46,002 nucleotides of DNA. Origin: Coriobacteriia bacterium. Lineage in GTDB: Bacteria > Actinomycetota > Coriobacteriia > Anaerosomatales > Kmv31. The position numbers and the translations under genes were made by a program. Positions 1-46,002 of the stretch are shown here, piece after piece (positions within the stretch are counted from its first letter, which is position 1; each line of letters opens with the position of its first letter). The stretch spans positions 1 to 46,002 of the forward strand of contig JACUUM010000010.1 in assembly GCA_014859305.1 (NCBI GenBank), in the 5' to 3' direction. The notes below the pieces were generated by a model that was not told where the DNA came from, searched no databases, and saw only the letters and a program-made list of their open reading frames with translations.

Positions 1-815
1 CGGAAGAGTTCCGCGAGCACCTGGGGGTCGTCGTTCACTCCTGCGGTCACGGGACACTGGTTCACCAGCATCACGCCCAGGCCGTGCAGCAGGCGCACGG
101 CCGCGACTGCCTCCTCCGTCAACTCCCTGGGGTGGTCGAAGTGGCACATCAGGTGAATGCGGACCCGGGCCCCCGCGTACTCGCCGAACATCCGCTGCAG
201 CTCGGCGTCGTCCAGCACGCGATACGGGTTGAACGCGAGGATCTTGCTCCCTATCCGGACGGAGGTCACGTGCGGGATGGAAGCGACGGAGTGGAGTATC
301 GGCGCGAGCCGATGGGTGGGCAGGGTCAGCGGATCGCCTCCGGTGAGCAGCACGTCGGTGATCTCGGGATGCGCGCGGATGTAATCGATGCTGCCCGAGA
401 CGTCGTGCGCCGTCTCCCGGTTCCCCGTCCTGAACAGCCGCTTGCGGAAGCAGTAGCGGCAGAAGCCCGCGCACTGGTCGGTCACCAGCATCAGGGCGGT
501 GTCCGCGTACTTGTGCTGCAGGCCGGGCAGCTTCGTGTTGGAGGCCTCGTTCGAGGCGTCCAGGCGGCCCCACGGGGAGAGCTCCCCCTCGCTCGGGACG
601 ATGAGGGTGCGGATCGGGTCCTGCTCCGCGGACCAGTCGATCAGCCGAGCGTAGTAGTCGTTGGTGCGGAAGGCGTAGTGCCTGCACACCCGGGCCAGGG
701 GGGCGGGGTCGACCCCACCGAGCCGCGCCAGCGCGCGGACGTCGGTGAGGTAGCGCGCAGGGCGGCGGCTGCCCTCGCCGATGCGCCCGGTGCTCTCGAC
801 GGTGTGAGGAACCAT
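1..815 (-). CDS. KamA-family radical SAM aminomutase-like protein (3' end cut by window)
   Basis: The minus strand has an open frame from an ATG at 815, preceded by a clear AAGGAG site, to the window edge, giving 271 visible residues. The radical SAM cluster motif CX3CX2C is seen as C115, C119 and C122, followed by an FRKR stretch typical of the lysine 2,3-aminomutase (KamA/YodO/EpmB) family. Further family signs are a LLTGGDPL stretch, then RIGSK and a VNQCPVTAGVNDDP-like stretch near the visible end. Members use SAM, a [4Fe-4S] cluster and PLP to move an amino group between neighbouring carbons of lysine, glutamate or another amino acid. Substrate cannot be told, because the C-terminal PLP region lies outside the window. 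It is divergent from pabB across a long gap. Confidence 0.88.
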   Translation of the reverse strand, partial: MVPHTVESTGRIGEGSRRPARYLTDVRALARLGGVDPAPLARVCRHYAFRTNDYYARLIDWSAEQDPIRTLIVPSEGELSPWGRLDASNEASNTKLPGLQHKYADTALMLVTDQCAGFCRYCFRKRLFRTGNRETAHDVSGSIDYIRAHPEITDVLLTGGDPLTLPTHRLAPILHSVASIPHVTSVRIGSKILAFNPYRVLDDAELQRMFGEYAGARVRIHLMCHFDHPRELTEEAVAAVRLLHGLGVMLVNQCPVTAGVNDDPQVLAELF

Positions 816-1446
816 GTGGCTCTCCTTCGCGGGTCGACGTCGCTACGTCCGCTCCTGGGAGACCCCTCGAAACGTAGGACGCCGGGCGGCCCGGAAGCGT
901 TCCCGCTTCCCGTGGGCGAGCCTAGGCTTCCGAGCCACTCACGCGGGGCTCGGCCGGACACATCCACGGGCCCGGTGCGGTCGGCTGGTCCCGATGGCGG
1001 CCGGTTTCCCGGTCCTTGCGTCGCCGGCGGATGCACCGGCGTCGCCGCATCCCGGGGTAAAGGAAAAGGCCACCGTCTGAAGGGTCCCTTCAGATAGCGG
1101 CCCGACTATCTGTCACCAACCTCCGGGGGCGTGCGCCGCCCGGACCCGATAGCGCTCTTCTCTTGTCACAATCTTGTCCGCCCCGGCCGCTCCTGTCAAC
1201 CGCCGGCGGCCCCTCCACGGGGGGCATCCGCACGCCGAGGAGCGCCTCGGTTCGCATCCTACCTGGGCGTTCCCGAAAGGCCACCTCCAGCGGGCGAGGG
1301 CTGCGGGACGGAGCCGTCCGCGCCGCGCGGAGGGCGTCCGGGTAGCGTATCCTGTACCCGTCCCCGCCGGGTCGCGGGGCGCCGCATGTCAGCCCGTCCG
1401 AGGGCATCCCGCGGTCGAATGCCGCAGCGCCGCAGGGAGCCCCCGC
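816..1446. other. 631-bp divergent intergenic region
   Basis: This gap separates the divergent starts of the KamA-family gene and pabB. No frame in it shows a recognisable protein or a good ribosome binding site. It carries two abutting inverted repeats (1077-1112, listed separately) and must hold the promoters of both flanking genes, but I could not pick a convincing -35/-10 pair. A structured RNA or small RNA here cannot be excluded by eye. Confidence 0.5.
1077..1112. promoter_or_regulatory. Two abutting inverted repeats between divergent genes
   Basis: CTGAAGGG at 1077-1084 is mirrored by CCCTTCAG at 1086-1093 with a single-base centre. The last three bases of that arm begin CAGATAG (1091-1097), which pairs with CTATCTG (1106-1112) across 8 bases. 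The shared arm means the two hairpins would be mutually exclusive in RNA. As DNA they could be operators. There is no T-run, so a simple intrinsic terminator is less likely. The function is inferred. Confidence 0.4.
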
Positions 1447-2793
1447 ATGCCGTTCGAGCCGCCCGCCGTCCTGTCCCCCGAGGCTCGGCCCGTCGCCCCG
1501 GCCGACGTCGCGGCCGAGTCCTGGGCAGCGGCGTTCCCTCGCGAGCGCCGCGCCCTGGTGCTGGCCCCAGGCTCGGCCGACGGCTGGTTCCGCGGCCGGC
1601 CGGTCGTGGCGTGCGATCCCGAGGAGATCGTGGAGCTGCCCGGCACGCTGCCGTTCCGGGAGCCCTACCGGCCGGCGGAGCCTCTCGCCCGCGCGGGCGC
1701 GCTCCTCGACGCCGTCTTCGGCTCGAGCGAGGCGTCCCTCGCCGCCGCTCTGCTCACCTACGAGGGTGCGTTGGCCGCCGCGCTCTTCCGGCGCGGCCTC
1801 GTGCTGGCCGAGGACGGCTGGCGGCCGTGGGGGGACTGGAGCTCCGGACCGGCGGTGCCGCGCGCTCCGGCCCGGCACCGCGGGGCGAAGACCCCGCGGG
1901 CGGGCTCCGCGCTCGCGACCGGCCTGACGTCCTCGATGTCCCGCACCGCGCACCGCCGCGCGGTGCTCGCCGTCCACGAGGCCATCAGGCGCGGCGACGT
2001 CTACGTCCTCAACCTCACGCGCACGCTGCGCGGTGAGGCGCGCGTTCCGCGCGGATCGCTGTTCGCGGCGCTCGTCGAGCGTTCGCGGGCCGACATGGCG
2101 GCGTGCTGGTCGCTTCCGGGCCGCGACGTCTCCTCGGGCTCTCCGGAGCGCTTCGTGCGGGTCACGGCCGGCCGCGGCCGGCGTGCCGCGGGCACGGGAG
2201 CCGGGACGCTGGCGGGCGCACGCGTCGAGATCGCACCGATCAAGGGGACGCGCCCGCGCGGCGCCAGGCCGGGCGCCGACGCGCTGCTCGCCTCGGAGCT
2301 CGCGTCCTCGGCCAAGGAGCGCGCCGAGCACGTGATGATCGTCGACCTCGAACGCAACGACCTCGGGCGCGTGTGCGTGCCCGGCTCCGTCGGCGTCTCG
2401 CCGCTGCTGGAGGTGCGCACCACTCCGTACTGCCACCAGATGGTGAGCTGCGTGCAGGGCACGGTGGCGGCGGGCATCGACTCCGCGGACCTGCTGGCGG
2501 CCACGTTCCCGTGCGGCTCGGTGACCGGGGCGCCCAAGTTCGCCGCGATGAAGGCGGTCGCCGGGCTCGAAGGGGGGCCGCGCGGCCTCTACACCGGCAG
2601 CCTCGTCGTGGCCGTGCCCGGCGCGATCGACTCCTCGGTGCTCATCCGGACCGCCGAGCTGGCCGAGGACGGGGCGGTCTCGTGGGGTACCGGCGGAGGG
2701 GTGACCATCGACTCCGACCCCGCCGAGGAGTGGCGCGAGACGGTGCTCAAAGCCGTGCCCCTCACCGGTGCTACGCGGACGGCCAGCCGCTGA
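1447..2793 (+). CDS. pabB: Aminodeoxychorismate synthase component I (PabB)
   Basis: A 448-residue chorismate-binding enzyme. It converts chorismate to 4-amino-4-deoxychorismate, using ammonia from a PabA glutaminase, on the way to p-aminobenzoate and folate. Seen motifs are PIKGTRPRG (residues 264-272), the VDLERNDLGRV block (299-309) and FPCGSVTGAPK (354-364), all in the C-terminal chorismate-binding domain. The lysine in PIKGT (K266) is the residue that separates PabB from TrpE, which has alanine there. The start was set at ATG 1447 because of the AGGGAG just upstream; the open frame continues further upstream without family similarity. No pabA or pabC is adjacent. The 3' end overlaps the convergent gene at 2771. 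Confidence 0.9.
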   Translation: MPFEPPAVLSPEARPVAPADVAAESWAAAFPRERRALVLAPGSADGWFRGRPVVACDPEEIVELPGTLPFREPYRPAEPLARAGALLDAVFGSSEASLAAALLTYEGALAAALFRRGLVLAEDGWRPWGDWSSGPAVPRAPARHRGAKTPRAGSALATGLTSSMSRTAHRRAVLAVHEAIRRGDVYVLNLTRTLRGEARVPRGSLFAALVERSRADMAACWSLPGRDVSSGSPERFVRVTAGRGRRAAGTGAGTLAGARVEIAPIKGTRPRGARPGADALLASELASSAKERAEHVMIVDLERNDLGRVCVPGSVGVSPLLEVRTTPYCHQMVSCVQGTVAAGIDSADLLAATFPCGSVTGAPKFAAMKAVAGLEGGPRGLYTGSLVVAVPGAIDSSVLIRTAELAEDGAVSWGTGGGVTIDSDPAEEWRETVLKAVPLTGATRTASR

Positions 2794-3145
2794 GGGCGGC
2801 GGCGAGGATGCCCGCGTCGAGCACGGGGACGGCCACGAACCACCGGTGCCAGAACAGCGCGGTGAGCGCGAGGGAGCCCAGCGCCCCCGCGGCGGCCGCG
2901 ACCCGCCAGGCCGCAGCCGCGCCCGGCACACCCAGCAAGCCGAGGCCGGCGGCGGTGAACGCCAGCACGGTCACCGCGACGAGCGTACGCCCGGCCGCCA
3001 CCAGGACCGACGGCTCGGACCGCGGGAGCAGAGGGGAGCGCGTGAGGTCGAACGGGTACGCGGGGTCGTCCGGGCCTGGTGTCACCCACGCCAGGTGTAT
3101 GAGGCCGTGCAGGATGACGAACGCTCCGAACAGGCTTCGCGCCAC
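2771..3145 (-). CDS. Small four-helix membrane protein, unknown
   Basis: A 124-residue hydrophobic protein starting at a GTG with a GAGGAGG site 7-8 bases upstream. It has a first hydrophobic helix at about residues 3-20, a short polar loop containing a PGPDDPAYPFD stretch, and three further hydrophobic segments to the C-terminus. The histidines and tryptophan in the first helix (HGLIHLAW) and an HRWF later could lie at the membrane surface. I do not recognise the family. It overlaps the pabB stop tail-to-tail by 23 bases and has no operon partner on its strand. Confidence 0.65.
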   Translation of the reverse strand: MARSLFGAFVILHGLIHLAWVTPGPDDPAYPFDLTRSPLLPRSEPSVLVAAGRTLVAVTVLAFTAAGLGLLGVPGAAAAWRVAAAAGALGSLALTALFWHRWFVAVPVLDAGILAAALSGWPSA

Positions 3146-3314
3146 CCGTGTCCTCCTCGGCTCGCAACGGCCCTTCCGTGGCTCCGCCCCCGACGGCCCA
3201 GACTAGCAGAGGGTGCGGCGAGAAGGGTGTCGACGGCCCGAAGCCTGCTCGGGACCGCCCGTCGCGGTGGTAGGCTGGACGGGACCGCCCCGACGGAGGG
3301 GAGGACCGCCCAAG

Positions 3315-4385
3315 ATGCTCGAGTCGCTCGGCTTCACCGAGCGCTGGCGCGCGCTGATCGCCCCGCATGCCGAGGCCGGTCTCGTCCCCGGCCGGGTCGT
3401 TCGCGCCGATCGCGGCAGCGTGCTGGTGGGGACCGAGGACGGGATCGTGCGCGCCGAGCCCTCCCCGCGCCTCGTTCGCGCGGCGGCGTCGCCGGCCGAC
3501 CTGCCCGTCGCCGGCGACTGGGTCGCTCTCGACCCCGCGCCCACCCACGAGGCCGCGTTCGTGGAGGCGGTGCTGGAGCGGTCCTCGGCGTTCACGCGCG
3601 GCGACCCCGGCAAGGCCACCCTCACCCAGGTCGTGGCCGCGAACGTCGACACGGTGTTCGTCGTGCAGTCGCTGGCCGAGGAGCCCAGGGCGCGGCGCAT
3701 CGAGCGCGAGCTGGCGATGGCTTGGGAGAGCGGAGCGGTGCCGGTGCTGGTCCTCAACAAGGCGGACCTCTCCCCGGATCCGGCGGCGGCTCTCGCGTCG
3801 GCGGAAGAGGTGGCGCCGGGAGTGGACGTCCACCTCACGAGCGCCGAGACGGCCCTGGGCGTCGAGAGCCTGCTCGCCTACACCGAGGGGCACCGCACCG
3901 TCGCGCTCATCGGCCCGTCCGGCGTGGGCAAGTCCACGCTCATCAACGCGCTGGCCGGCTCGGACATCCAGGCAGTTCGCGAGGTGCGCCTCTCGGACGG
4001 GAAAGGGCGCCACACCACCGTCGCCCGCGAGCTCGTGCCGCTGCCCACCGGCGGCGTGCTGATCGACACGCCAGGCATGCGCGCGCTCGCGCTGACCGAG
4101 TCCGAGGAGGGCATCGAGGCCGCGTTCCCCGAGATCACGGCTCTGACCGCGCGGTGCCGCTTCGGGGACTGCTCGCACGAGACAGAGCCCGGCTGCGCGG
4201 TGCTCGCGGCCGTGGAGGACGGCGAGCTGGCCGAGGAGCGTCTCGCGAGCTGGCGCAAGCTGCGCGCCGAGTCGCGCTTCGCCGCGCGCAAGGCCGACGC
4301 CCGCCTGCGCGCCGAGGAGACCCGCAAGTGGAAGCTGCTCAGCAAGGAGATCCGGCGGCACTACCGCGAGAGGGGCAAGGGGTAG
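3315..4385 (+). CDS. rsgA: Ribosome small-subunit GTPase RsgA
   Basis: A 356-residue circularly permuted GTPase that checks late 30S subunit assembly. An N-terminal OB-fold (about residues 20-105) is followed by the permuted G domain: G4 NKAD at 148-151, the P-loop GPSGVGKST at 200-208 and the G3 DTPG at 251-254. A zinc-binding knuckle follows (C281, C286, H288, C294), then a basic helical tail. Order and length fit the family. The ATG at 3315 is preceded by a GGAGGGGAGG run; an upstream in-frame GTG adds residues that do not look like RsgA. The last 40 codons lie inside a 211-bp tandem duplication whose second copy follows the stop codon. Confidence 0.96.
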   Translation: MLESLGFTERWRALIAPHAEAGLVPGRVVRADRGSVLVGTEDGIVRAEPSPRLVRAAASPADLPVAGDWVALDPAPTHEAAFVEAVLERSSAFTRGDPGKATLTQVVAANVDTVFVVQSLAEEPRARRIERELAMAWESGAVPVLVLNKADLSPDPAAALASAEEVAPGVDVHLTSAETALGVESLLAYTEGHRTVALIGPSGVGKSTLINALAGSDIQAVREVRLSDGKGRHTTVARELVPLPTGGVLIDTPGMRALALTESEEGIEAAFPEITALTARCRFGDCSHETEPGCAVLAAVEDGELAEERLASWRKLRAESRFAARKADARLRAEETRKWKLLSKEIRRHYRERGKG

Positions 4386-4416
4386 CGGCTGCACGGGGGC
4401 GATCGCACCGGTGTGA

Positions 4417-4473
4417 CTACGTCCCCAGCAACGCCTGTGCGATCCAAAGCGCGGCCATGCCGACGACCAGTGT
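4417..4473 (-). pseudogene. Orphan azlD 3' tail from the tandem duplication
   Basis: These bases repeat the last 18 codons and stop of azlD (residues TLVVGMAALWIAQALLGT). They are cut off from the gene at the duplication junction and now continue on the minus strand into antisense rsgA sequence. The fragment has no start or ribosome binding site of its own. Confidence 0.85.
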
Positions 4474-4596
4474 CGCGCCGAGTCGCGCTTCGCCGCGCGC
4501 AAGGCCGACGCCCGCCTGCGCGCCGAGGAGACCCGCAAGTGGAAGCTGCTCAGCAAGGAGATCCGGCGGCACTACCGCGAGAGGGGCAAGGGGTAG
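4474..4596 (+). pseudogene. Orphan rsgA 3' tail from the tandem duplication
   Basis: These bases repeat the last 40 codons of rsgA and its TAG stop. They are joined upstream to the azlD tail rather than to the rest of rsgA. No initiation signal is seen, so this is a non-functional copy of the basic C-terminal helix. Confidence 0.85.
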
Positions 4597-4627
4597 CGGC
4601 TGCACGGGGGCGATCGCACCGGTGTGA

Positions 4628-4960
4628 CTACGTCCCCAGCAACGCCTGTGCGATCCAAAGCGCGGCCATGCCGACGACCAGCGTCGCGACGGTGTTGCGC
4701 CACCTGAGCGCGACGACCAGGCCGACAGCCGCGGCGATCGTGCGCGCCGGCGCGAGCTCGTAGCCGCCGTCGGTCCGCAGGTACAGCGAGCCGGGCACGG
4801 CGAGAGCGGCGAGCGCCGCGGCGGGCACGTGGCGCAGCAGCGTCGCCAGCCACGGCGGGACGGGCCGGTGCCCGTGCAGCAGGATAGGCAGGCTCCGAAG
4901 GGCGTACGTGCCGAGCCCGACGGTCACGATGAGCACCCAGAAGCGTGCCGTGTCGCTCAT
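4628..4960 (-). CDS. azlD: AzlD-family branched-chain amino acid exporter small subunit
   Basis: A 110-residue membrane protein with four hydrophobic segments and the family pattern of a Tyr-Ala-Leu-Arg start to the first loop (GTYALRSLPILL). AzlD works with AzlC to export branched-chain amino acids and some analogues across the cytoplasmic membrane. The ATG at 4960 overlaps the azlC stop by 4 bases (ATGA), showing translational coupling. Longer in-frame starts upstream read through azlC in another frame and are rejected. Its last codons lie in the second copy of the 211-bp duplication. Confidence 0.9.
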   Translation of the reverse strand: MSDTARFWVLIVTVGLGTYALRSLPILLHGHRPVPPWLATLLRHVPAAALAALAVPGSLYLRTDGGYELAPARTIAAAVGLVVALRWRNTVATLVVGMAALWIAQALLGT

Positions 4961-5670
4961 CGGCGGGTCTCCTCGGCGGGGTGCTCGCGCCGGGTGCGAG
5001 GCTCCCGGAAGGCACCCCATACCACGCCCGTCACGATCGCGGCCAGCAGGCCCGTCTGCATCGGCAGCACGGGGACCAGGAAGGCTGCGGCCGCCGCGGT
5101 GGCCAGTGCGGCCTCGGTGTCCGCGCGTTCTTCGAGCGCCGGCACCAGCATCGCGAGGAAGACGAGGGGCACGGCGAAATCGAGGGACCAGCCCGCCGGG
5201 ACGAGCGCCCCGCCCAGCGCGCCGGCGATGTTCGTGACCTGCCAGACGCTCGCGAGCAGCAGCCACGTCCCGGCGTAGTAGGGCACGACGTCGACGTCGC
5301 GATGCCGCCCGACGGTCATGGTCGCGGCGTAGGACTGGTCCACGAGCATGTGTCCCAGAAGCGGCCGGAGCCGCCCCGCCCGCGGCGCCAGCACGGGCGC
5401 GATCGAGGCGGCGTAGATGAGGAAGCGCGCGTTGACCACCAGCGCGGTGCCGATAGCCACGAGCAGCGGCGCGCCCTCGCGGAAGAGCGCCGTGGCGGCG
5501 AGTTGCGCCGCGCCGGCGTTCACGAGCAGCGACATGCCGACCGCTTCGGGCACCTCGAAGCCCGCCTCGACGACCGCGGCGCCGGCGACCAGGCCGAACG
5601 GAGCGATGCCCAGCGCTATCGGCGATGCGTCTCGCGCTCCGGCGAGCAGGCTTCGGGTCGTGCGCGACAT
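4957..5670 (-). CDS. azlC: AzlC-family branched-chain amino acid exporter large subunit
   Basis: A 237-residue polytopic membrane protein. The N-terminal half carries the family core: a PIALGIAPFGLVAGAA stretch near residues 17-32, then NAGAAQLAATALF and VVNARFLIYAASIAP. The C-terminal half has further hydrophobic helices and a charged tail. With the downstream azlD it forms a two-component exporter of branched-chain amino acids. It is the first gene of the azlCD pair. An 86-bp gap separates it from the ABC ATPase, whose 3' end is upstream on the same strand. No regulator gene (AzlB/Lrp type) is adjacent. Confidence 0.92.
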   Translation of the reverse strand: MSRTTRSLLAGARDASPIALGIAPFGLVAGAAVVEAGFEVPEAVGMSLLVNAGAAQLAATALFREGAPLLVAIGTALVVNARFLIYAASIAPVLAPRAGRLRPLLGHMLVDQSYAATMTVGRHRDVDVVPYYAGTWLLLASVWQVTNIAGALGGALVPAGWSLDFAVPLVFLAMLVPALEERADTEAALATAAAAAFLVPVLPMQTGLLAAIVTGVVWGAFREPRTRREHPAEETRR

Positions 5671-5756
5671 GACGGCTCCCGGACGGGGGTGGGGCGGATA
5701 CGCGATGGTAGCACGCGTGGGCGGAGCGCGACGGCGGTCCCGGCGCCGGTGCGGGG

Positions 5757-6440
5757 TCAGCCCGTTCGCGCCTCGTCGATCCTTCCGTCGACGAGCCGAA
5801 GCCTCTCGTCGGCCTCCTCGGCCATCCGCGGGTCGTGCGTGACCATGACGCAGGTCATGTCGCGCCCGTGGATATGCGCGCGCAGCATGTCCACGACCTG
5901 GCGCCCCCGCTCGGTGTCCAGGTTCGAGGTCGGTTCGTCCACGAGCATGATGCGGGGCTCGTTCATCAGCGCCCGGGCGATCGCGGTCCGCTGCCTCTCG
6001 CCGCCCGAGAGCGCCGAGGGCACGTGCCGCGCTCGGGCCTCCAGCCCGAACTCGGCCAGCAGCGCCGCCGCGCGCTCACGGTGCTCGCGCCGGATCCGGC
6101 CGCCCAAGCGCGGTATGAGCAGGAGGTTCTCCTCGGTGGTGAGGTAGGGCACCAGATGATGGTCCTGAAAGACGAGGCCGACGTGCTCGCGCCGGAAGGC
6201 CGCGGCGGCCCGGTCGTCGCGAAGGTGCACGGCGCGGCCCTCGATCACGATACGCCCCGACGAGGGAGCCAGAAGGCCGGCGATCACCGAGAGCAGCGTC
6301 GTCTTGCCCGACCCGGACGGGCCGAGGACCGCCAGCAGCCGCCCGCGCTCGAGAGCGAAGGACACGTCGTCGAGCGCGAGGACGGCGGTGCGTCCGCTGC
6401 CGTAGGACTTGGTGACGTTGGCGACCTCCAGCAGGCTCAC
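5757..6440 (-). CDS. ABC transporter ATP-binding protein (LolD/MacB type)
   Basis: A 227-residue nucleotide-binding subunit. Motifs seen are Walker A GPSGSGKTT (40-48), the Q-loop at Q92 in VFQDHH, the signature LSGGE (144-148), Walker B with catalytic glutamate (IMLVDEP, 164-170), the D-loop SNLD and the switch histidine in MVTHD. Short length and close pairing with an FtsX-type permease place it in the LolD/MacB/DevA group, which drives lipoprotein, peptide or antimicrobial export rather than import. Its start overlaps the stop of the permease gene by 4 bases, so the two are translationally coupled. The substrate is unknown. Confidence 0.93.
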   Translation of the reverse strand: MSLLEVANVTKSYGSGRTAVLALDDVSFALERGRLLAVLGPSGSGKTTLLSVIAGLLAPSSGRIVIEGRAVHLRDDRAAAAFRREHVGLVFQDHHLVPYLTTEENLLLIPRLGGRIRREHRERAAALLAEFGLEARARHVPSALSGGERQRTAIARALMNEPRIMLVDEPTSNLDTERGRQVVDMLRAHIHGRDMTCVMVTHDPRMAEEADERLRLVDGRIDEARTG

Positions 6441-7594
6441 GTGCCGCTCCTCGCGCTGAGGGCCGCGGCGGGGTCGATGCGAAGGATGCTGGCCAGCGAG
6501 AAGACGCTGCCGAGGTAGGCCGTGGCGTACACTGCGGCCAGGCTGAGCGCCCAGCGTGCCGGTCGCGGGTCGAACGCCATCGTCGGCGGCATCGAGCGGC
6601 CCGCGCCCAGCGCGAGCAGCGTGCCGAGGACCGCCGCGACCGTGACGAGGATCGTGATCTGCGCGAGCAGCTGACGGTAGAGGTAGCCGCTCGACGCGCC
6701 CAAGGCCTTGATCGCGGCGACCTGGGCGGTCTTGTGCAGCGTGGTGACGTAGAAGAAGACGCCGATCACGAGCGCGCCGATGAGCAGCGAGACGGCCTGG
6801 ATGCCGTTGGTGGCCAGCACCATCACGTTCATGCCGCTGCCGGCCATGGCCGCCTCCTCCGGCGTGACGACCTCGAAGCCCTCCCCGAGCGAGGCGGCCA
6901 GGTCGTCGGGGGTGACGCCCTCGGCGAGCTCGACCGCGGCGATCGAGGCGCCGCCGGAGGTCCGCGCCGTGAGCGTACCCGCGTCCGGCGTCCCCTCACC
7001 GCCGCCGCCCGCCATCCTCGAGAGCATGCCGGACAGGTACAACTCCTCCCAGGTGGCGAGGTCCACGTACACCGCCGGCGCCATTGTGTAGCGCCGGTCC
7101 TCGGTGAAGCCGATGACCGTGATCTCCTCGTCTATGGGCGTGAGGTGCAGCGTGTCGCCGACCTCGACACCGTTCACCGCGGCGGTCACGTCGACGATCG
7201 CCTCGCGCCGACCGGGCTCCCCGCCGGCGCCCTCGACGATGGGGAGCTGGTCGAAGCGGCCGCCCAACCCGAACACGCGGGCGTCGAAGCGCTCCTCGGC
7301 GGAGTCGACGGTCACGATCGCGTGCCCGACCCCGTAGGCCTCGCGCACGCCCTCGGCCACCGAGATGGCCGCGAGGTCCTCGGCGGAGAGCAGGGACCGC
7401 TCGAGCTGGACGTAGGTGTCGGCCTGGAACACGAGCGCGTCGGCGGCGAGGGACCCCTTGGCGCCGGTCATGCCCGTAACGAGGCCCTCCGACATCGCCG
7501 ACATGAGCATGGTGAGCGAGACGACCAGGCCGATCGCGAGTGCGATCAGCCCGAACTTCAGTCTGCTGCCGAGGAGTTCCTTGACCGCGAGCAC
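6437..7594 (-). CDS. ABC transporter permease, FtsX/MacB (DevC-like) family
   Basis: A 385-residue permease with the FtsX layout: one membrane helix at about residues 15-35, a large extracytoplasmic domain to about residue 265, then three more helices. The cytoplasmic loop contains TLHKTAQVAAIKALGAS, close to the usual EIGxLKAxGAS coupling loop. It pairs with the overlapping ATPase gene downstream. The GTG at 7594 was chosen because GGGGAG precedes it and the family alignment begins at VKELLGSR; an in-frame upstream start adds a Pro/Ser-rich stretch that does not fit. No MacA-like adaptor is nearby, so either the pair acts alone or its partner lies elsewhere. Confidence 0.88.
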   Translation of the reverse strand: MLAVKELLGSRLKFGLIALAIGLVVSLTMLMSAMSEGLVTGMTGAKGSLAADALVFQADTYVQLERSLLSAEDLAAISVAEGVREAYGVGHAIVTVDSAEERFDARVFGLGGRFDQLPIVEGAGGEPGRREAIVDVTAAVNGVEVGDTLHLTPIDEEITVIGFTEDRRYTMAPAVYVDLATWEELYLSGMLSRMAGGGGEGTPDAGTLTARTSGGASIAAVELAEGVTPDDLAASLGEGFEVVTPEEAAMAGSGMNVMVLATNGIQAVSLLIGALVIGVFFYVTTLHKTAQVAAIKALGASSGYLYRQLLAQITILVTVAAVLGTLLALGAGRSMPPTMAFDPRPARWALSLAAVYATAYLGSVFSLASILRIDPAAALSARSGT

Positions 7595-7757
7595 GACGGC
7601 TCCCCGCTGGAGGACGGCTGATTGCGATGATAGCGGATGGGGGTGCGGCGCGCCGGGCGAGGGGGGTGAGCGCAAGAGGCCGCACGTGACGTTGACTATA
7701 ACTGCCGTTTATGCGCACCATATCGGGTGCTGATGTACTCGATGACGAGGGGGGTCG
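7595..7757. promoter_or_regulatory. Divergent promoter region, ABC permease / yedE
   Basis: This 163-bp gap holds one of the few AT-rich patches in the window, about 7690-7725. It contains TTGACT (7692-7697) and TATAAC (7697-7702) on the plus strand, and the minus strand reads TATCAT near 7630. No pair has ideal spacing, so exact promoters are not assigned. A GAGGGGG site lies just before the yedE ATG. Confidence 0.4.
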
Positions 7758-9023
7758 ATGTCCGGGTCAAGAGCGATCGGCCCGTCCGCCTGGCTGCTGG
7801 GGGGAGCGGGGCTGGCCATCGGAGCCGTGGCAGCCTGGCTGGTCGGCCAGGGCAACCCGGGGAACATGGGGCTCTGCATCGCCTGCTTCCTGCGGGACAC
7901 GGCCGGGTTCTTCGGCGGCGCGGGGTTCAAGATGGGGGCGGTCGCCTACGTCCGTCCCGAGATCGTGGGGCTGATCCTGGGTTCGACCGCCTCCGCGCTC
8001 GCGTTCCGCGAGTTCCGCGCCCGGGGAGGCTCCGCGACCATCCTGAGGTTCGTGCTGGGCTTCATCTTCATGACCGCCGCTCTCGTCTTCCTCGGGTGTA
8101 CCGTGAGGGCCTGGCTGAGGCTCGGGGGCGGCGACCTCAACGCCGCCTTCGGGATCGCGGGGCTCGTGGCGGGCGTGGCGTTGGGCGCGAAGCTGCTCGG
8201 GAGCGGCTTCAACATGGGCCGCTCGGGGCGCCTGCCGGCCGCGGCCGGATGGCTCGGCCCGGCGCTGGGCGTGGCGCTGCTCGCGCTGGCCGTCATGGCC
8301 GCCGCGGGGGCGAAGCCCGCGGCGTTCACGCTGACGCCGGCCGGGGCGAGAGCCACCGCCGAGAAGGCCGTGATCTCCGCGGAGGGAGAGCCGCTCAAGC
8401 CCGAGGGCGCCACGATGGCCGACGGCGCGGTGGTCGGGGCGGACGGCGCGGTGGTGAGCGGCGCGGAGTCCGTGGCCGCCGCCAAGCCGATGCCGGGGGG
8501 CAAGCGAGCTCCGTTCGCGATAGCGCTGGCGGCGGGCCTGGCGCTCGGCGTGGTCGCGCAGCGCAGCCGCTTCTGCTCCGTCGGCGGCATCCGCGACGCC
8601 ATCCTCGTACGCCGCTTCGACCTGCTGTTCGGTGTGCTAGGACTGCTGGCCGGCTCGCTGGCGGTCAACCTCGTCCTGGGACAGTTCCGGCTCGGGTTCG
8701 CGGACCAGCCGATCGCGCACACCGACGCGCTGGGCAACCTGGCGGCGATGGCCGTCGCCGGCCTTGCCGCGGTGCTGCTGGGCGGGTGCCCGTTCCGCCA
8801 GGTGGTCATGTCCGGGGAGGGAGACGCGGACGCGTTCGCGGCGGTCCTCGGGATGGGCGCGGGGGCCTTGTTCGCGCACCGGCTGCAGTTCGCGTCTTCG
8901 TCGGCGGGGCTCGCGCCGTCGGCCTGGCCGGTCCTCGGCGTGATGACCGCCTTGCTGATCGGCATCGCGCTGTGGAAGCGAGAGAGCCTTCCGGAGACGA
9001 CCGCCGCCGAGCGTGCGGCGTAG
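7758..9023 (+). CDS. yedE: YedE-family putative selenium transporter
   Basis: A 421-residue polytopic membrane protein of the YeeE/YedE family, in the form linked to selenium metabolism. Two halves each carry cysteine motifs: C40 and C43 in GLCIACFLRD and C114 in LGCTVR in the first half, then C273 in RSRFCSVGGIRD and C344 in GGCPFRQ in the second. A low-complexity soluble linker (about residues 190-250, with a repeated GADGAVV-like unit) joins them. In the family the cysteines relay a reduced sulfur or selenium species through the membrane. It heads a four-gene operon with a TusA-like protein 14 bp downstream, which supports the selenium assignment. It could carry sulfur instead. Confidence 0.88.
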   Translation: MSGSRAIGPSAWLLGGAGLAIGAVAAWLVGQGNPGNMGLCIACFLRDTAGFFGGAGFKMGAVAYVRPEIVGLILGSTASALAFREFRARGGSATILRFVLGFIFMTAALVFLGCTVRAWLRLGGGDLNAAFGIAGLVAGVALGAKLLGSGFNMGRSGRLPAAAGWLGPALGVALLALAVMAAAGAKPAAFTLTPAGARATAEKAVISAEGEPLKPEGATMADGAVVGADGAVVSGAESVAAAKPMPGGKRAPFAIALAAGLALGVVAQRSRFCSVGGIRDAILVRRFDLLFGVLGLLAGSLAVNLVLGQFRLGFADQPIAHTDALGNLAAMAVAGLAAVLLGGCPFRQVVMSGEGDADAFAAVLGMGAGALFAHRLQFASSSAGLAPSAWPVLGVMTALLIGIALWKRESLPETTAAERAA

Positions 9024-9037
9024 AGAGGAGAGTGAGG

Positions 9038-9244
9038 ATGACCGAGATCGACGCCCGCGGGCTCTCGTGCCCGCTGCCGCTCATGCGGACGAAGAAGGCC
9101 CTCGACGGCGGGGCAGGCGAACTGACGGTGCTGTGCGACAACGGGACCGCGAAGGCCAACGTCGTGAACCTGCTGTCGGACTCCGGCTTCGAGGTCGACG
9201 TGGCCGAGTCAGCGGGCGAGTACCGGATCTCGGCGCGGAGGTAG
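9038..9244 (+). CDS. TusA/SirA-like sulfur or selenium carrier (YedF N-domain type)
   Basis: A 68-residue protein with the TusA fold signature DARGLSCPLPLMRTKKAL, with the carrier cysteine at C11 in the CPxP motif. TusA-like proteins carry persulfide, or in selenium loci possibly perselenide, on this cysteine. It matches the N-terminal half of YedF and lacks the DsrE-like second half. GAGAGGAG lies upstream of the ATG. It sits between yedE and a Se/S-carrier-like gene, 14 bp and 1 bp away, so the three proteins probably pass the same chalcogen from membrane to cytoplasm. Confidence 0.9.
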   Translation: MTEIDARGLSCPLPLMRTKKALDGGAGELTVLCDNGTAKANVVNLLSDSGFEVDVAESAGEYRISARR

Positions 9245-9245
9245 G

Positions 9246-9848
9246 GTGGGCCTGCTCGGGCGCAAGCGCCGCAGAAGAGAGGGCGGAGAAGGCCGGGGGA
9301 TGTTCCTCTTCGAGGAGGTGTCCCAGGCTCTCAAGGCCGAGAAGACGCTGCTGAGCGAGGGGTACGACGTCCGCCTCGTCGCCCCCCCGCAGCACCTGCG
9401 CGCCGGGTGCGACCTCGCCGTGGCCGTCGAGTCGTTCGAGCAGCCCGGCGCGCGCAGGGCGCTGGAGGGTGCCCGCGTGCTCGTCCGAGGGTGGGCCGAC
9501 ACGCTGGAGGGCGGGCTCGAGCTGGCCGCTCTGGTCACGACCGAGGACTTCGGGGAGTGGCTGATGGTGCGCGCCGGCAACATGAAGGCCTCCGTCGAGA
9601 AGGCGACGGGTCGCATCGTCAACACCTCCGGCGGCGGGTGCCCCGACATCCCGTACCTGAACCTGAGGCTGGTGGGCCGCACCCTGCGGGAGGCCGAGGC
9701 GCCCAAGGACCTCGGCTACACGCTGTGCGCGCTGATGCTCGACCGGGCCGTCGAGGGGTGCCGGCGAGAGCTGCTCGCCGAGGACCGGGAGGCGCACCCC
9801 GCCGAGGATGGGCGTGCCGCGCCCGAGTGCTCGGAGGCCTCCGCGTGA
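9246..9848 (+). CDS. DUF3343 / Se-S carrier-like protein with extended C-terminal domain
   Basis: A 200-residue protein. Residues 18-62 match the DUF3343 (putative Se/S carrier-like) pattern: a phenylalanine strand, helix ALKAEKTLLSEGYDVRLVAPP, then the conserved R-x-G-C with C55. The rest (about 80-175) is an added domain with C132 in SGGGCPDIPYLN, C161 and C172, whose fold I do not recognise. The GTG start at 9246 follows the TusA stop by one base and has a basic N-terminus. The next gene overlaps its stop by 4 bases. Position and cysteines suggest a further cytoplasmic chalcogen carrier in the YedE pathway; the role of the second domain is unknown. Confidence 0.78.
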   Translation: MGLLGRKRRRREGGEGRGMFLFEEVSQALKAEKTLLSEGYDVRLVAPPQHLRAGCDLAVAVESFEQPGARRALEGARVLVRGWADTLEGGLELAALVTTEDFGEWLMVRAGNMKASVEKATGRIVNTSGGGCPDIPYLNLRLVGRTLREAEAPKDLGYTLCALMLDRAVEGCRRELLAEDREAHPAEDGRAAPECSEASA

Positions 9849-10783
9849 GCCTTCTGGTCGCCGGCACCTACCCCGTCCCCGGCGGCGAGACCCTCCTCGG
9901 CGAGGTGTGCTCGGACGCGGATGGATGCTTGAGCGTCGCGGGGCGGCGGCTGCCCTCGGGCCAAGGCACGGCCGCCATGCTCGCCGCCGCGCTCGCCGTG
10001 TCGCGGCACCTCGCCGTCGAGGCGCCCACAGCGCTGCTCGCCGGCGACATCGGGCGGGGAGAGGGGACGCGGGCCGTCTTCGCCCGCCTGCCCCAGGCGG
10101 TCGAGGAGCTGCGGCCCTCGGTCCTTGCCTTCCACTACCTGCAGCCGGTCATGGCGCTGATGCGGGGAGCGCTCGACGCGCTGGCGCCGCGCCTGCGATC
10201 CGGCCCCTTGACGCTGGTGGCCGACGCGGGGGGCATGTACGCGGCGAAGGCGGCCGGCCTCGCGCCTCGCTTCGAGCTGATGACGCCGGACGTCGGCGAG
10301 ATCGGCTTCCTCGCCGACCCGCGGGTCACGCATCCCGCCTACGTCTCGCGCTACCTCTTCGGCGCGCCCGGATTCGAACCCGACGAGCTGGTGCGCCTCG
10401 CCCATGACGGCGGGGGTGCCTCTCGCGTGCTGCTCGTGAAGGGCGCGGTCGACCGGGTGGCGGTGGAGGGCCGCGTGACGCAGACGATCCGGCAGCCGTG
10501 CGTGCCCGCGCTCGAGGCGATCGGGGGCACGGGCGACACCGTCACGGGACTCGCGGCGGGACTGATGACCGCCGGCTTCCCCACCGAGGACGCCGCGCGC
10601 TGCGCCGCGCTCGCCAACCGCCATGCGGGTGAGGCGCTCAAGGCCCGTCCGGACCACACGGCGGCGGATATCGCGGCACGCTTCCCCGAGGTGCTCTCCA
10701 AGGGGCTTTGCGGCTGGTCCGGCGAGGCGTGCGCCCCGAGCCGCCGGCCGGGCCGAGCCGCCGCGGGAGGGCCGCCTACCTAG
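9845..10783 (+). CDS. YjeF C-domain-like kinase fold protein of the selenium cluster
   Basis: A 312-residue protein of the ribokinase superfamily, closest in motifs to ADP/ATP-dependent NAD(P)H-hydrate dehydratase. Motifs seen are DAGGMYAAKAAG near 127-138, TPDVGEIGFL (147-156), VLLVKGAVD (196-204) and IGGTGDTVTGLAAGL (226-240) with the likely base D231. It begins at a GTG overlapping the upstream stop and ends tail-to-tail over the GH18 stop by 8 bases. No epimerase (YjeF N-) domain is present. Being the last gene of a YedE/TusA-like/carrier operon, it may phosphorylate or repair a small molecule needed there rather than act only in NADHX repair. The substrate is unknown. Confidence 0.78.
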   Translation: MSLLVAGTYPVPGGETLLGEVCSDADGCLSVAGRRLPSGQGTAAMLAAALAVSRHLAVEAPTALLAGDIGRGEGTRAVFARLPQAVEELRPSVLAFHYLQPVMALMRGALDALAPRLRSGPLTLVADAGGMYAAKAAGLAPRFELMTPDVGEIGFLADPRVTHPAYVSRYLFGAPGFEPDELVRLAHDGGGASRVLLVKGAVDRVAVEGRVTQTIRQPCVPALEAIGGTGDTVTGLAAGLMTAGFPTEDAARCAALANRHAGEALKARPDHTAADIAARFPEVLSKGLCGWSGEACAPSRRPGRAAAGGPPT

Positions 10784-12242
10784 GTGCCGTCCGCGCTCCG
10801 ACGATCAGACCGCGCTCCTCGTCGTAGACGATGGAGCGGCGCTTGGTCTCGAGCGAGGCCGCCGCCTCGGCGTCCAGGCCGTCGCGCTTGGGCAGGATCC
10901 GCCAGATCGACGGGTCCTCGGCGCCGAGGCGCCAGACCGCGTAACCGCGCGGCTCGGAGCCCGACGCCGCCTTGATCTGGTTGAACATCGTCACCGCGTC
11001 CAGCATCCACAGCCGGTGATGCACGCCGCCCTTCCTGTGGGCGAAGGTGGGGTTCAGCGACTTCTCGTCGAGCTTCACGGGCACGCCGGCCTTGCGGGCC
11101 TCGGCCATGGCGCTGGCGTACGTGTGCGCCTTGGCGCGCGAGCCGCCGCCGGACCAGTCGTAGGTCCAGCTGCCCAGCGCGATGACGACCTTGTCCGGCG
11201 GCACCTTCGAGAAGAACTCGCGCAGGGAGCGCTCGTACCAGCCCTGCGAGGCCACCGGGCCGGACGGGCTCGTCTTCCAATGCTCGTCGTACATCATGGG
11301 GATGAGGTAGTCGGAGCTTCTCGCGAGCGCCTCGTAGTCGTAGGTCTTCGAGTCGGCCAGCACGTCGGCGGAGACCTCCAGGCCGTGCTTCTCGGCGAGG
11401 GGGTACAGCTCGCGCATGAACCTCACGAGGTCGACGCGGCTGGAGGCCGGCAGCCCTTCGAAGTCGATGTTCACGCCGTCGAATCCGCCGTCGCGCATCG
11501 TGCGGACGATGTCCTCGGCCATGCGCTTCCGCGCGGCGCGCTTCTCGAGCTTGCCGGCCAGCGCCTTGGGGTCCTGCCCCGGACCGAAGTTGTTCACGAT
11601 CGGCATCACGCGCAGGTCCGGGCGCTTCTCGCGTATGAGCTTGATGGCGCGGGCCTGCCGTTTGGCGTCGAGCTGCTTCACGCGGCCGCCGCCGTCGATC
11701 GTGTACCACTCGGGCATCACGATCGTGAGCTCACCGATGTTGGCGGCCAGCGAATCGTAGCTCGACTCGTCCCAGTTGACGTAGAAGCCGACGAGCTCGC
11801 TGCGCGCTTCGGGCGCCGAGGGCCCCGGCTCGGCGGCCGGCTCCGGCTGCGCGCCGGGGGCGGGCGCGGCATCGGCCTCGCGCTCGGCGCCGGGGGCCGT
11901 CCCGGGTTCCGCTCCGGGGGCGGCTTCGAGCGTTGCGCCGCCCGGCGCCGCGGCGGCGGACAGCGGAGTCTCGGCGCTCCCGGCACCCGTGCCTATGCCT
12001 TGGGAGAGCGCGGGCGTCAGCATGACGAAGATGCCCGGCAGAGCCAGGGCGAGCAGGCCGACATTGCGCCGCTGCTCGGCGGGCACCCGGCGGTACGCAC
12101 GACCGACGCGCTCGACGGACGGTCCGCACGCGCGTCCCGCGCTCTCGCACGCGAAGCGGTGCAGCCGGCGGAGGCGGCCGGCGAGGCCGCGGCGGCGCCT
12201 GTCGGCTCGCCGGGGCCGCGGGGTGTGGGTGTTGATATCCAT
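10776..12242 (-). CDS. Membrane-anchored GH18-family glycoside hydrolase (YaaH-like)
   Basis: A 488-residue protein. A basic N-terminal tail (1-60) precedes a single membrane helix (about 61-80), then a low-complexity Ala/Pro/Glu/Gly linker (about 85-147) and a GH18 TIM barrel (about 148-470). The catalytic motif DxxDxDxE appears as DGVNIDFE (255-262), with E262 the expected acid. A PMMYDEHW stretch provides the family's later strand. Such proteins cut N-acetylglucosamine polymers such as peptidoglycan, spore cortex or exopolysaccharide outside the cell. The positively charged start predicts an N-in, outside-facing enzyme. No LysM repeats are seen. It has no clear operon partner. Confidence 0.88.
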   Translation of the reverse strand: MDINTHTPRPRRADRRRRGLAGRLRRLHRFACESAGRACGPSVERVGRAYRRVPAEQRRNVGLLALALPGIFVMLTPALSQGIGTGAGSAETPLSAAAAPGGATLEAAPGAEPGTAPGAEREADAAPAPGAQPEPAAEPGPSAPEARSELVGFYVNWDESSYDSLAANIGELTIVMPEWYTIDGGGRVKQLDAKRQARAIKLIREKRPDLRVMPIVNNFGPGQDPKALAGKLEKRAARKRMAEDIVRTMRDGGFDGVNIDFEGLPASSRVDLVRFMRELYPLAEKHGLEVSADVLADSKTYDYEALARSSDYLIPMMYDEHWKTSPSGPVASQGWYERSLREFFSKVPPDKVVIALGSWTYDWSGGGSRAKAHTYASAMAEARKAGVPVKLDEKSLNPTFAHRKGGVHHRLWMLDAVTMFNQIKAASGSEPRGYAVWRLGAEDPSIWRILPKRDGLDAEAAASLETKRRSIVYDEERGLIVGARTAPR

Positions 12243-12335
12243 GCCCGGCTGTCGAGCAACCGGGTTGCCAAACGATACGCAGTTTCCTCCAGGCCCTGCC
12301 CTCGTCGGGGGGCGCGATCGTCCGCGGCACCCGGG

Positions 12336-13052
12336 TCAGACGCGGATCACCATGCCGTCGACGGCCACCCCGGCCGCGACGCCGCGCTCCTCGCCGAGGC
12401 GCTTCACGAGCGCCGCGGCCTCCTCGGGACGGATCCTCACGATACGCGAGCCGCAGTGGGTGAAGACGGCTTCCGGCACTCCGTACGCGGAGCACCACTC
12501 CAGCTGTGCCTCGATCGTCGCGTGCCCGACCGCCTCGCCGCCGCGGCGCTGCACGATCCGGCGGCCGTGCGTCGCGCCGTCCCCGGCGTAGAGGCGCACC
12601 CCGCGCAGCGCGTCGGCGGGATCGACGAGCTCGAGCACGTCGGGGACGTAGAACACCCGCGAGCGGCCGCGCTCCAGCCGATAGCCGACGGCCGGCGCCC
12701 GAAGCGAGTGCGTCGCCTGGTGAGCCGTCACGGCGAGCCGGCCGACGCGCTGCCGCTCCCCTGGCGCCACGACACGTCGCTCGAGCGGGTAGCGCGCGAG
12801 CAGCTCGTGCGTGGCGGCGGTGGCGTAGACGGGGCATGGAGCGCCGTCGGCGAGTGCCCCAGCGTGGTCCGTGTGAGCGTGCGTGACGAGGATCGCGTCG
12901 GGAGCGAGGGCGGCGAGCCGGCCGCGCCAGTCGTCGCCGGCGTCCACGAGCACGCGGGCGCCCTCGGTCACCACGAGCAGTGACGAGTGGTAGCGATGCA
13001 GCGCGCTGGCCATGCGGATGTTCCCGCGCGTGCCGAGGAAAGTCAGTCGCAC
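12336..13052 (-). CDS. Metallo-beta-lactamase-fold hydrolase
   Basis: A 238-residue protein with the MBL metal motif HAHTDH at 58-63, an AGD stretch near residue 40, a later histidine in a TAHQATH stretch and an aspartate in YAGDGATH. It begins LTFLGTRG, close to RNase Z-like and phosphodiesterase-like MBL proteins. The GTG start has a GGAGG site 6 bases upstream; an open frame runs further upstream without similarity. Overall it fits a small MBL hydrolase of nucleotide or phosphodiester type, but the substrate cannot be named. There are 163 bases to the sensor gene upstream and 93 to the GH18 gene downstream, so it may be transcribed alone. Confidence 0.82.
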   Translation of the reverse strand: MRLTFLGTRGNIRMASALHRYHSSLLVVTEGARVLVDAGDDWRGRLAALAPDAILVTHAHTDHAGALADGAPCPVYATAATHELLARYPLERRVVAPGERQRVGRLAVTAHQATHSLRAPAVGYRLERGRSRVFYVPDVLELVDPADALRGVRLYAGDGATHGRRIVQRRGGEAVGHATIEAQLEWCSAYGVPEAVFTHCGSRIVRIRPEEAAALVKRLGEERGVAAGVAVDGMVIRV

Positions 13053-13215
13053 GCTCTGCCTCCGCCCGCCTCCCCGGCCATCGCCTCCGCTGCACGCGCG
13101 TCCACGCTTCCGCGAGCCGAAGCGCCGAGGCCCGCCGAAGGTGAGTGTGCCCGCGGCACGCACCCGCCATTCGGTGCAGCCGGCACCGCCTAGGCCGCAG
13201 CACCCTCGGCGCCGG

Positions 13216-14775
13216 TCATGCGGTCTCCCCGGCGGCTCTCGTGCCCAGGGTCCTCGCCATGGCCGACCCCAGCCGCCGTGCGAGCTCCAGGTGCGTGTCG
13301 GTGAACTCGACAGGGAAGGAGCGCATGTCGAAGGAGACGGCTCCCATCGGTTCGCCCGAGCGCACCAGCGGCACGGCGAGCGTGGCGCATAGGCCCCTGC
13401 GCAGTATCGCGTGCGCCTCCAGCCTGTCGTCGCGGCGGGCATCGGAACTCACGAACGGCTCCCTCGTGTGCAGGACGTGCGCGAGCTGGGCGTGCTCCTT
13501 GCTCTCGAACGGCGCCCAGCACGCATCCGGGTCCTCGCACCCCGTCATGACGCTCCATCCGTCGCCGTCGCCCACGACGAGGCAGCACGAGTCGCAGCCC
13601 AGGACCTCTGCCGCCCTCGCAGCGGCGTGCCGAAGCCGCTCTCGCGGCGGGACGGGCGAGGGCAGGTCGCTCTCCAGCGACGCGAGGATGTCCTCCAGCT
13701 CGCGCCTGCGCACCGAATCGGCGACCTGTGAGAGCGAGAGCACGAAACCTTGCACCCCCCCTCGATCGTTCACCGGCGCGAGCGACCAGATCCAGCGGCG
13801 GTCCGACGCCGAGCGGGGCCGGGAGAAGGGTGAGGCCCCCGCATGGGACTCGACGGGGTCGCCGGTGGCCCTAGCCTGCAGGAAGAGGTCCCGGCGTGGG
13901 AAGTCCGGGAAGGCCTCGAAGAAGTTCGCGTAGAGGAGCTCTCTCTCGGACAGCCCGGCATCGCGGGCGAAACTCGGGCTCAGCGCGAGGATGTCGAACG
14001 CCGCGTCGAGGTAGGCGACGGGGGCCCTCGTCCCCGCGAGCGTCGAGGAGAACGTCGCCATCGGGACGATGTGGGCGTAGCCCCGGAAGACCACCTCGTA
14101 GGCGAGTGCGGCGTTCAGCAGCGCGAAGAGCACGGGGGCCGGGCTGAAGGGCAGGGGCACGTCCATCACCCGGGCCACGCCCGTCGCCACGACCCCCGCC
14201 AGCGGGAGTCCGGAGGCGGCTCCGAGGGCGACGGCCTGCCGTCTGCCGGCCTTGGTTCCGAGGGACCACGAACTCGTCACGACCAGCCACGCGCCGACGC
14301 TCGCCGTGGCGGTGACCGCGACGTAGTGCACGGGCGCGAGCGGCCCGCCGGCCACCGAGCCGTCCGCGAGAGGGCGCATGAAGAGGTGATGCCAGGGGTT
14401 GGACGTGGCGGCGACGAGCGTGAACGCCGCGGGCAGATGGGCCATGACGATGCCCGCCGGGCTCGTCCAGAAGCGGTTGCGGGCTTTCGCGGCGGCGAAC
14501 AGCGGCCAGTAGGCGGAAGCGCCGGCGAGCCCGATGGAGTACGCCCACAGCAGAAGGTGCCCGGGCCCCTCCGGCGGCGTGAGCGCGGGGTCGGGGTACG
14601 GTCCCCAGTTCATCTGCGCGAAGGATGCGAGCGACCAGACGGTGACCGAGACGTTGAGCGCGATGAACCAGAGGATCAGCCTCGACCCGCGGTGGGGTAC
14701 GGTGGCCGCGGCGCACGTGAGCGCGAAGGACGTCACGGCGGCGAAGAGCGGGAGGAACGAGAACGGCTCGATCAT
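13216..14775 (-). CDS. 7TM-PAS-GAF sensor protein without a kinase domain
   Basis: A 519-residue protein. The first about 215 residues form seven hydrophobic helices of the type found at the N-terminus of some histidine kinases (7TM sensor region). A PAS domain (about 222-345) and a GAF domain (about 355-510) follow, and the protein then stops. No histidine kinase, GGDEF, EAL, phosphatase or DNA-binding domain is present. The GAF part has the usual VPLVRSGEPMGAVSFDM strand pair. The ATG at 14775 has AGGGAGG upstream and is preferred over an upstream in-frame ATG at 14799. Output must come through a partner protein or a ligand effect; none is adjacent. Confidence 0.8.
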   Translation of the reverse strand: MIEPFSFLPLFAAVTSFALTCAAATVPHRGSRLILWFIALNVSVTVWSLASFAQMNWGPYPDPALTPPEGPGHLLLWAYSIGLAGASAYWPLFAAAKARNRFWTSPAGIVMAHLPAAFTLVAATSNPWHHLFMRPLADGSVAGGPLAPVHYVAVTATASVGAWLVVTSSWSLGTKAGRRQAVALGAASGLPLAGVVATGVARVMDVPLPFSPAPVLFALLNAALAYEVVFRGYAHIVPMATFSSTLAGTRAPVAYLDAAFDILALSPSFARDAGLSERELLYANFFEAFPDFPRRDLFLQARATGDPVESHAGASPFSRPRSASDRRWIWSLAPVNDRGGVQGFVLSLSQVADSVRRRELEDILASLESDLPSPVPPRERLRHAAARAAEVLGCDSCCLVVGDGDGWSVMTGCEDPDACWAPFESKEHAQLAHVLHTREPFVSSDARRDDRLEAHAILRRGLCATLAVPLVRSGEPMGAVSFDMRSFPVEFTDTHLELARRLGSAMARTLGTRAAGETA

Positions 14776-14847
14776 CGTCGGGACCTCCCTTGCGTGCATC
14801 CTTCGAAGCCCGCTTGAAGCGATGATAGTGTCTGGAGGCCCCCGAGC

Positions 14848-16542
14848 CTAGGGGACGGTCGCCGGACCTTCCCCGGCCCTCTCGCCGCACCGGGGTCGGT
14901 CGGCGTCCCGCTCGAGCGCGAGGCGCTCGATGAAGCGCCGCTGGAACTCCGGGTGGGCGGCCGGATCGAGCGTTCGAACGGAGCTCGCCAGCGCGTCGGC
15001 TTCCGCGCGCGCCGAGGCGCTCAGCAGCGCGCGGAGGGCCCCGGAGAGGGCGGTGTTGCCGGCGAAGACGACCCGGTCCTCCCAGACGGCGGGCAGCAGT
15101 CCCATCCGAGTGAGCGCCGAGGGCCGCACGTGGAGGCCGAAGCCCCCGGCGACCAGCACCCGCGCGATCTCGCCGGCGTCCACGCGCGCCTCGGCCAGCA
15201 GCAGGTCGAGACCGGCCCGCACCGCACCCTTCGCGAGCTGGACCTGCCGTACGTCGCCCTGGGTGAGGAGCGTGCCGCCGGCGAGACGGATCGCGGTCCG
15301 GCCGCCGGCTTCCGTCACCCGCCGGCCGAGCGCACCGCCGGGCGCAGGCGCGAGGCGACCGGAGGAATCGAGCGCCCCGGCCTCCAGCAGGACGGCGACC
15401 AGGTCGAGAAGGCCGCTGCCGCAGAGGCCGGCCGGCCGCTCCTCGGCGATCGTGGTGAACGCGAGGTCGCCGGAGGCCCACTCGACGCGCTCGATCGCGC
15501 CGGCCTCGGCGCGCATGCCGCAGGAGACGGTCGCGCCCTCCAGCGCCGGACCCGCGGCGGCGGACGTAGCGATCATGACGCCCGGCGCCCGCAGGAGCAT
15601 CTCCCCGTTCGTGCCGAGGTCGACGAGGACGGCCGTCTCATCCCGGCCGGCGAGCCCCGTGGCCAGCAGGCCCGCCGTCAAGTCCGCCCCGACGAAGGCC
15701 GACGCGCCCGGGAGCGTGAGGACGCGGCACCGCCGCAGGGCGGGCATGCCGAGGGAGCGCGCCTCACGGGCCGTCGAGGCCACGAACGCTCCTTGATACG
15801 GCGAGGCGGAGAGAGGGGAGACGTCCTCGCCGAGGAAGAGGCCGAGCATCGCCGTGTTGCCCGCCACCACCATCTCGAGCAGCGCCTCGGGTCCCGTACC
15901 GGAATCCCGCAGCAGCCCGAGCGCGAGTCCCTCCACGGCCCCGGTCGCGGCGGCCTTCAGCTCGGCGGCCTTGCCTCCGAGCGCCGCGCCCACGCGGCTC
16001 ATGACGTCGTGTCCCTCGGCTACCTGCGGGTTGAGCGCGGCAGCGGTGCCGAGGACGGTGCCGGTGCGCAACTCCGCGAGCAGGCAGGCGACCGTCGTCG
16101 TGCCGATGTCCACGGCCGCGCCCAACGCCGGACCCTCGGCGGGAAGTCCGCGCTCCTCGGGGGGCTCGACCACGAGCGCCGCGCTCACCCCGAAGTCGAG
16201 CGCGCGCAAGCCCTCTCGCGCCGGCGGCGCCACCACGGCGTCGCCGTCCACCCGCGCCCGGCACGCGAGGCGCACCCCGGCTGCGAGCTCCTCGGCGATG
16301 AGCAGCGAGCGCTCGGTCGGATCGGGCGGCCCCACGGCCCCGGAGACCCTCACGCGGCACCTGCCGCAGCGCCCGAGTCCGCCGCAGGGCGCGTCCAGTG
16401 TGACGCCGGCCGCGGACGCGGCCTCGCGCAGGGTGACGCCGACGGGCACGCGCACGGCGGGCCCACCCTCACCGAACCTGACGAAGGCAGCGGTCACTTC
16501 CGGCGTCCTTCCCGTCCCCGCCCCGCGCGGGGTCGACGCCAT
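14848..16542 (-). CDS. ASKHA-domain ferredoxin protein, reductive activator of corrinoid enzymes (RACE)
   Basis: A 564-residue protein. The N-terminus is a plant-type [2Fe-2S] domain with C53, C59, C62 and C94 (CX5CX2CX31C). After a linker comes an ASKHA ATPase region with AVDIGTTTVACLL (near 145-157), VVAGNTAMLGL and VLVDLGTNGEM motifs, and a C-terminal glycine-rich LVAGGFGLHV stretch. Family members (RamA-like, DUF4445) couple ATP hydrolysis to one-electron reduction of inactive Co(II) corrinoid in methyltransferases. No methyltransferase or corrinoid protein gene lies in this window, so its client is elsewhere. A small zinc-ribbon gene diverges from it 117 bp away. Confidence 0.9.
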   Translation of the reverse strand: MASTPRGAGTGRTPEVTAAFVRFGEGGPAVRVPVGVTLREAASAAGVTLDAPCGGLGRCGRCRVRVSGAVGPPDPTERSLLIAEELAAGVRLACRARVDGDAVVAPPAREGLRALDFGVSAALVVEPPEERGLPAEGPALGAAVDIGTTTVACLLAELRTGTVLGTAAALNPQVAEGHDVMSRVGAALGGKAAELKAAATGAVEGLALGLLRDSGTGPEALLEMVVAGNTAMLGLFLGEDVSPLSASPYQGAFVASTAREARSLGMPALRRCRVLTLPGASAFVGADLTAGLLATGLAGRDETAVLVDLGTNGEMLLRAPGVMIATSAAAGPALEGATVSCGMRAEAGAIERVEWASGDLAFTTIAEERPAGLCGSGLLDLVAVLLEAGALDSSGRLAPAPGGALGRRVTEAGGRTAIRLAGGTLLTQGDVRQVQLAKGAVRAGLDLLLAEARVDAGEIARVLVAGGFGLHVRPSALTRMGLLPAVWEDRVVFAGNTALSGALRALLSASARAEADALASSVRTLDPAAHPEFQRRFIERLALERDADRPRCGERAGEGPATVP

Positions 16543-16659
16543 CCAGCATACGTCCTCGGCCCGTCTCAGGGCAGCGCCGGGGTCCGTGGCCGCGCGAACG
16601 GGGGTATCTTCCTCTCACAGGCGCGGCAGCCGGCGGAAGCCGGCCGAAGGCGACGGAGG

Positions 16660-16914
16660 ATGATGGCGGTGACCCCACCCGTGGGCGGCTGCCCCGGACA
16701 GGACAGGCGTTTCCTCACGGCGAGCCTTCACAAGTGTCCGGAGTGCGGATACGAGGTGGAGATGTTCTCCGACGAGCAGAGGGCCATCTGCCGGAAGTGC
16801 CGGACCGAGGTGTCGCGGGAGAGCGCGCCGAGTTGCATCCAGTGGTGCGCGTCGGCCCGTGAGTGCATCGGCGAGGAGCGTTGGCGCGCCCTGTTCTCGG
16901 GCGAGGAGACGTGA
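16660..16914 (+). CDS. Small cysteine-rich zinc-ribbon protein
   Basis: An 84-residue soluble protein starting at tandem ATG codons with a CGGAGGA site overlapping the first. A zinc ribbon is formed by CPECG near residue 25 and CRKC near residue 47. A second cysteine group follows (C, WC and C spaced along a PSCIQWCASARECIGEERW stretch), which could bind a further metal or an iron-sulfur cluster. The second motif is one I associate with small proteins of anaerobes and methanogens, but I cannot name the family. It diverges from the corrinoid activator gene and is convergent with the FBPase gene. Confidence 0.75.
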   Translation: MMAVTPPVGGCPGQDRRFLTASLHKCPECGYEVEMFSDEQRAICRKCRTEVSRESAPSCIQWCASARECIGEERWRALFSGEET

Positions 16915-17066
16915 GGGCCCCACCCTGGATGCGTCCGCTGGCCGAGCGACGGCCCTCGGTTCCAGGACTTGCCTGCGAGACCGCCGACACCGGGATGCTG
17001 GTGGAGACGGGCGACGATCTCTGCCTCGGCCGCCACCCCTCCGACGCGCTGCCGTAGGGGAGGCGC

Positions 17067-18218
17067 TCACGCACCCGTCCGTGCCCCGGTGGGCGCCTTC
17101 TCCTTGGCGGGGGCCTCGATGGGCTCGAACCTGTCCGCCAGCTTCTCGCTCACCTGCGGCATCGTCGTGTACTCGAGCTCGTCGAGCGACAGGCGGTGCG
17201 GCTCGAAGGGTCCGTGCTGCCGCAGGTAGTCGGCAATGTCGAGCGCGCGGCGACGCGCGTTGTCGAAGCTGATGTCGCCGAGCATGTCGCGAGGCTGGCC
17301 CAGCGTGCCGTCGGTGGTGATCTGGAAGCCGTACCCGACCACCCGCGGCGGGCCGTCGAAGCGGCTCGGGGTATCGTCGGACCACGAGACCGGCATCAGC
17401 GGGCCGTGGTGCGATCCGCGCATCCAACCGGCGACGGTGTGCGGGAACGCGAAGGGCTCGAGCGCCTCGCCGACGGCGGGCAGGCCGCTCTGGCAGCGCA
17501 CGATCATCACCGGGTCGTCCTTGCCGACGTAGCGCCCGGCGATGAGGCTGAGGCGCTGCGTCGACGTCGAGGCGGCCACCGCCCGGTCGCTCTTGCGGAG
17601 GACGTGTTTGATGACGTAGCGGCTCGGAGCGCCGATGTAGACGAGCATGTCGTGGATCTCGCCCGGGCAGTCGAACAGCACCTTCTTGCTCTCGAAGAGG
17701 TCGTGTACCTCGAAGAGGAACCCGTCGTGCATGCTCGGGTCGATCACCAGACCCGCCGTGTTGAAGGGGTCGGCGAACATCTTGTAGAGCGGCAGGTTCC
17801 ACGCCCCGGGCTCCGTCTTGTCGGCGAGGAAGATCATGACCGGCTCGCTCGGGCGCACCTCCATCTCGAGCTCCGCGCATCCCGGACCGAGCCCGCGGCA
17901 GTTGCCCGAGAACGCCTCCGCCAGCAGGTCCTGTCCCGCTCCGTACTGGCCGAGGCGCTTGGCGACCTCGGTCATCTGAACGAACGTGTCCCACGCGTAC
18001 TCATGCAGGCGACTGTCGTCGACGCCGTGCTCGTGCGTCATGATGAGCGCCGTGTCGTCGCCCACGCATCCGCGCTGCCCGTCGAGGATCAGCCCGTCGC
18101 GCGCGGCGGCGCGCAGCCTCTCCTCGGCGACGGCCGAGACCTCGGGATGCACGCTCGAGTGTCCGACCCACCCCCCGATGTCCGCCTTGATGACGCTCAA
18201 CGTGATCTTCCGGCCCAT
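17067..18218 (-). CDS. fbp: Fructose-1,6-bisphosphatase, archaeal/class V type
   Basis: A 383-residue enzyme of the class V FBPase family, many of whose members are bifunctional fructose-bisphosphate aldolase/phosphatases. The N-terminal SVIKADIGGWVGHS, the metal-binding GDDTALIMTHEHG, the FSGNCRGLGPGC stretch and FLADKTEPGAWNLPLYKMFADP are hallmark segments. A SRYVIKH segment is a candidate for the Tyr/Lys aldolase site but needs alignment. The enzyme makes fructose 6-phosphate in gluconeogenesis. The ATG at 18218 has GAGGGGG upstream and starts exactly where the family does. A promoter-like element lies upstream at 18289-18319. PEP synthase elsewhere in the window supports a gluconeogenic role. 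Confidence 0.93.
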   Translation of the reverse strand: MGRKITLSVIKADIGGWVGHSSVHPEVSAVAEERLRAAARDGLILDGQRGCVGDDTALIMTHEHGVDDSRLHEYAWDTFVQMTEVAKRLGQYGAGQDLLAEAFSGNCRGLGPGCAELEMEVRPSEPVMIFLADKTEPGAWNLPLYKMFADPFNTAGLVIDPSMHDGFLFEVHDLFESKKVLFDCPGEIHDMLVYIGAPSRYVIKHVLRKSDRAVAASTSTQRLSLIAGRYVGKDDPVMIVRCQSGLPAVGEALEPFAFPHTVAGWMRGSHHGPLMPVSWSDDTPSRFDGPPRVVGYGFQITTDGTLGQPRDMLGDISFDNARRRALDIADYLRQHGPFEPHRLSLDELEYTTMPQVSEKLADRFEPIEAPAKEKAPTGARTGA

Positions 18219-18288
18219 GAGACGCCCCCTCACTCCTGAAGGACTCGAGAGCGCGTGACGACGGCCGGCGCGCTCCCCCGATATGGGG

Positions 18289-18319
18289 TAGATACCGAAA
18301 TCTGTGAGCCGGGAATCAA
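18289..18319 (-). promoter_or_regulatory. Possible sigma70-type promoter of the FBPase gene
   Basis: Read on the minus strand, TTGATT (18319-18314) is followed after 19 bases by TATCTA (18294-18289), or after 17 bases by GGTATC. A short inverted repeat CCCC-GATAT-GGGG (18276-18288) lies at the expected transcript start. The element overlaps the stop of the upstream phosphatase gene. Assignment is by pattern only. Confidence 0.4.
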
Positions 18320-19947
18320 CCGGCCGTCGGAGGCGGCGCGGAGGCGCCCGGCGCCGAGTCCTCGGCCAGCCGGAGCGCCAGCACCGCGGCGTCGTCGCGC
18401 AACTCGCCGTTGCACTCCCTCACGGCCGCGAGCACCTCGTCGGGCAGCCCCTCCACCCCGCCGTGCCACCTCTCGAGCAGCGAGCGAAGGCGCTCCTCCC
18501 CGTAGCGGCCGCCGTCGCACTCGGCCTCGGTGACGCCGTCGGTGTACAGCAGCAGCACGTCGCCCGGCCCCATCCGCTCGTAGCGGCAGTCCCACCGGAG
18601 GTCCCGGAACGCGCCGAGGATGGGCGAGGCGGCGAGCAGTTCCTCCACGCTGCCGCCGGCGCGCTTCAGCAGAGCCGGCGGGTGTCCGGCGTTGCAGTAC
18701 GACAGGCGACCGTCCGCCGTGTCGAGGATGCCGATGAAGGCCGTGGCGAACACCTCCGGTCCCGACGAGCGCCAGATCATCTCGTTCGCCTTCTCGGCCG
18801 CCACCTCAGGCGTGTCGCCCTCGTAGAGGTGCGTCCGCAGAGTGGCCTTGACCACGGTCGTGAGAGCGGCGGCCTTCAGACCCTTCCCGGCGACGTCGCC
18901 TATCGCGACGGCCACGTGTCCGTCGTCGAGCGGGAACAGGTCGTAGAAGTCCCCGGCGATGCGCGAGACGGTGCCCGCCGAGACGTACTCGTCCTCGAAC
19001 CCGACGCCGGGGATCTCCGTGGGGCGGCGCATGTACGCCTCCTGCAGGGTCTCGGAGGTGCGCCGCTCGAGCTCGATGATCCGCGCGTTCTCCACCGCGC
19101 GCGCGATCACGACGCTCAGGACGTCGAAGAGCTCCATCTCGTCCTCGGCGAACGGCCGGCGCCCTTGGAAGCCGAGGCTGCACGTCCCGACGAGTTCTCC
19201 TCGGAAGAACAGCGGCATGGTCACGTAGCGCGTGTTCACCATGGGCGCCTGCTCGGGCGCGAGCTCCTCGTCCTCGTGGGAGAGCGTCCGGCGCTCGCGG
19301 ATGGCGCGGATTGTGAGGAGGTTCGACTCGTTCAGGGGGTGGACCCGCAGTCGCCAGAGCATCGGCTCCGCGTACCCGAAGCAGGCGACCATCCGGAGGC
19401 GCTCCTCGTCCGCGTCGTACACCGAGATGTCGCCGGCGCAGAGCCCGAGGGAGTCCCTGATCGCGCAGAGGATCTCCTCGGCGACCTCCTCCAGCGACAT
19501 ACCCTCGCTCGTGGCGAGCGCCACGCGCTGCAGCAGCTCGGCGCGGCCGAGGGCGCGCTCGAGCTCCTCTTGCATCACGCGTTCCTCGGTCACGTCATGG
19601 ACGATGCACGCCACCGCCAGCAGCTCGCCCTCGCGTGAGCACACCGGGCTGAAGGAGTACTCGAAACACCGGGACCCGAGCTCGGGCGGCGTGCGCATCT
19701 CGCCCTTGCTCGGCTGGTGGGACCGCACGACGGCGTCGATACGGCGGAAGAACCGCGCCATCACGTCGGGCGGCACGCCCAGTTCCCGCCACGACTTGCC
19801 CGCGACCTCCTCCGGTCGGCCGGTGACCCGACCCACGGCGCGGTTGGCGTAGGCGAACTCGTGCTCGGGGGTCACGACCATCACCAGGTCCGGCGACCCC
19901 CCGAGGACCTGGTCGAGCGTCTCGAGCACTTCGGCGAGCGGCTGCAC
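18316..19947 (-). CDS. PAS-GAF-PP2C (SpoIIE/RsbU-like) serine phosphatase
   Basis: About 543 residues with three modules: a PAS domain (about 10-130, with ANRAVGRVTGRPEEVAGKSW), a GAF domain (about 145-310) and a PP2C-type SpoIIE phosphatase (about 325-530). The phosphatase metal residues are seen in AGDFYD, AIGDVAGKG, YTDGVTEAE and RDDAAVL. RsbU-like enzymes dephosphorylate anti-sigma-factor antagonists and so switch on an alternative sigma factor in response to the sensor modules. The GTG at 19947 was chosen because of a GGAGGGGG site; a longer frame from 20091 lacks a good site and adds low-complexity residues. No antagonist or anti-sigma gene is adjacent. Confidence 0.88.
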   Translation of the reverse strand: MQPLAEVLETLDQVLGGSPDLVMVVTPEHEFAYANRAVGRVTGRPEEVAGKSWRELGVPPDVMARFFRRIDAVVRSHQPSKGEMRTPPELGSRCFEYSFSPVCSREGELLAVACIVHDVTEERVMQEELERALGRAELLQRVALATSEGMSLEEVAEEILCAIRDSLGLCAGDISVYDADEERLRMVACFGYAEPMLWRLRVHPLNESNLLTIRAIRERRTLSHEDEELAPEQAPMVNTRYVTMPLFFRGELVGTCSLGFQGRRPFAEDEMELFDVLSVVIARAVENARIIELERRTSETLQEAYMRRPTEIPGVGFEDEYVSAGTVSRIAGDFYDLFPLDDGHVAVAIGDVAGKGLKAAALTTVVKATLRTHLYEGDTPEVAAEKANEMIWRSSGPEVFATAFIGILDTADGRLSYCNAGHPPALLKRAGGSVEELLAASPILGAFRDLRWDCRYERMGPGDVLLLYTDGVTEAECDGGRYGEERLRSLLERWHGGVEGLPDEVLAAVRECNGELRDDAAVLALRLAEDSAPGASAPPPTAG

Positions 19948-20107
19948 CCTCGGCTCCCCCTCCGAGTCGGCGCAAGGCCTGCGAGAAGTTGATTCCCCTG
20001 CAGGGCCGGCGTGTGGCCGGAAGGCGGAAGGGAGGAGCCGGCCGGGGGCCGGGGCGCGGGCCGCATCGCCGGCGAGGGCGGATCCGGTCACACCGCCGCA
20101 CGCGACG

Positions 20108-20932
20108 CTACGGCAGGGCGCCGGGGTCGAAGATGACGTTGTCGGCCAGCGCCTCGGCGCGCTCGAAGGACTCGGGGTCCTCCGCGGTCCAGGCGAGCAC
20201 CGGGCGGCCGCGAAGCCGTTGCAGCTTCACGCCGAGGCGCGGCAGCCCGTCGAGCTCGTAAGCGACGAAGTCCGGGCGGCCCTTCCAGTTCGTCAGGAGG
20301 TGTCGCAGGACGAAGCGCTTGTGGACGGCGACGTCCTCGCCGGCGAACGTCCCGGAGAGCTGTCCTCGGGGGAGGTCCGGGGCGCGCTCGGCCACGCGGG
20401 CGAGCGAGAACGGGTTGAACGACATGACCGCCGCCTCGCCCTCGTAGCCGTCGAGCTCCTCGGTCACCGCGTCCTCCAGTCGGCCGGCGCCGCCCCGGTT
20501 CTTGATCTCGACCAGGACCGGCACACGGCCGTCGATCTCGGCGAGCGCCTCGCCCAGGGTCGGGAGGCGCTCCTCGGTGCCGAGCAGCCGCAGTCGCCGG
20601 ATCTCCTCGAGGCGCGCGTCCTCCACGCGCCGCGGGTCGCCGGTCATGCGCTCGAGGGAGTCGTCGTGGATGACGACGACGTGCCCGTCGGCGGTGAGGT
20701 GAACGTCGAGCTCGACCGGGTATCCGGCCTCGGCCGCGGCGCGGAACGCCGCGATCGAGTTCTCCGGACGCCGCGCATCGCCGCTGTGCAGCCCGCGGTG
20801 CGCTATCGGCTTCCGGGTCAGCCAGCCGGGCATCTGCCCGCGCGGGGGCATGCCCCCCGTTGCGAACCAGTAGGCCGCGACGAGGGCGAGCAGGGCGGCG
20901 GCGAGGGCGATGAGGGCCCAGGGAAGGCGCAC
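20108..20932 (-). CDS. Membrane-anchored glycerophosphodiester phosphodiesterase
   Basis: About 274 residues: one N-terminal membrane helix, then a GDPD TIM barrel. The active-site motifs are seen as IAHRGLHSGD with PENSIAAF, VELDVHLTADGHVVVIHDD (metal-binding Glu/Asp and second histidine) and VLVEIKNRG. The enzyme hydrolyses glycerophosphodiesters to glycerol 3-phosphate and an alcohol, from phospholipid or teichoic-acid turnover, here probably on the outer face of the membrane. The GTG at 20932 is preceded by GAGGTGG at good spacing; a GTG five codons upstream (20947) is also possible. The gene is divergent from the ABM-domain gene. Confidence 0.87.
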   Translation of the reverse strand: MRLPWALIALAAALLALVAAYWFATGGMPPRGQMPGWLTRKPIAHRGLHSGDARRPENSIAAFRAAAEAGYPVELDVHLTADGHVVVIHDDSLERMTGDPRRVEDARLEEIRRLRLLGTEERLPTLGEALAEIDGRVPVLVEIKNRGGAGRLEDAVTEELDGYEGEAAVMSFNPFSLARVAERAPDLPRGQLSGTFAGEDVAVHKRFVLRHLLTNWKGRPDFVAYELDGLPRLGVKLQRLRGRPVLAWTAEDPESFERAEALADNVIFDPGALP

Positions 20933-21082
20933 GAGAACCCACCTCACAACGAGGGACGAGGTCGAGGGTAGCACGCGACGCCCCGCGGCCGTGGCCGACC
21001 GGTGACGGATGCGGATCGCGGACGCGGGGCGGAGCGCGTTTCTGGGGAACCATACCCGCGTCGAGGCGAGAGGAGGCGCGCG

Positions 21083-21400
21083 ATGACCGTCTACACGTCG
21101 GGGGACTGGCTCGTGATGCCCGGGCACGAGCAGGAGTTCGTGGATGCCTGGCTCGAGTTCGCCCACCAGAGCAACACGGAGTTCGGGCAGGGCGGCTGGG
21201 GGATGCTCCTGCGCGACAAGGACGAGCCGAGGCACTTCATCAGCGTCGGGTCGTGGCCCGACGAGCGGGCCGTCGAGCAGTGGCGCGCGAGCCACACCTT
21301 CAGGCACGGGGTGGAGTCCGTCCGCATCCACGTCGAGGACATGACCATACGCACGCTGGACCACGCCGCGGAGGTCGGCCGGGTGGCGACGCGCGCGTAG
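21083..21400 (+). CDS. ABM-domain (antibiotic biosynthesis monooxygenase-like) protein
   Basis: A 105-residue protein with the dimeric ferredoxin-like ABM pattern: strand TVYTSGDWLVMPGHEQEFVDAW, then GGWGMLLRDKDEPRHFISVGSW and a C-terminal helix/strand with WRASHTFRHGVESV. Family members act as cofactor-free oxygenases, haem-degrading enzymes or simple dimerising stress proteins; catalytic identity cannot be set from sequence. A GAGAGGAGG site precedes the ATG. It leads a possible three-gene operon with a GNAT acetyltransferase 32 bp downstream and then a radical SAM protein. Confidence 0.8.
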   Translation: MTVYTSGDWLVMPGHEQEFVDAWLEFAHQSNTEFGQGGWGMLLRDKDEPRHFISVGSWPDERAVEQWRASHTFRHGVESVRIHVEDMTIRTLDHAAEVGRVATRA

Positions 21401-21432
21401 GGCGAGCGCGCGGGGTGCCGGGGTCTGGCATA

Positions 21433-21948
21433 ATGTCGCGCATCATGATCCGCCCCTGCAGCCCGGACGAGTCCGACACGGTCCTCGGCGTCATCAACGC
21501 CGCCGCCGAGGCGTACCGCGGCGTGATCCCGCGGGACCGCTGGCACGAGCCGTACATGACCGCGGAGCACCTCGGCGGCGAGATCGCCTCCGGCGTGCGG
21601 TTCTTCGGGCTCGAGGAGTCCGGCGAGCTCCTCGGCGTGATGGGCATCCAGGACGTCGAGCGCTCCGGCGCCCCTGGCGTCACCCTCATCCGTCACGCGT
21701 ACGTGCGGCCCGACGCGCAGCGCCGCGGCGTCGGCGGGCGCCTGCTCGCGCACCTGCGTGCTCTCGCGGAGCGGCCGATCCTCGTCGGTACGTGGGCCGA
21801 CGCGTGCTGGGCGGTCGCGTTCTACGAGCGCAACGGGTTCCGCCGCGTGACGCGCGAGGAGACCGCGAGGCTGCTGCGCACCTACTGGGACATCCCCGAG
21901 CGGCAGGCGGAGACGTCGGTCGTGCTCGCGGAGGAGGGCGCCGGATGA
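21433..21948 (+). CDS. GNAT-family N-acetyltransferase
   Basis: A 171-residue acetyltransferase. The acetyl-CoA-binding motif is seen as YVRPDAQRRGVGGRLLAHL (R/Q-x-x-G-x-G/A core), with the upstream strand GVMGIQDVE and a later WAVAFYERNGFRRV motif. It transfers an acetyl group from acetyl-CoA to an amine; the substrate is unknown. The ATG at 21433 lacks a strong ribosome site and an internal ATG at 21445 is an alternative. Its stop overlaps the start of the radical SAM gene by 4 bases, so the two are translationally coupled. Confidence 0.85.
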   Translation: MSRIMIRPCSPDESDTVLGVINAAAEAYRGVIPRDRWHEPYMTAEHLGGEIASGVRFFGLEESGELLGVMGIQDVERSGAPGVTLIRHAYVRPDAQRRGVGGRLLAHLRALAERPILVGTWADACWAVAFYERNGFRRVTREETARLLRTYWDIPERQAETSVVLAEEGAG

Positions 21949-22961
21949 TCGACCACGTCGCGATGGCGGAGGCGTACGAGCAGGGCCGCTTCTACGCGCT
22001 GCAGCTCGAGGTCAACGACGCCTGCGAGCAGGCCTGCGCGTACTGCTACATGAACGCGCTGCCCGACGTCCAGAGCATGCTCGCCGACGACGAGGTCCTC
22101 GGCGTGCTGTCCGACGCCGCCGACGCGGGCTTCAGCGCGATCGAGTGGCTCGGCGGCGAGCCGCTGGACCGCCCGGGGGTCTTCGGGCTGATGGAGCGGG
22201 CGCGGGAGCTCGGGTTGCGCAACAACGTCTGGACGGGCGGGCTGCCGCTCGCCCGCCCCGGCGTCGCCGAGCGGGTGGCCGAGCTCGCCGAGGGAGCGCT
22301 CGTGTCGGTGCACCTCTCGACGCTCGACCGGGCGCTCTACGAGCGGCTCCACCCCGGCCGCTCCGCCGGGGACATCGGCACGATCCTCGCCGGCGTCGAG
22401 CGCCTGCTGGCCCTCGGGTACCCCTCCGGGCGGATGCTGGACTCGGTGACGTTCACCGGTGCGCAGCCCGCCGAGGACCTGATCGCCACCATCGACGCGT
22501 TCGAGGGCCGCTACGGCATCCGCACGTCGCTGAACGTCTACCACACCTACCTCAGGCCCGGGTACGACCCCGGCGAGCTGGCGCGGTTCGTCCCGCAGCC
22601 CGAGGAGGTCCGCCGTGTCCACCGCCGCTACGAGCGCCAGTGGGGCGGGCCGATGCCGATGAACTGCGTCGACAAGCGGTACTGCTCGACCACCGTCGCG
22701 GTGCTCAACGACGGCGCCGTGACGTCCTGCGCCACCATCCGTGACGGCGTAGGCGGCATCCGCGAGGAGGGCGGGCTCGCCGCCGTGCTCGGCGCGCGGC
22801 GCGAGGCGCTCACGCTCGCGGCGCTCAAGGACGCGGCCAACCTGCCCGAGGGGTGCGCGGAGTGCGGGATGTCCGAGGACTGCTGGGGCTGCCGTTCGCG
22901 CGCGTACGCGGCGGGGAGGGGGGTCCTCGGCAAGGACCCGAGGTGCTACCGGTCGGGCTGA
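21945..22961 (+). CDS. Radical SAM protein with SPASM-like C-terminus
   Basis: A 338-residue radical SAM enzyme. The cluster motif CX3CX2C is C27, C31 and C34 (CEQACAYCY), and the next conserved strand reads IEWLGGEPLDRPG. The C-terminal part has the cysteine arrangement of SPASM/twitch domains, with a CVDKRYC segment, a CAT, then CAECG, CWGC and a final CY, enough for one or two auxiliary iron-sulfur clusters. SPASM enzymes modify peptides, proteins or small molecules. There is no small peptide gene in the 32-bp gaps nearby. Coupling to a GNAT gene suggests modification of an amine-bearing small molecule or protein. Convergent with citrate synthase. Confidence 0.87.
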   Translation: MIDHVAMAEAYEQGRFYALQLEVNDACEQACAYCYMNALPDVQSMLADDEVLGVLSDAADAGFSAIEWLGGEPLDRPGVFGLMERARELGLRNNVWTGGLPLARPGVAERVAELAEGALVSVHLSTLDRALYERLHPGRSAGDIGTILAGVERLLALGYPSGRMLDSVTFTGAQPAEDLIATIDAFEGRYGIRTSLNVYHTYLRPGYDPGELARFVPQPEEVRRVHRRYERQWGGPMPMNCVDKRYCSTTVAVLNDGAVTSCATIRDGVGGIREEGGLAAVLGARREALTLAALKDAANLPEGCAECGMSEDCWGCRSRAYAAGRGVLGKDPRCYRSG

Positions 22962-22963
22962 GG

Positions 22964-22981
22964 GCCGGCCGCTGGGCCGGC
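22964..22981. terminator. Hairpin between convergent radical SAM and citrate synthase genes
   Basis: GCCGGCC (22964-22970) and GGCCGGC (22975-22981) form a perfect 7-bp GC stem with a 4-base loop, directly after the radical SAM stop and before the citrate synthase stop. No T-run follows on either strand, so it would act as a weak or bidirectional terminator, as often seen in high-GC genomes. Confidence 0.5.
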
Positions 22982-22988
22982 TCCTCGG

Positions 22989-24389
22989 CTACCGCTCCGC
23001 AAGCGGCAGGTACTCGCGTCTCGGAGCGACGCTGCGGTAGGCCGGCCGGATGATCTTGCCGCCGTTGGCGATCTCCTCGAGCCGGTGAGCGCACCAGCCG
23101 ACTGTGCGGGCGATGGCGAACACCGGGATGAACAGCTCGGGCGGGATCTCGAGCATGCTGTATACGAATCCGGAGTAGAAGTCGACGTTCGCGCTCACGC
23201 CCTTGTGCATCTCGCGGGTCTTCGCGATCGCGCCGGGGGCGAGCTCCTCGACCTTGACGTGCAGCCGGTACTCGTCGGCACGCCCCTTCTCGTCGGCCAG
23301 CATCTCCGCGTAGCGCTTGAGCAGGAGCGCGCGCGGGTCCGAGACCGAGTACACCGCGTGCCCCATGCCGTACACGAGCCCCGCCCGGTCGAACGCCTCC
23401 CTGTTCAAGAGCCGCAGAAGGTACGCGTCGACCTCCCCGTCGTCCTCCCAGTCCCGCACGTTCTCCTTCAGGTCCTCGAACATCCGGACCGCCTTCAAGG
23501 TGGCGCCTCCGTGCCTCGGGCCCTTCAGCGAGCCGAGGGCGGCGGCGATGGTCGCGTACGTGTCCGTCCCGGTGGACGAGACCACGTGCGCGGTGAAGGA
23601 GGAGTTGTTGCCGCCGCCGTGCTCCGCGTGCAGGACGAGCGCCAGATCGAGCAGCTTCGCCTCCAGTGGCGTGTACGTGCTGTCCGGCCTCAGCATGTGC
23701 AGGATGTTCTCCGCGGTGGAGAGCTCGGGCACCGGCGCGTGGATGACCAGGCTGCTGTTCTCGAAGTGGTGGAGGTACGCCTGATACGCGTAGACGGCCA
23801 GACTCGGGAACTTGGCGATCAGGTGCATGCTCTGCCGAAGGACGTTGAGGACGTCGATGCTGTCCGGGTCCTTGTCCTGGACGTACAGCGTGAGCACGCT
23901 TCTGGCCATCGCGTTCATCACGTCGGGGCTCGGCAGCGGCAGGACGGCGTCGCGCACGAAGCGCTTCGGCAAGACGCGGTGCTCCGCGACGCGCTCCCCG
24001 AACTCACGCAGCTCCTCCTCGTCGGGCAGTTCGCCGAAGAGCAGCAGGTACGCGGTCTCCTCGAAGCCCGGCCGGTCCTCGGCGAGGAAGCCCTTGACGA
24101 GGTCGTTGATGTCGATGCCGCGGTAGACGAGCTGGCCGGGGCCGGGCACGAGCGCGTCGCCCTCCCGGACGTATGCCGCGACCTCGCCGATCTGCGTCAG
24201 GCCCGCCAGCACGCCCCTTCCCGAGGCGTCACGGAGCCCTCGCTTGACGTCGTGCTCGGCGTACTGGGCGGGATCCACGTAGTTGCTCGCCTGGGCCATC
24301 CGGCTCCAACGCTCGAGCTGGGCATCCCCCGGGGTCACCCCCGGGACGGCCTCGTCTGTGGCTCTGCGCCTGAACGGGTTCAGCCTCAC
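22989..24389 (-). CDS. gltA: Citrate synthase
   Basis: A 466-residue citrate synthase that condenses oxaloacetate and acetyl-CoA to citrate, the entry step of the TCA cycle. Family residues are seen: the first catalytic histidine in LHAEHGGGNNSSFT, the second in YGMGHAVYSVSDPRA, and the aspartate in NVDFYSGFVY. The SLKGPRHGGATLKAV segment matches too. The extra N-terminal 60 residues before LTQIGEV resemble clostridial-type longer citrate synthases. No aconitase or isocitrate dehydrogenase gene is close. The minus-strand promoter should lie in the 334-bp gap upstream. Confidence 0.95.
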   Translation of the reverse strand: MRLNPFRRRATDEAVPGVTPGDAQLERWSRMAQASNYVDPAQYAEHDVKRGLRDASGRGVLAGLTQIGEVAAYVREGDALVPGPGQLVYRGIDINDLVKGFLAEDRPGFEETAYLLLFGELPDEEELREFGERVAEHRVLPKRFVRDAVLPLPSPDVMNAMARSVLTLYVQDKDPDSIDVLNVLRQSMHLIAKFPSLAVYAYQAYLHHFENSSLVIHAPVPELSTAENILHMLRPDSTYTPLEAKLLDLALVLHAEHGGGNNSSFTAHVVSSTGTDTYATIAAALGSLKGPRHGGATLKAVRMFEDLKENVRDWEDDGEVDAYLLRLLNREAFDRAGLVYGMGHAVYSVSDPRALLLKRYAEMLADEKGRADEYRLHVKVEELAPGAIAKTREMHKGVSANVDFYSGFVYSMLEIPPELFIPVFAIARTVGWCAHRLEEIANGGKIIRPAYRSVAPRREYLPLAER

Positions 24390-24723
24390 GCCAGCGTCCT
24401 TCCACTCGATGGCGCCGCCGACCGTCGCCGCGTCTCCTTCGGGACGGCACGCCTCCCAGGATAACCCGAGAGCGGGTCGAGCGAAGGACGCGCGGGATCA
24501 TCCTGGCCCCGAAGGGCCTCACTTCGGACGCTCGTCCAGGCGGGATCCATCTCGCGGAGGGAGCCTTCCGCCGCCTCGAGGCGCGGCAGGGCATGTCCAC
24601 GTAGCGGTCGCCGGCGGTGAGCTCGCCCGGCCCGCTCCACCGCTCCTTGAATGACTCCCCTGCCGGTACTAGCATCTCGAGAAGGGACCTTCGGGGGAGG
24701 TCCTGCGGCCGAGGGGGGAGACG
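24390..24723. other. Divergent gap between citrate synthase and a membrane protein
   Basis: The 334-bp gap carries a plus-strand promoter-like element (24647-24675, listed separately) and no coding frame that looks real. The citrate synthase promoter was not recognised. Confidence 0.5.
24647..24675 (+). promoter_or_regulatory. Sigma70-like promoter of the membrane protein gene
   Basis: TTGAAT (24647-24652) and TAGCAT (24670-24675) are separated by 17 bases. The predicted start near 24682 leaves a leader of about 42 bases, ending in a GAGGGGGGAG ribosome site before the ATG at 24724. Confidence 0.5.
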
Positions 24724-25404
24724 ATGGCCGACACCGTGAAGTGGGAGGCCGTCAAGACCGAGTACGACAAGGTCCAGACGGAGTTGAGCGAGTACTACAA
24801 GACCTCCCTGACCGTGTCCACCGGCGCGATCGGCTCGATCCTGATCGCGCTGGGGTGGCTGATCACGACCGAGAAGGCCATCGGGCCGGTGGCGTACCTG
24901 GCCGTACCCGCCATCGCCATCCCGGCGCTCGGGCTGATCAGGCACTGTCATGAGTCAGCCATGCGCCTCGGCACGTACATCGCCACGTTCCTGGAGCAGC
25001 GGTCGCCTCTGGCCTACGAGTCCCGCAACCTGGTGCGGTCGAAGCTGGGGGGTGTCCGCGAGACCAGCTATCCCGGATCCGTCGCGTCCCTGATCCTGCT
25101 GCTCGTGGTCATCGATGCGCTGCTGTTCATACAGGCCGCGGCCGCCGGGGCGTGGGACAGCGGCTCCGCGGTGCTGACCGGGAGCCTCGGTCTCGTGGGC
25201 CTCGCGGTCCTTGGCTTCCAGTACCGGATGGTCGACCAGGGCCCGTGCGCGCGGTTCCGTGCTCAGTGGAGCGAGGTGCGACGGCGGGAACGCGCCGGCG
25301 AGCGATGGGATCCCGATCACGAGAAGGGCGACGAGCAGCCCGTCCTTCGACCATGGGACCGGGAACACGCCCCGGGCGCGACTCCGCCTAGCCGCGGCGC
25401 TTGA
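24724..25404 (+). CDS. Membrane protein of unknown function
   Basis: A 226-residue protein. A charged N-terminal helix (1-30) is followed by two adjacent membrane helices (about 31-72), a soluble middle region (about 73-118) and two more helices (about 119-165), with a charged, basic/acidic C-terminal tail. No catalytic motif is visible and I do not recognise the family. The layout, a pair of helix hairpins with the long N- and C-termini on the same side, would suit a small membrane scaffold or sensor. It has its own promoter and a strong ribosome site. Its stop overlaps the convergent GerW-like gene by 17 bases. Confidence 0.75.
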   Translation: MADTVKWEAVKTEYDKVQTELSEYYKTSLTVSTGAIGSILIALGWLITTEKAIGPVAYLAVPAIAIPALGLIRHCHESAMRLGTYIATFLEQRSPLAYESRNLVRSKLGGVRETSYPGSVASLILLLVVIDALLFIQAAAAGAWDSGSAVLTGSLGLVGLAVLGFQYRMVDQGPCARFRAQWSEVRRRERAGERWDPDHEKGDEQPVLRPWDREHAPGATPPSRGA

Positions 25405-25726
25405 TCGCCGTCTTGGCGGTCAGCGTGATCAGCCCGGCGAGCACCATCCCGCCCATGGCCAGACGCGCCACGTCCAACGCGGGCTGCCACTCGACCCGGT
25501 CTCCTCGGATGACGTAGGCGCCCACCGGACGAGCTTGCGCGCCGAACCCTGCGCCGCTGCCGGTCTGGCCCTTCTCCGGGTCCTCGCCGCTCCCGCCTCC
25601 GCCGCCGCCCTTGACGGCCGCGACCGGGATGAACGTCACGCCGCCCCTCTCCACCGGCTCCCCGAACACCCGGCGCACCGTCATCACGTCGCGCGCGCCC
25701 TCCATCACCTGATCCACAGTCGCCAT
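25388..25726 (-). CDS. GerW/YtfJ-family protein
   Basis: A 112-residue protein matching the GerW (YtfJ) pattern: an N-terminal helix with ATVDQVMEGARDVMTVRRVFGEP, the strand VTFIPVAAVKGGGGGGSGED, a Gly-rich loop and then GAGFGAQARPVGAYVI. It ends in a hydrophobic segment and a basic tail (about 90-112), so it is probably membrane-associated. In Bacillus GerW is a spore protein needed for germination, but relatives are common in actinobacteria and other non-spore-formers, where the role is unknown. GAGGAGGAG precedes the ATG at 25726. The 283-bp divergent gap upstream shows no gene. Confidence 0.87.
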   Translation of the reverse strand: MATVDQVMEGARDVMTVRRVFGEPVERGGVTFIPVAAVKGGGGGGSGEDPEKGQTGSGAGFGAQARPVGAYVIRGDRVEWQPALDVARLAMGGMVLAGLITLTAKTAIKRRG

Positions 25727-26009
25727 CTGGCTCTCCTCCTCGGGTAGGCGTCTCGCCTCATCTACCCCGGTACGCCCGTGCGCCTTCGTCGTCGGCCATG
25801 CCTGCGGCTGCGGGCCCGGCGCCGCGGACGGGTGACGACGCATACCCTTCACCGTAACCGGCGGCGCAGGGGCTTGACCGCCCGCCGCCGCGGGTACCCT
25901 CTCCGGAGTCCGGGCGACCGGCGGGCCGCGAGCGCGAGGAGGCCGGAGGCATCGCGCGGGCAGCGGGCCGCCGACCCGGCGGTACGCCGGTCCGGAAGGG
26001 GTGGTACGC

Positions 26010-26249
26010 ATGGCGCAGGGGTTCGACCTCGACGAGGTGCTCGAGTGGGTGGACCGGCTCTACGAGGGGCGTGACGGGCAACGGTTGGGCCGGGGCCAGG
26101 TGGTGGGGCGGATGCAGCAGGCCCCGCTCTCGCGCGAGGAGAGAGCGATCTTCGCGGACCTGCCTCCGGGCCCCTACGCCCGCGAGGATCTGCGGCGGCT
26201 CGTGCGCGAGTGGGCGGAGCGCGAAGGCCTGACGACGCGGGGGTCGTGA
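26010..26249 (+). CDS. Small conserved-looking helical protein, unknown
   Basis: A 79-residue, highly charged, probably all-helical protein (EVLEWVDRLYEG, then SREERAIFADLPPGPY and EDLRRLVREWAEREG). A GGAAGGGG site lies 9 bases before the ATG; a GTG three codons upstream is also possible. No family recognised. It precedes a ferritin-like gene by 19 bp in the same direction, so the two are probably co-transcribed. Confidence 0.6.
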   Translation: MAQGFDLDEVLEWVDRLYEGRDGQRLGRGQVVGRMQQAPLSREERAIFADLPPGPYAREDLRRLVREWAEREGLTTRGS

Positions 26250-26268
26250 ACGGACGGGGAGGTGCCCG

Positions 26269-26703
26269 ATGGCCGGCGACGTTCACCTGCGCCTGACCAT
26301 GCTGCGCTACCTCGAGCAGAAGAGCGCCGGGCTGCTGAGGCACGTCGTGGCCGACGAGCCGGGGCTCGACAAGGGCGTGAGCGTGGAGCTGTGCTCCGCC
26401 TTCGACGACCACGAGCGACACGCCGAGGAGCTGAACGCCATCCTGCGTGACGCGGGCGAGCAGGGGCTGCCCGTCCCGGCGAGCTTCGCGCGGGACGTGG
26501 ACGAGCGCATCGCGCGGGTAGGCGCCTCGCGGACCAAGGAGGAGGTCATCGAGCGGCTCGCCGCGCTCGAGATCTTCGCGGTGGAGCAGTACCACCTCGC
26601 GATGGCCTCGGCGGGTCCGGAGGCGCACGGCGCGCTGCTCGCGCAGCTGCTCGACGAGCAGCGGCACGCGCAGGTTCTTGGTGCGAAGGCGCAGCGCACT
26701 TAG
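26269..26703 (+). CDS. Ferritin-like diiron four-helix protein
   Basis: A 144-residue four-helix bundle. Possible metal ligands fall one set per helix: a Glu in YLEQKS, Glu/His in DDHERHAEEL, the ExxH in AVEQYH and the ExxH in DEQRHAQ. This resembles ferritin-like/rubrerythrin-fold and DUF892-type proteins that bind a diiron site and act in iron storage or peroxide removal. No rubredoxin domain is present. GGGGAGG lies before the ATG. Its function is assigned by fold only; the promoter of the next operon starts just after its stop. Confidence 0.72.
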   Translation: MAGDVHLRLTMLRYLEQKSAGLLRHVVADEPGLDKGVSVELCSAFDDHERHAEELNAILRDAGEQGLPVPASFARDVDERIARVGASRTKEEVIERLAALEIFAVEQYHLAMASAGPEAHGALLAQLLDEQRHAQVLGAKAQRT

Positions 26704-26732
26704 GGAGTGCGGAAAGCTCGGCTTCGAGAATC

Positions 26733-26762
26733 TTGAACGAACGGATAAGGGCCGCTTATACT
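26733..26762 (+). promoter_or_regulatory. Sigma70-type promoter of the lipoprotein / radical SAM / phosphorylase operon
   Basis: TTGAAC (26733-26738) and TATACT (26757-26762) are spaced by 18 bases, in one of the most AT-rich patches of this region. The predicted start is near 26769, about 32 bases before the first ATG. It is the best promoter match I find in the window. Confidence 0.65.
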
Positions 26763-26790
26763 TCACCCATCCATCCGGCAATGGGTGAAG
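26761..26790. promoter_or_regulatory. Perfect 10-bp inverted repeat over the operon start
   Basis: CTTCACCCAT (26761-26770) is mirrored exactly by ATGGGTGAAG (26781-26790) with a 10-base spacer. It overlaps the end of the -10 box and covers the expected start site, ending just before the ribosome site. The 20-bp centre-to-centre spacing puts both arms on one face of the DNA, as for a dimeric repressor operator. As RNA it would be a 5' hairpin, though partly missing if transcription starts at 26769. Confidence 0.6.
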
Positions 26791-26800
26791 GGGTAAGGAG

Positions 26801-27496
26801 ATGGCCAAGAAGGTACTGCTCGCGTGCGGCGCGCTCGTGCTGTCGGTAGCGCTGATCGGCTGCCAGGGCAAGGTCGAGGATACGGATCCGGGAGCCGAGG
26901 CGCCCGGCGGGGCGGAGCCGGTCGCGACCGGGAGCCTGCCCGCTCCGACCGCCGAGGACCCGATCGTGGTCGACGAGGAGAACCGCGCCGTTCTCGTCTA
27001 CGCTGAAGTGAACCGGAAGTGGGTCACGGAGCCGACCCGGCATGGCGTCGTGGCCGGGAACGGGAGCAACGGCGACAAGGCGATCTTCCGGGCGGGCGGC
27101 GACGCGCTGGACTTCCATGCGGCGCTGACCGGCCTCGGAGCGACACCGGGCGACAACGTGAAGAAGGACTCGCCCGCGGGCACGGCGGCCGAGGGCGACG
27201 GGCTCGATGTCACGGTGAGCTGGGAGGGCGCGAGCTTCCCGATCGACGAGCTCGTGATCAGCACCGGCGAGTTCGGCGGCAAGGCGCTGGACCCGAAGTT
27301 CGGCGGCAACTACGAGATGCAGTCCACGGCCAAGACGGGTTGCCTGTTCTGCCTGGACACCTGTGCGGCGGGCATCACGTCGAACGCCGCCGTGGGCTGG
27401 AAGTCCTTCGACAGCGGCAAGGTGGAGTTCCGCGGTGACGGCGACAAGCTGCCGGCGGACGGGACGCCGGTCGTGGTCACGTTCGCGCTGAAGTAG
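26801..27496 (+). CDS. YdjY-type lipoprotein with a CX2CX3C motif
   Basis: A 231-residue lipoprotein. A signal peptide ends in the lipobox LIGC with acylated C21, then a disordered linker (22-55). Residues about 56-231 match the YdjY domain: YAEVNRKWVTEPTRHGVV, GSNGDKAIF, and a C-terminal segment with C181, C184 and C188 (GCLFCLDTC) that could bind a metal or iron-sulfur cluster. The protein should sit on the outer face of the cytoplasmic membrane. It is the first gene of a six-gene operon, 4 bp before the TVP38-like gene. Its role in the family is unknown; position suggests an extracytoplasmic metal or redox partner. Confidence 0.85.
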   Translation: MAKKVLLACGALVLSVALIGCQGKVEDTDPGAEAPGGAEPVATGSLPAPTAEDPIVVDEENRAVLVYAEVNRKWVTEPTRHGVVAGNGSNGDKAIFRAGGDALDFHAALTGLGATPGDNVKKDSPAGTAAEGDGLDVTVSWEGASFPIDELVISTGEFGGKALDPKFGGNYEMQSTAKTGCLFCLDTCAAGITSNAAVGWKSFDSGKVEFRGDGDKLPADGTPVVVTFALK

Positions 27497-27500
27497 ACGC

Positions 27501-28718
27501 ATGAGGCAGCGCATCCGCCTCGGAGCCGCCACGATGCTGGCGGGGGCGACCGCCGGCTTCTCGGCGGCGTGGCTGCTGGGCAGGTCGAACACGCTCGCGA
27601 TGGTGTTCAGCACTTCGCTGCTGCTGACCGCAGGCGTGCTCGCGGGCGCCGTCGTCACCTTCTTCGCCGTGCGACGCGCCGGCCGAGGAGGACCCGGTGC
27701 TCTCGCGGCCCGCACCACCGGCGGCCTCCTGATCGTCGCCGGCGCGGTCTCGGTCGCGCACACGCTCCTGACGCAGCCCTACGCCGCCGACGCGGTGACC
27801 ATCATGTGGCTGGACGGGCTGCGGCTGCGCGGGGTCGTGGGCGTCGAGGCGGCGCGGCTGCCGTCTCTGCTGCTGACCGGCGCGGGTGCCGCGTTGGGCG
27901 CCTGCTGGGCCGTTCGCGGGTGGCGCGAGCGGAGCGCGGCGAGGCGGGCTCTGGGCGAGGACGCCCCCGAGCCGCTCGTCTCCCGAAGGCAGCTCGCGGC
28001 AGGCATCGCGGTCGCGGCGGCCGGTGCGCTCGCCTACGCGCTCGTGCCGCCCCTGCGCGACCGGGTGGGCGAGGCTGTCGGTGTCCTCGCGCGCGGCGAC
28101 GTCGAGGTCGTGCGCGACTACCTGCTGGGCTTCGGCCTGTGGGCGCCGGTGGTCTCCTCGGCGCTGATGATCCTGCAGTCGCTCGTCGCGCCGCTGCCGG
28201 CGTTCGTGGTGACCTTCTCCAACGGGCTGCTCTTCGGCTGGGCCTGGGGCGCGCTGCTGTCCTGGTCCAGCGCGATGGCAGGTGCCGCGCTGTGCTTCTG
28301 GCTGGGGCGCACGCTCGGCCGCCCGGCCGTGGAGAGGCTGGTGGGCGGCAGCGCGGCGCTCGAGGTCAGCGACCTGTTCTTCGAGCGGTACGGGGACAAG
28401 GCCGTCCTCATCGCGCGGCTGCTGCCGTTCGTCTCCTTCGACATCATCAGCTACGGCTCGGGCCTGACCCCGATCGGCTTCCGGCGCTTCTTCGTCGCGA
28501 CCGGCATCGGGCAACTGCCCGCGACCCTGGTCTACTCCTACCTCGGCCAGAACCTCACCGGAAGCGTCCGGGTGCTCTTCCTGGTCTTCCTGTTCACCGC
28601 GGTCGTGATCGTGATCGGCTCGGCCGTTCGCCCCGCCTACCTGCGCAAGGTGCGTCGAGAGGCCGCCGAGGAAGGGCTCGGCGCCGAGGCGCGGGCGGCG
28701 GGAGAGGCGGCGTCCTGA
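27501..28718 (+). CDS. TVP38/TMEM64 (DedA-like, SNARE-associated) membrane protein
   Basis: A 405-residue polytopic protein. The first about 165 residues hold four or five hydrophobic helices of no recognised family; the C-terminal half (about 195-385) is a TVP38/TMEM64 domain with the family pattern PAFVVTFSNGLLFGWAWG near its start and RLLPFVSFDIISYGSGL later. Proteins of this superfamily move lipids or lipid-linked intermediates across membranes. TVP38-like genes recur beside arsenosugar-type radical SAM clusters, as far as I recall. It lies 4 bp after the lipoprotein gene and 1 bp before the flippase-like gene. Confidence 0.86.
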   Translation: MRQRIRLGAATMLAGATAGFSAAWLLGRSNTLAMVFSTSLLLTAGVLAGAVVTFFAVRRAGRGGPGALAARTTGGLLIVAGAVSVAHTLLTQPYAADAVTIMWLDGLRLRGVVGVEAARLPSLLLTGAGAALGACWAVRGWRERSAARRALGEDAPEPLVSRRQLAAGIAVAAAGALAYALVPPLRDRVGEAVGVLARGDVEVVRDYLLGFGLWAPVVSSALMILQSLVAPLPAFVVTFSNGLLFGWAWGALLSWSSAMAGAALCFWLGRTLGRPAVERLVGGSAALEVSDLFFERYGDKAVLIARLLPFVSFDIISYGSGLTPIGFRRFFVATGIGQLPATLVYSYLGQNLTGSVRVLFLVFLFTAVVIVIGSAVRPAYLRKVRREAAEEGLGAEARAAGEAAS

Positions 28719-28719
28719 G

Positions 28720-29727
28720 ATGACCGACGGTGCGAGCGCGACGGCCGCCGAGGTGCGGAGCGCGGCGGGGGCGGCGACGGCTGCGGAGCCCCGGCGTTTT
28801 GCCGCCGGCACGGTGCTCCGCGCGCTGCTGAGCGCGGCGCTGCTCGCGTTCGTCCTCTCGCACGTGGAGCTCACCGCGGTCTCCGGCGCATTGCGCTCTC
28901 TCGATACGCCGTGGCTGCTCGCCTCGGCGGCCGCCGTGTACGCCGCGGTGGCTCTGTCCGCGTTCAAGTGGGGCGTGCTGCTGCGCGCCCGAGGACGCCC
29001 GCTGCGGCTGCTCAGGCTCACCCGCCACTACCTCGTCGGACTGTTCTTCAACAACTTCCTGCCGACCTCGGTCGGCGGCGACGTGGTGCGCGCCTGGGAC
29101 GCGGGCCGGGACCTGGACGACGCCGCCGAGGCAGCGGCGTCGGTCGTCGCCGAGCGCCTCATCGCCTCGGTCGCGCTCGCGCTGACCGCGGCGATCGGCC
29201 TGCCGTTCGTGGAGGAGCGCGCCGGGGCGGCCGCCGCGGTGGCCGTCGTCGGCGTCGCGGGCGTGGGGCTGTCCGCGCTCTTCCTGGCGCCGGGGCTCTC
29301 CGAGCGCATGGTGTCCTCGGCGATGCGCGGCCGCTTCGAGACGATCGCGGGCTGGGTGGACCGGACGTCGCGGGCGGTCGGGGAGACGCTGCGCCGGCCG
29401 GGCACGGTCCTCGGCGTGCTCGCGCTGTCGGTGGGCTTCCAGGGGCTCGTCGCGCTCGTGAACTGGTGCCTCTTCCGCGCGCTGGGCTCTCCGATCGGGT
29501 TCGGGGAGTGCGTGGTGTACACCTCGATCGTCTCGGCGGCGACGATGGTCCCCGTGTCCGTCTCGGGACACGGCGTGCGCGAGGCGGGCTACGCGTACTT
29601 CTTCGCCCTCGCCGGCGTCGGGCCGGCCGCGGCCGTCACCGCCTCGCTGCTCTTCTTCTCGGTGGTCGCCGCGTGTACCCTGCCGGGGGCGGTGCTGTTC
29701 GCGACGGGAAGGGGGCGGAGGCGGTGA
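28720..29727 (+). CDS. LPG-synthase-TM (UPF0104) family flippase-like membrane protein
   Basis: A 335-residue membrane protein with about eight hydrophobic helices. The family signature is seen in ALSAFKWGVLLRARG, the FFNNFLPTSVGGDVVRAW loop and, near the C-terminus, VSVSGHGVREAGYAYFF. The family (lysylphosphatidylglycerol synthase transmembrane region) includes lipid or polyprenyl-glycan translocases; this protein lacks the catalytic transferase half. The ATG lies one base after the TVP38 stop, and its own stop overlaps the next gene by 4 bases. With the TVP38-like protein it gives this operon two candidate lipid translocases. Confidence 0.87.
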   Translation: MTDGASATAAEVRSAAGAATAAEPRRFAAGTVLRALLSAALLAFVLSHVELTAVSGALRSLDTPWLLASAAAVYAAVALSAFKWGVLLRARGRPLRLLRLTRHYLVGLFFNNFLPTSVGGDVVRAWDAGRDLDDAAEAAASVVAERLIASVALALTAAIGLPFVEERAGAAAAVAVVGVAGVGLSALFLAPGLSERMVSSAMRGRFETIAGWVDRTSRAVGETLRRPGTVLGVLALSVGFQGLVALVNWCLFRALGSPIGFGECVVYTSIVSAATMVPVSVSGHGVREAGYAYFFALAGVGPAAAVTASLLFFSVVAACTLPGAVLFATGRGRRR

Positions 29728-30581
29728 GACGCGGCGAGGAGCGTCGCGCGGCCGACGCCGCGCGGGCGGATCACGCCTCCGCTCGCAACTGCGCCGAGTC
29801 CGTGCTTCGTGCCGTCACGGCCGAGGGCGGGCTGCCCGCGGTCCCCGAGAGCGCGGGCAGCGGCTTCACCTCGGGCATCGGGAACACGGGCTGCCTCTGC
29901 GGCGCACTCGCGGGCGGTGTGATCGTCCTGGGCGCGTACGCGGAGACCGAGGGGTCGGCGCCGGAGGCGCGCCGCCTTCGCGCCGAGGAGCTCTCCGCCG
30001 AGTTCCTGGCCCGCTTCAAGGAGCGGTGGGGGTCCACGTGCTGCCGTGTGATCACGCGCGGCTTCGTGCCGGGCACGCGCGAGGCGGCGGCCCGCTGCGC
30101 GGAGGTGACCGAGAACGCCGCCGCGCTCGCCGCCGCCATGGTCGGCGACGCCCGCGCCGAGGCGGGGTCTGCGCGCCGACACGGCGCTCGCGACGTGACC
30201 GCGGCGGCGGAGCGGCTCGCGAAGGGCACGCTGGCCGGAGCGGGCGCCGGGCTCGCCGTCTCGGCCGCCGGCGCGCTGCTCGCGGGAGGCGCCCCGGCCG
30301 GGGGCCTGCCGCCGCTGCTCCTCGCCCTGGCGGGCCTCGCCCTGGCCGCGGCGGCGGAGCGGGGCGCGCCCGCGCTGCGCCGGGCGGGACGGGCGCTGCA
30401 CGTCGCGGGGCTCGCCGGCTCCGCGCTCGCGCTGGCGGCTCTTACGGCGCCCCCGGCCCGCGCGGCGCTCGCCGCCGGTCTCGCCGGCGGCGGCGCGTGG
30501 AGCGCGGCGGGCGCGCTGGCCTTCGCCGCGCTGGCGGTGCCGGCCGCACTGCGCGCCTACGAGCTCGGGAGGTACCGGTGA
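29724..30581 (+). CDS. C_GCAxxG_C_C family protein fused to a C-terminal membrane domain
   Basis: A 285-residue protein starting at a GTG that overlaps the upstream stop. Residues about 18-145 are a C_GCAxxG_C_C domain: C23 in NCAESVL, C57/C59 in GCLCGALAGG, C106/C107 in STCCRVI and C125 in RCAEV. These cysteines are thought to bind a metal or carry redox chemistry; the family is typical of anaerobes. Residues about 160-275 are Ala/Gly/Leu-rich and form about four membrane helices, which is not part of the usual short family member. The protein would hold its cysteine domain at the cytoplasmic face. It overlaps the radical SAM gene by 4 bases. Confidence 0.83.
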   Translation: MRRGEERRAADAARADHASARNCAESVLRAVTAEGGLPAVPESAGSGFTSGIGNTGCLCGALAGGVIVLGAYAETEGSAPEARRLRAEELSAEFLARFKERWGSTCCRVITRGFVPGTREAAARCAEVTENAAALAAAMVGDARAEAGSARRHGARDVTAAAERLAKGTLAGAGAGLAVSAAGALLAGGAPAGGLPPLLLALAGLALAAAAERGAPALRRAGRALHVAGLAGSALALAALTAPPARAALAAGLAGGGAWSAAGALAFAALAVPAALRAYELGRYR

Positions 30582-31867
30582 GCGGCGCCGCCCGCCCGGT
30601 CGCGCGCATCGCCGAGGGCATCCGCCTCTCCCGCACGGGCTCCCGCGCGTGGGTCCTGCCCGAGGAGGCGTGCTGGTGCGTCACCCTCGACGGCCGGGCG
30701 CCGCCGCCGCCGGACCCGGCGCCTCGCGTCCCCGAGCCCCCTCCTCGGCTCGCCGAGGTGTGGCTCTACACCAACGAGGACTGCAACCTGCGCTGCTCGC
30801 ACTGCTTCCTGCCGCCTCGGCCGCTGCGTCCGCCGCCCGGCTCCCTGCTCGAGCGGGCGGAGGAGGCGCTGAGGCTCGGAGCGGAGACGGTGTATCTGAC
30901 CGGGGGCGAGCCGTTCCTTCGCGAGGACCTGGAGGAGCTGGTCGCGGCCTTGGCGCCGAGGGCGACGGTCGTCGTGCTGACCAACGGCACGCTCGTCACG
31001 CCGCGGCGCATGGAGCGCCTCGCGGCGCTCGTGCCCGCGACCCTTCGACGCCGCCTCGCGTTCCAGGTCAGCCTCGACGGCTCCAGGGAGGTGCACGACG
31101 CGAGGCGCGGGAACGGCGCCTTCGACCGCGCGGTGAGCGGCATCGAGGCGCTGACCGCCTTCGGCCGCCCGCCGGCGGTCTCCACCACGCTGACCGGCGC
31201 CAACGCCGGCGGCGCGCACGAGGTGACGCGCATGCTCCCCGGCCTGGGCTGCCGCGTGCACCACCTCTTCCTGCCGCACGTCGGAGGCAGGCTCGCCGCC
31301 GGCGCCGAGCGGCTCCCGGCGCCTCGCGAGCTGCTCGCCGCGATCAGGCGCTGCCGCGAGGCCGCCGACGCCGGGGGCGTGATCCTCTCGAACCACGTGG
31401 TGGTGGCCTCGCGCGTGCGCCGCCCCGGGCGGCGCTACGACGGCTGCGTGGGCGGCTGCGCGATGCTCGCCGTCGCCGCGGACGGCAGCGTGTACCCGTG
31501 CCCCTCGCTCGCCGGCCGCTCAGGGCTCGCCGACCCGCCGGGCACGGCGCTCGTCCGGGCGGTCTCCTCGGGCCGGTGCGCGGAGCTGCGCCACGCCACC
31601 CTCGCCCGCCGCCCCCGCTGCGGCGCGTGCGACTACCGCCACTTCTGCGGCGGGGGCTGCGCCGCCCACGCCTACGCCGCCGGAGGAGGGTACGATGCGG
31701 GCGAGCCCTACTGCGAGGTCTACCGGGGGCTCATCGAGGACTGCCTGCGCGAGGAGTCGGAGCGGCTGCTCGGCGAGGCCACGGCCGAGGACCTGACGGG
31801 CGGCGTGCTGCGGCCCTCGCCCGCCGAGGGGGCGGGGACGGGGCGCCACCGCTTCGGCTGCACTTGA
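30578..31867 (+). CDS. Radical SAM/SPASM enzyme of the phosphorylase operon
   Basis: A 429-residue enzyme. After a 60-residue N-terminal region with a Pro-rich linker, the cluster motif is C69, C73 and C76 (CNLRCSHC), followed by VYLTGGEPFLRED, VVLTNGTLV and FQVSLDGSREVHD. The C-terminal SPASM region has GCVGGCAMLA, VYPCPS, CGACDYRHFCGGGC and PYCEVY, enough for two auxiliary [4Fe-4S] clusters. It begins at a GTG overlapping the previous stop. It lacks the C-terminal domain of ArsS-type enzymes, so it is not a standard arsenosugar synthase. Its substrate may be a peptide, or the SAM-derived adenosyl group may end in the product, which would explain the nucleoside phosphorylase next door. Confidence 0.88.
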   Translation: MSGAARPVARIAEGIRLSRTGSRAWVLPEEACWCVTLDGRAPPPPDPAPRVPEPPPRLAEVWLYTNEDCNLRCSHCFLPPRPLRPPPGSLLERAEEALRLGAETVYLTGGEPFLREDLEELVAALAPRATVVVLTNGTLVTPRRMERLAALVPATLRRRLAFQVSLDGSREVHDARRGNGAFDRAVSGIEALTAFGRPPAVSTTLTGANAGGAHEVTRMLPGLGCRVHHLFLPHVGGRLAAGAERLPAPRELLAAIRRCREAADAGGVILSNHVVVASRVRRPGRRYDGCVGGCAMLAVAADGSVYPCPSLAGRSGLADPPGTALVRAVSSGRCAELRHATLARRPRCGACDYRHFCGGGCAAHAYAAGGGYDAGEPYCEVYRGLIEDCLREESERLLGEATAEDLTGGVLRPSPAEGAGTGRHRFGCT

Positions 31868-31912
31868 ACGACGACCTGAAGCCGCCGGGCGCGGGTGCGA
31901 GGAGGGGCGAGG

Positions 31913-32704
31913 GTGCGGATAGGGATCATCGGCGGGACGGGCGCCGAACTCGGCTTGGAGCGTGCCGAGGAGGTGCGGATCGAGAGCCGCTTCGGCAGGG
32001 TGGACGCTCTGCGGGGGCGTTTCGCCGGCGGCTCGTCGGAGGTCGTGTTCGTGCGGCGGCACGGCGAGGGCCACCGGCGGCTGTCCTCGATGGTCGACCA
32101 CCGTGCGAACGTCGCGGGCCTGCGCGAGGCCGGCTGCGCGGCCGTCGTCGCGACGACGGTGTGCGGGGTGCTCGACCCGGAGGTCGCCCTCGGCACGCCA
32201 CTGGTCTTCGACGACCTCTTCTTCCCGGACAACCGCCTGCCCGACGGGTCGCCGTGCACGTTCTTCGACGAGCCGGGCGCTCCGGGTCGCGGCCACTACG
32301 TCCTCGGCTCGCCTTTCTCGCCCGCCCTGCGCCGCACGCTCGTGCACGCCGGGCGCGCCCGCGGGCTCGCTCTCGAAGACGGTGGCACGTACGCCTACGC
32401 GCTGGGCCCGCGCTTCAACTCCCGCGCGGAGGTCGCTTGGCTGCGCTCGCTGGGCGCCGTGGCGGTCAGCCAGACGGCCGGCCCGGAGGCGGTGCTGGCC
32501 GGCGAGCTCGAGCTGCCCTACGCGCTCGTCGGCTTCGGGGTGGACTACGCCAACGGCGTCCAGCCGCGCCCCACCCCCGTCGAGGTGCTCGACGGGCACA
32601 TCGCAGCGAGCCGCGAGGTGCTGCGCACGCTGCTGGAGGCCGCGGTGTCCGCTCTGCCCGAGGAGACCGCGTTCGACACCGGCTTCGTCTACCGCTTCGA
32701 GTGA
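31913..32704 (+). CDS. Divergent MTAP/PNP-family nucleoside phosphorylase
   Basis: A 263-residue protein of the methylthioadenosine/purine nucleoside phosphorylase family. It has IGIIGGTGAELGLE at the start, the phosphate/ribose-site RRHGEGHRRLSS with MVDHRANV, VVATTVCGVLDP, GPRFNSRAEV and a VDYAN segment at the purine site. The usual MTxxPE ribose-contact motif is changed to SQTAGPE, so the conserved methionine is lost. Family members cleave N-glycosidic bonds with phosphate to give base and sugar 1-phosphate; this change suggests another nucleoside. The GTG at 31913 has GGAGGGG upstream. It lies 45 bp after the radical SAM gene and overlaps the convergent transferase gene by 16 bases. Confidence 0.87.
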   Translation: MRIGIIGGTGAELGLERAEEVRIESRFGRVDALRGRFAGGSSEVVFVRRHGEGHRRLSSMVDHRANVAGLREAGCAAVVATTVCGVLDPEVALGTPLVFDDLFFPDNRLPDGSPCTFFDEPGAPGRGHYVLGSPFSPALRRTLVHAGRARGLALEDGGTYAYALGPRFNSRAEVAWLRSLGAVAVSQTAGPEAVLAGELELPYALVGFGVDYANGVQPRPTPVEVLDGHIAASREVLRTLLEAAVSALPEETAFDTGFVYRFE

Positions 32705-34023
32705 GGCGAGGCTCTCCCGCCGCGCTCGCGCCACGCGGCGAGCCGCTCCGGCGGCGTGCCTAGCCGGTACCTCGCCGTGGTGGCGACGTTGAGCGCGGTC
32801 CAACGCCAGGGTCCGTGCTCGCTCCACCCGCGGTCGGAGGTGACGGCGTCGGCGCGCAGCACGCGCACGAGGCCCGCGCGGCGCGCGCGGCGCACGAACT
32901 CGTAGTCCTCCATCAGCGGGTAGGCCGGGAAGCGCCCGAGCGCCCGCCACAGGGCCCTTCGGCAGAAGAGCCCCTGGTCGCCGTAGGGGAAGTGCAGCAG
33001 CGACCCTCGGAGCCGCGTGAACGTCTCGATGACCCGCAGCGCCGGCCGGCGCGCCGCCAGCGAGAAGCGGAACGCCCCCACGAGCAGCCCGGGGTCGGCG
33101 AGCGCGTCGAGCACGAGGCGCGCGAAGCCGCGCGGCGGGAGCGTGTCGGCGTGCAGGAACAGCAGCGCGTCTCCGCCGGCCGCCTCCGCCCCGGCGTTCA
33201 TCTGAGCGCCGCGACCGTGGGCGGCCCTCACCACGCGCGCGCCTCCCGCCTCGGCGATCGCCGGCGTGCCGTCCGTGCTGCCGCCGTCGGCGACCACCAC
33301 CTCGACGTCCTCGGCGAGGAGCCGCTCGAGCAGCGCCGGAAGGACGGTCGCCTCATCCAGCGTCGGCACCACCACCGCGAGCGATCCGGGCGGCTCGTAC
33401 CAGGCCGCGCGCACGGCCTCCCACGAGGCGACGTCCTCGGGCCGGTCGACGTCGGCCCGCGTCTCGAGCACCTCGGCGTCCACGCCGTGGTGCCGCAGCC
33501 CCCCGAGGAGCGTCTCGGCGACGTCGCCCATGCCCCATGCGACGTCCGCGAACGCCGCCGGCAGCACGGCGGCGGCCTCCCGGTCCACGGCGAGCAGGCA
33601 GTAGCCTCCGTCGTGCGCGGGGACGAGCGAGGCACCGCGAGCCGACGCCGCGGCGAGCGCCCGGCGGACGTCCTCGGCGTCGAGGCCGGGGCAATCGGAG
33701 CCCGCCACCGCCGCGACCCGCGACGACCCCAGCGCCTCGCGCAGCGCGCGCAGCTGGCGCTCGCCCAGGTCGCCTCCACCCTGGTCGCGGGCGGGGAGGC
33801 GCAGCCAGCGGCCTGCCGCCGCCGCGGAGCCCCCGGTCACGCGCACCTGGGCGCGGACGCCGTCGGTCGCCCGAAGCAGCCGCAGCTGGCGCGCGGCGTG
33901 CTCGGTCATGGCGGCGTGCAGGGACGCGGCGGCCTCGTCGCCGAGCCGCGCCGCGACGCGCGTCTTGACCGCGCCGGGGACCGGGAGGCGCGTCAGCAGC
34001 GAGACGGAGTGTCGGCGGCGCAT
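32689..34023 (-). CDS. Fused rSAM/selenodomain-associated transferases 1 and 2
   Basis: A 444-residue fusion. Residues 1-205 match the TIGR04282/DUF2064 transferase (nucleotidyltransferase-like fold, with VPGAVKTRVAARLG and GSDCPGLDAED). Residues about 212-440 match TIGR04283, a GT2 glycosyltransferase, with VVPTLDEATVLPALLERL, VVADGGSTDGT, LFLHADTLPP, the YGDQGLFCRR loop and PLMEDYEFVRR. These families were named for co-occurrence with radical SAM/selenodomain proteins, and later linked to arsenosugar clusters. They are usually separate genes. The start follows the CFA synthase stop by 9 bp, and the stop overlaps the phosphorylase gene tail-to-tail. Probably adds a sugar or polyol to a nucleoside-derived sugar phosphate. 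Confidence 0.9.
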   Translation of the reverse strand: MRRRHSVSLLTRLPVPGAVKTRVAARLGDEAAASLHAAMTEHAARQLRLLRATDGVRAQVRVTGGSAAAAGRWLRLPARDQGGGDLGERQLRALREALGSSRVAAVAGSDCPGLDAEDVRRALAAASARGASLVPAHDGGYCLLAVDREAAAVLPAAFADVAWGMGDVAETLLGGLRHHGVDAEVLETRADVDRPEDVASWEAVRAAWYEPPGSLAVVVPTLDEATVLPALLERLLAEDVEVVVADGGSTDGTPAIAEAGGARVVRAAHGRGAQMNAGAEAAGGDALLFLHADTLPPRGFARLVLDALADPGLLVGAFRFSLAARRPALRVIETFTRLRGSLLHFPYGDQGLFCRRALWRALGRFPAYPLMEDYEFVRRARRAGLVRVLRADAVTSDRGWSEHGPWRWTALNVATTARYRLGTPPERLAAWRERGGRASPHSKR

Positions 34024-34032
34024 GCGCCCATG

Positions 34033-35316
34033 CTACGCGTACCAGTCCTCGCGCGTGAGCGGCAGGCCGCTCGGCTCTCCGGTGTGCTTGTGCAGCAGCG
34101 TCTGGTAGACCTGGATCCTGTTGCGGGCGAACGCGACGCCGGCGAACGTCATGTAGAGCCGCCAGACACGGTAGGTGGCCTCGTCGGTGCAGGCCCGGGC
34201 CTCGTCGGCTCGCTCCTCCAGGCGGCGGACCCAGTGCCGCAGGGTCATCGCATAGTGCTCGCGGAGGTCCTCCACGTCGCGCACCTCGAAGCCCGCGTCC
34301 TCGGCCGCCGCGAGCGTGGTGCTGATGGGCAGCAACTCGCCGTCGGGGAAGACGTACTTCTGCGAGAAGCTGGGGCCGTGCTTGCGGCGGTGCTCGAACA
34401 CGCTGCACGAGATGCCGTGGTTGAGGAAGGTGCCGCCTTCGGCGAGAAGCCGTGAGGCCTTCTCGAAGTAGGTCGGCAGCAGCTCGGCGCCGACGTGCTC
34501 GAACATCCCCACGCTCACGAGCTTGTCGAAGGGCCGGGACTCGTCCACGTCGCGGTAGTCGAGCACCCGTGCCCGGCAGCGCTCCGACAGCCCCGCCTCG
34601 GCGATGCGCCGCTGGGCCAGGCGGGCCTGCGGCTCGCTCAGCGTGATGCCCGTGGCGTCCACGCCGTACTCGCGCGCCGCGTGCACGAGCAGCCCGCCCC
34701 AGCCGCAGCCGATGTCGAGCAGCCGCTCGCCGGGCCGGAGCCGCAGCTTGCGGCAGATGAGGTCGAGCTTGCGTTCCTGAGCGGCGTCCAGGTCCTGTTC
34801 GCCGTCCGCGAAGTACGCGCACGAGTAGACCATGTGCCGGTCGAGCCACAGGCGGTAGAAGTCGTTCGAGACGTCGTAGTGGTAGCGGATCGCGTCGGCG
34901 TCGCGCCGCTTTGAGTGACGGCGTCCGTCCAGTTCGGCGGCGCGGGCGCCTTCCCGCCGGCCGTCGCCCGGCATCCTCATCAGGCGGGCGGCGTACCGGG
35001 CGAGGCGCGCGCGGTCCTTGGCTAGCGACTCCAGGTGGTCGCCGAGCCCGGCGACAGCCTCCAGGTCGCCCTCGACGTCGAAGTCGTCGAAGATGAACGC
35101 CTCGCCGAGGCTCACCTCGTTCAGGGGCCAGAACATCCGCTTCAGTGAGGAGGGGTGCTTGAGCACGACGGTGAACCGCGCGTCGTGCCCGTCGTCGGGC
35201 TCCCACGTGGAGCCGTCCCACAGTCGCACGCGGAAGTCCCTCGGGTGAAGGTCGCCGAGGACGTCCTGAAGGAACGCCATCGTCTGCTCGGCCGGTGAGA
35301 CCCTGGTCGCCTGCAT
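34033..35316 (-). CDS. cfa: Cyclopropane-fatty-acyl-phospholipid synthase family methyltransferase
   Basis: A 427-residue SAM-dependent enzyme that adds a methylene to unsaturated acyl chains of membrane phospholipids. The N-terminal domain (about 1-135) carries the family's WPLNEVSLGEAFIFDDFDVEGD segment. Then come YHYDVSNDFYRLWLD, the SAM-binding motif LLDIGCGWGGLL (about 235-246), the SVGMFEHVG active region and SQKYVFPDGEL. A GGAGGTGG site fixes the ATG at 35316; the longer frame upstream adds unrelated residues. It is the last but one gene of a long minus-strand run, 40 bp after a GNAT gene and 9 bp before the transferase fusion. Confidence 0.92.
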   Translation of the reverse strand: MQATRVSPAEQTMAFLQDVLGDLHPRDFRVRLWDGSTWEPDDGHDARFTVVLKHPSSLKRMFWPLNEVSLGEAFIFDDFDVEGDLEAVAGLGDHLESLAKDRARLARYAARLMRMPGDGRREGARAAELDGRRHSKRRDADAIRYHYDVSNDFYRLWLDRHMVYSCAYFADGEQDLDAAQERKLDLICRKLRLRPGERLLDIGCGWGGLLVHAAREYGVDATGITLSEPQARLAQRRIAEAGLSERCRARVLDYRDVDESRPFDKLVSVGMFEHVGAELLPTYFEKASRLLAEGGTFLNHGISCSVFEHRRKHGPSFSQKYVFPDGELLPISTTLAAAEDAGFEVRDVEDLREHYAMTLRHWVRRLEERADEARACTDEATYRVWRLYMTFAGVAFARNRIQVYQTLLHKHTGEPSGLPLTREDWYA

Positions 35317-35356
35317 GCGTCCACCTCCGCTCCGGCCTGGACGGCCGTCATCCCTC

Positions 35357-35953
35357 TCATTCCCGACATGCGCCCGGCCCGTCGCGGGGCCCGACCGGGC
35401 GGCGGGGACCCGCACCGGCCGCGCCACCTCCTGCCGCCTCCCGCAGGTCCTTCCGCAGCCAACGGATGCCCGGGAAGGGCAGGTCGTCCCGGTAGGGTGC
35501 CGTGGCCTCGTAGCCGAGGTCCTCGTACAGCCCTTGGGCCAGCGGCATCATCTCCGTCGAGGTGGTGAGCACCACCGCGGCGTAGCCGCGCTCGCGGGCG
35601 TCGACCTCGGCGCGCTCCATCAGCGCTCTCGCTATCCCGCGCCGGCGGTTCTCGGGCCGCACGTACAGCCGTTTGATCTCGGCGAAGCGCTCCGCGCCGG
35701 CGCCGGGGACGCGGGACCCTTCGGGGACGGGCTGCAGCCCGAGGACCCCTACGGGCAGCCCGCCCGCGTACGCCAGCAGGAGCGAGCCGGCCGGCGGGGC
35801 GTAGGGCCCCGGCAGGTCGGCGAGCTCCTCGGCGAGCCGGCTGGAGGCGAGGTCCCAGTCCAGCGAGGCGGCGTACTCGGCGAAGAGCGCGCGGGCGGCC
35901 TCGATCCCGCCGGCGGTCGCCGCTTCGCGGATTCGGATGGTCTCGTCCGGCAC
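35357..35953 (-). CDS. GNAT-family N-acetyltransferase
   Basis: A 198-residue acetyltransferase. The acetyl-CoA motif is RLYVRPENRRRGIARALMERAE, followed by GYAAVVLTTSTEMMPLAQGLYEDLGYEATAPYRDD, which closely resembles small-molecule GNATs of the YesJ/PhnO sort. The C-terminal about 25 residues (Gly/Ala/Pro/Arg) look disordered and may be translated tail. The likely start is a GTG at 35953 with only a weak ribosome site. It follows the ACT-domain gene by 32 bp in the same run. The acceptor is unknown. Confidence 0.85.
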   Translation of the reverse strand: MPDETIRIREAATAGGIEAARALFAEYAASLDWDLASSRLAEELADLPGPYAPPAGSLLLAYAGGLPVGVLGLQPVPEGSRVPGAGAERFAEIKRLYVRPENRRRGIARALMERAEVDARERGYAAVVLTTSTEMMPLAQGLYEDLGYEATAPYRDDLPFPGIRWLRKDLREAAGGGAAGAGPRRPVGPRDGPGACRE

Positions 35954-35985
35954 GGCCGGTCCGCCTGGAGTCGGGGAGGCGCCGG

Positions 35986-36378
35986 CTATAGCAGCCCGGC
36001 GGCCTTCTCGTCGTCGTCCGTCTTGAGGATGACGGTGGCGGTCTCGGCGCCCGACGTGGTCGTCCCGTAGGCGTAGTCGATGTTGATGCCGGCCTCGGCG
36101 ATCCTGCGCGCCGCCTCCTCGAGCGCTCCCGGGCGGTCGGGCATCGAGACGGCGAGCACGGATCTCTCCCGGACCTCGGCGCCCATCCCGCTCAGGACCT
36201 CGGACGCCCTGGCGTTGTCGTCGGTGACGAGCAGGAACGTGCCCTCCCCGCGCTCGTAGGCCGAGATCGCTCGGATGTCCACGTTCGCGGCGCGAAGGCC
36301 GCCGGCGACGTCGGCGAGCAGCCCCACTCTGGCAGGCATCTTCGCCACGAGCTGTGCGATCACGCGTGCGCTACCCAT
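35986..36378 (-). CDS. Tandem ACT-domain protein
   Basis: A 130-residue protein made of two ACT domains in tandem: one from IAQLVAKMPARVGLLADVAGGLRAANVDIRAI, the second from VLAVSMPDRPGALEEAARRIAEAGINIDYAYG. Free-standing ACT pairs bind amino acids and regulate enzymes or act as small sensors. GAAGGGGGG lies upstream of the ATG. The preceding 51-bp gap holds a TATATCC element on the minus strand, so it may have its own promoter besides read-through from the GH65 gene. Its partner enzyme is not evident in the window. Confidence 0.88.
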   Translation of the reverse strand: MGSARVIAQLVAKMPARVGLLADVAGGLRAANVDIRAISAYERGEGTFLLVTDDNARASEVLSGMGAEVRERSVLAVSMPDRPGALEEAARRIAEAGINIDYAYGTTTSGAETATVILKTDDDEKAAGLL

Positions 36379-36429
36379 AGGTGGCCCCCCTTCGGGTTCC
36401 CAGGTTCCTCCAAGGATATACCCCGCCCG

Positions 36430-38826
36430 TCACGCCTTGGCCGGCACTTCGGCGCTCTTGCCCGGCGCGACCTCGACCACCTCACCGCCGATCCCGACGC
36501 GAACGGCCTCCCCGGTCCCCCCTACGGCGGAGACCGCCACACGGCGGTGGTCGATGTCCAGGTCGAGCCACTGCCCGCGGTACCGGATGCGCGTGCGCAG
36601 CCGGACGAGCTCCTTCGGGAGCACGGGGTCGACCCACAGGACGTCCTCGCGCGGCTCGAGGCCGGTGTAGCCCCGCTGGAGGATGTCCACGCTGCCTGCC
36701 ATCGCGCCGAGGTGGATGCCCTCGGCCGTCGTGCCGCCCTGGACGTCGGCGACGTCGCTCATCATCGCTCGCTGGAAGAAGTCCCACGAGCGCCTGCGGT
36801 CGGTACGCGCCAGCACCCACGCGTGCACGACCCCGCTCAGCGTCGATCCGTGAGACGTGCGCTGCAGGTAGTACTCGACGTTGCGCGGTATGTCCCTCCT
36901 CGGCAGGCTGTAGCCCAGACGCTCGAACAGCTGGCAGAGCTCGTCGGAAGAGAGCAGGTAGAACAGCATGAGCACGTCCGCTTGCTTGGAGACCTTGTAG
37001 CGGTTCGTCGTGTCGTCCTCGGCCTCGAGGATACGGTCGAGGCGATGGATGTCGCCGTACTTCTCCCGGTAGCCCTCCCAGTCGAACTCCTCGAGGTCCT
37101 CGTAGCCCTCGAACTGGCTGATGATGCCGTCCTCGTGGAAGACCACGCGCATCTTGCGGCTCATGTCGTCCCACAGCTCGAGCTCCTCGCGGCGGAGCCT
37201 GAGGCGCTCGATCACCACGCTGCGCTGGGGCTCGGGGAGGCGCTCGAGCATCTGGAGGGCCCTGCACAGCACCCAGGCGACCATCACGTTCGTGTACGCG
37301 TTGTTGTGCAGACCCGGCTGCTCGGCGCCCGGGTAGGCGTCGTGGTACTCGTCGGGTCCCATGACCCCGCAGATCTCGTAGCGGTCGCCCACCTTGTCGT
37401 AGGAGGCGGCGCTTCCCCAGAAGCGCGCGATCTCGACGAGCATCTCCGCGCCGAAGAACGAGAGGAACTCCAGGTCGCCGGTGATCTGGTAGTACTGCCA
37501 GACGTTGTAGGCCACGGCGATGTTGATGTGGCGCTGGAGATGGGTGTGGTCCGGGAGCCATCTGCCCGAGCGGGGGTTGAGGTGGATGCGCTGGTTCTCC
37601 TCGCGTCCGTTGCTGCCGCTCTGCCATGGGAACATCGCACCCTCGAACCCGGCCTCCTCGGCCGCCCAGCGCGCCTCGGGCAGGCGCCGGTAGCGGTAGC
37701 GCAGCAGGGAGCGCGTGAGCTCCGGAAGGCGGTAGTTCAGGAACGGGAAGATGAACAGCTCGTCCCAGAACACATGGCCCCGGTACGCCTCGCCGTGCAG
37801 GCCGCGCGCGGGCACGCCCACGTCCAGGCCGATCGAGTTCTCGGAGACGACCTGCAGCAGGTGGGCGACGTGCACGTTGAGGATCCGCTGGTCCTCCTCG
37901 CGCTCGTGCCCCCGTATCTGGAAGCGGCGCCACAGGTGGTCCCAGGCCAGGGAGTGGCTCCGCAGCAGGCCCTCGAAGCCACCCGCGCGGCGCACGGCCT
38001 CCCGCGCGTCGAGGACCGGTTCCGAGACGGCCAGGTCACGCGACGTGTAGATGGAGGCCACCTTCTGCACGGACACGGAGCGGCGGCTCTCGAGCTCGAG
38101 GTCGAACTCGTGCGCCACGTAGGCCCCCTCGCGCACGAGCCGCCTCTCGACCACGTCCTGCTCGCCGTCGCGCCACACGCGCACGCGCGCCGCCTCGGCC
38201 ACTCGCAGCTGCGACTGGGTCGTGCGCACGGCCAGCCAGACGGTCTCGGCGTCGGCCTCCCCCTCGCCGACGGGCTCGAGGTGCTCGCTCGCCAGCGCCC
38301 GGTACCGCTCCACGCCGGCGTTCGTGACCCTGCCGTCGATCCCGGAACGGACGGTGATCCTTCCCGACCAGTCCTCGGCGAGCAGGACCGTCTCCAGCCC
38401 GGCAAGGTGCGGCTTGCGCATGTGAGCGAACCGCCGCTGCGCGAGGCGGGTCGTCCGACCGGAACCGTCCCTGAACCTCACCCGGCGGGTGAGCAGCCCC
38501 CGGAGCACGTCGAACTCCTGAACGTACTCGAGGATCTCGACCGCGTCCACGTCGAACCACGGCCCGTCCCCGACCCGGAAGGTCAGCGGCAGCCAGTTCG
38601 GGACGTTGGCCATGCTCTCGTTCTCGATCGTCTCGCCTGCGACCTCGCTGGTCAGCCTGTTGTAGAGGCCGGCCACGTACGTCCCCGGGTAGTGGATGCC
38701 GTCGGCGACGGACTCCGGTGCCGCGCCGCGGGTTGCGAAGTAGCCGTTGCCCACGGTGCACAGCGCCTCCCGGTGACCCTCCTCCTCTGGGCGGTAGTCC
38801 CGATAGGACAGCAGCCACTCGCTCAT
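36430..38826 (-). CDS. GH65-family disaccharide phosphorylase (trehalose/kojibiose/maltose type)
   Basis: A 798-residue protein of normal family length. The N-terminal super-beta-sandwich begins with SYRDYRPEEEGHREALCTVGNGYFATRGA. The (alpha/alpha)6 barrel has FWDELFIFPFL, and MGPDEYHDA carries the expected catalytic glutamate near residue 490. The phosphate-site segment RTSHGSTLSGVVHAW follows, and a C-terminal beta domain ends the protein. The enzyme uses phosphate to split an alpha-glucobiose into beta-glucose 1-phosphate and glucose. The upstream gene, overlapping by 4 bases, encodes a beta-phosphoglucomutase-like domain that would use this product. The exact disaccharide cannot be read from sequence. 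Confidence 0.93.
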   Translation of the reverse strand: MSEWLLSYRDYRPEEEGHREALCTVGNGYFATRGAAPESVADGIHYPGTYVAGLYNRLTSEVAGETIENESMANVPNWLPLTFRVGDGPWFDVDAVEILEYVQEFDVLRGLLTRRVRFRDGSGRTTRLAQRRFAHMRKPHLAGLETVLLAEDWSGRITVRSGIDGRVTNAGVERYRALASEHLEPVGEGEADAETVWLAVRTTQSQLRVAEAARVRVWRDGEQDVVERRLVREGAYVAHEFDLELESRRSVSVQKVASIYTSRDLAVSEPVLDAREAVRRAGGFEGLLRSHSLAWDHLWRRFQIRGHEREEDQRILNVHVAHLLQVVSENSIGLDVGVPARGLHGEAYRGHVFWDELFIFPFLNYRLPELTRSLLRYRYRRLPEARWAAEEAGFEGAMFPWQSGSNGREENQRIHLNPRSGRWLPDHTHLQRHINIAVAYNVWQYYQITGDLEFLSFFGAEMLVEIARFWGSAASYDKVGDRYEICGVMGPDEYHDAYPGAEQPGLHNNAYTNVMVAWVLCRALQMLERLPEPQRSVVIERLRLRREELELWDDMSRKMRVVFHEDGIISQFEGYEDLEEFDWEGYREKYGDIHRLDRILEAEDDTTNRYKVSKQADVLMLFYLLSSDELCQLFERLGYSLPRRDIPRNVEYYLQRTSHGSTLSGVVHAWVLARTDRRRSWDFFQRAMMSDVADVQGGTTAEGIHLGAMAGSVDILQRGYTGLEPREDVLWVDPVLPKELVRLRTRIRYRGQWLDLDIDHRRVAVSAVGGTGEAVRVGIGGEVVEVAPGKSAEVPAKA

Positions 38827-40484
38827 CCCGCACCCCTCTCACCCAGCTCGCCCGCCAGGCGGCCGAGGAGCTCGCCGGTCTGCCCGACGTCGTCCAGCGA
38901 GTAGTGCGCGAGCGTCGGCCGGTCCTCCTCGCCCAGCACGGCGACCGCCACGCCACAGGAGCGGACCGCCGCGAAGGCGTCCTCGTCGGTGACATCGTCA
39001 CCCAGCACGAGCGGAACGGCGGCCGGGCCGCCGAGCCCGGGCACCCGGAGCAGCAGCAGCAGCGCCTCGCCCTTGTCCCAGTCGATGTCCGGCCGCAGCT
39101 CGAAGACCTTCTTGCCGCCGGTCATGCGGAGCGTGCCCGAGGAGCTCGCGGCATGCTCGACGGCGCGCCTCGCCGCCGGCACCGCCTCGGGGGGCGCCAG
39201 GCGGTAGTGCACGGCGATGGTGTAGCGCTTGCGCTCCAGCGCGACGCCGGGAAGGCCCGCCAGCCCGCGGCGCAACTCCTCCTCGGCGCGCTCTAGAGCG
39301 GGGAGGAAGCGCTCGAACCCGCGCGCCCGCTCCCCGCCGACGGGCGTGCCGTCGGGCGCGACGATCTCGAAGCCGTGGCTGCCGGCGTAGTAGACGCCCG
39401 GGACCCCGGCCCGCTGCCGCACATCGGCGAGGTCGCGCCCGCTTACGATCGCGACGGGGACGACGCCGGCCAGCCGGGTGACCGCCTCGCGCACGGGGGG
39501 CGGCATCGCCGCTTCGGCGTGGCGGTCCACGATGGGGGCCAGCGTTCCGTCGAAGTCCAGGAAGGCGGCCGGTCGGCCGCGAGCGAGCCGCTCGACGATC
39601 TCCGGCCAGGCGTCGAGCGCCGAGGGAAGCTCGCTCAGCAGGCGTCGCCCGGCGCGCCCCGCCCCGCCCGCGCCCTCCGCGCCCGGTCCGCGCGCGTCCG
39701 CCGCCAGCTCGCCGAGGTCGCCCACCACCCGGTCGGCGCCCGCGCGCCGCAGCTCCTCGGCCCGGCCGAACCGGTCGACGCCGAGCACGAGCGCGAAGCC
39801 GCCGCGGCGGCCGGCCTCCACGCCGGCCTGCGCGTCCTCCACCACCGCGGCTCGCTCCTTCGGCACGCCCACCAGCCGGGCGGCGTGGAGGAAGACGTCG
39901 GGCGCGGGCTTGCCCGCCAGGCCCGCCTCCTCCGCGTCGGCTCCGTCCACGATCGCGTCGAAGAGCCCCGTCACGCCGGCGGCGTCGGCGACCGCCCGGC
40001 CGTTGCGGCTCGCGGTGATCAGCGCCGTGCGTACGCCCGCGTCGCGCAGCTCGCGGATGAGTCGCACCGAGGATGCGTACGACTCGGCTCCCTCCTCGGC
40101 CAGCACTCGCAGGAACCGCTCGTTCTTGGCGTTCGCCAACCCGGCTACGGTCTCGGCTCCGGGCGCGTCTGCCGGGTCGCCCACCGGGAGCGAGATGCCC
40201 CGCGACTCGAGGAAGGCGCGGGCGCCGTCGTAACGGGGCTTGCCGTCCACGTGGCGGGCGTAGTCCTCGTCGGAGAACGGGCGGAACGGCTCGCCGGTGC
40301 GCTCGCTGCGCAGCCGGAGGTACTCGTCGAAGGTGCGCTTCCACGCCGCGGCGTGCACGTGCGCGGTCTCGGTCACCACGCCGTCGAGGTCGAAGACCAC
40401 CGCGTCGATGCCGGGGCCGGGGAAGGCGCCCGCGGCGCAGCTCCGCCGTCCCGGCTCCACGTCCTCCGTCCGCCGCCGCGTCAT
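38823..40484 (-). CDS. Beta-phosphoglucomutase / trehalose-6-phosphate phosphatase fusion
   Basis: A 553-residue two-domain HAD protein. Domain 1 (about 25-265) is a beta-phosphoglucomutase-like HAD with [11 protein letters not shown] (nucleophile D32), TASRNG and [14 protein letters not shown] Gly/Ala-rich linker follows. Domain 2 (about 290-545) is an OtsB-type trehalose phosphatase with [11 protein letters not shown] near residue 308, [29 protein letters not shown] and [11 protein letters not shown]. It would turn beta-glucose 1-phosphate into glucose 6-phosphate, and trehalose 6-phosphate into trehalose. Its stop overlaps the GH65 start and its ATG overlaps the stop of a 30-codon frame upstream, so all three are coupled. 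The same three catalytic modules occur as one protein in mycobacterial OtsB1. Confidence 0.92.
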
Positions 40485-40573
40485 CTCGACCGCTCCAGAG
40501 CGAACGCGAGGGCGAGGGCGACGGCGGCGGCCGCCGTGAGGATCGTCAGGATGTCCGCGTACCGGTATCGCAT
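40481..40573 (-). CDS. 30-residue single-helix membrane microprotein
   Basis: The frame from the ATG at 40573 encodes 30 residues: a short basic start (MRYRYAD), a hydrophobic helix of about 19 residues rich in Leu, Ala, Val and Ile, and a basic end (ERSR). GGTGGGAG lies directly upstream. The frame begins 7 bases after the flavoprotein stop and its TGA overlaps the ATG of the phosphatase fusion (ATGA). This packing supports real translation, as either a small membrane protein or a coupling leader. It has no recognised family and is below the length normally called. Confidence 0.6.
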   Translation of the reverse strand: MRYRYADILTILTAAAAVALALAFALERSR

Positions 40574-40580
40574 CTCCCAC

Positions 40581-41930
40581 CTACACCAGCGCGAAGCGTT
40601 CGTAGTGGACGCGCCGCGCGGGGACGCGCATCTCGGCCAGGGCCGCGCTCACGGCGTCCAGCATCGCAGGGGGGCCGCAGAGGAAGTAGTCGCGCTCGAG
40701 CGGCTCGGCCACGTAGCGCTCGAGGAGCTCCCGCGTCACGAACCCGCGCTCGCCCGTCCAGCCCTCGGGCGGCTCCTCCAGCACGTAGGCCACCTTGAGC
40801 GGCAGGACGTCCGAGAGCCGGCCGATCTCCTCGCGGAACACGAGGTCCTCTTCGGCCTTGGCGGCGAAGACCAGCGTGCACGCCGTGTCGTCGCCGCGCT
40901 CCTCGGCGGTGCGCAGCACGCTCATGACCGGCGTGATGCCGATGCCGCCGGCGATCAGCACGTAGCCCGCCGCGTCGTAGCGGTCCGTGGTGAACGCCCC
41001 GTACGGGCCGTCGAGGTATGCGACCTCGCCCGGCTCCACCTCGCCGATGCGCGACGTGAAGTCCCCGAGCTCCTTCACGGTCATCTCGAACCCGCTCTTC
41101 CCGGCGGGAGCCGCCGAGGAGAACGAGAACGGGTGCTCCTCCAGCGAGAACGGCGAGCGCCGCAGCGTCACCCACGCGAACTGACCGGGCAGGAAGCCCA
41201 TGCCGGGATGACCCTGCGGCTCGAAGGCCAGCGTCCACGTGTCCCGCCCTTCCCGGCGCACCTCGGAGACCCGGTACGGGCGCCGCGCCTTGACCAGCGG
41301 CTTGCCGACCCTCACCCACGCGAACGCGAGCGCCCACAGGGTCGGGTAGACGATCCACAGGGCGCGCTTCCAGGGGGCGCTGACGTAGTGGCCGATGCCC
41401 TGCATGTGGAGCACCGCGAGCACCACCACCGCGACCGCCAGCACGTCGTGCAACCCGCGCCAGGTCTCGTAGCGCAGCTTGAAGCGCTGGCGCCACACCG
41501 AGGAGGCCACGATCGCGCCGAGCGAGGCCACGGCGGCGACCGCCGCCCGCGCCCGCCACGGCGCGGCGAACACGTTCAGCAGCGCCAGCAGCGCGGGGTC
41601 CATGACGAACAGCAGGACCGGGTGCGCGAGCACGAGGCCCAGGGCCACGTAGGACATGCGCCGATGGAAGTGGTAGACGGCGTCGATCCCGAACGGAGCC
41701 TTCAGGCGGCGGAGCCGCGCCGACAGGACGAACTGCAGCCCGAGGATGCCCGCGCCGGCGAAGGCGAGCGCCACGGAGAGCTCCCGCAGGAACTCGCGTC
41801 CCGCCGGCAGCGGGGCGAGCAGCATCAGCACGAGCGGCGCCAGCGCGAGCAGCACGTACAGGGCGATGCCCGATGCGGCGCGCACCCGATATGCTCGCTG
41901 CCGCGCGCGGCGGTCCACGGCAGGGGACAT
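40581..41930 (-). CDS. Ferric-reductase-like membrane flavoprotein (ferredoxin reductase family)
   Basis: About 449 residues. The N-terminal half (about 20-215) is a ferric reductase-like transmembrane region with histidines placed for haem: FHRRMSYVALGLVLAHPVLL and RGLHDVLAVAVVVLAVLHMQG. The C-terminal half is an FAD/NAD(P)-binding unit with HPFSFSSA (FAD), YLDGPYGAFT, VLIAGGIGITPVMSVLR (NAD(P)) and FLCGPPAMLDAV near the end. Such proteins pass electrons from NAD(P)H across the membrane to an outside acceptor. The inner ATG at 41930 has GAAGGG at good spacing; the ATG at 41936 is possible. It is the first gene of the minus-strand run and diverges from the PEP synthase gene. Confidence 0.9.
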   Translation of the reverse strand: MSPAVDRRARQRAYRVRAASGIALYVLLALAPLVLMLLAPLPAGREFLRELSVALAFAGAGILGLQFVLSARLRRLKAPFGIDAVYHFHRRMSYVALGLVLAHPVLLFVMDPALLALLNVFAAPWRARAAVAAVASLGAIVASSVWRQRFKLRYETWRGLHDVLAVAVVVLAVLHMQGIGHYVSAPWKRALWIVYPTLWALAFAWVRVGKPLVKARRPYRVSEVRREGRDTWTLAFEPQGHPGMGFLPGQFAWVTLRRSPFSLEEHPFSFSSAAPAGKSGFEMTVKELGDFTSRIGEVEPGEVAYLDGPYGAFTTDRYDAAGYVLIAGGIGITPVMSVLRTAEERGDDTACTLVFAAKAEEDLVFREEIGRLSDVLPLKVAYVLEEPPEGWTGERGFVTRELLERYVAEPLERDYFLCGPPAMLDAVSAALAEMRVPARRVHYERFALV

Positions 41931-42148
41931 CCACATCCCTTCGGAGGAGACCTTCTCCAGGTATTCCCCGCCGCCGCGGGTTCGCCTCGCCCGCTCGCCG
42001 GGGCGGCAGCCGCTTCCCGCCCGCCGGCCGGCGTGGCACGCACGGCGGAGCCGCGGCCCGCCGGGGGGTAAAGAAGGAGCACGAGGAACGTGACGCGGGC
42101 CGGAGCCGATGCCGCCCGGCGCCGCGAGACCCCGAGGAGGGGAGCGCC

Positions 42149-44538
<2,390 letters not shown>

Positions 44539-44548
<10 letters not shown>

Positions 44549-44800
44549 CGCAGCGCGCGGATGATGTCGAGCTTGGCCGCTTGACGTGCGGGGATGAGGG
44601 CGGCGAGCGCGGCGAACACGAGGCCCACGGCCACGGCGGCCATCAGCCCGCTCCACGGGAACACGAAGTCGAACTCGAGCCCGACGGACTGGATCGCGAC
44701 GAGGACGAGGTTGCCGAGCGGTATGCCCACAACGAGGCCGGCGACGGTGCCCAGCGCCGAGAGCAGCATCTTCGTGTCTCGGACGGGATCACGGCTCGTG
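44539..44800 (-). pseudogene. C-terminal remnant of an FtsX/MacB-type ABC permease
   Basis: The minus strand encodes only the last about 80 residues of an ABC permease: helix ALGTVAGLVVGIPLGNLVLVAI, a short loop, helix GLMAAVAVGLVFAALAALIP and the highly typical ending ARQAAKLDIIRALRYE. Similarity fades near 44800, and upstream of that the frame reads into the regulatory region of the antitoxin gene. A functional permease needs several hundred more residues. The piece therefore looks like the relic of a deletion that brought the toxin-antitoxin genes next to ppsA. Confidence 0.75.
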
Positions 44801-44850
44801 ATGGCGGAACCGGGCATATACAGAAGCGCCGAGGTGCGGTAACGTATAAG
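44788..44850 (+). promoter_or_regulatory. Possible operator and -10 region of the toxin-antitoxin genes
   Basis: ATCACG (44788-44793) and CGTGAT (44797-44802) form an inverted repeat with a 3-base centre. TATAAG (44845-44850) is a good -10 candidate about 24 bases before the antitoxin ATG; no strong -35 is visible at standard spacing. Antitoxins of this class often repress their own promoter, so the repeat could be the binding site. Confidence 0.35.
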
Positions 44851-44873
44851 GCGTACCCGACCGGGAGGCTGCC

Positions 44874-45545
44874 ATGCCCACAGCCGCGCGCTCACGCGAA
44901 CGACGCCCTCACGCGGCCGCTCTCGACGCGATCGAGAGCGCCGGGTCGAGCCGGGAACGCGCAGAGGCGCTCGTACGGCTGACCTCGGAGATCGCCTCCG
45001 ACGATCCGGACCTGGTCCGCTTCCGTTTCTCGCTTCTCGCCATGATGCGCGCCGCGCTAGCCGGCGGAGAGGTCGCGGCCGGGCTGGCCGGCGAGCCTCG
45101 CATGCTCGTGGAGGGCATCGAGCTTCCCGCGTACTCGGCCGCCGACATCGCCAACGAGGCCGCTCTGCGCGGGCTGGCGCGCGCGGGGGTGTTGGACGAG
45201 GAGATGCTCACGGCGTCGGCGGTCTCGGCGCTGCTAGGTTCCAGATCCAAGAACCCGAGGCAGTACGCCAACAGGCTCAGACTGCGAGGCGAGATCGTGG
45301 GGGTGCCTCACCAGAACCAGTACCTCTACCCCGCCTTCCAGTTCGACGAGGAGCGCCGGCGCGTATGGCCGGCCGCCTTCGCCGCGAACCGCATCCTCGG
45401 CGCCGCCGACGACCCCTGGGGGGTCGCGTCGTGGTGGGTGACGCCGGATGGCTGGCTGGGGCGCCCGCCGAAGGACGTGCTCGGCTCGCGTGACGACGAA
45501 GCCGTGCTGACCGAGGCGGCGCGGGACACCGCCGAAGGCTACTAG
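44874..45545 (+). CDS. Xre/ParS-MbcA-like antitoxin of a RES-type module
   Basis: A 223-residue protein encoded just before a RES-domain gene. The middle (about 85-150) has a helix-turn-helix-like run, ending LDEEMLTASAVSALLGSRSKNPRQYANRLRLRGEIVGV. The C-terminal part, with YPAFQFDEERRRVWP, ILGAADDPWGVASWWVTPDGWLGRPPKDVLG, matches the toxin-binding region of Xre/ParS/MbcA-like antitoxins (DUF2384-like). The N-terminal about 80 residues are helical and longer than in the shortest relatives. GGGAGG precedes the ATG. The next start (GTG) follows immediately after its TAG, so the pair is co-translated, antitoxin first. It should neutralise the RES toxin and probably repress the operon. Confidence 0.83.
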   Translation: MPTAARSRERRPHAAALDAIESAGSSRERAEALVRLTSEIASDDPDLVRFRFSLLAMMRAALAGGEVAAGLAGEPRMLVEGIELPAYSAADIANEAALRGLARAGVLDEEMLTASAVSALLGSRSKNPRQYANRLRLRGEIVGVPHQNQYLYPAFQFDEERRRVWPAAFAANRILGAADDPWGVASWWVTPDGWLGRPPKDVLGSRDDEAVLTEAARDTAEGY

Positions 45546-46002
45546 TGTCCGCTGGGGGATCGGTGCGAGCGGGGGATTCCTGGGAGGGGCAACGCCGGCG
45601 TCCGCCGGCGCACGGGGTCGTCGGACCTCCCGCGGTCGAGACGCTGCTCTCGGGAAGCCGGCTGTGGCGCATCCATCGCAGCGACACACTCGGAGCGGAC
45701 TACACGAACGTCGCGGCGGGAGAGCGTTCCGGCGGGAGGTTCGACGTGCCGGAGGAGGCGGTCGGTCACCTCTACGCCGGGGACGGCTTGGAGGCGGCGG
45801 TGGCCGAGACGCTCCTTCGGCGCACGCCACTCGCCGATCAGGGTCCGAGGATCGTCCCCTTCGCGCGCGTCGCCGGGCGGACGCTCTCTGTGCTGGAGGT
45901 CCGCCGCGACCTGCGGTTGATCGCTCTGCACGGGCCGGCGGCGGCCGCGATCGGACAGGGCTTGTGGCTCACCAAGTGCGACGCTGCGGACTACCCGCTC
46001 AC
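45546..46002 (+). CDS. RES-domain toxin (3' end cut by window)
   Basis: The GTG directly after the antitoxin stop, with GAAGG 6 bases upstream, opens a frame that runs to the window edge (152 residues visible). The RES fold starts near residue 38: LWRIHRSD with R42, GERSGGRFD with R65, HLYAGDGLEAAVAETLLR with Tyr77 and Glu88, then later strands ending LWLTKCDAADYP. RES toxins of the MbcT/ParT class are ADP-ribosyltransferase-like enzymes that degrade or use NAD+, halting growth until the antitoxin blocks them. The C-terminal serine-containing strand is partly outside the window. Together with the preceding gene this is a type II module. Confidence 0.85.

Follow-up and report, generated by a model that had tools for sequence, protein, structure and literature searches.

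A SPASM-type radical SAM enzyme occupies the ArsS position of a probable organoarsenical gene cluster in a Coriobacteriia bacterium

Introduction

How could a gene cluster of the arsenosugar kind function when the radical SAM enzyme that it encodes is not ArsS? This question is raised by positions 26733–34023 of a 46,002-nucleotide stretch of contig JACUUM010000010.1 (hereafter the window) from a Coriobacteriia bacterium (assembly GCA_014859305.1, here G000). A first-pass annotation had suggested a variant of the arsenosugar-type route with a SPASM enzyme in the role of ArsS, and this proposal is supported both by sister clusters that carry ArsS and by relatives of the enzyme that are fused to ArsM. 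We regard it as likely that the operon encodes a pathway to organoarsenicals of the arsenosugar or arsenolipid type, with a SPASM-class radical SAM enzyme in the ArsS slot. The literature surveyed names two radical SAM routes to carbon–arsenic bonds only, ArsS and ArsL.

Results

As the first-pass annotation had described, six tightly packed plus-strand genes lie behind one good promoter and face a convergent, fused TIGR04282/TIGR04283-like gene. The promoter-like site (TTGAAC, 18 nt, TATACT; 26733–26762, plus strand) precedes the operon and is the single sigma-70-like match in positions 26200–34100 (7.9 kb), where shuffled sequences are expected to yield 0.1. Intergenic gaps are 4, 1, −4, −4 and 45 bp. 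The first gene (26801–27496) encodes a YdjY-domain lipoprotein (NF040466, 121.4 bits, cut-off 50) with the lipobox ALIGC and a CxxCxxxC motif close to the C-terminus; it is followed by a VTT/TVP38-type membrane protein with an N-terminal membrane extension (27501–28718; PF09335, 92.4 bits), a candidate lipid-carrier translocase, and by an LPG_synthase_TM/TIGR00374 flippase-like protein (28720–29727; PF03706, 149.6 bits; TIGR00374, 56.3 bits, cut-off 43.2). The gene for a C_GCAxxG_C_C redox protein with a fused C-terminal membrane domain (29724–30581; PF09719, 78.2 bits; TIGR01909, 66.4 bits, cut-off 47.4) starts with GTG and overlaps each neighbouring gene by four bases. The operon ends with the 429-residue SPASM-type radical SAM enzyme in the ArsS slot (30578–31867; PF04055, 72 bits) and an MTAP-like nucleoside phosphorylase (31913–32704; PF01048, 91.6 bits). 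The 3′ end of the phosphorylase gene overlaps, tail-to-tail and by 16 bp (32689–32704), the convergent minus-strand gene (32689–34023), which fuses TIGR04282, a CofC-like nucleotidyltransferase fold, to TIGR04283, a GT2 enzyme, both halves scoring over their cut-offs (136.5 bits, cut-off 134, and 216.5 bits, cut-off 182).

The rationale for speaking of an ArsS slot comes from the nearest relatives, the Coriobacteriia L100, L101 and L104, in which the same cluster is found at ~42–71% protein identity with ArsS (366–393 bits) instead of the SPASM enzyme. L103 likewise has the phosphorylase and ArsS (405 bits), and clusters in G226 and G132 have the same genes together with ArsS (406–414 bits). 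The YdjY lipoprotein is 67.5% identical to its L100 homologue, the VTT/TVP38 protein 66–71% identical to those of L100 and L101, and the C_GCAxxG protein 50% identical to that of L101, membrane part included; L104 has the same fused transferase arrangement at 60% identity. The accessory set of YdjY, VTT, flippase, C_GCAxxG and phosphorylase genes that the window shares with ArsS-bearing relatives is also present in L100 and G226, and it is complete in L104 except for YdjY, which was not detected there. What differs in the window is the gene between those for C_GCAxxG and the phosphorylase, which encodes a SPASM radical SAM enzyme. The window likewise has the TIGR04282/TIGR04283 transferases of arsenosugar biosynthesis by ArsM and ArsS (TIGR04167), whereas its genome lacks ArsS and its ArsM is unlinked.

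This last point revises the earlier reading that ArsS and ArsM are both missing. For ArsS the statement extends to the genome, in which no match to TIGR04167 passes the cut-off (best 42.9 bits against 300); for ArsM it holds for the window and fails for the genome, which encodes the enzyme on another contig (G000:C29:31593–32411; 319.9 bits, cut-off 263). The further suggestion that the C_GCAxxG protein takes the place of a missing enzyme had to be given up, also as a replacement of ArsM, because ArsS-type clusters have this protein as an ordinary part. In the ArsS genomes G132 and G476–G479 ArsM is not over its cut-off, and the ArsS version may therefore not always use ArsM.

The window enzyme has the radical SAM motif CxxxCxxC (C69/C73/C76), a full set of SPASM cysteines (290, 294, 308, 348, 351, 357, 361 and 379) and a C-terminus ending in FGCT. 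The Pfam SPASM model (PF13186) gives no match to it even at E 5 and does match its relatives L078, L213 and L214; because the model misses the window protein, the label "SPASM-type" is based on cysteine pattern, fold and kinship. Its AlphaFold2 model (pLDDT 82.3) has the SPASM fold. Against the ArsS model TIGR04167 the enzyme scores 41.2 bits (cut-off 300), and a tree constraint joining it to ArsS gave an AU p of 0.139. In one tree the window enzyme grouped closely with enzymes from archaea and Rubrobacter and with the fusion enzymes (82/82); this grouping loosened under other sampling, AU tests decided neither for nor against it, and it is not put forward here. The C-terminal cysteines (FGCT, VYNCT, FHCNC) were considered as arsenic ligands and set aside: a cysteine also occurs among the last ten residues in 8 of 26 controls, the model shows the tail as disordered, and the motif is not kept in L183 and L193.

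Could the enzyme instead be a ribosomal-peptide maturase that merely happens to be located in an arsenosugar-type cluster? SPASM enzymes are mostly peptide-modifying, the closest solved folds are the RiPP maturases SkfB, CteB and ChlB (core and SPASM fold are common to these, StsB and the window enzyme), and relatives have an N-terminal region that looks PqqD-like, with one weak Pfam match, in L193 only. However, the window protein has that region in degenerate form, and every maturase model remains far under its cut-off. No NCBIfam equivalog passes, the best being Rv1681 (114 bits against 380), and AhbD, NirJ2 and Rv1681 were all rejected as identities. The tight grouping with a characterised peptide-maturase family that the first-pass annotation had named as counter-evidence was thus not found. 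The flanking 4-bp overlap and 45-bp gap leave no space for a precursor gene. Relatives are moreover fused to ArsM (three genomes) or to TIGR04282 (one lineage), and we consider a peptide maturase very unlikely.

Most of these fusions emerged when a profile of the window enzyme was searched in 397 genomes of the phylum (background at most 157 bits). The highest-scoring relatives, from G431 and G324 (367 and 363 bits), are fused to ArsM; in G324, ArsM and the SPASM enzyme share one reading frame inside a YdjY-TVP38-flippase-C_GCAxxG-TIGR04283 cluster. The gene order in G101 is TVP38-flippase-C_GCAxxG-TIGR04283-SPASM-TIGR04282. An Acidobacterium (G487) has SPASM-ArsM-DUF5714 in one 1107-codon frame, the order being opposite to ArsM-SPASM; its phosphorylase, TIGR04282 and TIGR04283 genes lie at other places in the genome. 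Relatives in G140 and G330 (191–193 bits), of one lineage, are fused to TIGR04282. Each of the five SPASM-type genomes examined (G000, G101, G324, G431 and G487) has ArsM, free or fused, and the TIGR04167 search found ArsS in neither G101 nor G487, as in G000. The co-occurrence that the first-pass annotation had asked for therefore stands for the transferases, in the cluster (G101, G324) and as fusions to TIGR04282 (G140/G330), and in part for the phosphorylase, which is present in the window genome and G487 and absent from G101, G324 and G431.

Searching 100 relatives for radical SAM enzymes yielded generic SPASM enzymes only, with no cluster in their neighbourhoods; next to the 16 next-best SPASM enzymes (flanks up to 9 kb) and five more with short flanks, none of C_GCAxxG, YdjY, phosphorylase and ArsM was found. 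In the G356 protein (203 bits in the profile search) the radical SAM cysteines are gone, and its contig of only 3.2 kb shows no link. TIGR04169 failed as a marker. An eroded cluster, with the SPASM gene as a chance insertion and the pathway no longer made, would fit the divergence of the window enzyme (31–38% identity to its nearest relatives) and the finding of no other member in the 68 genomes searched from this order. Yet all operon genes are intact and translationally coupled, the radical SAM and SPASM cysteines are all kept, and the same substitution recurs in independent lineages, which makes erosion extremely improbable.

Is arsenic the element? The families TIGR04282 and TIGR04283 were originally named "rSAM/selenodomain-associated", G000 encodes a Sec-containing SelD, and ArsS-bearing relatives without ArsM exist, all of which would suit selenium or another soft element. 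Against this stand the three genomes with an ArsM fusion and an archaeal operon (L121) in which ArsC, another non-ArsS radical SAM enzyme, ArsM and a phosphorylase of the same type follow one another; moreover, SelD is not over its cut-off in the phosphorylase-cluster genomes G226, G480 and G481. Arsenic is better supported than selenium, and an element other than arsenic is highly unlikely.

The phosphorylase has the motif GFGVDYANGVxxxPTP and belongs to a cluster-specific MTAP-like subfamily, in which it shares 46–64% identity with the phosphorylases beside ArsS. Judged by its sequence, this subfamily is separate from MTAP: the PNP_UDP_1 fold and the phosphate-site RH and GPRFxSRAE motifs are retained, whereas the score against TIGR01694 (145.6 bits) lies below the cut-off of 274.85, DYANG replaces the base-binding motif DYD, and human M196 and D222 correspond to an invariant Q187 and to A213. 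No DYANG phosphorylase was matched in the SPASM genomes G101, G324 and G431, and base removal is therefore not a fixed step.

The absence of the phosphorylase from these three SPASM-ArsM genomes also bears on which part of SAM is used. The enzyme might act on arsenic and transfer another SAM fragment (3-amino-3-carboxypropyl, as in arsinothricin and ArsL), or form an As–C bond to another substrate, with the phosphorylase only salvaging 5′-deoxyadenosine. A precedent exists in ArsL, which shows that the other bond of SAM is open to radical SAM enzymes near ArsM (PMC8552651), and in the arsinothricin pathway (ArsQML), too, a radical SAM enzyme and ArsM pair to make a C–As bond (PMC8552651). ArsL is described with only three conserved cysteines and probably a single cluster (PMC8552651), in contrast to the full SPASM set of the window enzyme, and ArsQML lacks transferases and phosphorylase, unlike the glycosyl/lipid-type cluster of the window. 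The phosphorylase belongs to the subfamily found beside ArsS, and the radical enzyme is the only part of the cluster that has changed, which argues for the same intermediate as in the ArsS route and leaves transfer of another fragment unlikely.

Discussion

We hypothesize that ArsM would supply methylated As(III) species, which thiol/C_GCAxxG chemistry may keep reduced, and that the SPASM enzyme would couple a SAM-derived group, most likely 5′-deoxyadenosyl, to arsenic. The DYANG-type phosphorylase could then swap the base for phosphate. The resulting sugar-1-phosphate would be activated by the CofC-like TIGR04282 half, and the GT2 half (TIGR04283) would pass the activated sugar on to an acceptor of lipid or glycerol type. 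At the membrane, the lipoprotein and the pair of translocase-like proteins may move the product or hold it in place.

In the broader sense, the cluster appears to point to an undescribed second way to organic arsenic compounds. A search of the open-access literature gave no account of a SPASM substitute for ArsS or of an ArsM-radical SAM fusion. On balance we favor the view that a second, SPASM-class radical SAM family forms C–As bonds to SAM-derived 5′-deoxyadenosyl and replaces ArsS in pathways of the arsenosugar type, in which case an ArsM-SPASM fusion would both methylate arsenic and attach the adenosyl group to it. With ArsM and SPASM joined in a single chain, the proteins of G431 and G324 open this question to direct in vitro test. 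If true, a third enzyme class for C–As bonds would be recognisable by its ArsM fusion, searches for ArsS only would overlook producers, and organoarsenical synthesis, re-invented or re-tooled, would reach further Actinomycetota and Acidobacteria.

Results

Six plus-strand genes in the window, with families assigned using Pfam and NCBIfam, encode a YdjY lipoprotein, a VTT/TVP38 protein, an LPG flippase, a C_GCAxxG protein with a membrane domain, a SPASM-type radical SAM enzyme and an MTAP-like phosphorylase, and they face a convergent TIGR04282-TIGR04283 transferase fusion, a gene set and layout in agreement with the first-pass annotation. The good promoter it proposed is borne out as one promoter-like site at the front of the operon, where intergenic distances are 4, 1, -4, -4 and 45 bp and corrected plus-strand starts are GTG at 29724 (C_GCAxxG), 30578 (radical SAM) and 31913 (phosphorylase). 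Elsewhere in the window lie a candidate nhaA-I riboswitch (1092-1147, minus strand; Rfam RF03057, 45.2 bits) and another radical SAM gene (21792-22961, plus strand; best match NirJ2 at 62 bits, far under cut-off), which adjoins a gene resembling citrate synthase by eye (22989-24389, minus strand).

The window corresponds to contig 10 of a genome of 2.1 Mb that is 98% complete. ArsS and ArsM were both thought to be missing; for ArsS this holds, the best score anywhere in the genome being 42.9 bits (366-414 bits in G226, G132 and G476-G479 by the same search), but a different contig does encode ArsM (319.9 bits against a cut-off of 263). ArsM, free or fused, occurs in 5/5 SPASM-type genomes tested, and none exceeds the cut-off in the ArsS-bearing genomes G132 and G476-G479. 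The window organism probably makes selenoproteins, because its SelD gene (G000:C41:3373-4287) carries an in-frame TGA.

Searching 397 genomes of the phylum with the C_GCAxxG protein recovered the same neighbourhood elsewhere. The order in G226 is YdjY, VTT, flippase, C_GCAxxG, a lipoprotein-like gene, TIGR04283, ArsS (413.9 bits, cut-off 300) and phosphorylase. The phosphorylase, by which the closest named relatives of the window genome are Coriobacteriia, Anaerosomatales among them, gave 37 loci across GTDB genomes. Sister genomes (loci L100, L101 and L104) retain the window cluster including the convergent transferase, with identities of 61-71% (VTT), 63-70% (flippase), 42-50% (C_GCAxxG), 56-64% (phosphorylase) and 58-63% (transferase); the lipoprotein was found in L100 (67.5%). 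The radical enzyme in all three clusters is ArsS, located between VTT and flippase in L104, and none contains a SPASM counterpart. L103 likewise pairs phosphorylase with ArsS. At L156:6717-9553 (G477:C42) an additional ArsS-like gene, next to a TIGR04282/4283 transferase fusion, contains an in-frame TGA that probably encodes selenocysteine, and G501 has a similar TGA-bearing copy.

How does the window enzyme relate to ArsS? It missed every NCBIfam equivalog cut-off, has the CxxxCxxC motif and the complete SPASM cysteine set, and its AlphaFold model (pLDDT 82) matches SPASM folds. ArsS forms a single long branch with full support (100/100), and the window enzyme is placed close to the others that are linked to ArsM or to the phosphorylase, outside ordinary SPASM groups (82/82); a second tree splits its grouping from 29 other rows (81/88). 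The enzyme may be distantly related to ArsS as its sister or may have been recruited independently, and we claim neither side because AU tests reject neither its grouping with ArsS (p 0.139) nor its grouping with the L078 and L183 enzymes alone (p 0.33).

Relatives were identified by profile. G101 encodes TVP38, flippase, C_GCAxxG, TIGR04283, a SPASM enzyme (35% identical to the window enzyme over a full-length alignment) and TIGR04282, with ArsM elsewhere (364 bits). G324 and G431 (363 and 367 bits; other SPASM enzymes <=157) each have a single reading frame that runs from ArsM (249 and 262.5 bits, respectively) into the SPASM enzyme and that in G324 sits within YdjY, VTT, flippase, C_GCAxxG and TIGR04283. 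At L214:1703-3616 the G431 fusion lies tail-to-tail with a gene whose start resembles the translation factor SelB by eye. Acidobacterium G487, in which ArsS is absent, joins SPASM, ArsM (194.6 bits) and DUF5714 in one frame of 1107 codons; because this order is the reverse of that in G324/G431, the fusion probably arose at least twice. The DUF5714 region (L183:5170-5920, residues about 860-1100 of the fusion) also matches the metal-binding selenoprotein model MbdU, and the SPASM enzyme in this fusion has lost several SPASM cysteines. In gene content, then, the substitute SPASM enzyme is tied to ArsM. The next-best SPASM enzymes, at 16 loci with longer flanks, had no C_GCAxxG, YdjY, phosphorylase or ArsM neighbour.

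Co-occurrence with the transferases is confirmed, since TIGR04283 and TIGR04282 flank the enzyme in G101 and TIGR04282 is fused to it in G140 and G330 (113 bits in G140, cut-off 134). For the phosphorylase it holds in the window and in G487, where phosphorylase, TIGR04282 and TIGR04283 share a locus apart from the fusion, but not in G101, G324 or G431, which gave no match. Clusters with and without ArsS share the phosphorylase subfamily (46-64% identity), and this favours a nucleoside-like intermediate common to both; the three genomes lacking a match count against it. The window protein retains the MTAP phosphate and GPRFxSRAE motifs, and invariant Q187 and A213 replace M196 and D222 of human MTAP.

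Other partners occur. Archaeal contig L121 orders an ArsC-like reductase, radical SAM, ArsM and phosphorylase, and L125 pairs the same radical SAM type with phosphorylase. This four-gene arsenic operon (L121:270-3453, archaeon SI037_bin40) has an LMW-phosphatase-type ArsC, a radical SAM protein without a full SPASM domain, an ArsM ending GGGCC and a DYANG-type phosphorylase. In L114 an Rv1681-like enzyme adjoins TIGR04282/4283 and phosphorylase. Rubrobacter-like operons (L217:6981-11588, L218:5052-9557, L219:7893-12368) run from phosphorylase through a methyltransferase (its ArsM score in L217 is 75 bits), a radical SAM of yet another type with tail AGNACTTV, and a TIGR04283-like part (not detected in L218) to TIGR04282. 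Because these neighbours differ, the phosphorylase family, judged by gene order, works with several radical SAM types.

Discussion

According to work cited in PMC12159101 and PMC8552651, arsenic is adenosylated by ArsS, which together with ArsM initiates the synthesis of arsenosugars. From its position and partners, the SPASM enzyme would perform the same step as ArsS or a similar one. The phosphorylase would then put phosphate in place of the base, after which an NDP-sugar would be formed by the CofC-related TIGR04282 half (TIGR03552, 26 bits) and transferred by TIGR04283. The presence of VTT and flippase proteins hints that the product is lipid-linked.

We infer that the proposed variant arsenosugar-type route stands, corrected as above, with the SPASM enzyme replacing the ArsS of sister clusters and its relatives fused to ArsM. 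The literature that was searched gave no description of the substitute or its ArsM fusions. The cluster is of an already known kind, the arsenosugar type; what is new is the substitute radical enzyme and its fusions to ArsM.
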